Source: Paraburkholderia agricolaris
Lineage (GTDB): Bacteria > Pseudomonadota > Gammaproteobacteria > Burkholderiales > Burkholderiaceae
Direction: 5' to 3'
Length of the DNA: 64,000 nt
Assembly: GCF_009455635.1 (NCBI RefSeq)
Contig: NZ_QPER01000002.1
Location: 2,232,001 to 2,296,000, forward strand
The position numbers and the translations under genes are program-made. Under the pieces are notes generated by a model that saw only the letters and a program-made list of their open reading frames with translations, was not told the DNA's origin and searched no databases. The first letter of the stretch is position 1. The number at the start of each line of letters is the position of its first letter. Below are positions 1-64,000 of this stretch, piece by piece.

Positions 1-1
1 G

Positions 2-160
2 CTTTCCTTGGATGGACGTCTCAGATATAGGTCATCCTACAACATTGAGTACCCCTCGCGCAACCAGAAACCCTTGTCAGATGAGGAATTCGGGTTTACG
101 TGGCAGTTACAAGCGAACGGGCCGATGCTAATCTTTGCCAAGACGTACGACAACTTATAA
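2..160 (+). CDS. Unrecognised protein, C-terminal fragment (partial)
   Basis: An open frame runs from the window edge to a TAA at 158-160, giving 52 residues with no start inside the window. The translated end contains SDEEFGFTW and ends AKTYDNL. I do not recognise the family. Codon use differs from the neighbours: AGA, AGG, CTA and TTA all occur in a short stretch and third positions are not strongly GC, which suggests foreign or weakly expressed DNA. It ends 64 nt before garL on the same strand. The reading could be chance, but an open frame this long with protein-like composition at the edge is more likely a real gene end. Confidence 0.4.
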
Positions 161-224
161 CATTCGCTTCAGCAACTGTCGGTGCTTGCCCCTCTTAATC
201 GCAGTTCAAGGAGACATCATCCCC

Positions 225-1025
225 ATGACAGCCGCCACCCCTTATCAGCCCCTACCCAATAGCTTTCGCCACGCCGTGTGCGGCGGCGAAACCCTGATCG
301 GCTGCTGGGCCTCGCTTGCCAGCCCGATTGTCACGGAACTGCTCGGCGTCATCGGCTTCGACTGGATGCTGCTCGATGCGGAACACGCGCCGAACGACGT
401 TCTCACTTTGATCCCCCAGTTGATGGCGCTCAAGGACAGCCCGAGCGCGCCGGTGGTACGGCCGCCTGCCAACGACAGCGTATTCATCAAGCGGCTGCTG
501 GATAGCGGCTTTTCGAATTTTCTGGTGCCATTCGTCGATAGCGCCGAAGACGCGCAGCGCGCCGTCGCCGCGACGCGTTACCCGCCGCAAGGTATCCGCG
601 GCGTCTCGGTGAGTCACCGGGGCAACCGCTATGGAACGGTCGCCAACTACTTCGACGTCGCCAACGACAACGTCTGCGTGATCGTTCAGATCGAAAGCCG
701 CAAGGCCATCGACAACATTGACGAGATTCTCGCCGTGGACGGCGTCGATGCCGTTTTCGTCGGACCGTCCGATCTCGCGGTCGCCTACGGCCATATCGGC
801 AACCCGAACCACCCCGACGTGCAGCAAGCAATCGCGCACGTCTTCGAACGCGCTCAGGCGGCCGGCAAGCCGAGCGGCATCCTCGCCCCCGTGCAGGCCG
901 ACGCGGAGCGCTATCTCTCGATGGGTTGCCGCGTCGTCGCGGTCTGTGCGGATATGGGGCTGCTAAAAACCGCCGCACAGACGGTTCAACAACACTTCAT
1001 GCAGAAACAGGCGGACCGCAAGTAA
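225..1025 (+). CDS. garL: 5-keto-4-deoxy-D-glucarate aldolase GarL
   Basis: 266 aa class II aldolase of the HpcH/HpaI family. It cleaves 5-keto-4-deoxyglucarate to pyruvate and tartronate semialdehyde in the cytosol. The sequence follows E. coli GarL closely by memory, with [32 protein letters not shown] and [13 protein letters not shown]. Expected active-site residues are visible: His54, Arg79, and metal ligands Glu157 (in QIES) and Asp183 (in GPSD). I chose the ATG at 225 because an AAGGAG lies about 10 nt upstream and family length fits; an upstream ATG at 135 would add 30 atypical residues. garR follows after 32 nt, so the two are probably co-transcribed, and GarR uses the aldehyde product. 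Confidence 0.93.
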
Positions 1026-1057
1026 AGACGGCCGCCATGACATCCACGGAGCATTCC

Positions 1058-1951
1058 ATGCAAAAAGCAGGCTTTATCGGACTCGGCATCATGGGCAAGC
1101 CCATGGCCGCCAACCTTCTCAAGAACGGCGTCGCCCTTGCCGCGTTCACGCGCAGCGGCGTGCCCGATGAACTCACCCAAGCCGGCGCGATCGCATGCGA
1201 CAGCCCGGCCGCCGTGGCCGCGCATGCCGACGTGATCTTCGTCATGGTGCCGGACACGCCGGACGTCGAACGCGTGCTGTTTGGCGAACAGGGACTCGCG
1301 GATGCGTTGCGCCCCGGACAGATCGTGGTCGACATGAGCTCGATTTCGCCGATGGCCACGCGCGACTTCGCGGCCCGCGTGCGTGAGCACGGCGCGGACT
1401 ATCTCGACGCACCGGTTTCCGGTGGCGAGGTCGGCGCCAAGGCCGGCTCGCTGACCATCATGGTAGGCGGCGAAACAGCCACCTTCGAGAGCGTCAAGCC
1501 GCTCTTCGACATGATGGGCAAGAACGTCACGCTGATCGGCGGCGTCGGCGCGGGCCAGGTGTGCAAGGTGGCCAATCAGGTGATCGTCGCCGCGACGATT
1601 GAAGCTGTCGGCGAAGCGCTGTTGCTCGCTTCCAAGGCCGGCGTCGATCCGGCACGCGTGCGCGAAGCGTTGATGGGCGGCTTTGCGTCCTCGCGCATTC
1701 TCGAAGTACACGGCGAACGGATGACGAAGCGCACCTTCGACCCGGGTTTTCGCATCGAGCTTCACCAGAAGGACCTGAATCTCGCGCTCTCGACTGCTCA
1801 GGCACTTGGCGTCTCCTTGCCGAATACGGCCACCTGCCAGGCGCTCTTCAACGCCTGCGTGGCGCATGGCGGTAAAGCATGGGATCACTCGGCCATGGTT
1901 CGTGCGCTCGAAATACTCGCCAATCACGAAATCGGCCAGCAAACCGCCTAA
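1058..1951 (+). CDS. garR: Tartronate semialdehyde reductase GarR (2-hydroxy-3-oxopropionate reductase)
   Basis: 297 aa NAD(P)-dependent beta-hydroxyacid dehydrogenase that reduces tartronate semialdehyde to D-glycerate, the step after GarL. The N-terminus carries the Rossmann motif GFIGLGIMGKPMAANLL. The family substrate motif appears as DAPVSGGEVGAKAGSL, and the catalytic Lys lies in GQVCKVANQ. The C-terminal all-helical domain contains FRIELHQKDLNLAL. An ATG at 1037 is also in frame, but the ATG at 1058 is preceded by CGGAG at good spacing and begins directly at the Rossmann strand. The hairpin at 1971-2016 follows its stop codon. Confidence 0.93.
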   Translation: MQKAGFIGLGIMGKPMAANLLKNGVALAAFTRSGVPDELTQAGAIACDSPAAVAAHADVIFVMVPDTPDVERVLFGEQGLADALRPGQIVVDMSSISPMATRDFAARVREHGADYLDAPVSGGEVGAKAGSLTIMVGGETATFESVKPLFDMMGKNVTLIGGVGAGQVCKVANQVIVAATIEAVGEALLLASKAGVDPARVREALMGGFASSRILEVHGERMTKRTFDPGFRIELHQKDLNLALSTAQALGVSLPNTATCQALFNACVAHGGKAWDHSAMVRALEILANHEIGQQTA

Positions 1952-1970
1952 CCCAACCGACCCGGCTCCC

Positions 1971-2016
1971 AGCGCCGCCCCACTCTCTATGCAAATAGAA
2001 AAGTGGGAGCGGCGCT
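1971..2016 (+). terminator. Long hairpin after garR, terminator-like
   Basis: The arms AGCGCCGCCCCACT (1971-1984) and AGTGGGAGCGGCGCT (2002-2016) pair over 14 bp with one bulged A. An inner TCTAT/ATAGA stem closes on a GCAA tetraloop. It begins 20 nt after the garR stop. There is no run of T after it (TTCCCC follows), so it may be an imperfect terminator or an mRNA-stabilising structure. Confidence 0.5.
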
Positions 2017-2230
2017 TCCCCACGTTCACGGCCTGAGCCAACGAGTCTTATCAGCAACAGCTTCACTGTCGGTGCAGTTTTATTACAAATATTAAGGATG
2101 ACTGACAGATAGAAAGATCGTTCCTAAGTTCATCGCTGATTCAGGCGACGGATGGAAGAACCGCGTTCCACCGCGCCCCGAAGAGTTCTGACGATCATTC
2201 ACAACTCCCGCCAAGGGAAAGGAGACATCC

Positions 2231-4426
2231 GTGGCAACCCACGATAAAAACAACGGCAGGCAGGCAGTATCGAGAACCGCCGGCCGAAGCGAACCGAATT
2301 CACCTAAACGCAGAGCGTTTATCCTGCTCGCAGGAACCTCCGCGGGCGCCACCCTGCTAGGCACCTTGCCCGGGTGCGGCGGCGGCAGCGGCTCCGTGAA
2401 CGCCACGCCGCCGGCGTCGACGCCACCCACCGCGGCGGCGGACCCGATCTGGGGCCCTACCGGCCAGGCAACGGCCATCATCAACAGGCTTGCCGCCATC
2501 ACCCCGTCGACGTTCCCGGCTACTGATTTTCAGGTGACGAGCTACGGCGCGCGCACGCTGCCGGCGTCTGCGTTGATCCAGGCGAGCGCGTGGCCCGGCG
2601 GCACGATCTCATGGGTAACCGGCTCGCAAGCCGCGACGTCGCCGCAAAGCCCCGGCTCGAACGTGATGGTGCCGTGGGATATGACGGACACGGTGTACGA
2701 TTCCTGCTCGCCATTCAATGCCGCGATTCAGGCCGCGCACGCGGCGGGTGGCGGCCGGGTGGTGGTGCCGGCCGGCAACTGGTATTGCGGCGGCCCGATC
2801 GTACTCCTGAGCAATGTGAATTTTCATCTGAGTTCCGGTTGCACGATCTATTTCAGCCCGAACCCGGCCGACTACGCGAAGAACGGCCCGTATGCGACGG
2901 CGAACGGGAATCTGTACTGGACGCGCTGGCAGGCGAACGACTGCCTGAACTTCGGCTCGCCGATCTATGCGTACCAGCAGAACAACATCGCGCTGACCGC
3001 CGACGACAACACCTGCGTCCTGAACGGCCAGGCGATGACACCGATGCAGTTGAGCACCAGGGCGCCGACCTCGTGCTGGTGGACATGGAAAGGCTCGAGC
3101 AACGAGTACGGTTACGTGAAACCGGCTTCCGGAGGCGCGCCGGTTTCGCAGGCCGACGCGAACACAGGCACCTCCGCCTATCCGGCCAACTCCGCCACCT
3201 ACCCGGCCAGCGTTGCCTTGACGAGTCTGCCCGCGGCCCAGGTCACGAATCCGCAGGCTAATGTGTCGTTCACGAATCAGGACGGTACGACGACAACGCT
3301 GATGAATCTGCTCACGGTTTCGGGCTGGAATCAGGATCAGAACTACCTGCCCGCCCTGTCTGAACTCGGCGTGCCCGTTATGAATCGCGTCTTCGGCCTC
3401 GGTCACTTTCTGCGTCCGTGCATGGTCGAATTCATCGGCTGCACCAACGTGCTGCTGCAGAACTACCACACACAGAACACACCGTTCTGGCAGCATCACC
3501 CGACCGATTGCACGAACGTGGTGATCGACGGCGTGTTCGCGGACAGCATCGGCCCGAACAACGACGGCTTCGATCCGGATGCATGTAACTACGTGCTGGT
3601 GCAGAACGTCCAGTTCAATACCGGCGACGACTGCATCGCGATCAAGTCCGGCAAATGCCTCGACACGGAATATGGCCCCATGCAGAACATCGTGGTCCAG
3701 AACTGCACGATGCAAAGCGGTCATGGCGGGCTCACGATCGGTAGCGAAATGAGCGCGGGCGTGGAAAACGTCTACGCCCGCAATCTGACGATGCAAAACG
3801 AGAACTGGGCGAGCAATCCGCTGAACATCGCGTTGCGCTTCAAGACCAACATGAATCGTGGCGGCTTCATCAATAACGTGTGGATCAACGGTGTGACGCT
3901 GCCCAACGGCGTGAACCTGGCGGGCAAATACGGCGGCGGCGCGCTGGGCGCGAGCGTTCCGGGCTCGGTTCCCGGCACCGGCACGGTCGGCCTCACGGCC
4001 AACCCGTCCACCGGCCAGGGCGGCCTGATCACGTTCGACTGCGACTACAGCCCCTCGGGCGATGCGGTCCGCTGGAACCCGGCAACGATCAACAACGTGA
4101 ACATTTCGAATGTGAACGCGACCAACACCTCGGGTTCGGTGAGCTACGCGATGCCCGCAGGCTTCTCCGCGACGTCGGCTTCATGCTTCCAGGCGATCGT
4201 CGCGCAGGGTCCCGTGGCAGCGGACTACAACGGCCCGCTGCCGGTACCGGCGATACAGCCGATTACCGGCGTGACGATCTCGAACTGCAACCTGGGGACG
4301 CCGATCTGCACGGGACCGGCAACCACAAACACGCCGGGACCGGTCTTCGTGAACAACGTAAAAGCCATCACGCTCAGCAACGTGGTGATTGGCGGCGTCA
4401 CGTATAACAGCTCGCTGATTGGCTGA
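2231..4426 (+). CDS. Exported glycoside hydrolase family 28 protein (polygalacturonase-like)
   Basis: 731 aa with a GTG start behind GGAAAGGAG. It probably hydrolyses polygalacturonan (pectin) outside the cytoplasm. The N-terminus (residues 27-52) has a twin-arginine-like KRR, a hydrophobic stretch and a lipobox-like LPGC followed by a Gly/Ser linker, suggesting a Tat-exported lipoprotein. All four GH28 catalytic blocks are present: NNDGFD (Asp445), GDDCIAIKSG (Asp466, Asp467), SGHGG (His498) and RFK (Arg536, Lys538). The protein is much longer than a typical 400-450 aa GH28 enzyme; an N-terminal extension of roughly 200 residues precedes the right-handed beta-helix. It sits between garR and the uronate transporter and udh genes, supporting a role in supplying galacturonate. 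Substrate (homogalacturonan versus rhamnogalacturonan or xylogalacturonan) cannot be told from sequence. Confidence 0.88.
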   Translation: MATHDKNNGRQAVSRTAGRSEPNSPKRRAFILLAGTSAGATLLGTLPGCGGGSGSVNATPPASTPPTAAADPIWGPTGQATAIINRLAAITPSTFPATDFQVTSYGARTLPASALIQASAWPGGTISWVTGSQAATSPQSPGSNVMVPWDMTDTVYDSCSPFNAAIQAAHAAGGGRVVVPAGNWYCGGPIVLLSNVNFHLSSGCTIYFSPNPADYAKNGPYATANGNLYWTRWQANDCLNFGSPIYAYQQNNIALTADDNTCVLNGQAMTPMQLSTRAPTSCWWTWKGSSNEYGYVKPASGGAPVSQADANTGTSAYPANSATYPASVALTSLPAAQVTNPQANVSFTNQDGTTTTLMNLLTVSGWNQDQNYLPALSELGVPVMNRVFGLGHFLRPCMVEFIGCTNVLLQNYHTQNTPFWQHHPTDCTNVVIDGVFADSIGPNNDGFDPDACNYVLVQNVQFNTGDDCIAIKSGKCLDTEYGPMQNIVVQNCTMQSGHGGLTIGSEMSAGVENVYARNLTMQNENWASNPLNIALRFKTNMNRGGFINNVWINGVTLPNGVNLAGKYGGGALGASVPGSVPGTGTVGLTANPSTGQGGLITFDCDYSPSGDAVRWNPATINNVNISNVNATNTSGSVSYAMPAGFSATSASCFQAIVAQGPVAADYNGPLPVPAIQPITGVTISNCNLGTPICTGPATTNTPGPVFVNNVKAITLSNVVIGGVTYNSSLIG

Positions 4427-4447
4427 CGGATAGGCGGGAGGTAAAAC

Positions 4448-4479
4448 AAATGGCGGCGCCCTCGGGCGCCGCCATTTTT
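4448..4479 (+). terminator. Intrinsic terminator
   Basis: A perfect 13-bp stem, AAATGGCGGCGCC at 4448-4460 and its complement at 4465-4477, with a CTCG tetraloop and a T5 run at 4475-4479. It follows the polygalacturonase by 21 nt. It lies between convergent genes and the A-rich left flank would let it also stop transcripts from the MFS gene on the minus strand. Confidence 0.9.
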
Positions 4480-4531
4480 CATTAACCGGCGTGCTTCGCG
4501 AGCCGACTTTAAACGTTATTCACTTTGCTAC

Positions 4532-5824
4532 TCACTTGGCCACCGCACTCACTGCCGTCCAGCGCGGCTCGGGTGTCTTGTCGCTGCTTCGGGCCAACAG
4601 ACACACCACACCCGCCGCGATGATGTCGAACACCGCCAGCACCACAAACAACGGGCTGTAGCCGATCTGCGTGACCAGCACGCCAAACAGCGCTGTGAAT
4701 GCCGCCGCGCCCAGATAACCCGCCATGCCGCCCATGCCGGTGGCGGTAGCGACTTCGTTCTTGCCGAACATGTCGGAGGTGATCGCGTACAGCGCACCCG
4801 ACAGGGTCTGGTGGGCAAAGCCGCCGACACACAGCAACGCAACGGCAGCATAAGGACTCGCCACCAGCCCGACGCAGGCCGGGCCGATCATGCAGAGCGC
4901 GCCAACCACGAAAACCAGCTTGCGCGACGTGAACAGCGAGACCTTCACATACTTATGAAACAGCGGGCTCAGGTAGCCGCCGAGTACGCAGCCGATATCC
5001 GCCGCCAGAAACGGCATCCACGCGTACAGCGCGACTTCCTTCAGGTTCATGTGCCGCTCGGTCATCATGTAGAGCGGAATCCACGCGTTGAAGGTTTGCC
5101 ACGCCGGCTCGGAGAGAATCCGCGGAATACCGATTGCCCAGAAATCGCGGCTGCCGAGCATGGCAGTCCAACTGCGTTTGACCGCGCCGAATTCACTGTG
5201 CTTCGCCTCCTGCCCGCTGAGGATGTATTCGCGCTCGGCGTCGCTCAACAGCTTCTGTTTCTGCGGGTGCTTGTACAGCAGCATCCATAGCACGCTCCAG
5301 ACAATCCCCGCCACGCCGACGATCAGAAACGCCCATTGCCATTGGCCGTGCAGCAACGCCCAGACAACCAGCGGCGGCGCCAGCAGCGCCCCCACGGACG
5401 AGCCGATATTGAACCAGCCAATCGCAACTGAGCGCTCCTTCGCCGGGAACCACTCGCTCGTCGCCTTGACGCCGGCCGGGATGCCGGCCGCTTCGGCAAT
5501 GCCAAGCACGCCGCGAAACAACGCCAGGCTGCGCCAGCCCGTCGACCAGGCCGCCGCCGCGCAGGCGAGCGACCAGGCCAGCGCAAACGCCGCAAAGCCG
5601 AGCTTGGTGCCGACCGTGTCGAGCACATAGCCCGCGACCGGCTGCATGAACGCGTAGCAAAGCTGCCACGCCACCACCACGTGCGAATACTGCGCGGTCG
5701 TGATGTTGAGGTCCTTCATCAACGTCGGCGCGGCCACCGACAACGTATTGCGCGCAAGGTAATTGATGATCAGGCCGGCCGCGACCAGGCTGACCATCCA
5801 CCAGCGGATGCCTTTGATTTTCAT
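4532..5824 (-). CDS. MFS transporter, ACS family, hexuronate/glucarate-type
   Basis: 430 aa, about 12 membrane segments, from the anion:cation symporter family that includes ExuT and GudP. It likely imports galacturonate or glucarate with protons. The start MKIKGIRWWMVSLVAAG and the first-helix motif INYLARNTLSVAAPTLM are typical of ExuT-like members, as is ATSEWFPAKERSVAIGWFN between helices 4 and 5. A GAGGAG ribosome site precedes the ATG. It lies 29 nt downstream of udh on the same strand, so the two probably form one transcript that couples uptake to oxidation. Exact substrate is inferred from context. Confidence 0.85.
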   Translation of the reverse strand: MKIKGIRWWMVSLVAAGLIINYLARNTLSVAAPTLMKDLNITTAQYSHVVVAWQLCYAFMQPVAGYVLDTVGTKLGFAAFALAWSLACAAAAWSTGWRSLALFRGVLGIAEAAGIPAGVKATSEWFPAKERSVAIGWFNIGSSVGALLAPPLVVWALLHGQWQWAFLIVGVAGIVWSVLWMLLYKHPQKQKLLSDAEREYILSGQEAKHSEFGAVKRSWTAMLGSRDFWAIGIPRILSEPAWQTFNAWIPLYMMTERHMNLKEVALYAWMPFLAADIGCVLGGYLSPLFHKYVKVSLFTSRKLVFVVGALCMIGPACVGLVASPYAAVALLCVGGFAHQTLSGALYAITSDMFGKNEVATATGMGGMAGYLGAAAFTALFGVLVTQIGYSPLFVVLAVFDIIAAGVVCLLARSSDKTPEPRWTAVSAVAK

Positions 5825-5853
5825 GACTGCGTCTCCTCGTATTGCTTAACCAA

Positions 5854-6678
5854 TCAGGACGGCCGGCCCGCGGCGACGGCGACGCCGTCGTCGCGCGAGT
5901 AATCGATGCCGACGAAGCTGCCGCCCTGGTAACGCTGACCCAATGCATCGAGCGGGTTCGGCTGCGCCAGGATTGCCTCGGCGTAGACCTCGGCGTCCTG
6001 CGTCGGCCGATAACCCAAACGCTCGGCACCGCTGTTGTCCCACCAGCTACGCTGGTTGGCTGACACACCCCACACGGTGATGAATCCGACGTCCTCTGCT
6101 TCGACACAGCGGTCGAGGAAATGCAGCAGGTCGTCATGACCGAACCAGGTGCTCAGGTGCCGCTGCTCGGTCGGCCGCTCGAGGCAACTACCAATGCGCA
6201 CGCAAATACTCTCGATGCCGTGCTTGTCCCAATACATGCGCGCAAGCGCTTCGCCCCACACCTTGCTCAGACCGTAGAAACCGTCCGGGCGCAGTGCGCA
6301 ATCGAGACTGAGATGTTCGGTGACCGGATACATGCCGATCGCGTGATTCGAGCTGGCAAACACCACACGGCGAACGCCCTGCCGGCGCGCGCCTTCGTAC
6401 ACTTCGACCAGCGCGCGCAGGTTGTTGTCGATGATTTCCGGGAGCGGGCGCTCCACGCTCGTGCCGGCGAAATGAATCAGCATATCGACGCCGGCCAGCA
6501 AGCGATCGACGACGGCGGGATCGCGCAGGTCGCCATGCATGACGTCCTCACCTTCCACCAATGGCACCAGAGCCTTTGAACCCGCGGCCGACCGCAAGGG
6601 GATCCCGCGTGCGATCAATGCCGCGCGCACTACGGAGCCGAGTTGGCCACCGGCCCCACTCAGGGCAATTTTCTTCAT
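5854..6678 (-). CDS. udh: Uronate dehydrogenase (NAD-dependent)
   Basis: 274 aa extended short-chain dehydrogenase. It oxidises D-galacturonate or D-glucuronate to the aldarolactone with NAD+, the entry step of the bacterial oxidative uronate pathway. The dinucleotide motif is GAGGQLG (residues 8-14). The catalytic set is Ser110 (in FASSNH), Tyr135 and Lys139 (in YGLSK). FAGTSVERPLPEII and WWDNSGAERLGY match known uronate dehydrogenases. AAGGA lies 5 nt before the ATG. The transporter gene follows downstream. Upstream is a 416-nt promoter region with two strong palindromes. A galactarate or glucarate dehydratase, needed to link Udh to GarL, is not in the window. Confidence 0.92.
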   Translation of the reverse strand: MKKIALSGAGGQLGSVVRAALIARGIPLRSAAGSKALVPLVEGEDVMHGDLRDPAVVDRLLAGVDMLIHFAGTSVERPLPEIIDNNLRALVEVYEGARRQGVRRVVFASSNHAIGMYPVTEHLSLDCALRPDGFYGLSKVWGEALARMYWDKHGIESICVRIGSCLERPTEQRHLSTWFGHDDLLHFLDRCVEAEDVGFITVWGVSANQRSWWDNSGAERLGYRPTQDAEVYAEAILAQPNPLDALGQRYQGGSFVGIDYSRDDGVAVAAGRPS

Positions 6679-6768
6679 AAGATTCCTTTACAGCGCTGCG
6701 CGCGATTGAGCCGGAGGACGGCAAGCAGAGGAGCCGCGACGGCATGGGACCGGATTGATCCCTTGGTT

Positions 6769-6782
6769 GTACGATAACGTAC
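6769..6782. promoter_or_regulatory. Inverted repeat GTACG-N4-CGTAC, candidate operator
   Basis: GTACG and CGTAC flank ATAA inside the sequence TTGTACGATAACGTACTA, about 90-104 nt upstream of the udh start codon. The size and symmetry fit a dimeric repressor such as a GntR-family uronate regulator, but no such regulator gene is adjacent. Confidence 0.5.
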
Positions 6783-6885
6783 TATTTACAATCTGCGGAT
6801 GGATTTCAACCAGGCATTTACCCCTAGTAATTCTCGATAAATGGTAAATTATTGTTAGCAATCAAAGACGTGTTGCCGCCTCTAT

Positions 6886-6903
6886 TTATATGACGTCATA
6901 TAA
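6886..6903. promoter_or_regulatory. 18-bp perfect palindrome, candidate operator
   Basis: TTATATGACGTCATATAA is its own reverse complement over 18 bp. It sits in the AT-rich centre of the udh/DUF2867 intergenic region, 208 nt from the udh start and 191 nt from the DUF2867 start, so it could serve either direction. Confidence 0.5.
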
Positions 6904-7094
6904 CACTTCGCGTGAATTGACGCGAACTCATACGCCACCTGAACAAGATGCCCGGTAGGTTGAATGACACCGGTGCTCGAGCGCGCGCCGGCCGACGCGC
7001 GTAGACTTGGCGCGTATTCGCGCGATCGAACCGCGGCGAGCCCGCAGCGACGCCGTCCCTTTATCACGATCTATCTTCAGCTCCGCCGCTTCCC

Positions 7095-7634
7095 ATGCCA
7101 GATACCAGCCGTTCCGTGCTTTGCGTCGCTGTGCCGGCCGAATCCGGCGTAGGCCGCCTTTACGATGCCCCGGACCTCGCGGATGCGTACGCCGTCCGCT
7201 TGCCGGACGGCACCATTGACGACCCGGAATTACTCGCGCGTTTTCTGTTTGCGCACCAGCCGCGATGGGTGGCGAAACTCCTGAGCCTGCGCGATGCGCT
7301 AGTCGCCCATTTCGGAATCAAGACGGCAAAGGAGCTGCGCGCGGCTGGTTCGTCCAGCACGAGAGAACGCGTCGACATCTTCAGAATCTACACGCGCAGC
7401 GCGCGCGAGATCATCCTCGGCGAGAACGACAGCCATCTCGACTTCAGGCTTTCGCTGTTGCAGCAAACGCGCGATACGCACGAGGGCGGCACGCGCTATC
7501 TGATCCTGTCTACCGTCGTGCATTGCCACAACGGGCTCGGTCGTTTCTATATCCTCGCCATCGCCCCGTTCCACCGCCTGGTGGTTCGCTCATCGTTGCG
7601 CCGGGCGGCGCGCATCGGCTGGCCGACGGCCTGA
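7095..7634 (+). CDS. DUF2867 domain protein
   Basis: 179 aa protein of unknown function. The pattern of [31 protein letters not shown] and a central [13 protein letters not shown] matches the DUF2867 family as I know it, and [14 protein letters not shown] lies in the middle. There is no signal peptide or membrane segment. The family is often found fused to or beside NAD-dependent epimerases, which fits weakly with the divergent udh. No good ribosome site is visible before the ATG at 7095. It converges on the iclR-type gene, whose stop is 9 nt away. Confidence 0.75.
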
Positions 7635-7642
7635 GCGGCGTC

Positions 7643-8395
7643 TTATTCCTGCGGCTCCTGCTGCTCCTGAAGCTCGATCGCCTGCTTCACGCGCATCAAT
7701 TCGACCGCATGGGCTTTCTGATCTTTCTGTATGCGCTCGGTGGGGCCCACCACCGAAAGGCCGTACAACTCTCCACCTATCGTCACGGCAACCGCGATCG
7801 CCGACAACTCCGGCGCGCTCTCGCCGAGATTGGCGCACCAGCCTAGCGCCTTTGCTGCCGCCGCTTGCGCGACAAGCCCAGGCAGATCGGCAACGGTCGC
7901 AGCCGTGAAACGTTCGAACGACAGTTGCGTGCCGAGTGACTGCTGCGCGGCGGCATCCAGTTCACCAAAAATCGCCTTGCCGATCGAGTTCGCATGCAAC
8001 GGACGCAACTCGCCGGGCGCGCGCGTATAGCGAATCGCCTTGGTCGACTCGACCACATCGAGATACACCACGGCGGTACCGTGAATCTTGCCGAGCACCG
8101 CCGTCTCGCCGCTCGCGTCGCGCAATTCGACGAGACGCGGATGCACCATCTCGACAATCGGATCGACCGCATTGATCGCGCTTGCAAGCAACTGCAAGCG
8201 ACGCGTCGGATAGTAGCCGCCCCGTTTTCTGACCTCGTACAGATAGCCGCGGCTCACCAGCGTGCGGGCGAGCGCGAGGCAACTCGACACCGGCACGTTC
8301 AGCAAACGCGCGAGTTCGGTGAGCGGCAGCGGCCGTTGTTCGGCGGCGAACAGTTCGAACAGGTCTAAGGTGCGGGCAACGAGTTTGACATCCAT
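7643..8395 (-). CDS. IclR-family transcriptional regulator
   Basis: 250 aa. The N-terminal winged helix (about residues 1-70) has LPLTELARLLNVPVSSCLALARTL as the helix-turn-helix. The C-terminal effector domain (about 75-245) shows GELRPLHANSIGKAIFG, WCANLGESAPELSAIAVAV and GLSVVGPTERI, all typical of IclR effector pockets. The tail is unusually Glu/Gln rich. It is the last gene of the leftward operon with the CoA-transferase, CitMHS transporter and acyl-CoA dehydrogenase, 18 nt after the dehydrogenase, so it probably controls that operon in response to the acid or its CoA ester. Confidence 0.9.
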   Translation of the reverse strand: MDVKLVARTLDLFELFAAEQRPLPLTELARLLNVPVSSCLALARTLVSRGYLYEVRKRGGYYPTRRLQLLASAINAVDPIVEMVHPRLVELRDASGETAVLGKIHGTAVVYLDVVESTKAIRYTRAPGELRPLHANSIGKAIFGELDAAAQQSLGTQLSFERFTAATVADLPGLVAQAAAAKALGWCANLGESAPELSAIAVAVTIGGELYGLSVVGPTERIQKDQKAHAVELMRVKQAIELQEQQEPQE

Positions 8396-8413
8396 GGCGG
8401 CGAGGTGAAATGC

Positions 8414-9580
8414 TCAGTACGACTTCGGCAGGCCCAGCACTTTCTCCGCGATGAAACACATGATCATCTGCGGGCTCACGGGCGCGAGCCTCGGAATCAT
8501 ACACTCCCGCAGATAACGTTCGACGTGATATTCCTTCGCATAGCCCATCCCGCCAAGCGTGGCGATCGCCGTCTGGCATGACTGGAAGGCGGCTTCCGCG
8601 GCGAGGTACTTGGCTGCGTTGGCTTCGGCGCCGCAGGGCTGGCCGGCGTCGTAGAGCGAGGCGGCTTTGAACACCATCAGGTTGGCCGCTTCGAGTTGCA
8701 TCCAGGCTTGAGCCAGTGGATGTTGAATGGCCTGGTTCTGGCCGATCGGCCGGCCAAACACTACACGTTCCTTCGCGTACTGCGTCGCGCGCCTCAAAGC
8801 CGCCTGGCCGAGACCGATGGCTTCGGCGGCAATCAGGATGCGCTCGGGGTTCAGCCCGTGCAGCAGATAGCGGAAACCCGCACCTTCGTCGCCGATACGG
8901 TCCTGCACCGGCACGCGCAGGTTGTCGATGAACAGCATGTTCGAATCGACCGCCTTGCGGCCCATCTTCTCGATCTCGCGCACCTCCACGTGCTCACGGT
9001 CGAGGTCGGTATAGAACAGTGTAAGGCCGTCGGTCGGTTTGGCGGCCTGCTCGAGCGGCGTGGTCCGCGCGATGATCAGCATCTTGCTTGCAACCTGCGC
9101 CGTGGAGATCCAGATCTTGCGGCCGGTCAGCACATAGTGGTCGCCGTCGCGCACGGCCTGGGTTTTCAGATGCGTGGTATCGAGCCCGGCGTCCGGTTCG
9201 GTTACCGCAAAGCAGGCTTTGTCCCGGCCCTCGATCAGCGGCGGCAAAAAACGGCGCTTCTGTTCGTCGCTGCCGAATACCTGCACCGGGTTCAGCCCGA
9301 AGATATTCATATGCACCGCCGAGGCCCCCGACAAGCCTGCGCCCGAGCCGCTGATCGTGCGCATCATCAGCGCGGCCTCGGTCATGCCGAGACCGGAGCC
9401 GCCATATTCCGGCGACATCGCAATCCCCAGCCAGCCGGCATCGGCCAGCGTGCGATGAAAGTCGTGCGGGAAGCCGCCGTCGCGATCACGGGCGAGCCAG
9501 TACTCGTCGTCGTATTTTTCGCAGATCTTTTCGATCGCGGCCTGGATCGATTGCTGGTCTTCGGTGAGATCGAAATTCAT
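8414..9580 (-). CDS. Acyl-CoA dehydrogenase with displaced catalytic base
   Basis: 388 aa FAD enzyme that forms an alpha,beta-unsaturated acyl-CoA and passes electrons to ETF. The family blocks are ACFAVTEPDAGLDTT (FAD/substrate), GRKIWIST and ATLGGMGYAKEYHVERYLRE. At the usual catalytic Glu site near the C-terminus (E376 in medium-chain enzymes) the sequence reads IPRLAPVSPQM, with Pro367 in place of Glu. Instead Glu246 in NPERILIAAEAIG aligns with the base of isovaleryl-CoA dehydrogenase, so the base may be on that helix. I chose the ATG at 9580 (MNFDLTEDQQ), preceded by AGGA, over the ATG at 9667, which would add 29 unusual residues. It follows the CitMHS gene by 87 nt. Confidence 0.88.
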   Translation of the reverse strand: MNFDLTEDQQSIQAAIEKICEKYDDEYWLARDRDGGFPHDFHRTLADAGWLGIAMSPEYGGSGLGMTEAALMMRTISGSGAGLSGASAVHMNIFGLNPVQVFGSDEQKRRFLPPLIEGRDKACFAVTEPDAGLDTTHLKTQAVRDGDHYVLTGRKIWISTAQVASKMLIIARTTPLEQAAKPTDGLTLFYTDLDREHVEVREIEKMGRKAVDSNMLFIDNLRVPVQDRIGDEGAGFRYLLHGLNPERILIAAEAIGLGQAALRRATQYAKERVVFGRPIGQNQAIQHPLAQAWMQLEAANLMVFKAASLYDAGQPCGAEANAAKYLAAEAAFQSCQTAIATLGGMGYAKEYHVERYLRECMIPRLAPVSPQMIMCFIAEKVLGLPKSY

Positions 9581-9667
9581 ATCTACGTCCTGGGTCGTTA
9601 CTGCTGGATCAATACTGTTTAGTACCTGCGCCTCGCCAACCATCTGCGAGACGCGCTCAAAGCCCAT

Positions 9668-10969
9668 TCAAAGCGGAAACACGCCAACCAGCACCGCGGT
9701 CAACACCATGATGATGGTGGCGGCGAACAGAAAGGGAATCGTGAATTTCTGGTGCTCGGCGAGTTCGACGCCGGTCAGGCCGACGATCAGAAACGTCGCG
9801 GGCGTCAACGGGCTAACCGGAAAACCGGTCGTCATCTGGCCAAGCAAGGCGGCCTGCGCCATCTGCACCGGCGGCACACCGAGTATCTTTGCGCTCTCGG
9901 CCAGTACCGGCAGAATGCCGAAGTAGAACGAATCGGGATCGAACAACAGGCTCAACGGCATCGAGACGAGCCCGAGCACGAACGGCATATGGCGCGCATG
10001 GTCGACCGGCACGTGCTGCACCACGACCTGCGCCATCGCCGTGAGCATGCCGGTGCCGGACATGATGCCGGTGAACGCGCCCGCCGCGAGCAGAACGCTC
10101 GCCATCATCAACGCGGCTTTGGCGTGCGCGTCGATACGCTCGCGCTGCTGCCTGACGTCCGGATAGTTGACGATCAACGCGGCAACCGTGCCCAGCATGA
10201 ACATCACCATCGGGTCGACAATGCCCGACACCAGCGTGACCAGCACGATCAGCGTCAACGCAAGGTTGATCCAGAAGCGGCCGGGGCGGCGCAGCGCCAG
10301 TTCCTCAGGCGTGAGTTCGCGAGGCGTTACCGAAACCGTTGCCGCACTCGCACGATCGAGACCGAGGCGTTTTTCTTCGCGTTTGCCGAGCACATATGCA
10401 GTGCCGAACACGAAAATCAGGCCGACGATCTGCACCGGAATCATCGGATAGAAAATCACCGTGCCGGGAATATGCAAGGCGGCCGAGGCGCGCAGCATCG
10501 GCCCGACCCACGGCAGAAAATTGACACCCGCCGCCATCGATGCCACACACGCAAGAATCCGCTTGTCGATGCCGAGGCGTGTGTACAAAGGCAGCATCGC
10601 GGGCAACGTGACAAGGAACGTCACCGCACCGGAACCATCCAGGTGAATCAGTAGCGCGAGCAACGCCGAGCCCATCACAATCCGCGTCGGATGGCAGCCG
10701 ACCACGCGCAATACGCCGTTGATGATCGGATCGAGCATGCCCGCATCCGTCAGGATGCCGAAGAATAGAATCGCAAAAACGAACATACCGGCCACCGGCC
10801 CGATGTTCTGCACGCCGTGCACGATGTACTTGCCCGTCGACAGCCCAAAGCCGGCGACGAGCGCCGCCACGATCGGCACGACGATCAGTGCGACCAGCGG
10901 CGAAAGGCGCTTCGTGATGATCAGCCCGAACAACGCGACAATGGCAACCGTGCCGATCAGCGCGAGCAT
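9668..10969 (-). CDS. CitMHS-family carboxylate transporter
   Basis: 433 aa, about 12 membrane helices, from the ion-transporter superfamily that includes citrate-metal:proton symporters. It probably imports the di- or tricarboxylic acid that the neighbouring CoA-transferase and dehydrogenase then use. Recognisable parts are FVFAILFFGILTDAGMLDPI, LLIHLDGSGAVTFLV and the late FDPDSFYFGILPVL, which is characteristic of CitMHS proteins. The ATG at 10969 has AAGGAG at ideal spacing; an ATG 30 nt further upstream lacks one. The substrate cannot be read from sequence. Confidence 0.87.
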   Translation of the reverse strand: MLALIGTVAIVALFGLIITKRLSPLVALIVVPIVAALVAGFGLSTGKYIVHGVQNIGPVAGMFVFAILFFGILTDAGMLDPIINGVLRVVGCHPTRIVMGSALLALLIHLDGSGAVTFLVTLPAMLPLYTRLGIDKRILACVASMAAGVNFLPWVGPMLRASAALHIPGTVIFYPMIPVQIVGLIFVFGTAYVLGKREEKRLGLDRASAATVSVTPRELTPEELALRRPGRFWINLALTLIVLVTLVSGIVDPMVMFMLGTVAALIVNYPDVRQQRERIDAHAKAALMMASVLLAAGAFTGIMSGTGMLTAMAQVVVQHVPVDHARHMPFVLGLVSMPLSLLFDPDSFYFGILPVLAESAKILGVPPVQMAQAALLGQMTTGFPVSPLTPATFLIVGLTGVELAEHQKFTIPFLFAATIIMVLTAVLVGVFPL

Positions 10970-11147
10970 TGCGTGGCTCCTTGCGTGCTGTGCGTCCACT
11001 CATCGGCCCTGATGAAACAAGACGTAAAACCCGACGGCGAGCGTCGTCCTGCGCGATCAATGCACATACTGTCTCCTTGGCGGCACGCGGCCGCTCTTGG
11101 TTGTATCGACGGGGTGAATCCAGATTGAGCGAGGTGCTCCGAAAACG

Positions 11148-12293
11148 TCAGTCGTTCGCACCCGGCTTGCCGAAGACCTGCTCGGCGTGCTCATTGAGCG
11201 TCGGAGGCGTGCTGCGGTAACTGGCCGGCGTGCGGCTCAGCTTGATCGGCGACGCGATGCCTCTGTACGTGCCCATCTCCACGCGCATGCCGCGATGCGC
11301 CGTATGCGGATGCTCCAGCGCCGCACCCAATCCGAGCACCGGCGCGCACGGCACGCCACGGCGAATCAGCGTGTCGGCGAGCAACTCGCCTTCCCATGAC
11401 GCAAAGTGTTTCTCGAGTTCCGCGCGCAATTCGCGGCGATGCGCGCTGCGCTCCTTGTTGCTGGCAAAACGCGGATCGTCCACGAGCGCCTGCGCATCGA
11501 TCACGGCGCACAGTCCCGCGAACTGCGAGTTGTTGCCCACGGCCAGAAAAATATCGACGCTGCCGGTATGAAACATGTCGTACGGCGTGATGTTGGGATG
11601 CGCATTGCCACTGCGTTGCGGCTCTTTGCCCGAGTAAAACCAGTTCGGCGTATGCGGATGCAGAATCGACAGCGCACTATCGAACAAGGTCGACTCGACG
11701 AACTGACCGCGCCCGCTCGTCTCGCGTTCGCGCAGCGCCATCAGGATACCGAGCGCCGCGTTCAGTCCGGTGACCAGATCGACGATCGGCACGCCGATGC
11801 GCAACGGCGCGCCGCCCGCCTCGCCGTTCACGCTCATCAAACCGGTGAGCGCCTGGACCGCCGCGTCATAGCCCGGCAACACGCCGAGCGGGCCATCCGC
11901 GCCGAAGCCGGACACGCGGCAATGCACGAGCCGCGGAAAACGCGCCTGCAACGCGTCATAGCCAAGCCCCCAGCGTTCCAGGGTGCCGATCTTGAAGTTT
12001 TCGACGAGCACGTCGGCCGTCTCGAGCAGCGTGAGCAGTTTCCGACGGTCCGGCTCCTGCGTCAGATCGAGTGTGACGCCGAGCTTGTTGCGATTCACGC
12101 CGACGAAATACGAGGCCGTATCGCCGTCGAACGGCGGCCCCCAGGTGCGGGTTTCGTCGCCGTTAGGCGGTTCGACCTTGACGACCTCGGCGCCGTGATC
12201 GGCGAGGATTTGCGTGCAGTACGGACCACCCAGCACGCGTGACAGATCGATGATGCGGAGCCCCGCGAGCGAACCGGGTGTGAGATTGAGCAA
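11148..12293 (-). CDS. CaiB/BaiF (class III) CoA-transferase
   Basis: 381 aa. Class III CoA-transferases move CoA between a donor acyl-CoA and an organic acid. The N-terminus LAGLRIIDLSRVLGGPYCTQ and the motif DVLVENFKIGTLERWGLGY are typical. The catalytic Asp is Asp143 in PGYDAAVQALTG. I favour a TTG start at 12293, because CAGGAG lies 7 nt upstream and the first residues match the family; in-frame ATGs further upstream add 30-40 residues of implausible sequence. It is first in the leftward operon and so probably activates the acid imported by the CitMHS protein. A 178-nt gap separates it from that gene. Confidence 0.87.
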   Translation of the reverse strand: MLNLTPGSLAGLRIIDLSRVLGGPYCTQILADHGAEVVKVEPPNGDETRTWGPPFDGDTASYFVGVNRNKLGVTLDLTQEPDRRKLLTLLETADVLVENFKIGTLERWGLGYDALQARFPRLVHCRVSGFGADGPLGVLPGYDAAVQALTGLMSVNGEAGGAPLRIGVPIVDLVTGLNAALGILMALRERETSGRGQFVESTLFDSALSILHPHTPNWFYSGKEPQRSGNAHPNITPYDMFHTGSVDIFLAVGNNSQFAGLCAVIDAQALVDDPRFASNKERSAHRRELRAELEKHFASWEGELLADTLIRRGVPCAPVLGLGAALEHPHTAHRGMRVEMGTYRGIASPIKLSRTPASYRSTPPTLNEHAEQVFGKPGAND

Positions 12294-12713
12294 GGCTTGT
12301 CTCCTGAGTGGCCGAAGCATATGCTCCGGCCGTTTATTCCTGCACATGAATAAAACTTTATGCTCAGAAAATATTGAAGTCAAGCAGCTTGCGAGGCAAC
12401 ACCGTATCGCTGCCATCGATTACAAAGGCGCCGCGCCCATTGTTGCAGCGCGGTCTATTGCCGCAGTTTCGTAACAACCACGCGAAACGCAGGCAAGCAC
12501 GCAATTAGGAAAACTTGATACCTATCAATGATTTGCCGTCTCAAAATCGAAAATTCGCGTGAAACAAGGTGGTTTTTTGACGCACGTCGCGTCGCAGCAA
12601 AAAACTTCGCCTTCCCCTACTCTTGCGCCATCTGCCCAGCGCAGTGCGCACCGACAACGGTCGACGCGCGTAGTCCGCCTTCGGGCACGACGCACCTAAG
12701 CCACTTCACGCTC
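12294..12713. other. Divergent promoter region, CoA-transferase operon / cioAB
   Basis: 420 nt without a supported gene. An AT-rich stretch at 12345-12385 probably contains the leftward promoter. The right part holds a perfect FNR/ANR box at 12515-12528. An open frame runs in phase upstream of cioA but its residues do not resemble a protein N-terminus, so I treat it as leader. Confidence 0.6.
12515..12528 (+). promoter_or_regulatory. FNR/ANR box TTGAT-N4-ATCAA
   Basis: TTGATACCTATCAA matches the FNR/ANR consensus exactly. It lies 185 nt upstream of the cioA start, leaving room for a promoter about 40 nt downstream. It implies oxygen-responsive control of the bd-type oxidase, activation or repression depending on the start site. 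Confidence 0.8.
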
Positions 12714-14126
12714 ATGAACTCCGCAATCTCGGCATTCGATCTCGCCCGCATTCAGTTTGCGTTCACCGTTTCGTTCCACATTGTTTTTCCGGCGCTCAGC
12801 ATCGGCCTCGCCAGCTTCATCGCCGTCCTTGAATGGCGCTGGTTGAAAACCGGCAAGGCGTACTACAAAGATCTTTGCCTGTTCTGGTCGAAGATCTTCG
12901 CAGTCGCCTTCGGTATGGGTGTCGTCTCCGGCGTCGTGATGAGCTATCAGTTCGGTACCAACTGGTCGGGCTTCTCCAGTTTCGCCGGGCCCATCACCGG
13001 ACCGCTGCTGATGTACGAGGTGATGACCGCGTTCTTCCTCGAAGCGGGCTTCCTCGGCATCATGCTGTTCGGCTGGCAGCGCGTGAGTCCACGCGCCCAC
13101 TTCGGCGCCACCTTGATGGTAGCGATCGGCACGCTGATCTCGACCTTCTGGATTCTCGCGTCCAATAGCTGGATGCAAACGCCGCAAGGCTTCGAAGTCG
13201 TGAACGGCCATGTGGTGCCGCTCGACTGGTTCAAGATCATTTTCAATCCCTCGTTCCCATACCGCCTCGCACATATGGCGCTGGCTGCGTTCATCGTCGC
13301 GGCGCTGGTGGTGGCGGCGGTGGGCGCATGGCATCTGCTGCGCGGCCGGCGCGATCCGGCCGTCAGGAAGATGTTCTCGATGGCGCTCTGGCTGCTCCTG
13401 ATCCTCACGCCGATTCAGGCCTTCGTGGGCGATCAGCATGGTCTGAACACGCGCAAGTATCAGCCGGCCAAGATTGCCGCGATCGAAGGTCTGTGGGAAA
13501 CCGAGAAAGGCGGTACCCCGCTGAATCTGTTCGGCATTCCTGACATGCAAGCGGAGACCACGCGTTATGCCGTGTCGATTCCGCACCTCGGCAGCCTGAT
13601 CCTCACGCATAGCTGGGACGGCGAGATTCGCGGCCTGAAGGAATTCCCGCCGGAAGACCGGCCGAACTCGACGGTGGTGTTCTGGAGCTTCCGCATCATG
13701 GCCGGGCTCGGCGTGCTGATGATCCTGATGTCGGTGGCTGCATGGGTGCTGCGCCGCCGCCAACGCCTGTTCGAAGCGAAGTGGTTCCAGCGCGTGGCCG
13801 TCGTAATGGGCCCGAGCGGTTTCATCACGTTGCTGGCGGGTTGGGTCACCACGGAAGCAGGCCGTCAGCCGTGGGTGGTGTATGGCGTGATGCGCACCTC
13901 GCAGGCGGTGTCACCGCTCACCACGCAGCAGGTCGGTATCTCGCTGATGGCGTTCGTGGTGGTCTATTTCCTCGTGTTCGGCACCGGCATCTACTACATG
14001 CTCAAGCTGATGCGCGCGGGTCCGGCGCTGCCGGGACACACCCCGCACGGCGTACCGGAACACACACCGGATCAAACCGCGCGCCGCCCGCTGTCCGCCG
14101 CCGATCAGATGATCGACGCCGCCTGA
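12714..14126 (+). CDS. cioA: Cytochrome bd-type (cyanide-insensitive) ubiquinol oxidase subunit I
   Basis: 470 aa inner-membrane subunit that oxidises ubiquinol and reduces O2 to water without pumping protons. Haem ligands by alignment with E. coli CydA are His22 (b595), His187 and Met329 (b558), with Glu102 and Glu110 near haem d. SFRIM carries Arg327 beside Met329. The quinol loop begins at GDQHGLNTRKYQPAKIAAIE, with the conserved Lys and Glu, and is about 60 residues shorter than in E. coli, the hallmark of CIO-type enzymes. GRQPW is at 383-387. The ATG at 14 nt into the coding frame change (12714) begins MNSAISAFDLARIQF, the usual N-terminus. cioB follows after 26 nt. Confidence 0.95.
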   Translation: MNSAISAFDLARIQFAFTVSFHIVFPALSIGLASFIAVLEWRWLKTGKAYYKDLCLFWSKIFAVAFGMGVVSGVVMSYQFGTNWSGFSSFAGPITGPLLMYEVMTAFFLEAGFLGIMLFGWQRVSPRAHFGATLMVAIGTLISTFWILASNSWMQTPQGFEVVNGHVVPLDWFKIIFNPSFPYRLAHMALAAFIVAALVVAAVGAWHLLRGRRDPAVRKMFSMALWLLLILTPIQAFVGDQHGLNTRKYQPAKIAAIEGLWETEKGGTPLNLFGIPDMQAETTRYAVSIPHLGSLILTHSWDGEIRGLKEFPPEDRPNSTVVFWSFRIMAGLGVLMILMSVAAWVLRRRQRLFEAKWFQRVAVVMGPSGFITLLAGWVTTEAGRQPWVVYGVMRTSQAVSPLTTQQVGISLMAFVVVYFLVFGTGIYYMLKLMRAGPALPGHTPHGVPEHTPDQTARRPLSAADQMIDAA

Positions 14127-14152
14127 CTTCACTTGCCAGAAAGAGAAAGAAA

Positions 14153-15157
14153 ATGGACGTAACCGTAGCGTGGGCCGCGATCATCGCACTGGGCCTCTTC
14201 ATGTACGTGGTGCTCGACGGCTTCGATCTGGGCATCGGCATCGTCTTCCCGTTCTTCCCCGACGAGAAGGAACGCGACCTGATGATGAACACCGTCGCGC
14301 CCGTGTGGGACGGCAACGAGACCTGGCTGGTGCTGGGTGGCGCGGCGTTGTTCGCGGTGTTTCCGGTGGTCTACTCGACCGTGCTGTCCGCCCTGTATCT
14401 GCCGCTGATCTTCATGCTCGTGTGCCTGATTTTCCGCGGCGTATCGTTCGAGATTCGCGCCAAGGCCAAGCGCACGAAACATCTGTGGGACCTGGCATTC
14501 ATTGGCGGATCGGCGGGCGCCACCTTCTTTCAGGGCATCGTGCTGGGTGCGTTCCTGCAAGGCATCCCGGTGATCGACGGCGGCTATGCGGGCGACGCCT
14601 TCGGCTGGCTCACGCCGTTCAGTCTGCTGACAGGCCTCGGTCTGGTGATTACCTACGCCTTGCTCGGTTGCTGCTGGCTGGTCGCGAAAACCGAAGGCGA
14701 TCTGCAACGCCGCCTGCATCGCGTGGTGTGGCCGCTGACGCTCGTGCTGCTCGGGTTCATCGCGATGGTCAGCCTGTGGACACCGCTGCAAGATCCGAAT
14801 ATCGCGCAACGCTGGTTCCACGACAACCTGTTCTACCGTCTGCTGCCGGTGCCGTTCCTTGTCGCGGTCTGCGCGTTCTTCATGCATCGCGCGGTACGCG
14901 CGCGGCATCACAACACGCCGTTCGTGCTGGCGCTTTTGCTGGTGCTGCTCGGCTATGCCGGGCTGCTGGTGAGCTTGTGGCCGTATGCGATTCCGTCGAG
15001 CATGACCCTCTGGGAAGCCGCCGCGCCACGTTCGAGCCAGATGTTCACACTAGTCGGCGCGGCGGTCATTCTGCCGGTCATCATCGCTTATACGACGATG
15101 GGTTATTGGGTATTTCGTGGCAAGGTGCGTCATGGCGACCAACATCATTATCACTAA
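14153..15157 (+). CDS. cioB: Cytochrome bd-type ubiquinol oxidase subunit II
   Basis: 334 aa, about eight or nine membrane helices, partner of CioA. The start MDVTVAWAAIIALGLFMYVVLDGFDLGIGI is diagnostic in pattern, as are VWDGNETWLVLGGAALFA and the later PYAIPSSMTLWEAAAP. The ATG has AGAAAGAGAAAG just upstream. The C-terminus is His-rich (HGDQHHYH). Its end overlaps the DUF2474 gene by 26 nt, so the two are translationally coupled. No cydCD assembly exporter is seen here, as is common for CIO loci. Confidence 0.95.
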   Translation: MDVTVAWAAIIALGLFMYVVLDGFDLGIGIVFPFFPDEKERDLMMNTVAPVWDGNETWLVLGGAALFAVFPVVYSTVLSALYLPLIFMLVCLIFRGVSFEIRAKAKRTKHLWDLAFIGGSAGATFFQGIVLGAFLQGIPVIDGGYAGDAFGWLTPFSLLTGLGLVITYALLGCCWLVAKTEGDLQRRLHRVVWPLTLVLLGFIAMVSLWTPLQDPNIAQRWFHDNLFYRLLPVPFLVAVCAFFMHRAVRARHHNTPFVLALLLVLLGYAGLLVSLWPYAIPSSMTLWEAAAPRSSQMFTLVGAAVILPVIIAYTTMGYWVFRGKVRHGDQHHYH

Positions 15158-15323
15158 GGACACGGGCGCCGACACCGCCCGCAACGCCTCTCACCCGCCC
15201 GCGCGCCGGCTGCCTGGCTGGCTGTGGTTCGTCGCGCTGTGGTGCTTCGGCGTGGGCTCGGCGGTGTCGCTCGGCTTCGCGTTCAAGCTTCTGATGAATG
15301 CGACGTTATTTGCGGTCAAATGA
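15132..15323 (+). CDS. DUF2474 small membrane protein, CydX-like accessory
   Basis: 63 aa with one transmembrane helix (about LWFVALWCFGVGSAVSLGFA, residues 33-52). A short polar N-terminus precedes a Pro/Arg-rich linker. It overlaps the end of cioB, with AAGGT upstream of the ATG. Small single-helix proteins in this position (CydX, CydY, DUF2474) stabilise bd oxidases; the role here is inferred from size, topology and position. Confidence 0.85.
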   Translation: MATNIIITKDTGADTARNASHPPARRLPGWLWFVALWCFGVGSAVSLGFAFKLLMNATLFAVK

Positions 15324-15663
15324 ATCATGTATTGGTGTGATCCAATCCGGTGCGCATAACCTGCGGGTTCCTGTGTAGAACGCTTCAAAATTGTGTCATT
15401 CGGCTCGTCTTCCTACCAAGCCGGAACCTATGCGCGGGAGACCTGCCTTACACAATAAGCTGGTGCATCGAACCAGCCGGCGATCATATAAATAGACTGT
15501 CAAATTATGCGGCGGGCCGCAACGCCCGCCGCGCCATCGATCGGCATATGATCGCGGGGTAACGGGCAATGACGCCAAACGAAAATAGAAGTAAAACGGG
15601 AAGAGCAGCCAGAAGCACGGCGGTGGTAGTCCACAACGCGCAGGTCCGACTCGCGGAGACATT
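15324..15663. other. Intergenic region before the response regulator
   Basis: 340 nt with no convincing gene. The only clear structure is a 9-bp hairpin at 15509-15532 (GCGGCGGGC / GCCCGCCGC, 6-nt loop) without a T run. No clear promoter match was found by eye. Confidence 0.6.
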
Positions 15664-16419
15664 ATGAAGTTTCTTGTGGCCGACGACCATGAACTGATCC
15701 GGCAAGGCGTCAAAGGATTGTTGCGCGGTCTCGATCCCGACGCGCAATTCGACGAAGCCGATAGCTGGGAAACACTTGCCGCCGCCGCGCGGCCCGACGC
15801 CGACCACGACCTCGCGATCGTCGATCTGCACATGCCCGGCATGGGCGGCGCTTCGTCGCTGGAAATGCTGTTGAAGGCGAACCCCGCGCTGCCGGTCGTC
15901 GTCCTCTCCGCTGAAGAATCGCCCGACGAAATGCGCGCGGTGCTGGCCGCCGGCGCGCTCGGCTTCGTGCCCAAGCGGCAGCCCGCCAGCGTGATGCTCA
16001 AGGCGATCGAACTGGTTCTGTCAGGCGGGGCCTATGTGCCGATGGAAGCGCTCAGCCTGCTGGGCTCGCGCGAGACGCCCGCCCCTGTGCATGCCGACGC
16101 GGCGGCCGAACTGGCCGCTCCGGGCGCGATCCATGCCCCGGCTCAAGGCGGCGCCACACTCACCGAGCCGATCGCGCAATTCCATGCGCTGCAACCGCAC
16201 CAGCAGCATTTGCTGGAGAACCTGTCGCCCAGGCAGCAGGACATCATGCGGCTCGTGCACCGCGGCTGGACCAACAAGATGATCGCGCGCGAACTGGGCG
16301 TGGCGGAAGGGACGGTCAAGGTCCACCTGTCGGTGATCTTCCGGGCGCTCGGCGTGCACAACCGGTCCATGGCGATCGCCGTGATCAACGGCTGGCTCGA
16401 AGCTGGGAAAACCCTGTAA
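15664..16419 (+). CDS. NarL/FixJ-type (LuxR-family) response regulator
   Basis: 251 aa. The receiver domain (1-120) has the acidic pair Asp7/Asp8, the phospho-acceptor Asp54 in VDLHMPGMGG and Lys104. A linker rich in Ala (about 125-180) leads to a LuxR-type helix-turn-helix (about 185-250) with LSPRQQDIMRLVHRGWTNKM and EGTVKVHLSVIFRALGV. It should bind DNA when phosphorylated. It converges on the hybrid kinase gene 57 nt away, which is its probable partner. No strong ribosome site is visible before the ATG; GAGACATT lies at 15656-15663. Confidence 0.9.
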   Translation: MKFLVADDHELIRQGVKGLLRGLDPDAQFDEADSWETLAAAARPDADHDLAIVDLHMPGMGGASSLEMLLKANPALPVVVLSAEESPDEMRAVLAAGALGFVPKRQPASVMLKAIELVLSGGAYVPMEALSLLGSRETPAPVHADAAAELAAPGAIHAPAQGGATLTEPIAQFHALQPHQQHLLENLSPRQQDIMRLVHRGWTNKMIARELGVAEGTVKVHLSVIFRALGVHNRSMAIAVINGWLEAGKTL

Positions 16420-16439
16420 CGATGGATCGACGGATCGAC

Positions 16440-16459
16440 GGGCGGCGCTCGGGCCGCCC
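16440..16459. terminator. Hairpin between convergent regulator and kinase genes
   Basis: GGGCGGC at 16440-16446 pairs with GCCGCCC at 16453-16459 around a 6-nt loop. There is no T run, so it is at most a weak or Rho-assisted bidirectional terminator. Confidence 0.35.
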
Positions 16460-16476
16460 TGCATGTCGCCCGTCCT

Positions 16477-18261
16477 TTATGCCGCCCGCCCCTTATCCAG
16501 TTCCGCCTGCTGCCACAGCATTTCCAGAGTGCGCCGCAAGCGCGCCGGCGTGACCGGTTTGTGCAGTACCGGAATCCCCTGCAAGGCCAGCGCCGCCAGT
16601 TCCGCCGACGCCATATCGCCCGTGATCAACAGCGTCACCACGCTTTCGTGCCCCGCCCGTGCGAGCACATGGCGCACGGCCGCGAGCGCTTGCGCGCCGG
16701 TCCGGTGATTGGCCAGCTGATAGTCGCATAGCACGGCATCCGGCACGAAACCGTCTTCCAGCGCGACCAGCGCGTCGACCTCGTCGCGCGCGCCACGCAC
16801 GATACACCCCCAGCGCCCCAGCAGACTCGCGAGACCTTCGAGTATCGACGGTTCGTCGTCGATACATAGCACGTGCCGCCCTTGCGCCGAGGTGCCGCCC
16901 CCCACCGTCTCGTTCAGGCTCGCGACAATCCCGCCGGCGTCGCCCGGCCGCACCGGAAAACGAAACGTCGAACCACGGCCCGGCGCCGAGCGGAATTGCA
17001 ACTCGCCCCCAAGCATCTCGACCAGGCGCTTCACCGTCGGCAAGCCCAAACCATGCCCCTGGCGCGCGTCGCGCTGCGGATTGGCGACCTGATAGAACTC
17101 TTCGAAGATGCGTTCGTGTTCCTCGGCCGGAATACCGACACCGGAATCGCGTACCTCGATATAGCCGCCCGAAGCCCGCCCGGCGCGGCGGTACCCCACC
17201 CAGATCGCGCCTTCGTCGGTATAGCGCACCGCGTTCGAGAGCAGATTGCTCAGGACGCGTTCGATCAACACGGGATCGTCGTGCACGACCGCCGAGGCCG
17301 GCGCGATCCGCAACGCCAGGCCCTTGGCCGCGGCTTGCGGGCGGTACTGGCTGCCGACCCGTTCGAACAGTTCGGACAGCCGGAAATGCAGACGGATCAC
17401 CTGGGTCACGCCGCTTTCGAGCCTGGCGAGATCGAGCACCTGGTTGAACAACTGGTTCAACGCTTCGACGTTATAAACGATGTGCTGGGCCGTCTTCGCA
17501 TGCTGCACGGGCGTCGCCGCCGTGTCGTTGAGCGAAGCCGCCAGCAGTCCGATCGCATGCAGCGGCTGGCGCAAATCGTGGCTCGCGGCCGCAAAAAATC
17601 GCGTTTTGGCAAGACTCGCCTCTTCGGCGACACGCTTTTGCGCCGCCAGCGACTCGGCCAGGTATTGCTGATCGACACGCGCCTGCACCACCTGATGGAA
17701 CAGCTTGCGGTAGCTCAGCGCGTAGACGTTGATCGCGCCGAAGAAGAAGGCGAGGACGACCGCGAGAACCGTGCGGTCGAACGTATGGGTGCCGAAGTGC
17801 AGCACGATCGAGGGAAGCAGCAGAAACGGAATCGAGGTCGAAAAGTTCAGCAGATCGAAGCCGTTCGACATGAACACACCGGCGGCCAGCGTGACGAGCA
17901 TCACCGTATGCAGCAGCGGCAAGTCGGTTTGCGGGCTCTGGAACGCGAACCACACCGCCAGCCCCGGCCCGCTATACAGCAACATGCCGCGCACCGCATG
18001 CAGGTTGATCCAGCCGCGCGGCGTGACCAGCTGCGGGTAGCGGCGATGACAGATCCATAACGCGAGGCCGGCGCAATTGGCCACCGCATAAAACCCGAAG
18101 CACGCCACGAACAGCCGCGGCGACGGGATGTTCGGCCAGTAGATCGCCACCAGCACCGCGATCGAGAACCAGTGGGAAAAGAAGGCGATCGGATCTTGCG
18201 CGTAAAGCACGCGCACCAGGTCTTCGTCGATTGCACGCTGGATGGGTGCGGCCCGCATCAT
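16477..18261 (-). CDS. Membrane-bound hybrid histidine kinase
   Basis: 594 aa. The N-terminal sensor region (about 30-185) has five or six hydrophobic helices and no recognised ligand domain. A short coiled coil (190-220) leads to the HisKA domain with His228 in ASHDLRQPLHA. The ATPase domain has NLLSNAVRYT, DSGVGIP and GHGLGL. A C-terminal receiver (about 463-585) carries IDDE and phospho-acceptor Asp513 in LCDYQLANHRTG. There is no DNA-binding output, so signalling likely continues to a separate regulator such as the convergent LuxR-type protein. GAGGAG lies 5 nt before the ATG. Confidence 0.93.
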   Translation of the reverse strand: MMRAAPIQRAIDEDLVRVLYAQDPIAFFSHWFSIAVLVAIYWPNIPSPRLFVACFGFYAVANCAGLALWICHRRYPQLVTPRGWINLHAVRGMLLYSGPGLAVWFAFQSPQTDLPLLHTVMLVTLAAGVFMSNGFDLLNFSTSIPFLLLPSIVLHFGTHTFDRTVLAVVLAFFFGAINVYALSYRKLFHQVVQARVDQQYLAESLAAQKRVAEEASLAKTRFFAAASHDLRQPLHAIGLLAASLNDTAATPVQHAKTAQHIVYNVEALNQLFNQVLDLARLESGVTQVIRLHFRLSELFERVGSQYRPQAAAKGLALRIAPASAVVHDDPVLIERVLSNLLSNAVRYTDEGAIWVGYRRAGRASGGYIEVRDSGVGIPAEEHERIFEEFYQVANPQRDARQGHGLGLPTVKRLVEMLGGELQFRSAPGRGSTFRFPVRPGDAGGIVASLNETVGGGTSAQGRHVLCIDDEPSILEGLASLLGRWGCIVRGARDEVDALVALEDGFVPDAVLCDYQLANHRTGAQALAAVRHVLARAGHESVVTLLITGDMASAELAALALQGIPVLHKPVTPARLRRTLEMLWQQAELDKGRAA

Positions 18262-18626
18262 GCGGTCTCCTCTTGGTCGGGCACGGCAGATTCGATGACG
18301 TTGGACGGAAGCTCAGCGACGCGGGCATCGTGCAGGCCCGGCGCGCGGAAGGTGCCGCATCAGGTATTGCGGTACTCGACCGCGCCGTTGCGGCCTTTCG
18401 GTGCAACCCACGGCTTTCAGAAGGCAAACAGGCAAAACCCGGCGGACGTACGAATGGTTTACCCGACAGTTTACCCATCAGCTACCACTTAATCCATATA
18501 GGCGAAGCCGTCGCCGGAAACCATACTGACGTCACTTTCAAGCGCGGTTTAACAATTCCAGCTTGCCTTCCTTGCCTGCAGTCGAGGCTCCCCGCGCTCC
18601 TGGTCTTTCCCTTTATGGAGGTTTTC
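18262..18626. other. Divergent region between the kinase and sigma-like genes
   Basis: 365 nt without a supported gene. It contains a direct repeat GTTTACCC at 18457-18464 and 18469-18476, offset by 12 bp, a possible binding site for a regulator that reads one helical face. Promoters for both flanking genes should lie here, but I cannot place them. Confidence 0.5.
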
Positions 18627-19418
18627 ATGGGCGCAGTTCCGAGCCACGCGTTCGTCCGCAATCTCGACGATGCGATCCTGCCCGACCTGTGGCGCCGCCG
18701 CACCCAGTTGTCCGGCGACGAAATGGTGTCGATGGTCGATCTGGTCAAGCGGGCGCTGCGTACCTATCACCCGCTTGAACTCCAGGCCCTCGGCGAGGAC
18801 AAGGAAGAACTGGTCGCGCAGTTTATCTACGCGAAAGTACTGCGCCTCGCACCCGGCCACACGGAGACCAACGCCTGCGCAGACAGCGCGCCGTCCAACG
18901 GCTACGCACTGTGCGCGTATTTTCGCCGTTACCTGATCGACTGCCTGCGCAGCGCCGGCCATCAACGCAATGTGTCGATGGAAAACGAAGGCATGGCGCA
19001 GGAAATCGATCTGCACGCGCAAGCACTGGAAGACCCGGTCGAAAGCGTGTTGCTGCAATACGGTCTCGACGAACACGGCGTGCGGCTCGCGGCGCGCGCC
19101 TTCATCGACAGCCTCGACGAGCCGGAGCGCATCGTGCTGGCCGGCAGTCTCGGCTGGTGCTCGGAAGGCAAAGGTGGCTTGTCGGCAGTCGCAGCTCAGC
19201 ATCGGGTGCCCTCATATCACTATCGCGCCGTCAAACTTGGCGTCACCATGAAAAAGACGGCCGGCGCCGCCGAATTTTCCAATACCAAGATCGGCCGCTG
19301 GTTGACCGACGCGCTCGGCATCGAAATCGACGTCGACAATCGCGCCGTGATTCTGCTCGCCCTGAACCTGCTCGCCGCCGAATCGAGCGACAGCGAAATG
19401 AATGAAGTAGCCGCCTAA
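18627..19418 (+). CDS. Sigma-70-like protein of unknown role
   Basis: 263 aa; I do not recognise a named family. Two parts resemble sigma factors. NGYALCAYFRRYLIDCLRS (about residues 93-111) resembles region 2. A segment beginning FIDSLDEPERIVLAGSLGW, followed by LSAVAAQHRVPSYHYRAVKL, resembles region 4 with its helix-turn-helix. A further C-terminal helical part (NTKIGRWLTDALGIEIDVDN onwards) is not typical of ECF sigma factors. No signal peptide or membrane helix is present. The ATG at 18627 has GGAGG 5 nt upstream; another ATG at 18615 is in frame. It is divergent from the hybrid kinase. It could be a divergent sigma factor, an anti-anti-sigma-like mimic or another DNA-binding protein. Confidence 0.6.
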   Translation: MGAVPSHAFVRNLDDAILPDLWRRRTQLSGDEMVSMVDLVKRALRTYHPLELQALGEDKEELVAQFIYAKVLRLAPGHTETNACADSAPSNGYALCAYFRRYLIDCLRSAGHQRNVSMENEGMAQEIDLHAQALEDPVESVLLQYGLDEHGVRLAARAFIDSLDEPERIVLAGSLGWCSEGKGGLSAVAAQHRVPSYHYRAVKLGVTMKKTAGAAEFSNTKIGRWLTDALGIEIDVDNRAVILLALNLLAAESSDSEMNEVAA

Positions 19419-19625
19419 TAGCCTCTTCACGGACCGGCGTGGGGCGGCGGCGGGTTTCTTCTTGCTTGCGGAAATCGGGGCCGGCTCCACGCACGCGCCT
19501 CGTACGATGCGCCTTTTTTTGACATCGCGCACCGCCTGCGATAAAAAAGCCGCTGCCGCACGCCGTCTTCCTTCCGAAGTCCGGGTTCCCCTACCCGGCA
19601 TCTCCTTCCTGACGAGGTGGTCCTG

Positions 19626-22600
19626 ATGAACCGCTTATCGAGCGTCCTGACAGCCATGCAGCCGCATTACGATGTCGTGGTGGTGGGTTCGGGTTATGGC
19701 GGTGCGATCGCCGCGAGCCGTATGGCGCGCGCCGGCAGAAGCGTGTGCGTACTGGAGCGCGGGCGCGAATTCATGGCCGGCGAGTATCCGCGCACGCCAA
19801 TCGAAGGCGCCGCGCAGATTCAATACAACACCGCCCTCGCGCAAATCGGCTCGCCGCTCGCGCTGCTCGAAGTCCACGTGAATGACGACGTGAATGCGGT
19901 GGTCGGCTGCGGCCTGGGCGGCACCTCGCTGATCAACGCGAACGTCGCGCTTAAGGCCGACCCGCGCCTATGGGATGACGAACGCTGGCCCGAGGCGCTG
20001 CGCGCCGACCAGGCGGGACGCGACAAAGGCTACGAACTCGCCCACGCGATGCTGCAGCCGTCGGCGGTGTCCGGCGATTTTTTGCAGTTGCCGAAACTGC
20101 AGGCGCTCAAACAGTCCGCGCAGGCGCTCGGCATGGCAGATCGCTTTTACCCGCCGGAGATCACCGTCACCTTCGAGGACCGCGTGAACGCGGCGGGCGT
20201 CGAACAGAAGGCCTGCGTCGGTTGCGGCGATTGCAACTCGGGTTGCAATTACGACGCGAAGAATTCCACGCACATGAACTATTTGCCCGATGCCGTCGCG
20301 CACGGCGCCCATATTTTCACGGGCACGGCCGTGCATTCGGTGCTGCGCGACACCGCCACGCAAAAGTGGATCGTGCGCTTTCAGGAGGTCTCGCTGGGCC
20401 GTGAGAGCTATGACGCGCCCGATCTGTTCGTGAGTGCCGATATCGTCATCGTGTCGGCCGGCACGATCGGTTCGACCGCCCTGCTGCTGCGTTCGCGCGA
20501 GGCGGGTCTGAGCGTTTCGGGCAGGCTCGGCCAGCACTTCACCGGCAACGGCGACGTCCTCGCCTTCGCGTACAACACCGAGGAAGCGATCAACGGCATC
20601 GGCTGGGGCGCGCACGAGCAAGGCGAGATTCCTGCTGTCGGACCGACCATTACCGGCATCATCGACCACCGCAATACGCCCGAGGTGAAAGACGGCTTCG
20701 TGATCGAAGAAGGCTCGCTCGCCGGGGCGGTCGGCGCCGCGATGGTCGCCCTGCTCGGCGGCGCGGCGCCGCTCGAAGGCGTCGACATTCCCGCGCCGCG
20801 CGCCGCCGGGGAACCGCTCGGCTACGATGCGCGCGTGATCGAGAGCTTCCTGCGCGGTCCCTATCACGGCGCCCTCAACCACACGCAAACCTACCTGGTG
20901 ATGGCGCATGACGACGAAAGCGGCCAGATTACCGTAGGCGATAAAGGCAGGCCGCGCATCGACTGGCCGAACGCCGGCAAGCAGCCGATCTTCCAGACCG
21001 TCGAAGAAACGCTCAAGAAAGCCCAGGCACCGCTCGGCGGCAAATACCTGCGCAACCCGATCTCCACCAGCCTGCTCGATAACCGCATCGTCACCGTGCA
21101 TCCGCTCGGCGGCTGCGGGATGGGTGAGGACGCAACGCGCGGTGTCGTCGACCATCAAGGCCGCGTTTTCAGCGATACCGCAGGCAATGCCGTGCACGAT
21201 GGCCTGTATGTGATGGATGGCGCTGTGATGCCGATGTCGCTCGGCGTCAATCCGCTGCTGACGATTTCCGCGCTGGCGGAACGCAATTGCGCGCTGCTCG
21301 CCAAGGCGCGAGGCTGGAACATCGACTACCAGGCCAAGGGTGCGGCCGCCGCCCCGGCGCCCCAGCAGATCGGCCTGCGCTTCACCGAAACGATGATCGG
21401 CACCTATACGCCGACCGTCGTGGGCGATGCCACCGCCAGTCCGATCGAATTCACACTCACGGTCGAATCGGACAATCTGGCCGATATGCTGAGCAATCCA
21501 CAGCATCTCGCCCACACCACCGGCACGCTGACTTGCCTCGCGCTCAGCGCGCAACCCATGACGATCGCCGACGGCACCTTCAACCTGTTCGTGGTCAATC
21601 AATCGGATGTAGACGAGCGCAACATGAATTACCACATGACGCTCAACGCCACCGAAGGCAAGACGCACTACCTGAGCGGACAGAAGATCATCACCCGGAC
21701 CTCGCCGATCAACCTGTGGGAACAGACCAACACGCTCTACGCAGAAATCCGCGAGTCGGCGCAAGCGGATGCACCGCCGATCGGTACGGCAACGCTGATC
21801 ATCACACCCGAGAATTTCCTCAAGCAGCAACGCACGCTCGAAGTCACCAACGCACCCGATCTGGAAACGCGCCTTGAATGGACCCTGAAGTTCGGCAAGT
21901 TTTTCGCGGGTGTGCTGTTCACCGAATACGGCGGCGTGGCCGCGCCCTTGCAGTTTTATGATCCGCAAGCGTCGCCGCGCCTGAAGCGCGCGCTGCGCGC
22001 ACCGGTGCCGCAAGTAGTTTTTTTCGACACGCCCGACGGCACCACGCTGCGACTCACGCGCTACGCCGGGCCGTCCAATGCACCCCTGCGCCCCGTGCTG
22101 CTGATTCACGGTTCGGGCGTGTCGAGCCGGATCTTTTCCACCGATCTGACAGGCACCAATCTGGTCGAATATCTCTGTGCGGCCGGCTACGACGTGTGGC
22201 TCGTCGATCTGCGCGTCAGCATCGAAATGCCGAGCGTGCTGGTGCCGACCAATGTCGACAAGGTCGCTCGCGAGGACATTCCGGCCGCGGTCGCCAAAGT
22301 GCGCGCGTTGACCGGCCTGCCGGAGATTCAGGTGCTGGGCCACTGCATGGGCGGCATGGCGTTGACCATGTCGCTGCTAGGTGGCCTCGAGGGCGTGCGC
22401 TCGGCGGTCATCTCGCAGGTCTCGGCGCATCCGGTGCCGGGCACGCTGGAAAAGATCAAGTGCGGGCTGCATATCCCGGACATCATGGCGCATCTCGGCG
22501 TACACGATCTGACGGCCTTCACGGAACGCGGGGCATGGCCTGAAAATCTGCTCGATGAAGCGTTGCGGCTCTACCCGCTCAATCACAAGCAGGGTTGCGG

Positions 22601-23036
22601 CAGCCCGATCTGCCACCGGACAACCTTCCTTTACGGCCTGCTCTATGAGCATGACAAACTGAGCGAGACGCTTCACTCGAACCTGCAGGAATTATTCGGC
22701 GTGCACGACATCGAGGTATTCAGGCATCTGGCCGCCATGGTGCGAGCGGGCAAGGTTGTCGATGCGGCCGGCAAAGACGTTTACCTCACCGGAACGGACG
22801 GCATGAAAGGTCTGGAGGGCATGCGTCTGCCGATCGGCTTCATCCACGGCGAAAAGAATGAAACCTATCTGCCGGAGAGTACCGAGTTCACATTCGACCT
22901 GCTGGTCAGGCACTTCCCCGAGCAGCCATATGAGCGCCATCTGATTCCCGGCTACGGGCATATCGACTGTATCTTCGGCAAGAACTCGGCGGTGGACGTG
23001 TATCCGGTGATTGCACGGTATCTGAACGCGCATTGA
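19626..23036 (+). CDS. GMC oxidoreductase / alpha-beta hydrolase fusion, cholesterol-oxidase-like
   Basis: 1136 aa, three parts. Residues 1-570 are an FAD-dependent GMC oxidoreductase: GSGYGGAIAASRMARAG at 21-37 binds ADP of FAD, and HPLGGCGMGEDATRGV plus NPLLTISALAERN form the C-terminal signature. A Cys cluster C197-x2-C200-x2-C203-x3-C207 lies in the substrate half. Residues about 580-740 are a beta-rich linker domain. Residues about 745-1136 are an alpha/beta hydrolase with HGSG oxyanion region, a nucleophile elbow GHCMGG (Cys907 instead of Ser) and His1112 in GYGHID. It could oxidise a sterol or lipid alcohol and then cleave or transfer an ester, but the substrate is unknown. The ATG at 19626 is preceded by GAGG; a GTG at 19617 is possible. 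No signal peptide is seen. Confidence 0.85.
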   Translation: MNRLSSVLTAMQPHYDVVVVGSGYGGAIAASRMARAGRSVCVLERGREFMAGEYPRTPIEGAAQIQYNTALAQIGSPLALLEVHVNDDVNAVVGCGLGGTSLINANVALKADPRLWDDERWPEALRADQAGRDKGYELAHAMLQPSAVSGDFLQLPKLQALKQSAQALGMADRFYPPEITVTFEDRVNAAGVEQKACVGCGDCNSGCNYDAKNSTHMNYLPDAVAHGAHIFTGTAVHSVLRDTATQKWIVRFQEVSLGRESYDAPDLFVSADIVIVSAGTIGSTALLLRSREAGLSVSGRLGQHFTGNGDVLAFAYNTEEAINGIGWGAHEQGEIPAVGPTITGIIDHRNTPEVKDGFVIEEGSLAGAVGAAMVALLGGAAPLEGVDIPAPRAAGEPLGYDARVIESFLRGPYHGALNHTQTYLVMAHDDESGQITVGDKGRPRIDWPNAGKQPIFQTVEETLKKAQAPLGGKYLRNPISTSLLDNRIVTVHPLGGCGMGEDATRGVVDHQGRVFSDTAGNAVHDGLYVMDGAVMPMSLGVNPLLTISALAERNCALLAKARGWNIDYQAKGAAAAPAPQQIGLRFTETMIGTYTPTVVGDATASPIEFTLTVESDNLADMLSNPQHLAHTTGTLTCLALSAQPMTIADGTFNLFVVNQSDVDERNMNYHMTLNATEGKTHYLSGQKIITRTSPINLWEQTNTLYAEIRESAQADAPPIGTATLIITPENFLKQQRTLEVTNAPDLETRLEWTLKFGKFFAGVLFTEYGGVAAPLQFYDPQASPRLKRALRAPVPQVVFFDTPDGTTLRLTRYAGPSNAPLRPVLLIHGSGVSSRIFSTDLTGTNLVEYLCAAGYDVWLVDLRVSIEMPSVLVPTNVDKVAREDIPAAVAKVRALTGLPEIQVLGHCMGGMALTMSLLGGLEGVRSAVISQVSAHPVPGTLEKIKCGLHIPDIMAHLGVHDLTAFTERGAWPENLLDEALRLYPLNHKQGCGSPICHRTTFLYGLLYEHDKLSETLHSNLQELFGVHDIEVFRHLAAMVRAGKVVDAAGKDVYLTGTDGMKGLEGMRLPIGFIHGEKNETYLPESTEFTFDLLVRHFPEQPYERHLIPGYGHIDCIFGKNSAVDVYPVIARYLNAH

Positions 23037-23233
23037 CGAATGCCGCAACGCGCCGCCGCTACAGGATCGGAGAATCCGGCGGCAGCGTACCCGGGTTGCA
23101 CGCCGCGCGCTATTCGGGCTGCTGTTCAGGTATGGTATGTATAAGGGGGCGGGTCGCCGCGGTTGCGGCCAGCGCACCTGGCGCCGTGAGTCCATCACGC
23201 CCTTATCCACATCGAACTGCCACGCTTATCCGG

Positions 23234-24016
23234 ATGAAAACCTTTTTTCTGACTACGTTGGCCGCCGGACTGCTGGCCAGCACCGTTGCAACAGCAAACG
23301 TACAGGCCGCCGAACTCCACGTGATGACGTCGGGCGGCTTCACCGCCGCCTATAAATTGCTCGGCCCCAAATTCGCGGCCGCAACCGGCAACACGCTCGA
23401 CACGATCCTCGGACCGTCGATGGGCAAATCGCCGGAAGCCATTCCGAACCGCCTCGAGCGGGGCGAACACGCGGACGTGGTCATCATGGTCGGCTACGCG
23501 CTCGACGAGCTGATCAAGCAAGGCAAGGTGATTCCCGGATCGCGCGTCGAGCTTGCCGCTTCCCGCATTGGCATGGTCGTGCGCAACGGCGCGCCGAAAC
23601 CGGATATCAGCTCGGTCGATGCGCTAAAGGAGACCTTGCTCCATGCCAGATCGATCGCCTACTCGGACAGCGCGAGCGGTGTCTATATCGAGCGCGAGCT
23701 CTTCAGCAAGCTTGGCATCGAAGCTCAGGTAAAGAGCAAGGCGAAGATGATTCCGAAAATTCCGGTCGCATCGGTGGTTGCCAATGGCGATTACGAACTG
23801 GGATTCCAGCAGGTCAGTGAGTTGCTGCCGGTGCCGGGCGCCACCTTCGTCGGAAAGATTCCGGAGTCGGTGCAATCGGTTACGCGCTTTGCTGCCGGCA
23901 TCCCGGTGGGCGCCGAACATCCGAAAGAAGCAAAGGCATTGCTCGACTATCTCGCCTCACCCGCCGTACAGCCCGTGGTAACGTCAACCGGCCTGGATTC
24001 TGTCGCAACGCATTGA
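23234..24016 (+). CDS. ModA-like periplasmic substrate-binding protein, orphan
   Basis: 260 aa with a signal peptide (MKTFFLTTLAAGLLAS...; likely cut after VQAA near residue 23). The mature part starts ELHVMTSGGFTAAYK and includes NRLERGEHADVVIM and SDSASGVYIERELF, matching the molybdate-binding-protein-like group (type 2 periplasmic fold). No modB or modC permease or ATPase genes lie nearby, so it may be an extracytoplasmic oxyanion or organic-acid sensor or binder rather than a molybdate importer component. The ATG at 23234 was chosen because it starts directly at the signal peptide. It lies 197 nt after the GMC fusion gene. Confidence 0.78.
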   Translation: MKTFFLTTLAAGLLASTVATANVQAAELHVMTSGGFTAAYKLLGPKFAAATGNTLDTILGPSMGKSPEAIPNRLERGEHADVVIMVGYALDELIKQGKVIPGSRVELAASRIGMVVRNGAPKPDISSVDALKETLLHARSIAYSDSASGVYIERELFSKLGIEAQVKSKAKMIPKIPVASVVANGDYELGFQQVSELLPVPGATFVGKIPESVQSVTRFAAGIPVGAEHPKEAKALLDYLASPAVQPVVTSTGLDSVATH

Positions 24017-24027
24017 CGAAGCGGCCT

Positions 24028-24060
24028 CGGGCTGGCCGGAAAACGCGTCCGGCCAGCCCG
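24028..24060 (+). terminator. Strong hairpin after the ModA-like gene
   Basis: A perfect 13-bp stem, CGGGCTGGCCGGA at 24028-24040 with its complement at 24048-24060, and a 7-nt loop, 12 nt after the stop codon. Only a weak T content follows (TCCACTTTG), so termination may be incomplete. Confidence 0.6.
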
Positions 24061-24151
24061 TCCACTTTGCGCGGCCAGACATAAGCAACCCTCACCATCA
24101 ATAGAAGCAGGGCTGTGGCCTTCACACTTCAGGACGATTTCAAAGAAAACT

Positions 24152-24928
24152 ATGGAACAGTTGACCTTCGGGGCTTGCGTCAAAAAAGGCTGGATCAGTT
24201 CGTGGCAAGCCGTCACACAGATGCCCTGGTTGTTCCTCGGCGTCTGCATCGTATTGGCCTGCACCTCGCTACTGACAGGACAACGCCCCGCCGTCACTGA
24301 CACGATGGATGCGACGACGCGTGTCGGCCACGGCCTGCTCTCGCTGGTCTGGTTCTTTCTGCAACTGGCGGTATCCGGCACGCTGACCATCAAGGTTCAT
24401 CGTTTCGTGCTGCTTGGCGAAGGCACGCAGCCGCTCGTGCCGCTCAACGGCAAGCCGCTCTTGCGCTATGCGCTGGTATGGCTCGCCATCATGCTGATCG
24501 CGCTGGCGATTACAGGATTCACCTTTTTCGCCATGCGCGCGCTGAAGATGGGGTTCCTGATCTATGTGCCGCTGCTGCTCGTTTATCTGTTCGTGCTTAT
24601 CCGTCTGAGCCTGCTTTATCCGTCCATCGCGCTCGGCAGCCGGGTTGCGCTGCGGGCAGCGTGGCGGGACAGCCGTGGACACGTATGGAGCATCATCGGC
24701 GTGGGCTTCGTGACTTATGTGCCGCTCTTTGTGGTCACCGCCCTGATATTCATGCTGGTCGGCCCGAAGATGATGGCCGCGCACCAGACCCAGGGCCTCG
24801 CCGTCTTCGCGATTATTCAGGCGCTGCTCAATGCTGTTTTCGTCGTGTTCGCCGCAGCCTCGCTTTCGTGGCTGTACCGCCGCTACGCCAACGAACTGCT
24901 GACGCACGCCGAAGAGGCACCGCGCTAA
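24152..24928 (+). CDS. Integral membrane protein of unknown function
   Basis: 258 aa with about six hydrophobic helices: WLFLGVCIVLACTSLL, GLLSLVWFFLQLAVSG, a long pair around ALVWLAIMLIALAITGFTF and IYVPLLLVYLFVLIRLSL, then VGFVTYVPLFVVTALIFMLV and a final helix before WLYRRYANELL. The layout, with AWRDSRGHVW between helices 4 and 5, resembles the glycerophosphodiester-phosphodiesterase-type membrane domain and related proteins found across Burkholderia, but I cannot assign a function. It converges on the FAD oxidoreductase gene 20 nt away. Confidence 0.7.
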   Translation: MEQLTFGACVKKGWISSWQAVTQMPWLFLGVCIVLACTSLLTGQRPAVTDTMDATTRVGHGLLSLVWFFLQLAVSGTLTIKVHRFVLLGEGTQPLVPLNGKPLLRYALVWLAIMLIALAITGFTFFAMRALKMGFLIYVPLLLVYLFVLIRLSLLYPSIALGSRVALRAAWRDSRGHVWSIIGVGFVTYVPLFVVTALIFMLVGPKMMAAHQTQGLAVFAIIQALLNAVFVVFAAASLSWLYRRYANELLTHAEEAPR

Positions 24929-24948
24929 ATCGCGCGGCCCGCCGTGGC

Positions 24949-26385
24949 TCAGAACAGCTTGCCGGGATTCAGGATCCCATGCGGGTCCAAAGCGTGTTTG
25001 ATCGCGGCCATTGCAGCCAATTCAGCCGGCGAGCGCGAGATCGGCAAGAACTCGCGCTTGAGCAAGCCGATCCCGTGTTCCGCCGACACCGAGCCGTGCA
25101 AGGGCCCCAGCATCTCGTAGACGAAGGCATACACCGTACCGTGATCGACACCGGGGATCGAATGGCCATCCACGGTGACGTGCAGATTCGAATCGCCGAT
25201 ATGGCCGAAGAAATACGACGCGTTGCCCGGCCAGCGTTGATCGAGCGCCGCGCGGCAACGGTCGACGAAAGCGCCGATCTCGCCGATCGGCAAACTCACG
25301 TCGAAGTTGATCGCATCGAGCCGCACCGGAAATTCGGCGGTGCATTCGCGAATCGCCCATAACGCGCGCGCGTCGGCCACCGATTGAGCGATCACCGCGT
25401 CGCGGATCGCTTCTGCGTCGAGCGCTTCGGTCAGCGCGGCGGAGAAGCGTTCGCCGTCGTCGCCCGCGTCGAAACTCGCGTGTTCGATCAGTGCATAAAG
25501 CGGGTGCGGGTCGGCGAACGGCGAACGCGTGCCCGTCAGTTTCACGCCGAAATCGTAGAAATCCGGCCACATGATCTCGAACGCGCCAATGTCGTTGCCA
25601 AAGCGCGTCGACAGTCGGCGCAGCAGATTCACGGCCGCGTCGTAACCGTCGAGGGCGACGAGCGCCGTGTGACGCGCCGCGCGCGGCGGATGGAGCCGCA
25701 GCACCGCGCGCGTAATCACGCCGAGCGTGCCTTCCGAACCGATGAACCAGTGTTTCAGGTCGTAGCCGGTATTGTTCTTGACCATCTTGCCGAGCGACGT
25801 CAGCACGTCGCCGTTGGCGAGCACGACTTCGAGGCCGAGCACCTGGTCGCGCGCGGTGCCTGACTGGATCACGCGATTGCCGCCCGCATTGGTCGCGAGG
25901 TTGCCGCCGATCTGGCACGAGCCGCGTGCGCCCAGATCGAGGGCAAGTTCGAAGCCGGCTTCGGCGGCGGCTTCCTGTGCGGTTTGCAAGGTGGTGCCGG
26001 CGCGCACGGTGAGCGTGGCCGAGGCGGCATCGATTTCTTCAACGCCGGTGAGCCGCTCGAGCGACAGCGCGATATCGGTCGCGCGGGCAATCGCGCCACC
26101 CGCGAGTCCGGTCATACCGCCCTGCGGCACGACGGGCTGATACGCTGCGTGGCAAATCGCCAGCGCGTGCGAGACTTCTTCGGTGCTGCGAGGCAAAAGC
26201 AGCGCGGCGGGACGCGTTGGATCGTGGCGTGTCCAGTCGGACATCGCATGTTCGCCGATCTGCTCGCCGGTGCGCACCGCGTCGGCGCCGAGCGCGGCAC
26301 GTAGCGCATCGAGCGTAGCCGAAAGCGGTGCGACGCTATGGGTTGCGCTGCTCGCTGCGCCATTTGCCAAACTCTTATCTGTCAT
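24949..26385 (-). CDS. FAD-binding oxidoreductase, GlcD / D-2-hydroxyacid dehydrogenase type
   Basis: 478 aa. The N-terminal PCMH-type FAD domain has PAALLLPRSTEEVSHALAIC, VVPQGGMTGLAGGAI and GARGSCQIGGNLATNAGGNR. The C-terminal domain ends with GSVSAEHGIGLLKREFLP and DPHGILNPGKLF, typical of glycolate oxidase subunit D, D-lactate dehydrogenase and D-2-hydroxyglutarate dehydrogenase relatives. It oxidises a D-2-hydroxy acid and passes electrons to a carrier; the exact acid is unknown. AAGGA precedes the ATG. It lies 20 nt downstream of the oxygenase-like gene on the same strand, so the two are probably one operon, divergent from ABC cassette 1. Confidence 0.88.
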   Translation of the reverse strand: MTDKSLANGAASSATHSVAPLSATLDALRAALGADAVRTGEQIGEHAMSDWTRHDPTRPAALLLPRSTEEVSHALAICHAAYQPVVPQGGMTGLAGGAIARATDIALSLERLTGVEEIDAASATLTVRAGTTLQTAQEAAAEAGFELALDLGARGSCQIGGNLATNAGGNRVIQSGTARDQVLGLEVVLANGDVLTSLGKMVKNNTGYDLKHWFIGSEGTLGVITRAVLRLHPPRAARHTALVALDGYDAAVNLLRRLSTRFGNDIGAFEIMWPDFYDFGVKLTGTRSPFADPHPLYALIEHASFDAGDDGERFSAALTEALDAEAIRDAVIAQSVADARALWAIRECTAEFPVRLDAINFDVSLPIGEIGAFVDRCRAALDQRWPGNASYFFGHIGDSNLHVTVDGHSIPGVDHGTVYAFVYEMLGPLHGSVSAEHGIGLLKREFLPISRSPAELAAMAAIKHALDPHGILNPGKLF

Positions 26386-26405
26386 GCAGTGGTTCCTTGC
26401 ATTCC

Positions 26406-27371
26406 TTAAACGGCCGTTTTCTTCCGATAACCCATCGAATCGTTGATCCGGCCGAGGATGTAATCGCCCGCGGCGACCGGCTGATACTTGAGGTCGGCGT
26501 CGCTCGTACCGAGTTCACGCGGATCGACCGTCGCGCCGTAAGTGGGATCATAAAACGTCGCGATCGAATAGCGCTCGCGCCCCGATGCATTGATCACACG
26601 ATGCAAGGTGGAGCGGAAGCGATCGTTGGTCCAGCGCGCCAGCAGATCGCCAACGTTCACCACGAAGCTGCCCTCGATCGGCGGCGCGTCGACCCACGTG
26701 TCATTGGCGATCTCGCGCACCTGCAAGCCCCCTACCTGATCCTGCCATAGCAGGGTAATGCAGCCGTAGTCGGTATGCGGTGCAACGCCGAACTGATCCG
26801 CGTCCGATTGAGGCGGCTGCGGCGGATAGTAGACCATCTGCGTGCGCTGCATCCGCTTCGTATAGCGCGGCGTGAAGAAATGCTCGTCGACGCCGAGACT
26901 CACCGCCACCGCCCGCAGCAGATCGGCGCCGCATGCGGCCACCGCTTCGTAATAACCATAAAGCGCGGGCCGCAATTCAGGCATGAAATCCGGCCAGTTG
27001 TTCGGTCCACGCAACGCCTGACCCGCGCGCACATCGGGATCGTCCTCCGGCAATTCGAGGCCGATGCTGAAGAACTCCTTGTAGTCGGGGCGCTTCGCCT
27101 GATACATGGTGGCGTCGCCGAGCGCGTTGAAACCTCGATGCCGATGATTGACCGCCGCGCGCCGCTTCGTCTCGACAGGAAACGCAAAGAACGTGCGCGC
27201 CGCCTGGGCGGCTGCATCGATTGCCGTTTGTGGCACGCCGTGATTGACGATATAGAAGAAGCCGATCGTGGTGCACGCTTCGCGGATTTCATGTGCCACG
27301 CGGGTCAAGGCCCGCGGGTCGCCCGCGCGAACGCCGGCAAGATCGATGATCGGAATACGGGTCACGGGCAT
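26406..27371 (-). CDS. Isopenicillin-N-synthase-like Fe(II)/2-oxoglutarate-type oxygenase
   Basis: 321 aa. The N-terminal DIOX_N part contains GFFYIVNHGVP. The double-stranded beta-helix carries the iron triad His199 and Asp201 (in HTDYG) and His257 (in LHRVIN), with Arg267 in RYSIATF for the co-substrate carboxylate. The family hydroxylates, desaturates or cyclises small molecules. AGGGAG lies 7 nt before the ATG at 27371; upstream in-frame starts are not convincing. It is first in an operon with the FAD oxidoreductase and divergent from an amino-acid ABC transporter, with HutC-like palindromes in between, so the substrate is probably what that transporter imports. Confidence 0.88.
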   Translation of the reverse strand: MPVTRIPIIDLAGVRAGDPRALTRVAHEIREACTTIGFFYIVNHGVPQTAIDAAAQAARTFFAFPVETKRRAAVNHRHRGFNALGDATMYQAKRPDYKEFFSIGLELPEDDPDVRAGQALRGPNNWPDFMPELRPALYGYYEAVAACGADLLRAVAVSLGVDEHFFTPRYTKRMQRTQMVYYPPQPPQSDADQFGVAPHTDYGCITLLWQDQVGGLQVREIANDTWVDAPPIEGSFVVNVGDLLARWTNDRFRSTLHRVINASGRERYSIATFYDPTYGATVDPRELGTSDADLKYQPVAAGDYILGRINDSMGYRKKTAV

Positions 27372-27482
27372 TGCGCTGCTCCCTGGAAGGCCGGTCGATT
27401 CAACTGATAAAAGAGACTTGTGAGTCGGCTTGCGAATCGCTCCACTCGCGACACGCTCGCGTGCCTCTTCGTTGCTTCTTCG

Positions 27483-27494
27483 TTGTATATACCG
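27483..27494. promoter_or_regulatory. HutC-like half of an operator pair
   Basis: TTGTATATACCG. Its reverse complement, CGGTATATACAA, matches the site at 27582-27593 in ten of twelve positions. Sequences of the TTGTATATACAA type are bound by HutC-class GntR regulators. It lies 112 nt upstream of the leftward oxygenase start. Confidence 0.55.
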
Positions 27495-27581
27495 CCAAAA
27501 GCGCTCCCGCAAGTTGCTTCGCGTAGCCTCACATAAGGGCTTTTCTCTACTCGCGCGTTTATTTATTTCGCGCGAAAACTG

Positions 27582-27593
27582 CGGTATATACTG
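27582..27593. promoter_or_regulatory. HutC-like operator, second of a pair
   Basis: CGGTATATACTG, in inverted orientation to the site at 27483-27494 with centres 99 bp apart. It lies 74 nt upstream of the substrate-binding-protein gene, where repression by the HutC protein encoded at the end of this operon would be expected. Confidence 0.55.
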
Positions 27594-27666
27594 CCTCGAA
27601 TGAATCGCGCAGAGTCTGCTGACGAACCGCTTTCGCGCGACACCATTTTGCCAACCGGAGAATCCC

Positions 27667-28494
27667 ATGAGCATCCTTGCAGGATGGAAGTGTCGTTTGG
27701 TCATGCTGGCGTTGTGCGCGGCAAGCATCACCGCCCACGCGGACGATCAACTCGCCAAAGTGAAGAAAGCCGGCGAACTGGTGGTCGGCACCGAGATGCA
27801 GTTCGCGCCTTTCGACTTCCTTGAAAACGGCCAGCAAGCGGGCTTCAATAAGGATCTGTTCGCCGAGGTGGGCAAGGAACTGGGCGTGAAGGTGCACTTC
27901 ATCGACTTGCCGTGGCCAAGCGTGCTGCCGGGTCTCGAAGCCGGCAAGTTCGATATGGTGGGCGGGCCGTTGACAGTCACCAAGGCGCGCATGGAACGCT
28001 ACACGTACACGCTGCCGGTCGCGGACGCCACCGACGCGCTGCTCAAGCGCGCCAACGACACCGCGCTCAAGCAGTCGTCGGATATTGCCGGCAAGACTGT
28101 CGGCGCGGGCAAAGGCTCGGCCCAACTCGACCAGTTGAAGGCGTACGTCGCCACCTTGCCGAAGCCGCCTGAAATCCGCGAATACGTCGACAACAATCAG
28201 GCTTACGCCGACCTTGCCGCCGGCCGCATCGCGGCGGTCGCGAATTCGATGACGAATATCGCGTATGTCGCCAAACAGCGTCCCGAGGCCTTCGCCGTGG
28301 TACAGCCGCCGTTCGGCGCGAAGGTGTACTTTGCTTATTGCCTGCGCAAAGACGCGGATAGCAAGCCGCTTGCCGATGCCTTCAACGCGGCGCTCGTGAA
28401 GATGCACAACGACGGGCGCCTCGCGGCGTTGCAGAAGAAGTGGTTCGGTGTCGCGATGGACGCGCCGACCACGATGCCGTCGCCGAACTATTGA
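27667..28494 (+). CDS. Amino-acid-type ABC transporter substrate-binding protein (cassette 1)
   Basis: 275 aa, with a signal peptide ending near AHA|DDQ (residue 24). The mature protein begins with LAKVKKAGELVVGTEMQFAPFDF and has VGKELGVKVHFIDLPWPSVLPGLEAGKFDMV, the usual pattern of the family 3 (lysine/arginine/ornithine/histidine) periplasmic proteins. CGGAG precedes the ATG. It is first in a rightward operon with two permeases, an ATPase and a HutC regulator. The ligand is not decidable by eye; the ligand may be an amino acid or a betaine-like derivative. Confidence 0.9.
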   Translation: MSILAGWKCRLVMLALCAASITAHADDQLAKVKKAGELVVGTEMQFAPFDFLENGQQAGFNKDLFAEVGKELGVKVHFIDLPWPSVLPGLEAGKFDMVGGPLTVTKARMERYTYTLPVADATDALLKRANDTALKQSSDIAGKTVGAGKGSAQLDQLKAYVATLPKPPEIREYVDNNQAYADLAAGRIAAVANSMTNIAYVAKQRPEAFAVVQPPFGAKVYFAYCLRKDADSKPLADAFNAALVKMHNDGRLAALQKKWFGVAMDAPTTMPSPNY

Positions 28495-28520
28495 CGGTTT
28501 GACGCACGGAGGGGCCGCCT

Positions 28521-29171
28521 ATGTTCAGCACGACCGTCTTCCTCCAGGGTTTGCCGCTGCTATTGCACGCGGCACTCGCCACCATCGGCATTTCGCTGAC
28601 AGGTCTGCTGATCGGCTTTTTTGTCGCGATCGGCGTATGTGCCGCGCGCCTCTCGGCGAGGCGCACCGCGCGCATGTTCGGCGGCGCTTATGTGTTTTTC
28701 TTCCGCGGCGTGCCGATGCTGGTGCAACTGCTGCTGGTGTACTACCTGCTGCCGTTCGCCGGAATCAATGTCTCGCCCATCGTTGCGGCGATCAGCGCCG
28801 TGTCGCTATGCTCCGCCTCGTACATCGCCGAGATTCTGCGCGGCGGTTTCCTCAGTATTCCGCCGGGTCATCTCGAGGCCGCGCGCATGCTCGGTCTTTC
28901 ACCGTTCGATATGCTGCGGCGCATTTTGGTGCCGCAGGCGTTTCGCTTGACGCTGCCCTCGCTTGTCAATGAAATGGTGCTGCTGATCAAGGCTTCGTCC
29001 CTGATCTCGGTGGTCGGTGTGGCCGAACTGACGCGTACCGCGCAGAACATTGCGGCCAGCACCTATCGGCCGCTCGAAGCCTACGTCGCCGCCGGGCTGA
29101 TTTACTTCGTGATCTGCGGCTGCCTCGCGCTCGTTGCGCACGCCGCCGAATACCGTTTGCAGCATGCGTGA
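28521..29171 (+). CDS. Polar amino acid ABC transporter permease (cassette 1, first)
   Basis: 216 aa, five or so membrane helices, HisMQ-type permease. The first part has ALATIGISLTGLLIGFFVAI and VFFFRGVPMLVQLLLVYYLLP. The EAA loop that contacts the ATPase is GHLEAARMLGLSPFDMLRRI, followed by LVPQAFRLTLPSLVNEMVLL. GGAGGGG precedes the ATG. It pairs with the next gene to form a heterodimeric channel. Confidence 0.92.
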   Translation: MFSTTVFLQGLPLLLHAALATIGISLTGLLIGFFVAIGVCAARLSARRTARMFGGAYVFFFRGVPMLVQLLLVYYLLPFAGINVSPIVAAISAVSLCSASYIAEILRGGFLSIPPGHLEAARMLGLSPFDMLRRILVPQAFRLTLPSLVNEMVLLIKASSLISVVGVAELTRTAQNIAASTYRPLEAYVAAGLIYFVICGCLALVAHAAEYRLQHA

Positions 29172-29200
29172 ACGCCCCTGAGCCTGAGATCGAATAAGTC

Positions 29201-29863
29201 ATGCAAACGCTCGACCCCACCGTCATCACGCACAATCTGCAGCCGATTGCCGCCGGCCTCGCGACCACGCTCGGCACCTGGGCTGCCGGCGTGGTGATCG
29301 GCATCCTGATCGGCTTTCTGATCGCCGTGCTGCAACTCTTTTGCGGACGCTGGGTGCGCGGCCTGTTACGCTTCTATATCGAACTCTTCCGCGGCACGCC
29401 ATTCCTGGTGCAACTGTTTTTGCTGTACTACGGCGGCCCTTCCTTCGGCCTCACGCTCGAACCGATGACGGCCGGCGTACTCGGCCTGGGTCTCTACGGC
29501 AGCGCGTATTTCGCCGAGGCGTTTCGCTCCGGCTTTCAATCGGTGCCACCGGGTCATCTCGAAGCGGCCTCCTGTCTCGGGCTCACCCGCTGGCAAGCGA
29601 TCCTGCGCATTCAGGTACCGCAAATGCTGGTGCTGATCGTGCCCGCGCTCACCAACCTGATTATTGTGCTGAGCAAGGAAACCGCCGTGCTGTCGATCGT
29701 CACCGTCCCCGAACTCACCTTCGTGCTGACCGGCATTGGTTCGGCCACCTTCGCTTTCGTCGAGACGCTGCTGGTGCTATGCGTGTGCTATCTCGCGCTG
29801 GTTGAATTGACCTCGCGCGTGGGTATGTGGGCAGAAACCCGCATCGCGCGCTTCATGGCATGA
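29201..29863 (+). CDS. Polar amino acid ABC transporter permease (cassette 1, second)
   Basis: 220 aa HisMQ-type permease. [20 protein letters not shown] is the typical second-helix region, and the EAA loop is [20 protein letters not shown], followed by [20 protein letters not shown]. It starts 29 nt after the first permease and ends 19 nt before the ATPase gene. It lacks a strong ribosome site, so coupling to the preceding gene is likely. Confidence 0.92.
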
Positions 29864-29882
29864 ACGCAATCCGGACCTCCCT

Positions 29883-30752
29883 ATGAACGCTATCGCCGAC
29901 ATGCCCTCCTCCGCGTCCACCGCCGCCTTCGATACGCCGACAGGCGCGCCGCTCATCGAAGTGCGCGGCCTGAAAAAACGCTTCGGCGAAGTCGAGGTGC
30001 TGCGCGGCGTCGATCTCGAGATCGCCCGCTCCGAAGTGGTCTGCATCATCGGCCCGTCGGGTTCGGGTAAAAGCACACTGCTGCGCTGCCTGGCCGCGCT
30101 CGAAACCTACGATCAGGGCGACGTGCGCATCGAAGGCGAATTGCTAGGCTATAGCGAGCGCAATGGAAAACGCGTGCGAGCGTCGCAGAACGAGATCAAT
30201 CGCGTGCGGCGCAACGTCGGTATGGTGTTTCAGCAATTCAATCTGTGGCCGCACATGACAGCGCTCGGCAATGTGATGGAAGCCTTGCTGCGCGTGCGCC
30301 ATCTGTCGCATGACGAAGCGCGCCGCCGCGCCAATGCGATGCTGGAAACCGTCGGCCTCGCGCATAAGGGCGACGCCTATCCTGCGAAACTCTCGGGCGG
30401 CCAGCAGCAACGCGTTGCGATTGCACGCGCGCTGGCGATGGAGCCGCACATCATGCTGTTCGACGAACCGACCTCGGCACTCGATCCCGAGCTGGTCGGC
30501 GAAGTGTTGCAGGTAATGAAGCAGCTTGCGCGCGACGGCATGACGATGGCCGTGGTCACGCACGAAATGGGTTTTGCCGCGCAGGTGGCCGACAAGGTCA
30601 TGTTCATCGACCAGGGACATATCGCCGTGCAAGGCAAGCCGCGCGAAGTCTTTCACGATGCGGGGCAGCCGCGTTTGCGGCAGTTCCTGCAAAACTATTT
30701 CGACCGCAATGCGTTCTGGACACGCGGCCCTGACGACGTGGAACCGCAATGA
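29883..30752 (+). CDS. Polar amino acid ABC transporter ATP-binding protein (cassette 1)
   Basis: 289 aa. Walker A is GPSGSGKST (57-65), the signature is LSGGQQQR (170-177) and Walker B is IMLFDE (190-195), with the switch His in VVTHEMGFA. An unusual N-terminal tail of about 20 residues precedes the domain. The stop overlaps the ATG of the HutC-type gene by 4 nt (ATGA), which ties the regulator to the transport operon. Confidence 0.94.
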
Positions 30753-31498
30753 AGACCATGCACACGGCGATTGAGCCGCCCGCCGCCCGCTACGAACAGG
30801 TCAAGAACCATATCCGCCAGATCATCGAATCGGGCGGCCGGCAAGCGGGCGAACGGCTGCCGTCCGAACAGGAACTGGTCACGACACTCGGCGTGTCGCG
30901 CATGACGGCGAATCGCGCGCTGCGCGAACTGGCCGATGAAGGCCTCGTCACCCGCGTGTCCGGCGTCGGCACCTTCGTCGCGCAAACCAAGCCGCAATCC
31001 ACGCTGCTGATGATCGCCCATATCGGCGACGAAATCCGCTCGCGGGGTCACGAATACAGCTACGACACGGTTCTCGCGCAACGCGAAACCGCGCCGGTGA
31101 CTGTGTCGAACGCACTAGGGCTGGCGCCCGGAGCGTCCGTGTTTCATGTGATTTGCGTGCATCGCGAGAACGGCTTGCCGGTGCAGCTCGAAGACCGTTA
31201 CGTCAATCCGGTAACCGCGCCCGACTTCCTGAAGCAGGACTTCGCCACGACGAGGCCGTCCGAGTATCTGTTCGTGACGGTGCCGGCGCACGACGTCGAG
31301 CATGTCGTCGACGCGGGCCTGCCGACGCGCACTGAGGCCGAATTGCTGGAAATTCACGCCGACGAACCGTGCCTGACGCTGATGCGCCGCACCTGGACGA
31401 GCGGCGTTGCGGTCACGTTCGCACGCTTCGTGCATCCGGGTTCGCGGTACCGGCTGGGTTGCCGGTTCACGCCGGACCTGTCGCAGCGCCAGGGCTAG
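30749..31498 (+). CDS. GntR/HutC-family regulator (cassette 1)
   Basis: 249 aa. The winged helix at about 14-80 has [19 protein letters not shown] and [20 protein letters not shown]. The UTRA ligand domain (about 100-240) has [19 protein letters not shown] and the closing [11 protein letters not shown]. HutC proteins are repressors released by urocanate or related compounds. It is translated from an ATGA overlap with the ATPase gene and probably acts on the palindromes at 27483 and 27582. It converges on a second HutC-type gene. It is a paralogue, not the classical hutC, since hutUI are absent here. Confidence 0.9.
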
Positions 31499-31537
31499 CG
31501 GCGCACACGCCGCCCGCCCTCGCTCTTATTGCGCGGC

Positions 31538-32305
31538 TTATACGTTGCCCGCCAGATGAAAACGCGATGCCGGATGCCACAACTGCACCGACGTCGCCAC
31601 ATCGTCGCCCACCCAGGTGCGGCGCCATAGCTGCAAGCATGGCTCGCCGATATCCATCATCAGATGCCGTCGCACATATGCGTCGGGCTTCTGCGCATAG
31701 ATGCGAAACTCCGCGCGCTGGATCGGCGCGAGCCGCACCATGTAATGATTCGGCGTCTCGACGGTGAAGTCCTGTTGCAGGTAGTCGGGAAACACCTTCG
31801 GATTGACGTAGCGATCTTCGTACTGAATCGGCTCGCCCTCCTCGCTATGCACAATGCACGAGTGAAACGCAGGGCCGCTGGCGAGGCCGAGCGCTTCGAG
31901 CGCGTGTGGATCGTCGCTGGGTTCGAGCATCAGCACACGCGCTGAATGACGATGACCGCGCGCGGCGATTTCGTCGGCAATATTGCGGATTTCCAGTACC
32001 GTCGATTCGTAGCGCTGCGGCGCGACGAACGTGCCGGAACCTTGCACGCGCGTCAGCACGCGTTCGGTGGTGAGCTCGCGCAAAGCGCGCGACACGGTCA
32101 TGCGCGCGACGCCGAATTCCTTGACCAGTTCCGTTTCGGATGGAATCAAGCCGCCCGGCTTCCAGTCCCCTTCGCTAATGCGCCTGAGTACATAGCGCTT
32201 GATCTGCTCGTAGGCGGGCATCGCCTTGGCGGGTGTCTGCTGGGTACGGCCAGGCGGGTCCTGCGTCTCTGCGGTTTGCGGGTGTGTGTTTGTAATAGTG
32301 TTCAC
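31538..32305 (-). CDS. GntR/HutC-family regulator (cassette 2)
   Basis: 255 aa with a probable GTG start at 32305 behind GAGG; the in-frame ATG at 32221 would shorten it by 28 residues and still leave the DNA-binding domain whole. The winged helix contains PAYEQIKRYVLRRISEG and ARMTVSRALRELTTERVLTR. The UTRA domain has YEDRYVNPKVFPDYLQQDF and HPASRFHLAGNV. The N-terminal 25 residues are Thr/Gln-rich and probably disordered. It is the last gene of the leftward cassette 2, 185 nt after the lyase homologue, and likely represses it from the sites at 37533 and 37707. Confidence 0.88.
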   Translation of the reverse strand: MNTITNTHPQTAETQDPPGRTQQTPAKAMPAYEQIKRYVLRRISEGDWKPGGLIPSETELVKEFGVARMTVSRALRELTTERVLTRVQGSGTFVAPQRYESTVLEIRNIADEIAARGHRHSARVLMLEPSDDPHALEALGLASGPAFHSCIVHSEEGEPIQYEDRYVNPKVFPDYLQQDFTVETPNHYMVRLAPIQRAEFRIYAQKPDAYVRRHLMMDIGEPCLQLWRRTWVGDDVATSVQLWHPASRFHLAGNV

Positions 32306-32384
32306 GTCGACCTCGTGGGTGGTACGCGGGTGGTACACATTTTTGGCCAGCTCACTGGCGGGTAGCCCGCTCACCGGCTCTGTC

Positions 32385-32425
32385 TCCGTTCATGCAATCC
32401 GTTCATGCAATCCGTTCATGCAATC
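32385..32425. repeat. 13-bp tandem repeat, three copies
   Basis: TCCGTTCATGCAA is repeated three times without change (32385-32397, 32398-32410, 32411-32423) plus two more bases. It lies between the lyase homologue and the HutC-type regulator gene, 80 nt upstream of the latter's GTG. Confidence 0.9.
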
Positions 32426-32455
32426 TGCCAGTCCAGCCTGTCCAGTCTGTCAACT

Positions 32456-32479
32456 CCGGGCCCATCGATTCGGGCCCGG
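32456..32479 (-). terminator. Hairpin between the lyase homologue and its regulator gene
   Basis: CCGGGCCC at 32456-32463 pairs with GGGCCCGG at 32472-32479 around an 8-nt loop. It begins 12 nt past the lyase stop on the minus strand. No T run follows, so it may reduce rather than stop read-through into the regulator gene. Confidence 0.4.
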
Positions 32480-32490
32480 CAAGCGGCCCT

Positions 32491-34134
32491 TCAACCTGCA
32501 TGGGCGGCCGCGCTGCCATCATTGGCCGCCGGATCGGCGCCGAGCCGGTCCGCGGCAGCAACACTCGTCACACTTGCCAAAGCAGCAAGACTCGCGCCGC
32601 TGGTCAAAGCATCCGGCCCGGGCCGAATATTACCCGGGTTTGGCAGCGGTGGCGGCATTCCGTCGGCGATCATGCGAAACGCAATCGCCATGTCGTCCGC
32701 GAGCGGCCGGTCGTCGCGGTAAGTCGGCACGACACGGCGTACGCGATGCCAGAGCGCATCCGTGTGCGGCGCGCGCGGCGCATCGACGCTCTGCAGATCG
32801 TAAGCCTGTGCCGCCGCCAGCAATTCGATAGCAACAATGCGCCCGGCATTGTCGAGAATCTCCAGCGCCTTGAGCGCGGCAGGCGTGGCATGGCACAGGT
32901 GGTCCTCCTGCAAACCGGACGTGATACCGCCGTCGAGACTCGCCGGCATCGCGAGGCGCCGGTTCTGCGCCACCAGCGAAGCCGCCGTGTACTGCGCGAT
33001 CATGAAGCCGGAACAGGTGCCGCCCGGCTCCGCGAGAAACGCCGGCAAGCCGCTCACGAGCGGATTGACGAGGCGGTCGAGGCGCCGCTCGGCCATCGCC
33101 GCGACTTGCGCGATCGCGGTGGCAAGGCTGTCCATCGCCAGTGCGATCGACGCCCCCACCGCATGCGCCTGCGAATAGACACGTGGCGCTTCAGGCGTGC
33201 CGGCGACGATCGGGTTATCGGTAATCGATGCGAGTTCGCGATTGACCACGTCGGCGGTCGCGGTGAGCACGTCGCGCGCGGCGCCATGTACGTGCGGAAT
33301 GGTCCGCATGCTCAACGGGTCTTGCGTGCGCTGGCCGATCACTGCGGCGAGAATGCCGCTGTCGGCGAGCGCGATGCGCATCCGTTCTCCAACCAGATTC
33401 AGGCCCGGCGAAATGCGCAACGCCAGCGAGTCTTCATCGAAAGCCGCGATCTGGCCGCGCAGGTTCTCGAAGCTCATCGCGGCGACCACATCGGTCCAGT
33501 CGAGCAGGCGTGCGGCACGCGCCAGCGCCAACGCGGCGAGGCCCGTCACGCACGGCGTGCCGTTGACGAGGCATAAGCCCTCTTTCGCGTCGAGCACCAG
33601 CGGTTCGAGGCCGAGTTGTTGCAAAGCATCACGCCCTTTGATGCGTTCGCCGCGATAGCGCGCATGGCCCTCGCCAATACAAACCAGCGCGATATGCGCC
33701 ATATGACTCAGATAACCGACCGAGCCGAACGCCGGGACTTCCGGCAGGCAATCGGCATTGAGCAATGCGACCAGTCGATCCGCAACTTCGAGGCGAATCC
33801 CCGAATGCCCGTGCGCAAAGTTGTTGACGGCGGCCGCCATGATCGCGCGCGTCTCAGCGACACCGAGTGGCGCGCCCACGCCTACCGCGTGGCTCATCAG
33901 AATGTTGCGCGACAGGGTGCGTTGTTCGGACGGCGACACGATCACATCGCACAACGCGCCGACGCCGGTATTCACGCCATACGCGCGCATCCCGCGCTCG
34001 ACGATCTGTTCAACAAGCACGCGCGCCGCCGCGATACGCGAACGGGCTTCAGCGGAAAGTTCGAGCGGTTCACCGGCGGCGATCGCCGCCACCTGAACCC
34101 AGTCGAGAGGACGATCGGAGCGGATCACAGCCAT
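32491..34134 (-). CDS. Histidine-ammonia-lyase homologue lacking the MIO triad
   Basis: 547 aa, same fold and length as HutH. Family blocks are AYGVNTGVGAL (Tyr52), LVNGTP (Asn191), TDNP (305-308), SGFMIAQYTAASL and LQEDH (408-412). The loop that normally reads GSVGASGDLAP reads GSVGYLSHMAH (137-147): exactly the Ala-Ser-Gly that cyclises to the MIO electrophile is missing, with the frame intact on both sides. The usual QDxYSLR is QDPLSMR (271-277), and the GNFHG block is replaced by SQAHAVG. It therefore cannot work like HutH. It may catalyse an MIO-independent elimination, for example trimethylamine release from ergothioneine as by ergothionase, an activity reported from a Burkholderia strain. 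It lies downstream of a complete ABC importer and upstream of a HutC regulator on one strand. No strong ribosome site is seen. Confidence 0.8.
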   Translation of the reverse strand: MAVIRSDRPLDWVQVAAIAAGEPLELSAEARSRIAAARVLVEQIVERGMRAYGVNTGVGALCDVIVSPSEQRTLSRNILMSHAVGVGAPLGVAETRAIMAAAVNNFAHGHSGIRLEVADRLVALLNADCLPEVPAFGSVGYLSHMAHIALVCIGEGHARYRGERIKGRDALQQLGLEPLVLDAKEGLCLVNGTPCVTGLAALALARAARLLDWTDVVAAMSFENLRGQIAAFDEDSLALRISPGLNLVGERMRIALADSGILAAVIGQRTQDPLSMRTIPHVHGAARDVLTATADVVNRELASITDNPIVAGTPEAPRVYSQAHAVGASIALAMDSLATAIAQVAAMAERRLDRLVNPLVSGLPAFLAEPGGTCSGFMIAQYTAASLVAQNRRLAMPASLDGGITSGLQEDHLCHATPAALKALEILDNAGRIVAIELLAAAQAYDLQSVDAPRAPHTDALWHRVRRVVPTYRDDRPLADDMAIAFRMIADGMPPPLPNPGNIRPGPDALTSGASLAALASVTSVAAADRLGADPAANDGSAAAHAG

Positions 34135-34188
34135 GGTAGTGCCCGGTGCGGTGAAGTGACGAAGGAATAAGCAGCGAATGCTGATGAA

Positions 34189-34980
34189 TTAATTAGTCGT
34201 GCGATCCTGGTGACTCGACACGAACTGGCGGAACCGGTCCGACTTGCACTCGACGAACACTTCGTCCGGCGTACCATCGGCTTCGACCTGACCTTGATGC
34301 AGGAACATCACGCGATTCGACACGTGCCGCGCGAAGCCCATCTCGTGCGTGACGACCAGCATCGTGCGGCCTTCTTCGGCGAGCGAGCGCATCACACGCA
34401 GCACTTCACCAACCAGTTCCGGATCGAGCGCCGAGGTCGGTTCGTCGAACAGCATCACCTTCGGATGCATCGCCAAAGCGCGCGCGATCGCCACGCGCTG
34501 CTGCTGGCCGCCGGACAGATGCGCCGGATAGTGGCCGCGCTTTTCCGCCAGGCCGACTTTCGCGAGCAACGCTTCCGCCTCTTCAACCGATTCGGCTCGG
34601 CTGCGCTTTTGGACACGCATCGGCCCTTCGATCAGGTTCTCCAGCACGGTCATATGCGACCACAGGTTGAAGTTCTGAAACACCATGCCGAGTTGCGAAC
34701 GCACCCGGTCCACCTGGCGGCGGTCGCTCGGTTGCAGCTTGCCGTCACCGCGCCGCTTCATTTTCAGTTCTTCGCCGCCGAGCGCGACCGAGCCGTCATC
34801 CGGCGTTTCGAGCAGATTCAGGCAGCGCAGGAAGGTGCTCTTGCCGGAACCGCTCGCGCCGAGAATCGAAATCACGTCGCCTTGATGGGCGTCCAGCGAA
34901 ATGCCTTTGAGCACATGGTGGTCGCCGAACGACTTATGGATGTTCTTGACCGACAGTGCAACGGGTGCCGTAGCATTCAT
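34189..34980 (-). CDS. Polar amino acid ABC transporter ATP-binding protein (cassette 2)
   Basis: 263 aa. Walker A is GASGSGKST (41-49), the signature LSGGQQQR (155-162), Walker B VMLFDE (175-180) and the switch [13 protein letters not shown] lies 6 nt before the ATG at 34980; a longer frame from 35088 would overlap the permease end and adds Arg-rich residues, so I rejected it. It starts 34 nt after the permease stop and ends 54 nt before the lyase homologue. Confidence 0.94.
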
Positions 34981-35014
34981 AGGGTTCTCCAGATTCTGCA
35001 AGAAGTGCGATCGT

Positions 35015-35770
35015 TCAGGGCGTAGCGCGGCGCGCTTCGGTCGTGGTCGAAACCGGCCGGCTCGGCGCGCTTTGCGCGGGCGCCGCACGCAAATGGCGCG
35101 ACAGGCGCGTCTCGAGGAAACCGAGCAACCGCACGATGACGAAATTCAGGAACAGATAGATCAACGCGGCGCAGATGAATACTTCCGTAGTGCGGTACGT
35201 TTGCTGAATGATCTGCTGCGCGACACCGGTCACTTCCCACACGGTGACGAGACTTGCGAGCGCGGTGGATTTGACGAGCAGCACGGCCTCGGTGGAGTAC
35301 GCGGGCAGACACTGACGCAACGCAATCGGACCGATCACACGGCGCAGCAGCGCGAAACCCGACAAGCCGATCGAATAGCCCGCTTCGATCTGGCCGACCG
35401 GCACGGCCATCAAGCCACCGCGAATAATCTCGGCGGTATATCCAGCGGTGCACAGCGCCAACGACAAAACCGCGCACATGTACGGCTCGCGCAACACCGG
35501 CCACAGAAAGCTCTCGCGAATCACGCCGAACTGGCCCATGCCGTAGTACACCAGGAACATCTGGATCAGCAGCGGCGAGCCGCGGAACACAAGGATATAA
35601 GCACGCGCGAAGCGGTTCGGCAGCCAGTGAGGCGACACGCGCATCGTGACGATCACGAGCGAAAGCAGGCCACCCAGAATCAGCGAGCAGAAAAACAGCC
35701 CGAGTGTGGTCGGCACGGCCGCGATCAGTTGCCGCAGCGTATCGAGCAGGAAATCGAAGTCGAAATGCAT
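35015..35770 (-). CDS. Polar amino acid ABC transporter permease (cassette 2, second)
   Basis: 251 aa HisMQ-type permease. It has [20 protein letters not shown] and the EAA-loop region [20 protein letters not shown], followed by [20 protein letters not shown]. The C-terminal tail is longer than usual (about 30 residues, Ala/Ser/Pro/Thr-rich). It follows the other permease by 15 nt. Confidence 0.92.
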
Positions 35771-35785
35771 GATGTCCGGTCCTCG

Positions 35786-36508
35786 TCAGTTGCGCGCGAA
35801 GTTGCGCTTGAAGGATCGGCCCACGCGCGCTTCGGCGCGGTTGAAGACCCGGTTCGAAATGCTGGTCATCAGCAGATACAACGCGCCGCCCACCACGAAG
35901 AACGTGAAGTATTGATGCGTCGAACCCGCCGCCACCTGGCTCACGCGCAGCAATTCGGCGAGCCCCGTGACGGAAATCAGCGCCGAGTCTTTCAGGCTCA
36001 ATTGCCAGACATTGCCGATGCCCGGCAACGCGAAACGCAGCACTTGCGGAATCAGAATGCGGCGCGCCATGGTCATGGTGGGCATGCCGATCGAACGCGC
36101 CGCTTCGAGCTCGCCGCGCGATACCGCGAGCACCGCCGAGCGGTACACCTCGGCCTGATACGCGCCGGAAATCATGCCGACCGCGAGCGCGCCCACCACG
36201 AACGGCGGCACGCCGACAAAGCCGTCCGCGCCGAACCATTGACCGATCGTGGTTACAAGCGTCGAGCCGCCAAAATAGAACAGATAGATGACGAGCAACT
36301 CAGGTACGCCACGAAACACCGTGGTGTACGTATCACCGATCACGCGCAGCGTGCGAAACCGCGACAGCTTGGCCGCCGCGACCAGCGCGCCGAATACGGC
36401 GCCGACCGCGAGCGCTGCCAGCGTGAGCGCGACCGTCATCAATGCCGCGAGCAGCAACACGCCGCCCCAGCCCTCCGGCCCGAAGCCGAGCATCTCTATC
36501 AGAGCCAT
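35786..36508 (-). CDS. Polar amino acid ABC transporter permease (cassette 2, first)
   Basis: 240 aa HisMQ-type permease. TVFRGVPELLVIYLFYFGG and the EAA loop GELEAARSIGMPTMTMARRI identify it, with LIPQVLRFALPGIGNVWQLS after it. A GAGGGGTAGGGA stretch precedes the ATG. It is 105 nt downstream of the binding-protein gene and forms a heterodimer with the next permease. Confidence 0.92.
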   Translation of the reverse strand: MALIEMLGFGPEGWGGVLLLAALMTVALTLAALAVGAVFGALVAAAKLSRFRTLRVIGDTYTTVFRGVPELLVIYLFYFGGSTLVTTIGQWFGADGFVGVPPFVVGALAVGMISGAYQAEVYRSAVLAVSRGELEAARSIGMPTMTMARRILIPQVLRFALPGIGNVWQLSLKDSALISVTGLAELLRVSQVAAGSTHQYFTFFVVGGALYLLMTSISNRVFNRAEARVGRSFKRNFARN

Positions 36509-36613
36509 TCCCTACCCCTCATCCATTGCGACGGATCGAACCAGCCGGCCTGCCCGGTTTCTTCACACCGCGCAGGCCGTTACTTCTGAACGCTCAAGCA
36601 GATCAGGAGCGAA

Positions 36614-37474
36614 TCAAGGCGTGACGTCGGTCTTGAACCACTTGGTGGAGAGCTTCTTGACGGTGCCGTCTGCAAGCGCGGCGCCAATCGCGGTGTCGAA
36701 TTTCGCTTTCAGGTCAGCGTCCTGCTTGCGGAACGCGAGACCTTCACCCGGACCCCAGATCGGGCCGCCGATCTTCGGGCCGGCCATGACGACCGACGCG
36801 TTGTCCTTCTTGTCCATGTTGGCGGCGTAGTAAGTCACGTCGTCGAACGAGGCGTCGATACGGCCGTTGGCCAGATCGAGGTCGCGCTCAGGCGAGGTCT
36901 TGTAGACACGGATCGTGGAGACGTCCTTGAAACCGTCGTTGATGAACTTGGTGTAGACCGTGCCTGACTGAATGCCGATGGTCTTGCCCTTCAGTTGCTT
37001 GCGCAACGCGTCGACGGTGGGTTGATCGGTTTTCGGATCGCCCGACAGCTTGACGACCGGCGCGCCCGGCGCAGCCTTGGGCAACACCTTCGCGTCGGTC
37101 ACGGCGAACGTGGCCGGCGTGGCGGCGTAGGGCCTGGAGAACGCAATGATCTTTTCGCGTTCCGGCGTGATCGAAATCGCGTCCATCAGCACGTCGAACT
37201 TGCCCGCCTGCAGACCGGGAATCATGCCGTCCCAGTCTTGCGCCACGAGGTTGCATTGCAGCTTGATGCGCTCGCACAGATTGGCGACCAGCTCAGGTTC
37301 GAAGCCGCCCAGCTTGCCGCCCGGCAGCGTCAGGTTCCATGGTGCGTAACCGCCCTCCAGGGCGATCGTCACCGTCTTCCAGTCTTTGGCCTGCACCGGT
37401 GCCGCGAAAATCGTCGCGGCACCGAGAACGGCACCCATCACTGCTTTTGCTAACGTCGTGCGCTTCACTTTCAC
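36614..37474 (-). CDS. Amino-acid-type ABC transporter substrate-binding protein (cassette 2)
   Basis: 286 aa with a GTG start behind AAGGAG. The signal peptide (MKVKRTTLAKAVMGAVLGAA...) is probably cut after PVQA near residue 29. The mature part has TIALEGGYAPWNLTLPGGKL, FDVLMDAISITPEREKIIAF and an extra loop KVLPKAAPGAPVVKL before LKGKTIGIQSGTVY. The loop is like those of opine- or arginine-binding relatives. It heads the leftward operon SBP-permease-permease-ATPase-lyase homologue-HutC. Two HutC-like palindromes lie upstream. Confidence 0.9.
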   Translation of the reverse strand: MKVKRTTLAKAVMGAVLGAATIFAAPVQAKDWKTVTIALEGGYAPWNLTLPGGKLGGFEPELVANLCERIKLQCNLVAQDWDGMIPGLQAGKFDVLMDAISITPEREKIIAFSRPYAATPATFAVTDAKVLPKAAPGAPVVKLSGDPKTDQPTVDALRKQLKGKTIGIQSGTVYTKFINDGFKDVSTIRVYKTSPERDLDLANGRIDASFDDVTYYAANMDKKDNASVVMAGPKIGGPIWGPGEGLAFRKQDADLKAKFDTAIGAALADGTVKKLSTKWFKTDVTP

Positions 37475-37532
37475 GTCGAAACTCCTTGGATTGGGGAAAC
37501 CGTCGAACTGGATCTTCTAACTGCACCTTAAT

Positions 37533-37545
37533 TTGTATAGACAAG
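37533..37545. promoter_or_regulatory. HutC-like operator upstream of cassette 2
   Basis: TTGTATAGACAAG, with TTGT and ACAA half-sites, 59 nt upstream of the GTG of the cassette 2 binding protein. It is close to operators described for HutC regulators (TTGTATA-type palindromes). Confidence 0.6.
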
Positions 37546-37706
37546 TCTGCATGAGTCAAAAAGCCATCGCAAGAGGATTTGTTTGAAATCACGCAGATCA
37601 TCGGGTAAGCCCCTATAAGATGCCGTGTGACAAGGCTTTAAAGGGTGCTTCGACCGCACGAAGATGGCGCACCGAGCGTAGCCGGGTGCACCAATTCGAT
37701 TTCTTT

Positions 37707-37716
37707 TGTCTAGACA
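37707..37716. promoter_or_regulatory. Second HutC-like palindrome upstream of cassette 2
   Basis: TGTCTAGACA is a perfect 10-bp palindrome within TTGTCTAGACAG, related to the site at 37533-37545. It is 233 nt upstream of the binding-protein start, so looping between two sites is possible. Confidence 0.5.
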
Positions 37717-37765
37717 GGTTGGCGTCTGAAGTGCTGGCGCACTTCGAATCGGCGCGTTGCGCGCC

Positions 37766-38446
37766 CTACCAGATGAACGGCACGAAGCGGTAACGCACGC
37801 GTGCGATGTAGCCGGTATAGCCGTCGAGTTGTTCCGCCAGTACGCGCTCCTCACGTACCGCGCGCCAGCCGATACCGATCACCATCACCGGCACGCAGGC
37901 AAGCCCCCACCATGAACCAAGCAGCAACGGCGTGCCGATGAACAGCAACAACGCGGCCGAGTACATGGGATGACGGACATGGGCATACAGGCCGGTGTCG
38001 ATGACTTTATGGCCGCGGCCTGTCTGAATCTTCACAACCGGTGCGGCATAGCTATTGGCCCGGAAAACGATCACACACAGGAGCAGGCAAACGAGAATGC
38101 ACAGCGAGCCGAGACTCACCAGCCAAACCGGAAACGGCGCCGACCAGCGATAACGCATGGCATCGAGTCCCATCAGGACGAGCCAGGCGCCCCAGGCCAC
38201 CGTCACCGCCATCATGAAAATCCGATCCCAGTGGCTTTGTTGCGCCTGAACGATCGGCGCGAGACGCTCGGCAAGCAGACCAGGGTCGTGGCGCGCCAGC
38301 CACAAACCAACCCACAGACTCAGCCCGCCTGTCTCGATCAGATACCACCACCCCGCAGGCCAGGCGAACGTGCCCGCGGCGCCGAACAGCAGCGCGCCCA
38401 TGCATGCCAGCCAGAGCGACGTTTGGAGGATGAGGCGCGTGATCAT
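37766..38446 (-). CDS. Isoprenylcysteine-carboxyl-methyltransferase-like membrane protein
   Basis: 226 aa with about five membrane helices. The C-terminal half carries the ICMT/phospholipid methyltransferase pattern: GLYAHVRHPMYSAALLLFIG, a hydrophobic helix, then REERVLAEQLDGYTGYIARV. Such proteins bind S-adenosylmethionine at the membrane and methylate lipids or small molecules; the substrate here is unknown. It stands alone, transcribed toward cassette 2 with 72 nt between it and the N-acetyltransferase gene upstream. Confidence 0.85.
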   Translation of the reverse strand: MITRLILQTSLWLACMGALLFGAAGTFAWPAGWWYLIETGGLSLWVGLWLARHDPGLLAERLAPIVQAQQSHWDRIFMMAVTVAWGAWLVLMGLDAMRYRWSAPFPVWLVSLGSLCILVCLLLCVIVFRANSYAAPVVKIQTGRGHKVIDTGLYAHVRHPMYSAALLLFIGTPLLLGSWWGLACVPVMVIGIGWRAVREERVLAEQLDGYTGYIARVRYRFVPFIW

Positions 38447-38518
38447 GGTTGGGTCGTGGCGCTTGTAAGTGGTTGTGGGTGAAAGGAGCGCCGCCTGGGC
38501 GCTCGTTATGCCCCGGCC

Positions 38519-39349
38519 TCAGGCGGAAGCCGAACTGACGCGCCCGAATACGTCCGCAATGTCGATGTCGCCCGTGTTCAGGCCGAATTGATCGTGCAGG
38601 CAAGCCGCGAGTTCGTCCGCACTCTTCAGTTGCCGCTCGCTGATGACCTGGCCATCCGCCGCGCGTTCGTTCAACTGGTTGTCGAGCAAGGTCAGGCGCG
38701 ATTCCGGCAGGACGAGGCAAACGATCAGGTGATTCAGGAACACGGATTCCGGTGCGGTCGAGGTGTACCAGTTCGACGTCTCGTAGTCGATCCATTCGAC
38801 CGGGTGCAGGTCGAAACGGTAGACGCGAGCCCAGGATTCATCGCGAGACTGCACTTCGAGATAGAGCGCACCGCGCGCCGCATCGGCCAGACGGAACGTG
38901 CCCAGCTGCGTGGGCTGCGCGCTGCCGGCGACGAGCCGCAGCGGAGCGGTCAGCGTCACGCTGCCGAAACCGACGTCGGCGATCCACGCTTCGTTCCTGA
39001 TGTCGACACGCAGGACCATGTGCGTACGCGGCGGAATCGCGCCGGATTCGCGGCCCCAAAGAACCCGGCCGAGCAAAGGCGTTACGTCGAAGCCCAACTG
39101 CATCAGGACATTCGCGAACAGTGCGTTCTGTTCGAAGCAATAGCCGCCGCGTTTTTGCGTAATCAGCTTGTGTTCGATTGATTCGAGATCGAGTTTCACC
39201 GCGCGATGCGTGAGCGGGTTCAGGTTCTCGAAAGGGATCGATCGGGGGTGCAGCTTATGGAGTTCCTGAAGCACTTCCAACGTCGCCGCGCGAGGCCCTT
39301 GGTAGCCTATGCGGGTGAAGTAATTTTCCAGATTCACGGTATGTGACAT
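38519..39349 (-). CDS. Arylamine N-acetyltransferase
   Basis: 276 aa cytosolic enzyme that moves acetyl from acetyl-CoA to arylamines and hydrazines. The catalytic triad is clear: Cys71 in RGGYCFEQN, His110 in RTHMVLRV and Asp125 in ADVGFGS. The length is normal for bacterial NAT. The ATG at 39349 (MSHTVNLENYF) was chosen over one 180 nt upstream because it begins the conserved domain. It may share a transcript with the methyltransferase gene downstream. Confidence 0.94.
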   Translation of the reverse strand: MSHTVNLENYFTRIGYQGPRAATLEVLQELHKLHPRSIPFENLNPLTHRAVKLDLESIEHKLITQKRGGYCFEQNALFANVLMQLGFDVTPLLGRVLWGRESGAIPPRTHMVLRVDIRNEAWIADVGFGSVTLTAPLRLVAGSAQPTQLGTFRLADAARGALYLEVQSRDESWARVYRFDLHPVEWIDYETSNWYTSTAPESVFLNHLIVCLVLPESRLTLLDNQLNERAADGQVISERQLKSADELAACLHDQFGLNTGDIDIADVFGRVSSASA

Positions 39350-39694
39350 CGGTGTCGTCCCGGTAGGGTTTGGAAATTGTGCGCCTGATGTGCACCTGGT
39401 GCGCGCTTGAGAAGTGCTTCGCGCCATGGCGCGACATCGGAAGATGATCATAGCTTCTTTTGTTACCCGCTCGACGGAACACGAATCCCACGACTCGCCG
39501 CCTGCCTGTTCATATCTGCTTCCTGACATTGAGCTTTCGAGTTACTCCGGCTCTTCGCCCCCGCTCCGCCCAGCAGCCATTCGATATGACCAAATTCATA
39601 CTAAAGCATTACATATTTATTCGGTTTAATTTACATACAAACAACCTTTAGTAGCAGTCCGTAAAGCTCGAAATTACACCCTAGTAATATTGAT

Positions 39695-39713
39695 GCGAAT
39701 CGTTCTCATTTGT
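39695..39713 (+). promoter_or_regulatory. Fur-box-like site
   Basis: GCGAATCGTTCTCATTTGT. Read on the other strand it contains TGAGAAC-G-ATTCGCA, which agrees with the 7-1-7 Fur consensus TGATAAT-N-ATTATCA at ten of fourteen positions. It directly abuts the promoter at 39715-39743, as expected for an iron-dependent repressor. A closely similar site precedes the TonB receptor gene. Confidence 0.7.
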
Positions 39714-39714
39714 G

Positions 39715-39743
39715 TTGACGCACCTATGCCGCGTGCGTACGAT
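39715..39743 (+). promoter_or_regulatory. Sigma-70 promoter of the porin-iron operon
   Basis: TTGACG at 39715-39720 and TACGAT at 39738-39743 are separated by 17 bp. They match the -35 and -10 consensus at five and four of six positions. Transcription would begin near 39750, about 105 nt before the porin ATG. Confidence 0.6.
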
Positions 39744-39854
39744 CTCGCCATCTGCTGCATCCGGCGTCGCGAACCGATGTGGCAACTCGCAAGCTTACGG
39801 CAACGTAATGCCGCGATGGTTAGATCAGTCGATACAACACAAATAAGGATTTCG

Positions 39855-41366
39855 ATGAAGTTCGCCCAATCAACTGAACGCACCGGCCAGGTGCGTTGGC
39901 TTCGCGACGCCGGCACCGCGCGCCGTTCGCGTTTGCCTTCGATGCGGCGCCTTGCGCTCTGCACCGCTTTCGCCTGGGCCTCGTTGACCGCCGGCGTAGC
40001 CATGGCCGACGCCAATCCCGATGCCGCACCGGAAGCGCCCGAAGCCGACCTGAACATCAAGGCGACTCAAACGAATCAATGGACCGGCGTGTGGAATCGC
40101 GCGACGTTGCTCGGCGACATCGGCGGCCTGCGCCCCTGGCTCGGCAAATACGGCGTGACGTTCGCGCTCACCGAAACCAGTGAAGTGCTCGACAACCTGC
40201 GCGGCGGCCTTGCGCGCGGCGCGGATTACGACGGCCTCACGACTGCGACCTTGCAGATGGATACGCAAAAGGCGTTCGGTTTGCCGGGCGGCCTGTTCAA
40301 CGTTAGCGCGTTGCAGATCCACGGCGCCAACCTCAGCGCCAACAAGCTGGGTACGCTGAACACGGCGAGCGGTATCGAAGCCGACGACGCCACCCGCCTG
40401 TGGGAATTGTGGTATCAGCAATCGTTCCTGAACAAGCGTGTCGACATCAAGATCGGTCAGCAGAGTATCGACCAGGAGTTCATCACCAGTTCGAACGCGG
40501 CACTGTTCGTCAACACGATGTTCGGCTGGCCCGCCCTGCCGTCATACGACATGCCCTCCGGCGGTCCCGCCTATCCGCTGTCCGATCTCGGCGTGCGCGT
40601 GCGCGGACAGATCACACCTTCGTTGACGGCGCTCGTCGGCGTATTTGACGGCGATCCGCTCGGCAACAATCCGAACAACAAGAGCGGCACCAACTTCAAC
40701 CTGCATAACGGCACGTTGTACATCGGCGAGCTGCAGTACGCGATCAATCAGCCGGCCGACGGTGAAATGGTCGGCGCGGGCGGCGGCGGTCTGCCCGGCA
40801 CCTACAAGCTCGGCCTCTGGTACAACAACGGCAGCTTCGCCGATCAGCGCTTCGACAACACCGGCCTTTCGCTTGCGAACCCGGCGAGCACCGGCGTCGC
40901 GCAGAACCATCACGGCGACTACAGCATCTACGCGGTAGCCGACCAGATGATCTGGCGCCCGGATCCGGACGAGCCGCGCAGCCTCAGCGTTTTCGGACGA
41001 GTGATGGGCGCACCGGGCGACCGCAATCTGGTGAGTCTCTCCGCCAACCTCGGCATCGTGCTGAAAGCGCCGTTCGCCGGCCGCGACAACGACAGCGCCG
41101 GCATCGCGCTCACCTACATCAAGATCGGCAACCACGCGAACGGCCTCGATCAGGATAACCAGGTATTCAGTGGCGGCCCCTATGGCGTGCGCACCAGCGA
41201 AACCACACTTGAAGCGACCTACCAGTATCAGGTCAACCCGTGGTGGCAATTGCAAGCCGATGCGCAATACACGTTCAATGCCGGCGCCGGCCAGAACCCG
41301 AGCGCGCCGACGCAACCGCTGCGCAATACGTTCGTGGTCGGCCTGCGGACCAACATCACGTTCTGA
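39855..41366 (+). CDS. OprB-family outer-membrane porin
   Basis: 503 aa. Its N-terminus is long and basic before a signal-like stretch MRRLALCTAFAWASLTAGVA, so an internal start at that Met (39942) is possible; AAGGAT before the ATG at 39855 favours the longer form. The mature part matches carbohydrate-selective porin OprB: GVTFALTETSEVLDNLRGG, VDIKIGQQSIDQEFI, GVRVRGQITPSLTALVGVFD, and a C-terminal strand ending LRTNITF with the terminal Phe needed for outer-membrane assembly. It heads a rightward operon with a beta-propeller, a DyP peroxidase and an iron ABC transporter, behind a Fur-like box. That context argues for a role in iron supply or in uptake of a sugar-like iron ligand. Confidence 0.9.
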   Translation: MKFAQSTERTGQVRWLRDAGTARRSRLPSMRRLALCTAFAWASLTAGVAMADANPDAAPEAPEADLNIKATQTNQWTGVWNRATLLGDIGGLRPWLGKYGVTFALTETSEVLDNLRGGLARGADYDGLTTATLQMDTQKAFGLPGGLFNVSALQIHGANLSANKLGTLNTASGIEADDATRLWELWYQQSFLNKRVDIKIGQQSIDQEFITSSNAALFVNTMFGWPALPSYDMPSGGPAYPLSDLGVRVRGQITPSLTALVGVFDGDPLGNNPNNKSGTNFNLHNGTLYIGELQYAINQPADGEMVGAGGGGLPGTYKLGLWYNNGSFADQRFDNTGLSLANPASTGVAQNHHGDYSIYAVADQMIWRPDPDEPRSLSVFGRVMGAPGDRNLVSLSANLGIVLKAPFAGRDNDSAGIALTYIKIGNHANGLDQDNQVFSGGPYGVRTSETTLEATYQYQVNPWWQLQADAQYTFNAGAGQNPSAPTQPLRNTFVVGLRTNITF

Positions 41367-41478
41367 TGCCGTTCGCCATGACTACCCACGCAGATTCGCA
41401 TACCCAAGTTAAATCGAACTCCATGCTTTCGATCATGACCGCAACTACCGCTTTGTGCTCAGGCACGGAGGCACACTC

Positions 41479-42630
41479 ATGAACTATCCCACGCGCAAAT
41501 TTTCGCCGCGCACCGCGCGGGCCCTGATTGCCGCAACCGTCAGCGCCGCTGCGTTCGTGACGGCCGGCGTTGCACAGGCCGAGCCGCAAGGGTTCCTCGA
41601 AACCATCAAGCATCACACCACGCTGATCAACACCGTGCCGGAGAACGGCGACCAGAATCCGTACGCGGTAGTGGTTGCGCCGGTCACGGCAGGCACCGTC
41701 AAGCAAGGCGACGTGCTGGTCGGGAATTTCAATAACTCGACCAATCTGCAAGGCACCGGCAGCACGATCATCAACTATCATCCGGACACCAAACAGATGA
41801 CGGTGTTCGCGACGGTGCCGCGCGATCTGAAGGAATGTCCGGGCGGCATCGGACTGTCGACCGCGATGACCATGCTCAAATCGGGCTACGTGATCGTCGG
41901 CAGCACGCCGAGCAATGACGGCACCACCGGCACGAAGGGCGCCGGCTGCCTGATCGTGATCGATCCGAACGGCAAGATCGCATCGACCATCACCAGCCCG
42001 AACATCAACGATCCGTGGGGCAACATGGCGGTCGTCGACAACGGCACGAGCGCGACGCTGTTCGTCAGCAATGCCGGTTTCGGCGTGGGCGGTGCGGAAG
42101 GCAATCCGCCGGTGTTCAAGCAGGCCACCGTCCTGCGTCTGGACCTCGACGTGCCGGCCGGCAAGGCGCCGGTCGTGAAGAAGGAAACGGTGATCGGCAG
42201 CGGCTTCGGCGCGCAGGCGGACAAGGGCGTGTTCCTCGTCGGTCCGACCGGCCTCGCGCTGTCGGGCGATCAGAAACTGCTGTACGTATCCGATGCAATC
42301 GGCAACCGCATCACCGAAATCGACGAACCGATGACGCGCGACACCAGCGCCGGCGTGGGCCGCCAGCTGACCGCCGACGGTCTGCTGCATCGCCCGCTCG
42401 CCATGGTCACCGCACCGAATGGCCACCTGCTCGTCACCAATGCGTTGAACGGCCAGATCGTCGAAATCGACCCGGCCAGCGGCAAGCAGATCTACGCGCG
42501 CTGGATCGACACTGACAAGGCCCAATCGCCCCCCGGCAACGGCGACCTGTTCGGTCTCGCCCTGACGCCCGAAGGCGACGGTTTCTATTACGTGCAGGAC
42601 GACGTGAACACGCTGGTCCTCGCGAAGTAA
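41479..42630 (+). CDS. Secreted beta-propeller (NHL/SMP-30-like) protein
   Basis: 383 aa with a signal peptide cut near QAEP (residues 34-37) and GGAGG before the ATG. The mature protein is made of repeated four-strand blades, for example GTGSTIINYHPDTKQMTVFA, GAGCLIVIDPNGKIASTI, KLLYVSDAIGNRITEID and GHLLVTNALNGQIVEIDPAS. No catalytic motif is evident. It may bind a ligand or protein in the periplasm. It sits 112 nt after the porin and 78 nt before the DyP peroxidase gene. Confidence 0.8.
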   Translation: MNYPTRKFSPRTARALIAATVSAAAFVTAGVAQAEPQGFLETIKHHTTLINTVPENGDQNPYAVVVAPVTAGTVKQGDVLVGNFNNSTNLQGTGSTIINYHPDTKQMTVFATVPRDLKECPGGIGLSTAMTMLKSGYVIVGSTPSNDGTTGTKGAGCLIVIDPNGKIASTITSPNINDPWGNMAVVDNGTSATLFVSNAGFGVGGAEGNPPVFKQATVLRLDLDVPAGKAPVVKKETVIGSGFGAQADKGVFLVGPTGLALSGDQKLLYVSDAIGNRITEIDEPMTRDTSAGVGRQLTADGLLHRPLAMVTAPNGHLLVTNALNGQIVEIDPASGKQIYARWIDTDKAQSPPGNGDLFGLALTPEGDGFYYVQDDVNTLVLAK

Positions 42631-42708
42631 ATCAGACAGGCGCAAATCCGGCCGGCGAGCCGGACGCGCTTGCGGCACACCCCACGGCCAACTGAAGGTG
42701 AAGTAACC

Positions 42709-44133
42709 ATGGCAAACGATCAACCCCCGCGGCCCTCCCGGCGCGGTTTTCTGAAGGCCGGCAGTGCGGCGGTCGCAGCGGGCGCGAGCCTGGGTGCGAC
42801 CGGCGTCGCCCAGGCCGCGCTTGGCAAGACGCCGGCACACGCCGCCGATCCGACCCAGGCAGTCGAACCGTTCTACGGCTTGCATCAAGGCGGCATTGTC
42901 ACCCCGCAGCAGAGCCACACGTATGTGGCCGCGCTCGATCTGACAACCGCGAACCGCGACGACGTGATCGCGCTGCTGCGTGCGTGGACCGACGCCGCCG
43001 CGCGCATGACGCAAGGCAACACGGCAGCCCCGCTGCCGACCGGCGCCGCGGCCAGAACCGAGCTGACCGACACCAAGGCTGATACGCCGGTCAGCACGAA
43101 GGCCGATGCGAAGACTGGCAGCACCGCCGACAAGCCCGCCGACAGCACGGCCAACGACACGGCCTACAGCCCGACCAACACCAAAGCCGCGCCCGATTCC
43201 GGCGACGTGCTCGGTCTCGGCCCGTGCGGCCTGACGATCACGTTCGGTTTCGGCCCGGGTCTGTTCACGAAGGACGGCAAGGACCGCTACGGCCTCGCCG
43301 CGCGACGCCCCGCTGCGCTCGTCGATCTGCCGCGTTTCAACGGCGACCAGTTGATCGAGCAGAAGACCGGCGGCGACCTGTTCATCCAGGCCTGCGCGAA
43401 CGATCAGCAGGTCGCGTTTCACGCGGTCCGGCAATTGGCGCGCCTCGCTTACGGCACCGCCGCGATGCGCTGGGGCCAATCCGGTTTCCTGTCCGGTCCG
43501 CGCGGTCAGACGCCGCGTAATCTGATGGGTTTCAAGGACGGCACGAACAACCCGTCGACCGCGAAGCCGCAGTTGATGAACGAATTCGTCTGGGCCGGCG
43601 CCACTGCCGACGCACCGTGGATGGAAGGCGGCACCTACACCGTGGTACGCCGCATCCGCATCACGCTCGAGCACTGGGACAACACCGAAGTCGACTTCCA
43701 GGAACAGGTGTTCGGCCGTCACAAATATAGCGGCGCGCCGATCGGCAAGAAGAACGAGTTCGATCCGGTGAACCTGAAGGAAGAAGACAAGGACGGCAAT
43801 CCGGTGATCCCGGAGAACTCGCACGTGCGTCTGTCGAATCAGGCCAGCAACAACGGTGCGCAGATTCTGCGCCGCTCCTATTCGTACAACGACGGCACGA
43901 ACTTCTACATCGAGCGCTGGCCGCCATGGCGTCAGGAAACCGAATACGACGCGGGGCTGATTTTCCTCGCTCATCAGAGCGACCCGCGTACCGGCTTCAT
44001 TCCGATCAACGAAAAGCTCTCGAAGTTCGACATGATGAACCAGTTCACGACGCACGTAGGCAGCGCGGTATTCGCGGTGCCGCCTGGCGCGAAACCGGGT
44101 TCGTATATCGGCGCAGGGCTGTTCGAGACGTAA
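42709..44133 (+). CDS. Tat-exported DyP-type haem peroxidase (EfeB-like)
   Basis: 474 aa. A twin-arginine signal SRRGFLK (residues 10-16) precedes a hydrophobic Ala-rich segment, so it is exported folded with haem. The DyP motif is GFKDGTNNP with Asp277, the likely proximal haem ligand is His372 in ENSHVRL, and Arg389 lies in RRSYSYND. EfeB enzymes oxidise ferrous iron or release iron from haem. Between the N-terminal strand and GPCGLTITFG lies a low-complexity insert (about residues 112-166) rich in Thr, Ala, Lys and Asp that E. coli EfeB lacks. The gene lies just upstream of a ferric-iron ABC importer, so it may supply that importer; EfeU and EfeO are absent. Confidence 0.9.
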   Translation: MANDQPPRPSRRGFLKAGSAAVAAGASLGATGVAQAALGKTPAHAADPTQAVEPFYGLHQGGIVTPQQSHTYVAALDLTTANRDDVIALLRAWTDAAARMTQGNTAAPLPTGAAARTELTDTKADTPVSTKADAKTGSTADKPADSTANDTAYSPTNTKAAPDSGDVLGLGPCGLTITFGFGPGLFTKDGKDRYGLAARRPAALVDLPRFNGDQLIEQKTGGDLFIQACANDQQVAFHAVRQLARLAYGTAAMRWGQSGFLSGPRGQTPRNLMGFKDGTNNPSTAKPQLMNEFVWAGATADAPWMEGGTYTVVRRIRITLEHWDNTEVDFQEQVFGRHKYSGAPIGKKNEFDPVNLKEEDKDGNPVIPENSHVRLSNQASNNGAQILRRSYSYNDGTNFYIERWPPWRQETEYDAGLIFLAHQSDPRTGFIPINEKLSKFDMMNQFTTHVGSAVFAVPPGAKPGSYIGAGLFET

Positions 44134-44217
44134 TGCAAGCCGCGCAGCAAGCCGCCGGCCATGAGGCAGGCGGCGCTTTGAAGACCAACAACAACATTAC
44201 TAACGGATTTTAGGATC

Positions 44218-45249
44218 ATGGCTCATTCCTGGTTTGGCACCCGCCTGCGCCTCGTCAGCAGCGCTGCCGCCCTCACGCTGGCCGCGTTCGCAACCGTACC
44301 CTCGGCGGCTCACGCTGCGTCGATCACGCTGTACAACGCGCAGCACGAACAGGTCGTCAATCTGCTCGCCAAGGACTTCGAAAAGCAGTCCGGCATTTCG
44401 GTGAAGATCCGTAATGGCGAAGGCCCGGCAATGGCGGCGCAAATCGTCGCGGAAGGCGCAGCGACGCCCGCCGACGTGTATTTCACGGAAAACTCGCCCG
44501 AGCTGATGCTGCTCGAAGAGAAAGGCCTGCTGAGCAAGGTGGACAGCTCGACGCTCGCCACCGTGCCGGCGCGCTTCAGCTCGCCGACCGGTGCATGGGT
44601 GGGCGTGACCGCGCGCGAAAACGTGCTGGCCTACAACACCACCAAGCTGCAACCGTCGCAACTGCCGCAGTCTCTGTTCGATCTGGCCAAGCCGGAATGG
44701 AAAGGCAAAGTCGGCATTGCGCCTAGCGACGGCGACTTCCTGCCGCTGGTGAGCGCCGTGCTCGCCCTGAAGGGCGAAGCGCAAACCGTCGCATGGCTGA
44801 AGGGCCTGAAAGCCAACGCGCAGATTTTCGACGACGACGAAGGCGTAGTGGCCGCCGTCAATCGCGGCGGTGTTGCAACCGGCCTGATCAACAACTACTA
44901 CTGGGCACGTCTGCACGCCGAAATCGGCGATTCGAAGACCCGCAGCGCGATCTATCACTTCGGCAACGGCGATGCCGGCGCGACGGTGAACGTGTCGGGC
45001 GCAGCGGTGCTGAAGTCGGCCCACAACGCGGACGGCGCACAGAAGTTTCTGGCCTACCTGGTTAGCGAGCGCGCCCAGCAGTTGATGGCGAACAGCCACG
45101 TCATGTTCGAGTATCCGCTGCGCGCAGGCGTGGCACCGGACCCGATCCTCAAACCGTTCGCTGAACTGAACCCGCCGGCACTGACCATCCAGCAACTCGG
45201 CGACGACAGCCAGGCCGGCAAGCTGCTGCGCCAGGCAGGTTTGCTGTAA
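44218..45249 (+). CDS. Ferric-iron ABC transporter substrate-binding protein, FbpA-like
   Basis: 343 aa with a signal peptide ending near AHA|AS (residue 33). The mature part starts SITLYNAQHEQVVNLLAKDF and has PADVYFTENSPELMLLEEKG and VAAVNRGGVATGLINNYYW. The adjacent tyrosines Tyr227 and Tyr228 correspond to the iron-binding pair of FbpA and AfuA. It captures Fe(III) in the periplasm and hands it to the permease encoded directly after it; the permease ATG follows the stop codon without a gap. Confidence 0.9.
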   Translation: MAHSWFGTRLRLVSSAAALTLAAFATVPSAAHAASITLYNAQHEQVVNLLAKDFEKQSGISVKIRNGEGPAMAAQIVAEGAATPADVYFTENSPELMLLEEKGLLSKVDSSTLATVPARFSSPTGAWVGVTARENVLAYNTTKLQPSQLPQSLFDLAKPEWKGKVGIAPSDGDFLPLVSAVLALKGEAQTVAWLKGLKANAQIFDDDEGVVAAVNRGGVATGLINNYYWARLHAEIGDSKTRSAIYHFGNGDAGATVNVSGAAVLKSAHNADGAQKFLAYLVSERAQQLMANSHVMFEYPLRAGVAPDPILKPFAELNPPALTIQQLGDDSQAGKLLRQAGLL

Positions 45250-46854
45250 ATGAGCGATGCCGTATCAGCCGGCCCCCCGGCTGTAACCTCCGCCCCGGCG
45301 CGCGCCCGTCTGCGCGCGCCGCGCGGGTTGTTCGCGGCAGCAGCACTCAGCGCTTTGCTGGTGTTGCTGCCGATTGCGTTTACCTTCTGGCGTGCGGCGA
45401 GCTTCGGTCTCGGTGAAGCGGTCGATCTGATCTTCCGGCCGCTCGTCGGCGAACTGCTGATCAACACGCTATTGATCACCGTGTCGGCCACACTCGTTTG
45501 CGCCGTCGTCGGTACGGCGGCCGCGTGGTTTGTCGAACGCACGCATTTGCCGGGGCGTCGCATCTGGGCCGTGCTCGCCGCCGCTCCGCTCGCGATGCCC
45601 GCCTTCATTTCGAGCTATGCATGGGTGTCGCTGAGTCAGGATTTGCAGGACTTCAACGGCGCGCTGCTGGTGCTGAGCTCCGCCTATTTCCCGCTCGTCT
45701 ACCTGCCCGTGGCCGCCGCGTTGCGCAGCATGGACCCGGCGCTGGAAGAAAGTGCGCGCGCGCTCGGCTGCAACCGCTGGACCACGTTCCTGCGCGTCGT
45801 GCTGCCGCAACTGCGTCCGGCGCTGCTCGGCGGCATGCTGCTGGTCGCGCTCGGCGTGCTGTCTGAATTCGGTGCGTTTACGCTGCTGCGCTTTCATACC
45901 TTCACCACGCAAATCTACGCGGAGTTCCGCACCAGTTTCGACGGCGGCGGCGCTTCGTTGCTCGCGTGCCTGCTGATCGTGATCTGCCTCGTCGTGCTGG
46001 CATTCGAGTTTCGGGTACGCGGCGCGGCGCGTTATGAACGCGTCGATCGCGGTACGCGTCGCGCGGTATTGCGCTACGACCTCGGCGCATGGCGCTGGAT
46101 CGTCGTCGCCGGCTTCGCCGCGCTGGCGATCACCACGCTCGGCGTGCCGCTCGGCATGATCGGCTACTGGCTCACGCAGCCAGGCGCGGCTGCCGTCACA
46201 CCGGCCGACGTGTCGCCCGAACTGCTATTCAACGCGACGATCTCGTCGCTCGGGTTCGGACTCGCTGCCGCCCTGCTGACCACGCTGCTGGTCGTGCCGC
46301 TCGCCTTCCTGCTGGTACGTTATCCGACCCGCTTCGCGACGCTGTTCGAACGCACCGTGTTTCTGGCGCAGGGCATCCCGGGGCTGGTGATCGCACTGGC
46401 GATCGTGTCGCTCGCGGTGCATGCGCTGCAACCGCTTTATCAAAGCGCGACGCTGCTGGTGATCGCCTACGCGATGCTGTTCATGCCGGTGGCGCTGGTG
46501 AGCGTGCGGGCGGCCTTCATGCAGGCGCAGCCGCGCCTCGAAGAAACCGCTCGCGCGCTCGGCCTGAGCTGGACGCAGACGCTGTTGCGCGTAGTGTTGC
46601 CGCTGGCGGGTCCCGGACTCGGCGCGGCAGCGGCGATGGTGTTCATCTCCGTCGTTACCGAGTTGAATGCCACCCTGCTGCTCTCGCCGATCGACACGCA
46701 AACCCTCGCAACCCAGGTCTGGGCCGACACCTCGACCATGGCGTTCGCCGCCGCAGCACCCTATGCGGCGCTGCTCACCGGCATTTCGCTGTTCGCCTCC
46801 GGTCTCCTGTTCGCGTTGCTCGGCAAGTCGGCGTTGCTCGGCGAACGTAGCTAA
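45250..46854 (+). CDS. Ferric-iron ABC transporter permease, FbpB-like
   Basis: 534 aa, a fused double permease with about 12 helices. Two EAA loops are visible, EESARALGCNRWTTFLRVVL (first half) and EETARALGLSWTQTLLRVVL (second half), the arrangement of FbpB, AfuB and SfuB. The first half ends with a polar linker near residue 260. The gene is contiguous with the binding-protein gene and followed 39 nt later by the ATPase gene. Confidence 0.92.
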   Translation: MSDAVSAGPPAVTSAPARARLRAPRGLFAAAALSALLVLLPIAFTFWRAASFGLGEAVDLIFRPLVGELLINTLLITVSATLVCAVVGTAAAWFVERTHLPGRRIWAVLAAAPLAMPAFISSYAWVSLSQDLQDFNGALLVLSSAYFPLVYLPVAAALRSMDPALEESARALGCNRWTTFLRVVLPQLRPALLGGMLLVALGVLSEFGAFTLLRFHTFTTQIYAEFRTSFDGGGASLLACLLIVICLVVLAFEFRVRGAARYERVDRGTRRAVLRYDLGAWRWIVVAGFAALAITTLGVPLGMIGYWLTQPGAAAVTPADVSPELLFNATISSLGFGLAAALLTTLLVVPLAFLLVRYPTRFATLFERTVFLAQGIPGLVIALAIVSLAVHALQPLYQSATLLVIAYAMLFMPVALVSVRAAFMQAQPRLEETARALGLSWTQTLLRVVLPLAGPGLGAAAAMVFISVVTELNATLLLSPIDTQTLATQVWADTSTMAFAAAAPYAALLTGISLFASGLLFALLGKSALLGERS

Positions 46855-46893
46855 ATTTCGCGCACTCTCGCCCGCTTTTTCCATCGGATTTTC

Positions 46894-47952
46894 ATGAGCG
46901 AACTTCGTATCCGCGGACTGCAAAAATCGTTCGACGGCCATCCGGTGCTGCACGGCATCGATCTCTCCGTCGAGCGCGGCACGCTGCTCGCGCTGCTCGG
47001 ACCGTCCGGCAGCGGCAAGACCACCTTGCTGCGCCTCCTGTGCGGCTTCGAACGCGCGGATGGCGGCAGCGTCGAAATCGACGGCCGCCGCGTCGTCGGC
47101 GACAACCTGCATGTGCCTTCCGAACAGCGCCGCATCGGCTATGTGCCGCAGGAAGGCGCACTGTTTCCACATCTTTCCGTGGCGGACAACATCGTATTCG
47201 GCCTGCCGCGCACGCAGCGCCGCGCGCGGCATCGTGTGGCCGAATTGCTGGAACTGGTCGGCTTGCCGGCGAACTTTGCCGAACGCGCGCCGCAGCAGTT
47301 GTCAGGCGGCCAGCAGCAGCGTGTCGCACTGGCCCGCGCGCTTGCGCCGTCGCCGACCCTGGTGATGCTTGATGAGCCCTTTTCATCGCTCGACGCGGCT
47401 TTGCGGCTCGAAACGCGCCAGGCGGTGGCCAGCGCGTTGGCCGCAGCCGGCGCGACCGCCGTGCTCGTCACGCACGATCAATCGGAGGCCTTGTCGCTCG
47501 GCCACGAGGTCGCGGTGCTGTGGAACGGCCGGCTGATCCAGACCGCGACGCCGGAGACGCTGTACCGCAGGCCGGTGACGCGCGAGCTTGCCTCCTTCGT
47601 CGGTGAAGCGGTGTTGTTGCCGGGCACGGTCAGGCAGGATCGCGTCAACTGCGAGCTCGGCGATTTGCCGCTGTGCGAGCCGATGGGCAACGGCGCGGTC
47701 GACGTCATGGTCCGGCCTGAACAGATTCGTCTGTTGCGTGCCGAAGAAACCATGCCGGATGGCGCGGCGTCGTATGCCGCCGTGGTGCGCGAGGTGATTT
47801 TCCAGGGGCAGGACGCGGGCGTCGCGCTGCAATTGCAGTCCGGCGCGCAGACGATGGTGCGCGCTCGTGTGCCGGGGTATCTGTCGCCACAGCCAGGCGA
47901 AAACGTGCGGCTTGCCGTGGATGGCGCAGTGACGGCTTATCCGCGGGCTTGA
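46894..47952 (+). CDS. Ferric-iron ABC transporter ATP-binding protein, FbpC-like
   Basis: 352 aa. Walker A is GPSGSGKTT (36-44), the signature LSGGQQQR (136-143), Walker B LVMLDE (156-161) and the switch VLVTHDQSEALSLG. After residue 230 a C-terminal regulatory TOBE-type domain follows, as in FbpC and other iron or molybdate-type ATPases. It is the last gene of the porin-iron operon and converges on a LysR-type gene. Confidence 0.93.
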   Translation: MSELRIRGLQKSFDGHPVLHGIDLSVERGTLLALLGPSGSGKTTLLRLLCGFERADGGSVEIDGRRVVGDNLHVPSEQRRIGYVPQEGALFPHLSVADNIVFGLPRTQRRARHRVAELLELVGLPANFAERAPQQLSGGQQQRVALARALAPSPTLVMLDEPFSSLDAALRLETRQAVASALAAAGATAVLVTHDQSEALSLGHEVAVLWNGRLIQTATPETLYRRPVTRELASFVGEAVLLPGTVRQDRVNCELGDLPLCEPMGNGAVDVMVRPEQIRLLRAEETMPDGAASYAAVVREVIFQGQDAGVALQLQSGAQTMVRARVPGYLSPQPGENVRLAVDGAVTAYPRA

Positions 47953-47967
47953 GCGGGGCGCGCTGGT

Positions 47968-48003
47968 CAGTCGCTCATGCAGTCGCTCATGCAGTCGCTC
48001 ATG
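47968..48003. repeat. 12-bp tandem repeat, three copies
   Basis: CAGTCGCTCATG occurs three times in a row without change (47968-47979, 47980-47991, 47992-48003), followed by a further CAG. It spans the gap between fbpC-like and LysR-type genes, and its right end forms the last codon and stop of the LysR-type gene on the minus strand. Confidence 0.9.
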
Positions 48004-48889
48004 CAGCAGCCGCTCCCCGCATTGGCGTTTGCGGACGCAGCGACAAATCCTGCACCATCTGCGCGGCCAGATAATCGCACGTCGGCCGGTCCGATTTGGC
48101 GCTGCGCGCCACCACGATTTCCAGCGGTGCGATCTTCGGCAAGCCTTGCGCCTCACCGAGTATCGCGAGCCGCGGCGGCACGCTGCAACGCGTGAGCGCG
48201 ATCACCGACAACCCCGCATCCACGGTTGCCACCAAACCCATCAAGCTTGCGCTGCTAAACGCCGCCCGATAGCGGATCCGCGCACCGTCGAGCGCCGCCA
48301 GCGTATGGTGGCGCGCGATACAGCCCGGCTCATAAAGCCCGACCGGCAACGGCGACGCCGCCAGCACCGGCGTATCCAGCGACGCCCCCACCCATACCAT
48401 CGGCTCGCTGCGCACGAATTCACCGCGCAGTTTGCGGTCGCGCGTGACGAAGGCGAGATCGATCTTGTTATCGGCCAGCATCGGCGCGAGCGATGTGCTC
48501 TGCGCGCAGACGATCTCGATCTCCACGTGCGGATACAGATTCGAAAAGCGCCGCAACACTGGCGAGAGCAACGACGACACGTAATCGTCCGGCGCGCCGA
48601 GCACCACGCGCCCGGTCACTTCGGGCCGCACGATCGCCGACCACGCCTCCTCGTGCAACGCCAGCACGCGCCGGGCGTATTCGAGCAAGGTATTGCCTGG
48701 CCGGGTGAGTGAGAGATTGCGCGTGTTGCGGGCGAACAGCGTGGTGCCAAGCATGGTTTCGAGCCGCTTGATCTGCATGCTGACCGCCGCCTGCGAACGG
48801 TGCACGGTGGTCGAAGCTTTCGTGAAGCTGCCCGTTTCCACCACCGCGACGAAGGTGCGCAGCAAATCGACGTCGAATTCGGGGTGCAT
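47999..48889 (-). CDS. LysR-family transcriptional regulator
   Basis: 296 aa. The N-terminal helix-turn-helix has FVAVVETGSFTKASTTVHRS and QAAVSMQIKRLETMLGTTLF, the standard LysR pattern. The ligand domain follows with VVLGAPDDYVSSLLSPVLRR. It is divergent from the EamA transporter gene 127 nt away, so it probably controls export by that protein. The stop codon lies inside a 12-bp tandem repeat, so copy number changes could alter its C-terminus. Confidence 0.92.
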   Translation of the reverse strand: MHPEFDVDLLRTFVAVVETGSFTKASTTVHRSQAAVSMQIKRLETMLGTTLFARNTRNLSLTRPGNTLLEYARRVLALHEEAWSAIVRPEVTGRVVLGAPDDYVSSLLSPVLRRFSNLYPHVEIEIVCAQSTSLAPMLADNKIDLAFVTRDRKLRGEFVRSEPMVWVGASLDTPVLAASPLPVGLYEPGCIARHHTLAALDGARIRYRAAFSSASLMGLVATVDAGLSVIALTRCSVPPRLAILGEAQGLPKIAPLEIVVARSAKSDRPTCDYLAAQMVQDLSLRPQTPMRGAAAA

Positions 48890-49016
48890 GATTTATCAAT
48901 CCAGCTTATGGAATTTCTCAATTTAATTCGTTTGTCGATGCAAGGCAAGCGGCGCAATACTGGGACTCCCTTATGTGACTCCACCTACGCGACCCCACCT
49001 TAAGGAGCGGTTTCGC

Positions 49017-49937
49017 ATGTCCCTCACCCAACGTCAGCAAGGCGCCATTACGCTGGCCAGCGGCGGCCTTCTGATGGGCACGCTCGGCATTTTCGTCGAG
49101 GAAGCGCGGCTCGGCGCGCTGACGCTGGTGTTCTTTCGCTGCCTGTTCGGCTTCCTCTCGCTCGCCGCGTATTGCTCGTGGAAAGGCTTCTTCACGCGTG
49201 CGCATTTCACCCGGCGCACCGTCGCGCTCGCGCTGATCTCCGGCGTCCTGATGGTCACGCAGTGGGTCGGTTTCTTCGACGCAATTCATCGCACCAGCAT
49301 TGCGGTGGCGACGGTGGTGTTTCACGTGCAGCCGTTCTGGGTCGTGTTGATGGGCGCGGCACTGTTCCACGAACGCCTCGGCGCCGACCGGCTCGGCTGG
49401 ATCGCGACGGCCTTCGTCGGGCTCGTGCTGGCCTCGGGCGTTGCGGCTACCGAGAATCTGCAGGGACATACCAGCTATCTGATCGGTATCGCCGAGGCAT
49501 TGGTGGGCTCGGTGCTATACGCGAGCGTCACACTGATCGCCAAGGGACTCGGCAATCTGCGGCCACATCTGCTGACGCTCGCGCAATGCGCAGTGGGCGT
49601 GGTGTGCCTGCCGTTCATTGCGCCCCTCACTGCCGTACATATCGGGCCGATGCAATGGTTCTGGCTGGTCGGCATGGGCGTGCTGCATACGGGGCTCTCG
49701 TATGTGCTGATCTACGGCGCGCTGCCGAAGCTGACCACGCCCATCATCGCCGTGCTGCTGTTCGTCTATCCGCTGACCGCGATCGTGGTCGATGCCGTTG
49801 TGTATGGGCGGGCGCTCTCGCTGCCGCAACTCGCGGGCATGGCCTTGATCGTGATCGCCAGCCTCGGCGTGAATCTGGGCTGGCCGCTACTGTCGGTGTT
49901 GCGCCCCGGTGGACGTGCGCGGCATCACGCGGACTGA
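49017..49937 (+). CDS. EamA-family (DMT superfamily) transporter
   Basis: 306 aa with ten predicted helices in two EamA repeats. The first repeat begins GAITLASGGLLMGTLGIF and contains FFRCLFGFLSLAAYCSWKG; the second begins LIGIAEALVGSVLYASVTLI. Members export amino acids or other metabolites. TAAGGAG lies upstream of the ATG. It is divergent from the LysR gene. A terminator-like hairpin follows it at 49955-49985. Confidence 0.9.
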   Translation: MSLTQRQQGAITLASGGLLMGTLGIFVEEARLGALTLVFFRCLFGFLSLAAYCSWKGFFTRAHFTRRTVALALISGVLMVTQWVGFFDAIHRTSIAVATVVFHVQPFWVVLMGAALFHERLGADRLGWIATAFVGLVLASGVAATENLQGHTSYLIGIAEALVGSVLYASVTLIAKGLGNLRPHLLTLAQCAVGVVCLPFIAPLTAVHIGPMQWFWLVGMGVLHTGLSYVLIYGALPKLTTPIIAVLLFVYPLTAIVVDAVVYGRALSLPQLAGMALIVIASLGVNLGWPLLSVLRPGGRARHHAD

Positions 49938-49954
49938 CGGTTGATCGCTGAGCC

Positions 49955-49985
49955 GCGGGCGGCTGCTTACTGAGCAGTCGCCCGC
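49955..49985 (+). terminator. Hairpin after the EamA transporter gene
   Basis: GCGGGCGGCTGCT at 49955-49967 pairs with AGCAGTCGCCCGC at 49973-49985 over 13 bp with one G-T pair and a 5-nt loop. Only a moderate T content follows (CGCTTGCCGTTTATC). Confidence 0.55.
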
Positions 49986-50102
49986 CGCTTGCCGTTTATC
50001 GCTTACCGCCATCGCAGCGGCGGCTCGCGGACCACCTCAGCTTTCATTTCGTCGAAAAAATCCCTGCAAAAACCCCGCATTTTCCATTCATTTCGCACAA
50101 TC

Positions 50103-50121
50103 GCGAATAGTTCTCGTTTAT
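50103..50121 (+). promoter_or_regulatory. Fur-box-like site upstream of the TonB receptor gene
   Basis: GCGAATAGTTCTCGTTTAT differs from the site at 39695-39713 at only a few positions (GCGAAT-x-GTTCTC-x-TTT shared). It overlaps a perfect -10 hexamer TATAAT at 50119-50124. Binding of Fur-iron would block that promoter. Confidence 0.6.
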
Positions 50122-50124
50122 AAT
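50119..50124 (+). promoter_or_regulatory. -10 box TATAAT of the receptor promoter
   Basis: A perfect -10 hexamer overlapping the Fur-like site. No good -35 is present at 16-18 bp, so an activator may be needed. The start would be near 50131, giving a leader of about 320 nt. Confidence 0.5.
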
Positions 50125-50137
50125 TTCTGAATATTAC

Positions 50138-50159
50138 AAGCCGGGCATTGACCCGGCTT
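50138..50159 (+). other. Leader hairpin near the predicted transcript start
   Basis: AAGCCGGG at 50138-50145 pairs with CCCGGCTT at 50152-50159 around CATTGA, followed by TTCGTTGT. It may protect the 5' end or act as a weak attenuator. Confidence 0.45.
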
Positions 50160-50400
50160 TCGTTGTACCTCCCGTTCCCACATCGACATGCCAATCCGAG
50201 GCAGCCGATGTCACGTCTGTGCATTTCGCGCACTGACGCATGGTGCCCCGGCCGTTTCAATTTCCGGATTCATTCGACAGCAACAGGGGAATTCATCACT
50301 TCGTCTCGCCTGACCGACCACACGATTTCTGCCTGATCGTGCGCGCCAGCCTGCGTCCTCCTCGCACCCGCCTGGCGCTTTTGCATGACCGCTTTTGCTG

Positions 50401-50409
50401 CCCCCCCCC
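50401..50409 (+). repeat. C9 homopolymer followed by A5
   Basis: Nine consecutive C and then five A residues, 44 nt upstream of the receptor start codon. Tracts of this kind slip during replication. Here it lies in the leader and could alter translation or an internal promoter. Confidence 0.85.
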
Positions 50410-50452
50410 AAAAACCAATAACACCACCGATCCACACTCGAAGAACGTTGCC

Positions 50453-52591
50453 ATGAACGTCAAAAAGAATACGTATCGCGCACTACTGCTCGCCACTTCT
50501 CTCGCCAGCGCCAAACCTTTGCTGGCGCAGCAAGCAACACCCGCCACCGGCGCGCCCGACAACACGCTGCCTGCCATCGCCGTCCAGGCCGCAGCCGATC
50601 GCTCCTACGACTCGAGCACCTCGAACACCGCGACGAAGATGAACATGTCGCTGATGGACGTGCCGCAAACGGTCAACGTCGTGCCGCGCGCGCTGCTCGA
50701 CGAACAGAACGCGACCTCGCTGCAGGACGCGTTGCGCAACGTGCCCGGCGTCGGCTTTTCGGTCGGCGACGGTCAGCGCGATCAGATCACCTTGCGCGGC
50801 TTCAACAACATCACCGATCAGTACGTCGACGGCATTCGCGACGACGCGCTCTACTATCGCGATCTGTCGAACGTTGAACGTGTCGACGTCCTGAAGGGTC
50901 CCGCGGCCGTGCTCTATGGACGCGGCTCGGCCGGCGGCCTGATCAACCGCGTGCTGAAAAAGCCGACGGCCAATCCCCAGCAGGCGGTAGGCGTAACGCT
51001 CGGCACCGAAGGCGAACGGCGCGGCGAATTCGATCTCGGCTGGAATGCGAACGACGCCGCGCGTTTTCGCATTACCGGTGCCGCCGAAAACTCGAATAGC
51101 TTTCGCGACCAGTTCCAGTTGAATCGCCAGGCGGTGGCGCCATCCGCGCAATTCCGCATCGATAAGGACACCATCCTCAATATCGAAGCCGATTATCTGC
51201 ACGACCGCCGCACTTCGGATCAAGGTCTGCCCGCCTATCTCGGCCGCCCGGTCAACGTGCCGATCAACACGTATTACGGTTCGGCCAACGCTGCGAGCAC
51301 GTCCTATAACGACGTGGACGCGAAGAGCGCGACCGTGTCGCTCGATCACCGCTTCAACGATTCGCTGTCGCTGCACACGGCCGTGCGTGCATACGACTTC
51401 TCGCTCGAACGCAAAAACTATGTGACGTATGAGCCGATCAGGACGGCGCAGAACCCGGTCGTCACACTCGATCAAAGCACCCGCTTTCGCCAGGATCATG
51501 GCGTGGATGGCCTCTTCGAGCTGACGCAGAAAACCACGCTGTTCGGCATGAAACACGAGCTGCTGTACGGCGTCGAGCTGTCGCAACAGCAAAAATTCGA
51601 CACCATCTACTCGACCAGCAAGGTCGCCACGTACAGCCTGTACGATCCGCAACTCGTCAACTTGCCGGGTGTTACCCCGGGCACGGCGGCAAAGACGAAT
51701 GCATCCACCGTGCTAGGACTCGCCGGCGTCTACGCGCAAGACCTGATCTCGCTGACCGAGCACTGGAAGATTCTTGCCGGCCTGCGCTTCGACTATCTGA
51801 CGCAAACCCGCAACGACTACACGTCGGCGCACGTGAATCTGGATCGCACGGATCGCGCGTGGAGTCCGCGTGTCGGTCTGATTTACGAGCCGCTCGATTG
51901 GGTGTCGCTGTACGCGTCGTATAGTCAGTCGTTCTCCCCGCTTGCCGATACGTTGATCAGCAGCGGCGCGTTCGCGAACGGCTCCGCGCTGGCGCCCCAG
52001 AAGACCACCAGCTTCGAAGTCGGCTCGAAGTTCGATCTGGGCCGCGCGAGCGCGAGCATCGCGCTGTTCGACATGAAGCAGACCAATCAGCAGATCGCCG
52101 ATCCGTCCAACCCGACTTACGCTCTGCCGATCGGCACGCAGCACGTACGCGGACTGGAACTGTCCACCACCGGTGAGATCGCGCCGAAGTGGTCGGTGTA
52201 CGCGGGCTATGCGTATCTGAACGGCAACGTCGACGGCTCGCCGCAAGCGAGTTCAGCCGGGCTGGTGCTGCACAACAATACGCCGGGCCTGATGCCGCGG
52301 CATAGCGCGAGCGTGTGGATCAAACGCGATCTGAAGTACGGGTTCTACGCGGCCGGCGGTGCGCAATTCCAGTCGGCGCGCTATACGTCGGCCAGCGACG
52401 CGGTCACGCTACCTTCTTTCGTGACGTTCGATCTCGGTGCGGGATATCACGGCAAGAACGTGGACGTGGCGTTGACGCTGGATAACCTGTTCGACCGCAA
52501 GTACTTCATCGCCGCACACGGTAACGCGGATATGTACAACATGCCGGGTGCGCCGCGCACGCTGACGGTGTCGGCAAGGTGGCATATGTGA
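50453..52591 (+). CDS. TonB-dependent siderophore receptor
   Basis: 712 aa outer-membrane receptor. A signal peptide ends near LLAQQ (residues 23-27). The plug domain (about 60-170) contains LMDVPQTVNVVPRALLDEQ, ALRNVPGVGFSVGDGQRDQI, LRGFNNITDQYVDGIRDDA and VLKGPAAVLYGRGSAGGLIN. The 22-strand barrel ends with NLFDRKYFIAAHGNADMYN and ...TLTVSARWHM. The plug pattern resembles the Fiu/FhuE/catecholate-type receptors; the siderophore cannot be named. No siderophore synthesis genes are nearby, so it likely takes up xenosiderophores. A Fur-like box precedes it and a bidirectional terminator follows. Confidence 0.93.
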   Translation: MNVKKNTYRALLLATSLASAKPLLAQQATPATGAPDNTLPAIAVQAAADRSYDSSTSNTATKMNMSLMDVPQTVNVVPRALLDEQNATSLQDALRNVPGVGFSVGDGQRDQITLRGFNNITDQYVDGIRDDALYYRDLSNVERVDVLKGPAAVLYGRGSAGGLINRVLKKPTANPQQAVGVTLGTEGERRGEFDLGWNANDAARFRITGAAENSNSFRDQFQLNRQAVAPSAQFRIDKDTILNIEADYLHDRRTSDQGLPAYLGRPVNVPINTYYGSANAASTSYNDVDAKSATVSLDHRFNDSLSLHTAVRAYDFSLERKNYVTYEPIRTAQNPVVTLDQSTRFRQDHGVDGLFELTQKTTLFGMKHELLYGVELSQQQKFDTIYSTSKVATYSLYDPQLVNLPGVTPGTAAKTNASTVLGLAGVYAQDLISLTEHWKILAGLRFDYLTQTRNDYTSAHVNLDRTDRAWSPRVGLIYEPLDWVSLYASYSQSFSPLADTLISSGAFANGSALAPQKTTSFEVGSKFDLGRASASIALFDMKQTNQQIADPSNPTYALPIGTQHVRGLELSTTGEIAPKWSVYAGYAYLNGNVDGSPQASSAGLVLHNNTPGLMPRHSASVWIKRDLKYGFYAAGGAQFQSARYTSASDAVTLPSFVTFDLGAGYHGKNVDVALTLDNLFDRKYFIAAHGNADMYNMPGAPRTLTVSARWHM

Positions 52592-52619
52592 GCGCTGTGA
52601 TGCGTTGATGCGTTGAACG

Positions 52620-52647
52620 AAAAACCGGGCAGCGCGCCCGGTTTTTT
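52620..52647. terminator. Bidirectional intrinsic terminator
   Basis: AAAAACCGGGC at 52620-52630 pairs perfectly with GCCCGGTTTTT at 52636-52646 around AGCGC, with T6 on the right and A5 on the left. It sits between the receptor gene and the convergent MFS gene and can serve both. Confidence 0.92.
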
Positions 52648-52656
52648 CGTCCAGCA

Positions 52657-53955
52657 TCACTGCGGCAGCACCTCGCCCTTAGTCTCCGGTGCAAACGGAA
52701 TCACGAACAAACCAGCAACAAACGCCAGCGCCGTGAGCGCCACCGGCACGCCGAGCGTATGCATATGCAGCACCGCTGCGCCGAGCAGAAAGTTGACACC
52801 CGCCCCGATAAACCGTCCGAACGAAGTGCAGAACGCGAACGCTGTGGCCCGGACGCGGGTCTCGAACTGCTCTGGCAACCACAGGCTGAACAGCGCAAAA
52901 TTGCCGCCGAAGAAGCCCAGCACAAAGAGCCACGCGATAAACGGCGCAAGTCCATTCGGCAGATAGAACGCCCAGCCGAAACTGCCGGCAATCGCTACCG
53001 CCATGCCGACGAAATAAATCGCCAGCGTCTTCTTACGCCCAATCCGTTCCGCGAGCGGCGGCAACGCGAGACAACCGAGAATCGTTGCGATCGACAGCAA
53101 GCCGGTTGCCAGCGAGGCCGTCCTGATTGCGTCGTTCTTCGTCATACCGGCCTTGGTGGCCAGCTGAATCACCGCTGAGGGCTCGTAGACCGCACCCGCC
53201 CACAAACCGACGATCGCGATCGTCAACAGAATGCACGCAACCCATGTGCGGCGCCGATACGTCGGCCCGAGGATTTCGCGCAGCGGTTTGGCACGCACGG
53301 TGCGCTCCTCGGCCTTCTGCCACTTCTCCGATTCCTTCACACGCAGCAGCACCAGAATCGCGACCACGACCGGCACCGCGCCGGTCAGGAACATCGCGCG
53401 CCAGCCGAAATGCACGCCGATCGTGTAGTTGAGCGCCGCCGCCAGAAAGAACCCCGCGTAGTAGCCCGTTTGCAGATACCCGGCGCCCATCTTGCGGCGA
53501 TCTTCCGGCCATGCCTCGGCCACATACGTGCCCGCCAGCGCCCACTCGCCGCCGATCCCCACGCCGGCAATGAAGCGATAGATGGCGAGTTCCCATACGT
53601 TGTGCGACGTCGCAGCCAGTCCCGTGAAAATGGCGAAGGTGAAAATGGTGCCCGCCAGCACCTTGGTGCGGCCGAAGCGATCCGCCAACGGCCCCCAGAT
53701 GAACGACAGCCCCCAGCCGACCAGGAATAGCGCAAACAGAATCGAACCGGCAAGGCCGACATTCGCGGGCGTCGCCGCATAGCCCGAGCGCGGCAGCAGT
53801 TCGGTCAACGCCGGCGTCAACACAAGCGCGTAGATGAACGAATCCATCCCGTCGAGCGTCCAGCCGGCCCACGCGCCCCAAAACCCCGCGATCTGCGAAC
53901 GATTGAGCGGCGTACGGCGCCGCGCGGCCGACGTGCGGTCGGTTAGTGAACTCAT
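52657..53955 (-). CDS. MFS transporter, probable malonate uptake
   Basis: 432 aa with 12 helices, metabolite:H+ symporter type. GFWGAWAGWTLDGMDSFIYAL in helix 1, LADRFGRTKVLAGTIF in the 2-3 loop and FIAGVGIGGEWALAGTYVAE in helix 4 are typical of dicarboxylate, sialate and aromatic acid carriers. I prefer the ATG at 53955 (MSSLTDRTS) because GGAGGA then has 5-nt spacing; an adjacent ATG at 53958 has only 2 nt. It is divergent from the mdc regulator and operon, and no other malonate transporter gene is present, so malonate is the likely substrate; this is inference. Confidence 0.82.
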   Translation of the reverse strand: MSSLTDRTSAARRRTPLNRSQIAGFWGAWAGWTLDGMDSFIYALVLTPALTELLPRSGYAATPANVGLAGSILFALFLVGWGLSFIWGPLADRFGRTKVLAGTIFTFAIFTGLAATSHNVWELAIYRFIAGVGIGGEWALAGTYVAEAWPEDRRKMGAGYLQTGYYAGFFLAAALNYTIGVHFGWRAMFLTGAVPVVVAILVLLRVKESEKWQKAEERTVRAKPLREILGPTYRRRTWVACILLTIAIVGLWAGAVYEPSAVIQLATKAGMTKNDAIRTASLATGLLSIATILGCLALPPLAERIGRKKTLAIYFVGMAVAIAGSFGWAFYLPNGLAPFIAWLFVLGFFGGNFALFSLWLPEQFETRVRATAFAFCTSFGRFIGAGVNFLLGAAVLHMHTLGVPVALTALAFVAGLFVIPFAPETKGEVLPQ

Positions 53956-54141
53956 CATGCTCCTCCAGCCCTGCGGTTGACGTACGTGTCTGACATAAAG
54001 GAAACGACGGGATGGTGCGCTTGCCGATGACTCGATTCGCCTCGTATAACGTCGAGAGATACAACGCAGGAAGAGCATCGCAGCCGGCCGGTGGTCAAAA
54101 ACTTTCCGGGTTTGCCCGCCTGTAAATGACGCATTTTCATA

Positions 54142-54158
54142 TATAATATTTGATATCA
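54142..54158 (+). promoter_or_regulatory. TATAAT promoter element and TGATATCA palindrome at the regulator start
   Basis: A perfect -10 box TATAAT at 54142-54147 lies only 10 nt before the ATG at 54158, and no Shine-Dalgarno is present. The -35 is weak (CTGTAA at best). TGATATCA at 54151-54158 is an 8-bp palindrome reaching into the start codon. This points to a leaderless or nearly leaderless message and possible autoregulation. Confidence 0.45.
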
Positions 54159-54928
54159 TGAACGATGCAACAGATGGTTTTCCCCTGGACGCCCAGGCGC
54201 GCAGCCCGCTTCTACCGGTAGCAGCGCCCCGTGAGAGCATGTCCCACGTGATCGCGGAGGCGCTGCGCGCGGCGATTGTCGACGGCAGCCTGGCGCCTGG
54301 TGCGCCGCTGCGGCAGGACGCGATCGCCCGGCATTTCTCGGTCAGCGCAATTCCCGTGCGCGAAGCCTTGCGCCAGCTCGAAAGCGAAGGCTGGACGAGA
54401 ACTGCCGTGCACAAAGGCGCGAGCGTCGCCCCTTTATCGGCGGACGAAGCACGCGAGATCTATGAGATCCGCTCCGCGCTGGAGAGCCTCGCCATCGGCC
54501 TCGCGATTCCGAATCACACCGCCGCCACGCTGCGCGAATCCGCCGCGCTCTGCCGCGCCGCCGAGCGCGAGCCGGACCCGTCGCTGTACGTCGCGCGTAA
54601 TGTGGCCTTTCATATGAGCCTGTATGCGCCCGCCGTCCGTCCGCAACTCGAGGACATGATCGGCACCCTGCACCGGCGCGGCGAACGGTATCTGCGCCTG
54701 AAGTTCGGTTTGCCGTCGTACAAGGGCGAGTCGGACAATGAACACGTCGCCCTGCTCGATGCGGTACAGCGCCGCGATATTCCTGCTGCACAGTCGCTGG
54801 TTGTCGCGCATCTGCTCGGCACCGGCGAGCTGCTCCATCGTTTTCTGACCGAACGCGCGCAAGCGGAAGCCGCGCTTGCGAATCAACCCAAGCCGCGCGC
54901 CAGACGCACGCGCACCACCGGGAGCTGA
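54158..54928 (+). CDS. GntR/FadR-family regulator of malonate utilisation
   Basis: 256 aa. The winged helix (about 28-90) has SHVIAEALRAAIVDGSLAPG and AIARHFSVSAIPVREALRQL. The FCD ligand domain (about 95-225) contains EIYEIRSALESLAIGLAI, NVAFHMSLY and the metal-site His in ESDNEHVALLDAV. It plays the role that MdcY has in Acinetobacter, a malonate-responsive repressor. Its stop is 8 nt before mdcA, so it is probably co-transcribed with the operon it controls. Confidence 0.88.
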   Translation: MNDATDGFPLDAQARSPLLPVAAPRESMSHVIAEALRAAIVDGSLAPGAPLRQDAIARHFSVSAIPVREALRQLESEGWTRTAVHKGASVAPLSADEAREIYEIRSALESLAIGLAIPNHTAATLRESAALCRAAEREPDPSLYVARNVAFHMSLYAPAVRPQLEDMIGTLHRRGERYLRLKFGLPSYKGESDNEHVALLDAVQRRDIPAAQSLVVAHLLGTGELLHRFLTERAQAEAALANQPKPRARRTRTTGS

Positions 54929-54936
54929 ATCCGCCG

Positions 54937-56607
54937 ATGAACCACCCCGCCGAAGCCACTGAAGCGTCCATCGCCACGCGCTCCTGGACGACCCGCCGCG
55001 ACGAAAAGAACCGTCGCCTCGCGGCCATTGCACCGTGGCTGGAAGACGGCATCCTGCCGACCAACCGCATCGTCGATGCACTCGAAACACTGATTCAACC
55101 TGGAGACCGCGTCGCACTCGAAGGCGACAACCAGAAACAGGCCGACTTCCTGTCCCGCTCGTTTGCCAAGGTCGATCCGCAAAAGATCCACGACGTGCAT
55201 CTGCTGATTTCGAGCATCAGTCGTCCTGAGCATCTAACACTGTTCGAACGCGGTATCACGCACAAGGTCGATTTCTCGTTTGCCGGGCCGCAGAGTTTGC
55301 GCGTCGCGCAGTTGCTCGAAGATGGCCAACTGGAAATCGGCGCGATCTATACGTACGTCGAGTTGTACGCACGCATGTTCGTCGACCTCACGCCGCACGT
55401 CGCGCTGCTGTGCGCGGAGAAGGCCGACCGTCACGGCAACCTGTACACCGGTCCGAACACCGAAGACACGCCGACCATTGCCGAAGCCGCCGCGTTCCGG
55501 CATGGCATCGTGATCGTGCAGGTCAATGAGATCGTCGACGAACTGCCGCGCGTCGATATCCCGGGTTCGTGGGTCGATGTGGTCGTGCAGGCGGATCGGC
55601 CCTTCGCGGTCGAACCGCTGTTCACGCGCGACCCGCGGCATATCGGCGATCTGCAGGTGCTCACCGCGATGATGGTGATTCGCGGCATCTACGAACCGTA
55701 CGGCGTGAGTTCGTTGAATCACGGTATCGGCTTCGATACCGCGGCGATCGAATTGTTGCTGCCCACGTATGGCGAATCGCTCGGCCTGAAAGGCAAAATC
55801 TGCCGCAACTGGACCCTTAATCCGCATCCCACCATGATCCCCGCGATCGAATCGGGATGGGTCGACAGCATCCATTGCTTCGGTAGCGAAGTCGGCATGG
55901 AGGCGTATATCGAAGCGCGTCCTGACGTATTTTTCACGGGCAACGACGGCAGCCTGCGCTCGAACCGCGTGCTGTGCCAACTGGCCGGTCAATACGGTGT
56001 CGATCTGTTTATCGGCTCGACCTTGCAGATCGACGCGGACGCGAATTCATCGACGGTCACGCGCGGACGTCTTGCCGGTTTCGGCGGTGCGCCGAACATG
56101 GGCCACGATCCGCGCGGCCGGCGTCATTCGAGCGAAGCATGGCTCAAGCTGCTGAAGAACCAGGGTCCGGTCTCGCGCGGGCAAAAGCTGGTCGTGCAGA
56201 TGGCCGAAACGTACAAGAAAGGCGGCGAACCGACTTTCGTCGATGAACTCGACGCGGTCGCTGTCGGCGCGAAAAGCGGCATGCCGATTGCACCTGTGAT
56301 GATCTACGGCGACGACGTGAGCCATGTCGTCACGGAGGAAGGCATCGCGTATCTGCACAAGGCCGAAGGAATCGACGAGCGGCGTGCGGCGCTGGCTGCG
56401 GTGGCCGGTGTGACGCCGATCGGGTTGCGCGCGAAGCCGGAGAAGACGGCCGAGTTACGTCGGCGCGGCATCGTCGCGTATCCGGAGGACCTCGGCATTC
56501 GGCGCGGCGAAGCGAAGCGTTCGCTGCTGGCGGCACGCAGCATCGACGATCTGGTGACGTGGTCGGGTGGCCTGTACGCGCCGCCGGCCCGCTTCAGGAG
56601 CTGGTAA
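54937..56607 (+). CDS. mdcA: Malonate decarboxylase alpha subunit (acetyl-ACP:malonate ACP transferase)
   Basis: 556 aa. MdcA moves the acyl-carrier protein from acetyl to malonate, giving malonyl-ACP and acetate. The start ATRSWTTRRDEKNRRLAAIA, HVALLCAEKADRHGNLYTGP, LGLKGKICRNWTLNPHPTMI and FGGAPNMGHDPRGRRHSSEA match MdcA. Length is normal for the family. It is the first structural gene of mdcABCDEGH, right after the regulator gene. Confidence 0.96.
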   Translation: MNHPAEATEASIATRSWTTRRDEKNRRLAAIAPWLEDGILPTNRIVDALETLIQPGDRVALEGDNQKQADFLSRSFAKVDPQKIHDVHLLISSISRPEHLTLFERGITHKVDFSFAGPQSLRVAQLLEDGQLEIGAIYTYVELYARMFVDLTPHVALLCAEKADRHGNLYTGPNTEDTPTIAEAAAFRHGIVIVQVNEIVDELPRVDIPGSWVDVVVQADRPFAVEPLFTRDPRHIGDLQVLTAMMVIRGIYEPYGVSSLNHGIGFDTAAIELLLPTYGESLGLKGKICRNWTLNPHPTMIPAIESGWVDSIHCFGSEVGMEAYIEARPDVFFTGNDGSLRSNRVLCQLAGQYGVDLFIGSTLQIDADANSSTVTRGRLAGFGGAPNMGHDPRGRRHSSEAWLKLLKNQGPVSRGQKLVVQMAETYKKGGEPTFVDELDAVAVGAKSGMPIAPVMIYGDDVSHVVTEEGIAYLHKAEGIDERRAALAAVAGVTPIGLRAKPEKTAELRRRGIVAYPEDLGIRRGEAKRSLLAARSIDDLVTWSGGLYAPPARFRSW

Positions 56608-56609
56608 CA

Positions 56610-57590
56610 ATGGCGCCTGCTGCTTTGCTCGAACGCGAGGCCGGCGCCATGCCGGCGATGCAAGCTGAATGCATGCCCCGCACCGCTGCATTGACTGACC
56701 GAAAGACGGCCGGCGTCGGAATACGCACGGCACTCTCCGATACGCAACTTGCGCACTACGCCGTCACCGCGCTAATCGAAGAAGCGCAACTTACGCCGAA
56801 GCCCGCGTTAGTCGACCGGCGCGGCAGCGGCGCGCATCGCGACCTCGATCTCGCCACCATGCTGCGCTCGGCACACACGCTCGAACCGACCTTCGCGGCG
56901 CTGGCACGCGCAGCACGCCAGCGCCGCGAACCCTCCGCGCTGTTGCGTGCCGAACTCGCGCAAATCGGCCGCGCCGGCGAGCAGAACATGTTGCATGCCA
57001 CTGGCGGCAGCAACGCACATCGCGGCGCAATCTGGATTGTCGGCTTGCTGGTGGCAGGTGCATCGATGTCAAGCAGTGCCACGCGTTTGAACGCGCCCAA
57101 GATTTGCACGCTCGCCGCGCGGATTGCGTGCTTCCCGGATCGCTTCGCCGCTCCCACCGATAGTCACGGCGAACGCGCGCGGCAGCGCTATCAGGTGGGT
57201 GGCGCGCGCCGTGAGGCACAGGACGGTTTCCCGCACGTCATCGATATCGGTTTGCCCGCGTTGCACGCGGCGCGAGCCAACGGTGTCGACGAAAACGCCG
57301 CGCGCATCGACGCCCTGCTCTCGATCATGGCCTCACTCGACGACACCTGCCTGCTGCATCGCGCGGGTTTGCCTGGTTTGCACGCTGCGCAGCACGGCGC
57401 TCACCGTGTGCTGGAGGCCGGCGGAAGTTCGACGCCGGACGGCCAGGCCGCCTTCGTGGCACTGGAACACGCACTGCTGTCGCTCAACGCATCCCCTGGC
57501 GGCGCAGCCGATCTGCTCGCCGCCACTCTCTTTCTCGACATGCTGGCGCATCACGACGCCGCTGGGAGCTCAGCCTCATGGAACATCTAA
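56610..57590 (+). CDS. mdcB: Triphosphoribosyl-dephospho-CoA synthase
   Basis: 326 aa CitG/MdcB-family enzyme that makes the prosthetic-group precursor from dephospho-CoA and ATP. Family pieces are TPKPALVDRRGSGAHRDLDL, GGSNAHRGAIW and DGFPHVIDIGLPALHAAR. The N-terminal 40 residues are longer than usual and not conserved. AGGAG lies in the end of mdcA, 2 nt separates the genes, and the end overlaps mdcC by 13 nt. Confidence 0.93.
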   Translation: MAPAALLEREAGAMPAMQAECMPRTAALTDRKTAGVGIRTALSDTQLAHYAVTALIEEAQLTPKPALVDRRGSGAHRDLDLATMLRSAHTLEPTFAALARAARQRREPSALLRAELAQIGRAGEQNMLHATGGSNAHRGAIWIVGLLVAGASMSSSATRLNAPKICTLAARIACFPDRFAAPTDSHGERARQRYQVGGARREAQDGFPHVIDIGLPALHAARANGVDENAARIDALLSIMASLDDTCLLHRAGLPGLHAAQHGAHRVLEAGGSSTPDGQAAFVALEHALLSLNASPGGAADLLAATLFLDMLAHHDAAGSSASWNI

Positions 57591-57892
57591 CCTTCGACTA
57601 TCCGGCGCAACGCGCCGTCACGACCCGCGCGCATGTCGGCGTAGTCGGCTCGGGCGATCTGGAAGTCCTGCTGTCGCCTGCCGAAACCAGTGCGGCCCTG
57701 AGCGCGCATGTGGTTGTGCGGACCAGCGTCGACGGTTACAGCCACATCTGGAAGAGCGTGCTCGACCGCTTCTTCAGCCGTTACGACGGTGCCGCGCAAA
57801 TCGAAATCAACGACTTCGGCGCGACACCCGGCGTCGTGGCGCTGCGGCTCGCGGAAGCCATCGAAGCGGCGCAACAGGGGGACGACGCATGA
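57578..57892 (+). CDS. mdcC: Malonate decarboxylase acyl-carrier protein (delta subunit)
   Basis: 104 aa carrier protein. Ser25 in GVVGSGDLEVL is the site that receives the phosphoribosyl-dephospho-CoA prosthetic group in the Klebsiella protein. It overlaps mdcB by 13 nt and mdcD by 4 nt (ATGA), which keeps subunits in step. Confidence 0.95.
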   Translation: MEHLTFDYPAQRAVTTRAHVGVVGSGDLEVLLSPAETSAALSAHVVVRTSVDGYSHIWKSVLDRFFSRYDGAAQIEINDFGATPGVVALRLAEAIEAAQQGDDA

Positions 57893-58773
57893 ACACCGCC
57901 GCCACCGCGCGTTCCGCGCCCATGCTGCTTGACAGCTTCATTGAACTGCCCGCGCGCGAACGTGCCCGCGCGCTGCTCGACGCGGGCACGTTCCGCGAAC
58001 TGCTCGGACCGTTCGACAAAATCGAATCGCCATGGCTGCCGCTGCAAGGTGTCGTCTGCCAGGCGGATGACGGCTGCGTGATCGCGCGCGGCACCATTGA
58101 CGGCGAACCGGCCGTGGTCGCCGCGATCGAGTCCGCGTTCCAGGGCGGCAGTATCGGCGAAGTCTCGGGCAGCAAGATCGCCGCTGCGCTCACCATGGCC
58201 TTGCGCGACTGCGAACGCGGCAAGATCGTCCGCCCCGTCGTGCTGTTCGAGACCGGTGGCGTGCGGCTTCAGGAAGCCAATCTCGGCCTCGCGGTAATCG
58301 CCGAGATTCAGGCCGCGATCGTCGCGTTGCGCCGGCATGTGCCGGTAGTCGGTGTGATCGCGGGAATGGTCGGTTGCTTTGGCGGCATGTCGCTGGCGGC
58401 GGCCTTGTGTTCGTATCTGGTCGTGACGAGGCAAGGACGGCTCGGCATGAACGGTCCCGAAGTCATCGAACAGGAAGCCGGTATCGAAGAACTCGACTCG
58501 AGCGACCGGCGCCGCGTGTGGCAATTGATCGGCGGCGAACAAAGAGCCGCGACCGCGCTCGCCGATCAACTGGTCGACGACGCTACAGACACCGTGCGCG
58601 CAGCCGTGCACGCCGCGTTCAGCCAGGGACTGCCAACCGCGCACCGCAGCGAACAGGTCGATATTTTCCTCGAGCGCCTCGCGCAGATCGACCCGGCCAG
58701 TGTGACACCTGAAACGATGCGTGACGTGTACAACCCATCTGCGCAAAACAACGCGCGCAAGGAGCAGGCATGA
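57889..58773 (+). CDS. mdcD: Malonate decarboxylase beta subunit
   Basis: 294 aa crotonase-fold subunit that together with MdcE decarboxylates malonyl-ACP to acetyl-ACP. Typical sequences are LLDAGTFRELLGPFDKIESP, ESAFQGGSIGEVSGSKIAAA and RLGMNGPEVIEQEAGIEELD. It starts inside the mdcC stop and overlaps mdcE by 4 nt. Confidence 0.95.
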   Translation: MNTAATARSAPMLLDSFIELPARERARALLDAGTFRELLGPFDKIESPWLPLQGVVCQADDGCVIARGTIDGEPAVVAAIESAFQGGSIGEVSGSKIAAALTMALRDCERGKIVRPVVLFETGGVRLQEANLGLAVIAEIQAAIVALRRHVPVVGVIAGMVGCFGGMSLAAALCSYLVVTRQGRLGMNGPEVIEQEAGIEELDSSDRRRVWQLIGGEQRAATALADQLVDDATDTVRAAVHAAFSQGLPTAHRSEQVDIFLERLAQIDPASVTPETMRDVYNPSAQNNARKEQA

Positions 58774-59585
58774 GCGATACCTCCCTCAGCCGCGGCGCGC
58801 GCTGGTTCCATGCGCTGGCCGGCGAACCGTCCAGCAAGGCGCCCGTATGGAGCGCCGATGCGTCGCTCGGCGGTGAGACCGCGCGCTTCATTGCGGTGGT
58901 CCCCGATCCCGACAATCGCTTTGCGCGCGCCACCGACAATGTCGTCGGTCTCGAACAAGGCTGGCAGCTCGCGCGCGCGGTACGCGAGGCCATCGCGCAG
59001 GACGAAACGAGCGGCACGCGCCGCCCGATCGTCGCGATCGTCGACGTCAAAAGTCAGGCGTATGGCTACCGCGAAGAGATGCTCGGCATTCACCTCGCGT
59101 GCGCGGCCGCGGTCGATGCGTACGCGACGGCGCGCGACGCCGGGCATCCGGTGATCGCGCTGATCGTCGGGCCCGCCATGTCCGGCGCGTTCCTCGCGCA
59201 CGGCTATCAGGCCAACCGGATCGTCGCCCTCGACGCGCCGGGCACGATGGTTCATGCGATGGGCAAGGAAGCAGCCGCCCGGGTCACGCGGCGCACCGTC
59301 GAAGCCCTCGACGCGCTCGGCGAAACGATTGTGCCGATGTCGTACTCGATGACGTCGTTTGCCAAGCTTGGCCTGCTCGATCAACTGATCGAAAACGTCG
59401 ACGCCGATGCACCGGATGCCGCGCAGATCGAGCACGTGCGTCAGGTGCTCACTGGGCAGATTCGCAGCGCCCGCGAAGGTCGGCGCGATCTTTCGCACCG
59501 CCTCGAATCGGCAGCGGCGCAGAAGAATCGCGCGGCGTCGATCGAAGTGCGGCGGCGTCTGGCCGAACAATGGGACGCTGCGTAA
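58770..59585 (+). CDS. mdcE: Malonate decarboxylase gamma subunit
   Basis: 271 aa crotonase-fold partner of MdcD. It has RGARWFHALAG at the start, IVDVKSQAYGYREEMLGIHL and LIVGPAMSGAFLAHGYQANR. Translation is coupled at both ends: ATGA with mdcD, TAATG with mdcG. Confidence 0.95.
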   Translation: MSDTSLSRGARWFHALAGEPSSKAPVWSADASLGGETARFIAVVPDPDNRFARATDNVVGLEQGWQLARAVREAIAQDETSGTRRPIVAIVDVKSQAYGYREEMLGIHLACAAAVDAYATARDAGHPVIALIVGPAMSGAFLAHGYQANRIVALDAPGTMVHAMGKEAAARVTRRTVEALDALGETIVPMSYSMTSFAKLGLLDQLIENVDADAPDAAQIEHVRQVLTGQIRSAREGRRDLSHRLESAAAQKNRAASIEVRRRLAEQWDAA

Positions 59586-60280
59586 TGCAGGTCTGCGCAA
59601 CGCCACCGTTCGCGGCCGCTCACGCGCTGTCGTGCGATGCGCGTTGGCGGCCGCATGATCTGTTGCGTCTGAACCGCTTACCGCGCTTCGATAACGAACC
59701 GGCATGGGTGCGCGAATCTTTCGAGCGCGCGCCATACGCGGTCGTGAGACGCGCGCTGGCCGCGGACGGCTTCGTGGCGATCGGCGTGCGCGGTATGGAA
59801 CGGCCGCAGCGTTACGGCACGTGGGTGCATCTGGACGATATCGAAACTGCCATTTCGCCGGAGGCGTTAGCCGGGCGCAGTCCTCTTGCGGGGCGCAATG
59901 CGTTGCCCGCTTTTGCGGCCCTTGCCGTCTTGCAACGCGACGCGGCCGGCGGCGCATTGTCTGAATTCGTCTGGGGACCAACCGGCAGCACGGGCTTCGA
60001 ACTGGCCACCCAGATACCCACCGTTACGTTATCGAGCGATCTTGATCTGCTGATCCGCGCGCCGGACAAACTCTCGCACGACATGGCTATTCAGTTGCTG
60101 CACCAGTTGCAAGCCATCGCACAATGCGCCGGCATTCGCGTGGACGCGCAACTGGAAACGCCCGCGGGCGGCGTTGCCCTGACAGAGTGGGCAGCGGGCA
60201 AAGCTCGTGTGATGGCGCGCCATGCGCGCGGCCCTCAACTGGTTCGTGATCCGTGGGCGCCCGCTCACGTCGACGCGTGA
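59585..60280 (+). CDS. mdcG: Phosphoribosyl-dephospho-CoA transferase (holo-ACP synthase)
   Basis: 231 aa nucleotidyltransferase that attaches the prosthetic group to Ser25 of MdcC. The catalytic DLD motif is Asp152 and Asp154 in SSDLDLLIRAP, and GPTGSTGFEL precedes it. The ATG overlaps the mdcE stop by one base (TAATG), and the stop overlaps mdcH in the same way (TGATG). Confidence 0.93.
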   Translation: MQVCATPPFAAAHALSCDARWRPHDLLRLNRLPRFDNEPAWVRESFERAPYAVVRRALAADGFVAIGVRGMERPQRYGTWVHLDDIETAISPEALAGRSPLAGRNALPAFAALAVLQRDAAGGALSEFVWGPTGSTGFELATQIPTVTLSSDLDLLIRAPDKLSHDMAIQLLHQLQAIAQCAGIRVDAQLETPAGGVALTEWAAGKARVMARHARGPQLVRDPWAPAHVDA

Positions 60281-61209
60281 TGCTCGCCCTTCTGTTTCCC
60301 GGCCAGGGGGCGCAATCGGACGGATTTCTGCATCGTCTGCCGCAGCACCACGCCGTGACCGATGCGCTCGATGAAGCGTCGCAGGTGCTCGGCACCGACG
60401 TACTGACTCTCGACACACCAGACGCACTGCGCTCAACGGTAGCCGTTCAGATCGGCTTGACCGTTGCGGGCGTGGCGATCACGCGCGCACTGGCCGATGC
60501 ACAACTCACGCCGGAGATCAGCGCGGGGTTGTCAGTGGGTGCCTATGCAGCGGCGGTCAGTTGCGGCGCGATTCGCTTCGATGACGCGTTACGCATGGTA
60601 CGAAAACGCGCCGAATTGATGGAGACGGCGTACCCGTCCGGCTACGGCCTCGCGGCCGTGTCGGGCTTGACCGAACACCAACTGGAAACACTCGCCGCGC
60701 AGCATGTGGACGCGGGCCATCAACGGGTCTATGTCGGCAATGTGAATGCCCCGCGTCAGATCGTCATGGCCGGAGCGAATGCCGCGCTGGACGTGTTCAT
60801 CGAACGCGCGCTGACCGCGGGCGCTCGCAAAGCTGTCCGTCTTGCGGTGAGCGTGCCGTCGCATTGCGAGCTGCTCGCGCATGCCACGGACGAGCTGGTT
60901 GCGTACGCACAACATGTCCCTTTCCACACGCCACAAAGCATCTATGTCGGCAATCGCGGTGGCCGCCCGCTGTACACGGCAGAGGCCATTCGCGACGATC
61001 TTGCGACCAATATGCGCCACACCGTACGTTGGTTCGACGCGCTCACCGTCATGCAGGAAATGGGCGCCCGCGTGCTGATCGAAGCGCCGCCGGGTCAGGT
61101 ATTGACGGACATTGCGCGTGAGAACTTTCCCGATACCACCGCGCTTGCCGCGCACAGCTTCTCGTTCGACAGGCTGGTCGCTACGGCGCGTCGGCGCCTC
61201 GCGCTATAG
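60280..61209 (+). CDS. mdcH: Malonyl-CoA:ACP transacylase of malonate decarboxylase
   Basis: 309 aa FabD-like enzyme that primes the holo-carrier with malonyl from malonyl-CoA. FPGQGAQ is at the start, the nucleophile Ser85 lies in SAGLSVGAYAA, and the His in VPSHCELL completes the catalytic pair. It is the last mdc gene and converges on a LysR-type gene 79 nt away without a clear terminator between them. Confidence 0.93.
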   Translation: MLALLFPGQGAQSDGFLHRLPQHHAVTDALDEASQVLGTDVLTLDTPDALRSTVAVQIGLTVAGVAITRALADAQLTPEISAGLSVGAYAAAVSCGAIRFDDALRMVRKRAELMETAYPSGYGLAAVSGLTEHQLETLAAQHVDAGHQRVYVGNVNAPRQIVMAGANAALDVFIERALTAGARKAVRLAVSVPSHCELLAHATDELVAYAQHVPFHTPQSIYVGNRGGRPLYTAEAIRDDLATNMRHTVRWFDALTVMQEMGARVLIEAPPGQVLTDIARENFPDTTALAAHSFSFDRLVATARRRLAL

Positions 61210-61287
61210 CTGGTGTCGCGACGCGGCCCGGCCGCCTCATTTGACCGCCATCTTCCAGGCTGGAACACACCCCTTCATCGCGGCAGA

Positions 61288-62226
61288 TTACCGCCGCTCG
61301 ATCAACTGCCGCCCCATCGCCTTCGCATACTGATCGCATGCGCTGCGCGCAACACGAGACGCCGCCAGCACGCCGACGTCGGCGTCGTCGCGGTAGTACA
61401 TGGCAATGTCGATCGGCGGCGGCAACGGACGCACCTGTAGTTGCCCCAGTTCGCCGCTGGCCAGGAAAGGCTCGACAAACAGAGCCGGCACCGCCGCGAT
61501 TCCATAGCCGTCGCGCAACAGTTTCACGATCACCGCGACCGACGGCATGCAGGTCACCTGCGTATCCGCTGCCGGCACGCCGGCCCGCTTCGCCAGCATC
61601 TCGACGATCGCATCCACGGCGATTTGCGGCGCGGTGCCCCGGCCGAATGTCAGCACGGGTTTCTGCAAGATCGTCTGCACATGTTTCGCGCGGCTCGCCG
61701 GAATCAGATCGTTGCGCGCGATCCAGCGCACGGGATAGCTCGCCAGCAAGGTCGAGACAATCGACGCTTCCTGCACGCCGGTTTCCTCCACCTGAATGAC
61801 GAGATCCAGTTCGCCGGCGCGCAAGCGGGGGCCAAGCACGGCACTCGTGTCGACGCTCAGGTCTACGACGATGCGGTTGTACTCGACATTCAGCATCCGG
61901 ATGTAGTCCGGCAGCCAGCTATGCACCACTGTTTCGACCACGCCGAGCCGCAGCCGCTTCGTCACCTGGGTTTCGTCCTGCGCGGCCAGTTGCAGCGAAC
62001 GGGTGGCCTGCACGACCGAGCGCGCATGCGCGAGCAACCGCTCGCCATGCGCCGTGAGTTGAAACTCCGCGGCGTCGCGTTCGATCAGCTCCACGCCCAA
62101 CTCGGCTTCAAGCGTTTTGATACGCAGCGAAATTGCAGCGGGCGTCGCATGCATTGCAGCCGCGGTCGCGCGAAAGCTGCCCAGACGGGCGAGCGTCAAA
62201 AACGTTTCGACAAAGCGCGTATTCAT
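61288..62226 (-). CDS. LysR-family transcriptional regulator
   Basis: 312 aa. The helix-turn-helix is TLARLGSFRATAAAMHATPA with AISLRIKTLEAELGVELIER. The ligand domain has VETVVHSWLPDYIRMLNVEY and DLVIQVEETGVQEASIVSTL. The ATG at 62226 (MNTRFVETFL) starts at the usual LysR N-terminus; a start 90 nt upstream adds atypical residues. It is divergent from the DUF1445 and MFS genes and probably regulates them. Confidence 0.92.
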   Translation of the reverse strand: MNTRFVETFLTLARLGSFRATAAAMHATPAAISLRIKTLEAELGVELIERDAAEFQLTAHGERLLAHARSVVQATRSLQLAAQDETQVTKRLRLGVVETVVHSWLPDYIRMLNVEYNRIVVDLSVDTSAVLGPRLRAGELDLVIQVEETGVQEASIVSTLLASYPVRWIARNDLIPASRAKHVQTILQKPVLTFGRGTAPQIAVDAIVEMLAKRAGVPAADTQVTCMPSVAVIVKLLRDGYGIAAVPALFVEPFLASGELGQLQVRPLPPPIDIAMYYRDDADVGVLAASRVARSACDQYAKAMGRQLIERR

Positions 62227-62399
62227 TGCATTAGCTCTCCCAACAGCGATCAGATGCACGCGATCATCGCGGCTGAATCCTGCTTGTGCTGTTAAGTTTA
62301 ATTTAACAAAACACAAGAATAACTCGCTGGATGGATATTTTTGGCGTTACTAATCTGGGTTCCATGAATCACCCGGACCTAGCTGGAGTCGAGCCTTTC

Positions 62400-63179
62400 A
62401 TGTCCTACACGCCTTCCGAGTTTCGTCAACAGATTCGCAATCGCCGCCTGTCCGGCCCGACTGCGGGCTACTGTGGCGACTATGCACAAGCCAACCTCGC
62501 CATCCTGCCCAGGCAATACGCCGACGATTTCCTGCGCTTCTGCACGCTCAATCCAAAGGCCTGCCCGTTGCTTGGCATCGGTGAACCGGGCCAATGGCGC
62601 GTACCGTCGCTCGGCGCCGATCTCGACATACGCAACGACGTCCCCGCGTTTTACGTATATCGCCACGGCGAGCGCACCGAGGAAGTGCATAGCCTCGACG
62701 AGCTATGGCGCGACGACCTGGTGGTGTTCGCGATCGGCTGTTCGTTTTCGTTCGAGGAAATGCTGCGGCGCGAAGGCATTCCGCTGCGCCATATCGAACA
62801 GCAGGTGAATGTGCCGATGTATCGAACCCGCGAGCGCAACGTGGCCGCAGGCGTGTTCGGCGGCAACCGCGTGGTCTCGATGCGGCCGATGAAAGCCGCC
62901 GACGCGATCCGCGCCATTCAGATCACCAGCCGTTTTCCCGCGGTACATGGCGCGCCGGTGCATATCGGCGATCCTTCGCTGCTCGGTATTCATGACATCG
63001 CGCGACCCGATTTCGGCGATGCAGTCGAAGTGCGCAGCGACGAGTTACCCGTGTTCTGGGCCTGTGGCGTCACGCCGCAAGCCGCAATAGAAAGCGCGCG
63101 TTTGCCGTTTGCGATCGCGCACAAACCGGGACACATGCTCGTCACCGACATTCCCAACACCACGCTGGCGGTACTTTAA
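62400..63179 (+). CDS. DUF1445 (UPF0317) putative hydro-lyase / D-glutamate-cyclase-like protein
   Basis: 259 aa. [49 protein letters not shown] and [11 protein letters not shown] are typical of UPF0317 putative hydro-lyases, a family related to part of the mammalian D-glutamate cyclase. The reaction is not established. I chose the ATG at 62400 with GGAG 11 nt upstream; in-frame ATGs at 62364 and 62331 are possible and would add 12-23 residues. It is followed 72 nt later by an MFS gene, and that pairing suggests uptake and conversion of a carboxylic acid. Confidence 0.83.
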
Positions 63180-63251
63180 CCGCGGCCTCATTCGACCCAA
63201 CCACGAGCCGCGCGGCAAGACGCGGCCACCGACCACGACCGGAGCCCTTGC

Positions 63252-64000
63252 ATGAAAACCGAAGTGCAATTGACCGCAGACGCCGAACGCTACGACGTGC
63301 CCGGCACAGGGAAAGGACCGTTCGCATGGTATCGGCAGATTTCCACCGGCGAAAAGCGTGCGTTCTGGAGCTGCAAGATCGGCTACGTGCTCGACGCCAT
63401 GGACACGCAATTCCTGAGCTTCGTGATTCCGACGCTGATTGCGACATGGGGCATCACACGCGGCGATGCTGGTCTCATCGGAACGGTCACGCTGTTGAGT
63501 TCCGCCGTCGGCGGCTGGGGGGCCGGCGTGCTGTCCGATCGCATCGGCCGGGTGAAAACCCTGCAGATCACGATTCTCTGGTTCGCGGTGTTCACGCTGG
63601 CGTGCGCGTTGGCGCAAAACTTTTCGCAGTTGCTGTGGGCGCGCGGATTGATGGGGCTCGGCTTCGGCGGCGAGTGGACGGCGGGCGCGGTACTGATCGG
63701 CGAAGTAATCCGTCCGCGTGACCGTGGCAAGGCGGTCGGCCTGGTGCAGGCAGGCTGGGCGATCGGCTGGGGCGTGTCCACGCTGCTGTTTATGGTGGTG
63801 TTTTCATGGATACCGGCCGAATACGCGTGGCGCGCGCTGTTCGCGATCGGTATTGCACCGGCGCCGTTCGTGATCTGGATCCGCCGCTTCGTCGACGAGC
63901 CGGAGGTGCATCGGCAGCAGAAAGAAGCGCAAGCCGCCGCACGAACGCGCCCTTCGCTGATCGACATCTTCCGCGGCGATATCGTCTGGACGACATTGCG
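63252..64000 (+). CDS. MFS transporter, metabolite:H+ symporter type (partial, runs off the end)
   Basis: The first 249 residues are visible. GGAG at 63241-63244 precedes the ATG by 7 nt. Helix 1 has CKIGYVLDAMDTQFLSFVIP, the 2-3 loop LSDRIGRVKTLQIT, and helix 4 GLMGLGFGGEWTAGAVLIGE, as in sialate, aromatic acid and dicarboxylate carriers of the major facilitator superfamily. The first six helices are present, with the central cytoplasmic loop starting near the window edge. It is probably in an operon with the DUF1445 gene under the divergent LysR regulator. Confidence 0.88.
   Translation, partial: MKTEVQLTADAERYDVPGTGKGPFAWYRQISTGEKRAFWSCKIGYVLDAMDTQFLSFVIPTLIATWGITRGDAGLIGTVTLLSSAVGGWGAGVLSDRIGRVKTLQITILWFAVFTLACALAQNFSQLLWARGLMGLGFGGEWTAGAVLIGEVIRPRDRGKAVGLVQAGWAIGWGVSTLLFMVVFSWIPAEYAWRALFAIGIAPAPFVIWIRRFVDEPEVHRQQKEAQAAARTRPSLIDIFRGDIVWTTL

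Follow-up and report, generated by a model that had tools for sequence, protein, structure and literature searches.

How can a protein of the histidase family act on a histidine-like compound once it has lost the residues that make its built-in MIO electrophile, and on which compound would it act? The question is raised by one gene in the window, as we call the whole stretch of 64,000 nucleotides analyzed here. The gene is an open reading frame with an ATG start on the minus strand (34134-32491), encodes 547 amino acids and stands fifth in its cluster, in the order binding protein, two permeases, ATPase and lyase, followed by a HutC-type repressor. The features on which the discussion is built are the following:

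32491..34134, minus strand: MIO-less histidase-family lyase, predicted hercynine trimethylamine-lyase (open reading frame, Pfam, tree, alignment, model).
33694..33726, minus strand: shortened MIO loop GSVGYLSHMAH, codons 137-147 (alignment to HutH).
34189..34980, minus strand: ABC importer ATPase of the HisP/GlnQ type, lyase operon (profile matches).
35015..35770, minus strand: ABC importer permease, lyase operon (profile matches).
35786..36508, minus strand: ABC importer permease, lyase operon (profile matches).
36614..37474, minus strand: substrate-binding protein SBP_bac_3 of the Lys/Arg/Orn/His type, first gene of the operon (profile matches).
37533..37544, no strand assigned: palindrome TTGTATAGACAA / TTGTCTATACAA, predicted HutC-type operator (motif search).
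37706..37717, no strand assigned: second copy of the palindrome, with one mismatch (motif search).
31538..32374, minus strand: HutC-family GntR/UTRA regulator 3' of the lyase (TIGR02018, 277 bits, cut-off 220).
30749..31498, plus strand: second HutC-family regulator, which goes with the convergent importer (profile match).
27667..30752, plus strand: second amino-acid ABC importer, with genes at 27667-28494, 28521-29171, 29201-29863 and 29883-30752 (homology).

The lyase has the fold of histidine ammonia-lyase (HAL), and its match to the Pfam family Lyase_aromatic spans residues 11-466 (E 7e-153); the low-confidence tail of the structural model comprises residues 499-547. Against the curated hutH equivalog TIGR01225 it scores 468 bits, under the cut-off of 539. 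A preliminary description of this DNA had noted that the three MIO-forming residues are missing from GSVGYLSHMAH at positions 137-147, that QDxYSLR has become QDPLSMR and that the GNFHG block is lost, and alignment to HutH bears out each of these readings. Compared with HutH, the loop lacks three residues, either with A142 replaced by Y and S143-G144-D145 gone or, equally well, with A-S-G gone and D145 replaced by Y; QDPLSMR stands for QDPYSLR (Y280 to L) and QAHAVG for GNFHAE (F329 to A). A sequencing error that would restore the triad had been named as a caveat. There is no sign of one, the loop being identical in 120/120 homologues listed (the best 120 of 5453; 84-97% identity) and present also in window-type loci at 74-100% identity (L003, L039-L069, L102, L103), while remoter members of the clade defined below carry GS(V/A)GY(L/I) variants. 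The A-S-G triad is thus missing from the window lyase, from 16/16 rows of that clade and from all of these best 120 homologues.

In HAL, Tyr53, His83, Asn195, Gln277, Arg283, Met382 and Glu414 provide the base or acid and the contacts to carboxylate and imidazole, and all seven are retained in 16/16 clade rows. The same 16 rows share the Y280 to L change and the replacement of A142 by Y with loss of the next three positions, and at position 329 they have A in 13 cases and P in three. In the window lyase itself, seven of the nine active-site residues considered are retained, Y280 and F329 being altered. Judged by its sequence, the lyase belongs to the aromatic amino acid lyases as a MIO-independent representative, and the residue pattern suggests which catalytic roles its side chains would play.

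In a tree built with the loop columns left out, the window-type proteins form one group (n=16, support 100/99) whose members come from Burkholderia pyrrocinia, Sinorhizobium meliloti, Rhizobium etli, R. leguminosarum, Aureimonas, Roseateles, several Pseudomonas and two Paenibacillus; the lyases of the Pseudomonas hut operons and of S. meliloti thus fall into a single clade with that of the window. Another MIO-less group of 17 rows (100/100) has mostly GSVGYL(A/S/G)(P/V)E, and a third unites the Treponema denticola ergothionase with two Paenibacillus lyases (100/100). The grouping of the window clade with the second, sister clade is unsupported (31/89). Because an AU test does not reject at 0.05 a tree that places the window clade and the ergothionase group on one side of a branch (p 0.071), an older MIO loss common to these two is admissible at that level.

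The sister clade (L104, L105, L114-L123, L125, L128, L129, L132, L134, L135, L137, L139), mostly with GSVGYL(P/V)E, occurs in Pseudomonas, Rhizobium, Paenibacillus, Bacillus relatives and Streptomyces, usually under the label histidine ammonia-lyase. Some of its members lie near a canonical HutU and others beside a VanA-type Rieske oxygenase, its reductase and a window-type importer; the oxygenase and reductase accompany the lyase in L105, L114, L115 and L118-L120. The importer kinds and the nearby HutU are the same as in the window clade, and two genomes (G191, G553) carry both clades. An exact TTGTCTATACAA site precedes the Rieske oxygenase gene of L105 (position 5330), a hint that HutC-type control may extend to the sister clade.

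Two further family members are encoded by the genome from which the window comes. One (C2:358046-359356; L004, and L006 at 12942-14390) also lacks the MIO triad, with GSIGQSDMSP and LQDPLCFR; it adjoins an apparent MFS transporter, with no hut gene recognized nearby, and joins the ergothionase group by a long branch (99/98) that the program flagged as possibly false. The other (C1:890861-892207; L007) is a MIO-bearing PAL/TAL-like protein among acyl-carrier-like genes, in a cluster that we take to resemble aryl polyene pigment loci.

The product of the window lyase is indicated by the company that its relatives keep. A urocanase is encoded in the gene cluster of the lyase in L099, L110, L138 and L140. 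Behind the lyase of G009 come hutU, hutD, hutI, hutF and hutG; in Aureimonas it sits between hutF and hutI, with hutG, hutU and hutD behind; in Paenibacillus PL91 and P. eucommiae hutU and hutI come after it. All nine urocanases tested, four from the window clade and five from the sister clade, are canonical HutU by NCBIfam profile (945-1004 bits, cut-off 375); against thiourocanate hydratase they score 663-718 bits (cut-off 930) and they stay under both thio-type cut-offs. The only HutU of G009 follows the MIO-less lyase, and the MIO-bearing HutH is encoded elsewhere with a histidine-type importer, so that both enzymes seem to need the same next enzyme. In the draft genome of P. eucommiae the MIO-less protein, the sole PF00221 match there, is encoded beside the sole HutU match. 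Urocanate is therefore a well-supported candidate for the product, as far as genomic context can indicate it.

Transport and regulation are linked to the lyase just as closely. The ATPase gene lies upstream of it in 32/32 best-scoring loci (L038-L069, of which L038 is the window itself), and a HutC gene lies downstream in 30 of these 32, window included; in the two others the contig ends (L045) or a urocanase takes the place of HutC (L069). The window regulator is 55-56% identical to HutC of the genome's hut operon. As for the convergent importer and its HutC (27667-31498), homologues at 70-80% identity adjoin the MIO-bearing HutH in G009, and this importer is therefore probably one for histidine. 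Beside it are encoded an isopenicillin-N-synthase-type 2OG/Fe(II) oxygenase (26406-27731) and a GlcD-like FAD oxidase (24949-26385); since a homologue of the latter (66%) is also found in the HutH locus of G009, it may serve histidine uptake or use. In L098 (8965-10215; G356) the start of a window-type binding protein is fused to the end of the lyase, a remnant that looks as if a deletion had collapsed the operon.

Palindromes of the TTGTNTANACAA type, with one mismatch allowed, occur twice in the window, both 59-243 bases 5' of the first gene of the operon; 0.31 are expected in 64 kb, and two or more matches arose in 6/100 shuffles. The genome-wide count is the stronger evidence: in 8.72 Mb there are exactly three copies of TTGTMTAKACAA, one of them at 37533-37544, and none of its reversed control. 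These three sites precede hutH, where two near copies accompany the site, a hut-type transporter gene and the lyase operon, so that an operator-like palindrome is common to this operon and the hut operon of the same genome. The transporter is a permease of the cytosine/purine type that has 75% identity to its counterpart in a Pseudomonas hut operon (L251). At C2:1642734 (L312, position 6735), a perfect CTTGTCTATACAAG palindrome precedes a cytosine/purine-type permease that is likely a urocanate transporter of the hut regulon, remote from the hut genes. Within Burkholderiaceae a site with at most one mismatch was found within 300 bases of the binding-protein gene in 6/6 loci, the window and L101 being near-identical. 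The motif was absent before the operon in 4/4 loci tested outside this family, and none was found in four hut-free control stretches (79.6 kb). HutC would bind the predicted palindromes.

The importers are informative about the substrate. An OpuAC glycine-betaine-type binding protein adjoins the lyase in 4/4 loci tested (L107, L138, L140, L249), and a fifth is encoded a few genes from the lyase in Aureimonas (L110), which makes 5/5 positive overall; the loci with the OpuAC importer directly beside the lyase belong to S. meliloti, Pseudomonas and both Paenibacillus. In Burkholderiaceae and some rhizobial loci the importer is of the amino-acid (His/Arg) type and not of the betaine type. A compound that combines histidine and betaine character, such as a permanently charged histidine, would suit importers of either type.

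Hercynine (N-alpha-trimethylhistidine, histidine betaine) has these properties, and we think it probable that the lyase strips trimethylamine from it to give urocanate, under HutC-type control. The choice of hercynine, which we infer, is the weakest link of this reading. No gene for dealing with trimethylamine was noticed beside the operon, which speaks against it, as do the amino-acid-type importers of Burkholderiaceae and some rhizobia and the importer types and HutU neighbours that the sister clade shares. The preliminary description had placed the gene downstream of a complete ABC importer and upstream of a HutC regulator, as it indeed stands, and had offered as one option an eliminase acting on an imported histidine-derived betaine. 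That option agrees with the context from which it draws its support, namely the urocanases in the cluster, the betaine-type importers and the hut-type sites. Hercynine is described as a betaine intermediate towards ergothioneine (PMC7653990). The literature searched, seen in part and including few subscription papers, yielded no dedicated bacterial route of hercynine breakdown and no hercynine lyase, which is not proof of absence.

The reaction would be a beta-elimination releasing trimethylamine and urocanate. Imidazole and carboxylate would be gripped as in HAL, and a conserved base would take the beta-proton. Because the quaternary ammonium is a good leaving group already, the MIO electrophile, which in HAL activates a plain amine, would not be needed; ergothionase provides the precedent, as trimethylammonium departs from its substrate without help from MIO. 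Loss of MIO, together with the Tyr280 to Leu and Phe329 to Ala changes, would free space at the amine, and trimethylamine would exit there. The upstream importer would supply the substrate, and urocanate would pass to HutU and the remaining hut pathway while inducing the operon through HutC-type repressors.

Other histidine derivatives could also lead to urocanate. Candidates are N,N-dimethylhistidine, other N-substituted histidines and imidazole lactate, from which water would be lost; any histidine derivative with a good leaving group would do, and the gene neighbourhoods say more about the product than about the substrate. Many importers of the clade are of the amino-acid type, and in Roseateles the gene after the lyase is annotated solA, for an N-methyl-L-tryptophan oxidase. 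Against such substrates speak the OpuAC betaine-type importers by the lyase in S. meliloti, Pseudomonas and the two Paenibacillus, and the fact that tertiary and secondary amines leave poorly when no MIO assists. We regard a substrate of this kind as unlikely, though it is the most serious competitor of hercynine.

More improbable still is that the lyase acts on histidine itself, as a MIO-independent histidine ammonia-lyase opening a second route from that amino acid. The fold and most HAL contact residues are retained, and P. eucommiae has no PF00221 match besides the MIO-less protein. The S. meliloti homologue is the gene named hutH2 and called a histidase; its mutant reportedly grows about 30% more poorly with histidine as nitrogen source, which would point to some connection with histidine itself. 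On the other side, the MIO triad is gone, and all other genomes searched (16/17) hold an A-S-G-bearing family member as well. The gene order of the Pseudomonas loci counts in favour of the hercynine reading. In L251 and L252 the order is hutF / hutC-hutD-hutU-transporter-hutXWV-MIO-less lyase-hutH-...-hutI-hutG, the MIO-less lyase occupying the hutXWV-hutH1 position, and L249 has the same genes in a slightly different order. The usual P. aeruginosa layout differs from one in which PA5093 is hutG. That name is given to PA5093 in a study that reports poor growth on histidine of a P. aeruginosa delta-hutH (PA5098) mutant (PMC12772324). This strain grows poorly despite the hutXWV-hutH1 module reported in P. 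aeruginosa too, and hutH1 of strain SBW25 is reported to be dispensable on histidine, according to a second source (PMC8871633).

The preliminary description had also proposed ergothionase, and the window lyase does lack MIO as that enzyme does. This identity is not supported and very doubtful, on these grounds: a separate supported clade, the wrong marker residues and a pathway missing from the genome. The T. denticola enzyme and the Paenibacillus lyases found by thiourocanate hydratase belong to the third group described above and not to the window clade. Among six rows of that group K63, S195, N197 and K386 (HAL numbering) are invariant, whereas the window clade has C/S/A63, N195, T/L/S197 and Y386, so that these marker residues of the group are absent from it. 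The window lyase reads N195-G196-T197 against S-S/C-N in the group, has no K63 and has M382 against G/S. Its genome encodes one urocanase, whose score of 687 bits stays below the thiourocanate hydratase cut-off of 930, and no thiourocanate hydratase was found in it. In G219, a genome of the same genus, a window-type gene (86% identity) coexists with an ergothionase-type gene that lies in an ergothioneine locus.

Thiourocanate hydratase exceeds its cut-off in 7/200 Burkholderiaceae genomes. Four of the six such loci inspected carry an ergothionase-group lyase (GSIGEADIT or GSLGEADIT, SSN, LQDPLSFR or LQDPLSYR), and four Burkholderiaceae lyases from these loci score 322-362 bits to the Paenibacillus lyases but 155-175 to the window protein. 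In Paenibacillus L244 the ergothionase-type lyase has as neighbours an S-Me-THD-family protein, the hydratase, an M20-type hydrolase and an amidohydrolase, a set that we take to match the five-step ergothioneine pathway; the hydratases of L244 and L245 score 1023 and 1021 bits. A Brevibacillus metagenome-assembled genome (L246, 6516-14295) combines a lyase with GSLGVGDLQPMAH, a betaine-type importer, a thiohydantoin desulfurase that scores 614 bits against a cut-off of 440, and a thiourocanate hydratase that scores 1031 bits. Its lyase falls outside the supported ergothionase group (29/91), to which 6/7 lyases in thiourocanate-hydratase loci belong. Clade alone therefore cannot settle ergothionase identity; ergothionases may not form one clade, and L246 perhaps represents a second line of them. 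The window clade is still distinct from ergothionases by its urocanase setting and by the pathway missing in the window's genome.

Equally hard to credit is a non-catalytic histidase relative, such as a protein that senses or carries urocanate or histidine: the cofactor is lost and the original Pseudomonas paper reportedly calls one HutH copy non-functional, but from Proteobacteria to Paenibacillus the residues predicted to serve catalysis and binding do not vary, and the linkage to the importer is strict in the 32 best-scoring loci.

If the lyase does act on hercynine, a branch of the hut pathway has been misannotated (S. meliloti hutH2, Pseudomonas hutH1) and many genomes are mislabelled. 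A much studied operon would gain a substrate that it has lacked, it would be clear why one supposed histidase is dispensable on histidine, and there would be a further natural source of trimethylamine. The family would also offer a clean example of enzymes shedding a built-in cofactor once the leaving group makes it superfluous. With somewhat less assurance than for the reaction itself, we lean towards a dedicated hercynine lyase as a second entry to the histidine pathway, common among bacteria of soil and plants, where the labels hutH1, hutH2 and 'HAL/PAL/TAL family ammonia-lyase' conceal it. In that case the superfamily would contain at least three separate groups of MIO-less eliminases, chosen by leaving group.

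Set beside known systems, the window lyase shares its fold with the tyrosine and phenylalanine ammonia-lyases and aminomutases (24-34% identity), but these depend on MIO and act on aromatic substrates. It is closer to HutH (Pseudomonas putida HAL, 1b8f; 37-38% identity), from which it differs by the missing A-S-G and by the changes at positions 280 and 329. With ergothionase (T. denticola, 6s7j) and its Burkholderiaceae and Paenibacillus homologues it has in common the independence from MIO, Leu280 and the probable release of trimethylamine; it differs by a distant relationship (28% identity to 6s7j), a separate clade, other residues at 63, 195-197, 382 and 386, and the partner enzyme, which is thiourocanate hydratase for ergothionase and HutU for the window clade. 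The nearest counterparts are Pseudomonas HutH1 and S. meliloti HutH2: in the loci of these two taxa that were read, the lyase belongs to the same clade of the tree, and importer and lyase are likewise combined in a hut setting. Their importer is of the glycine-betaine type, whereas that of the window is of the amino-acid type, and both proteins have been called histidases.
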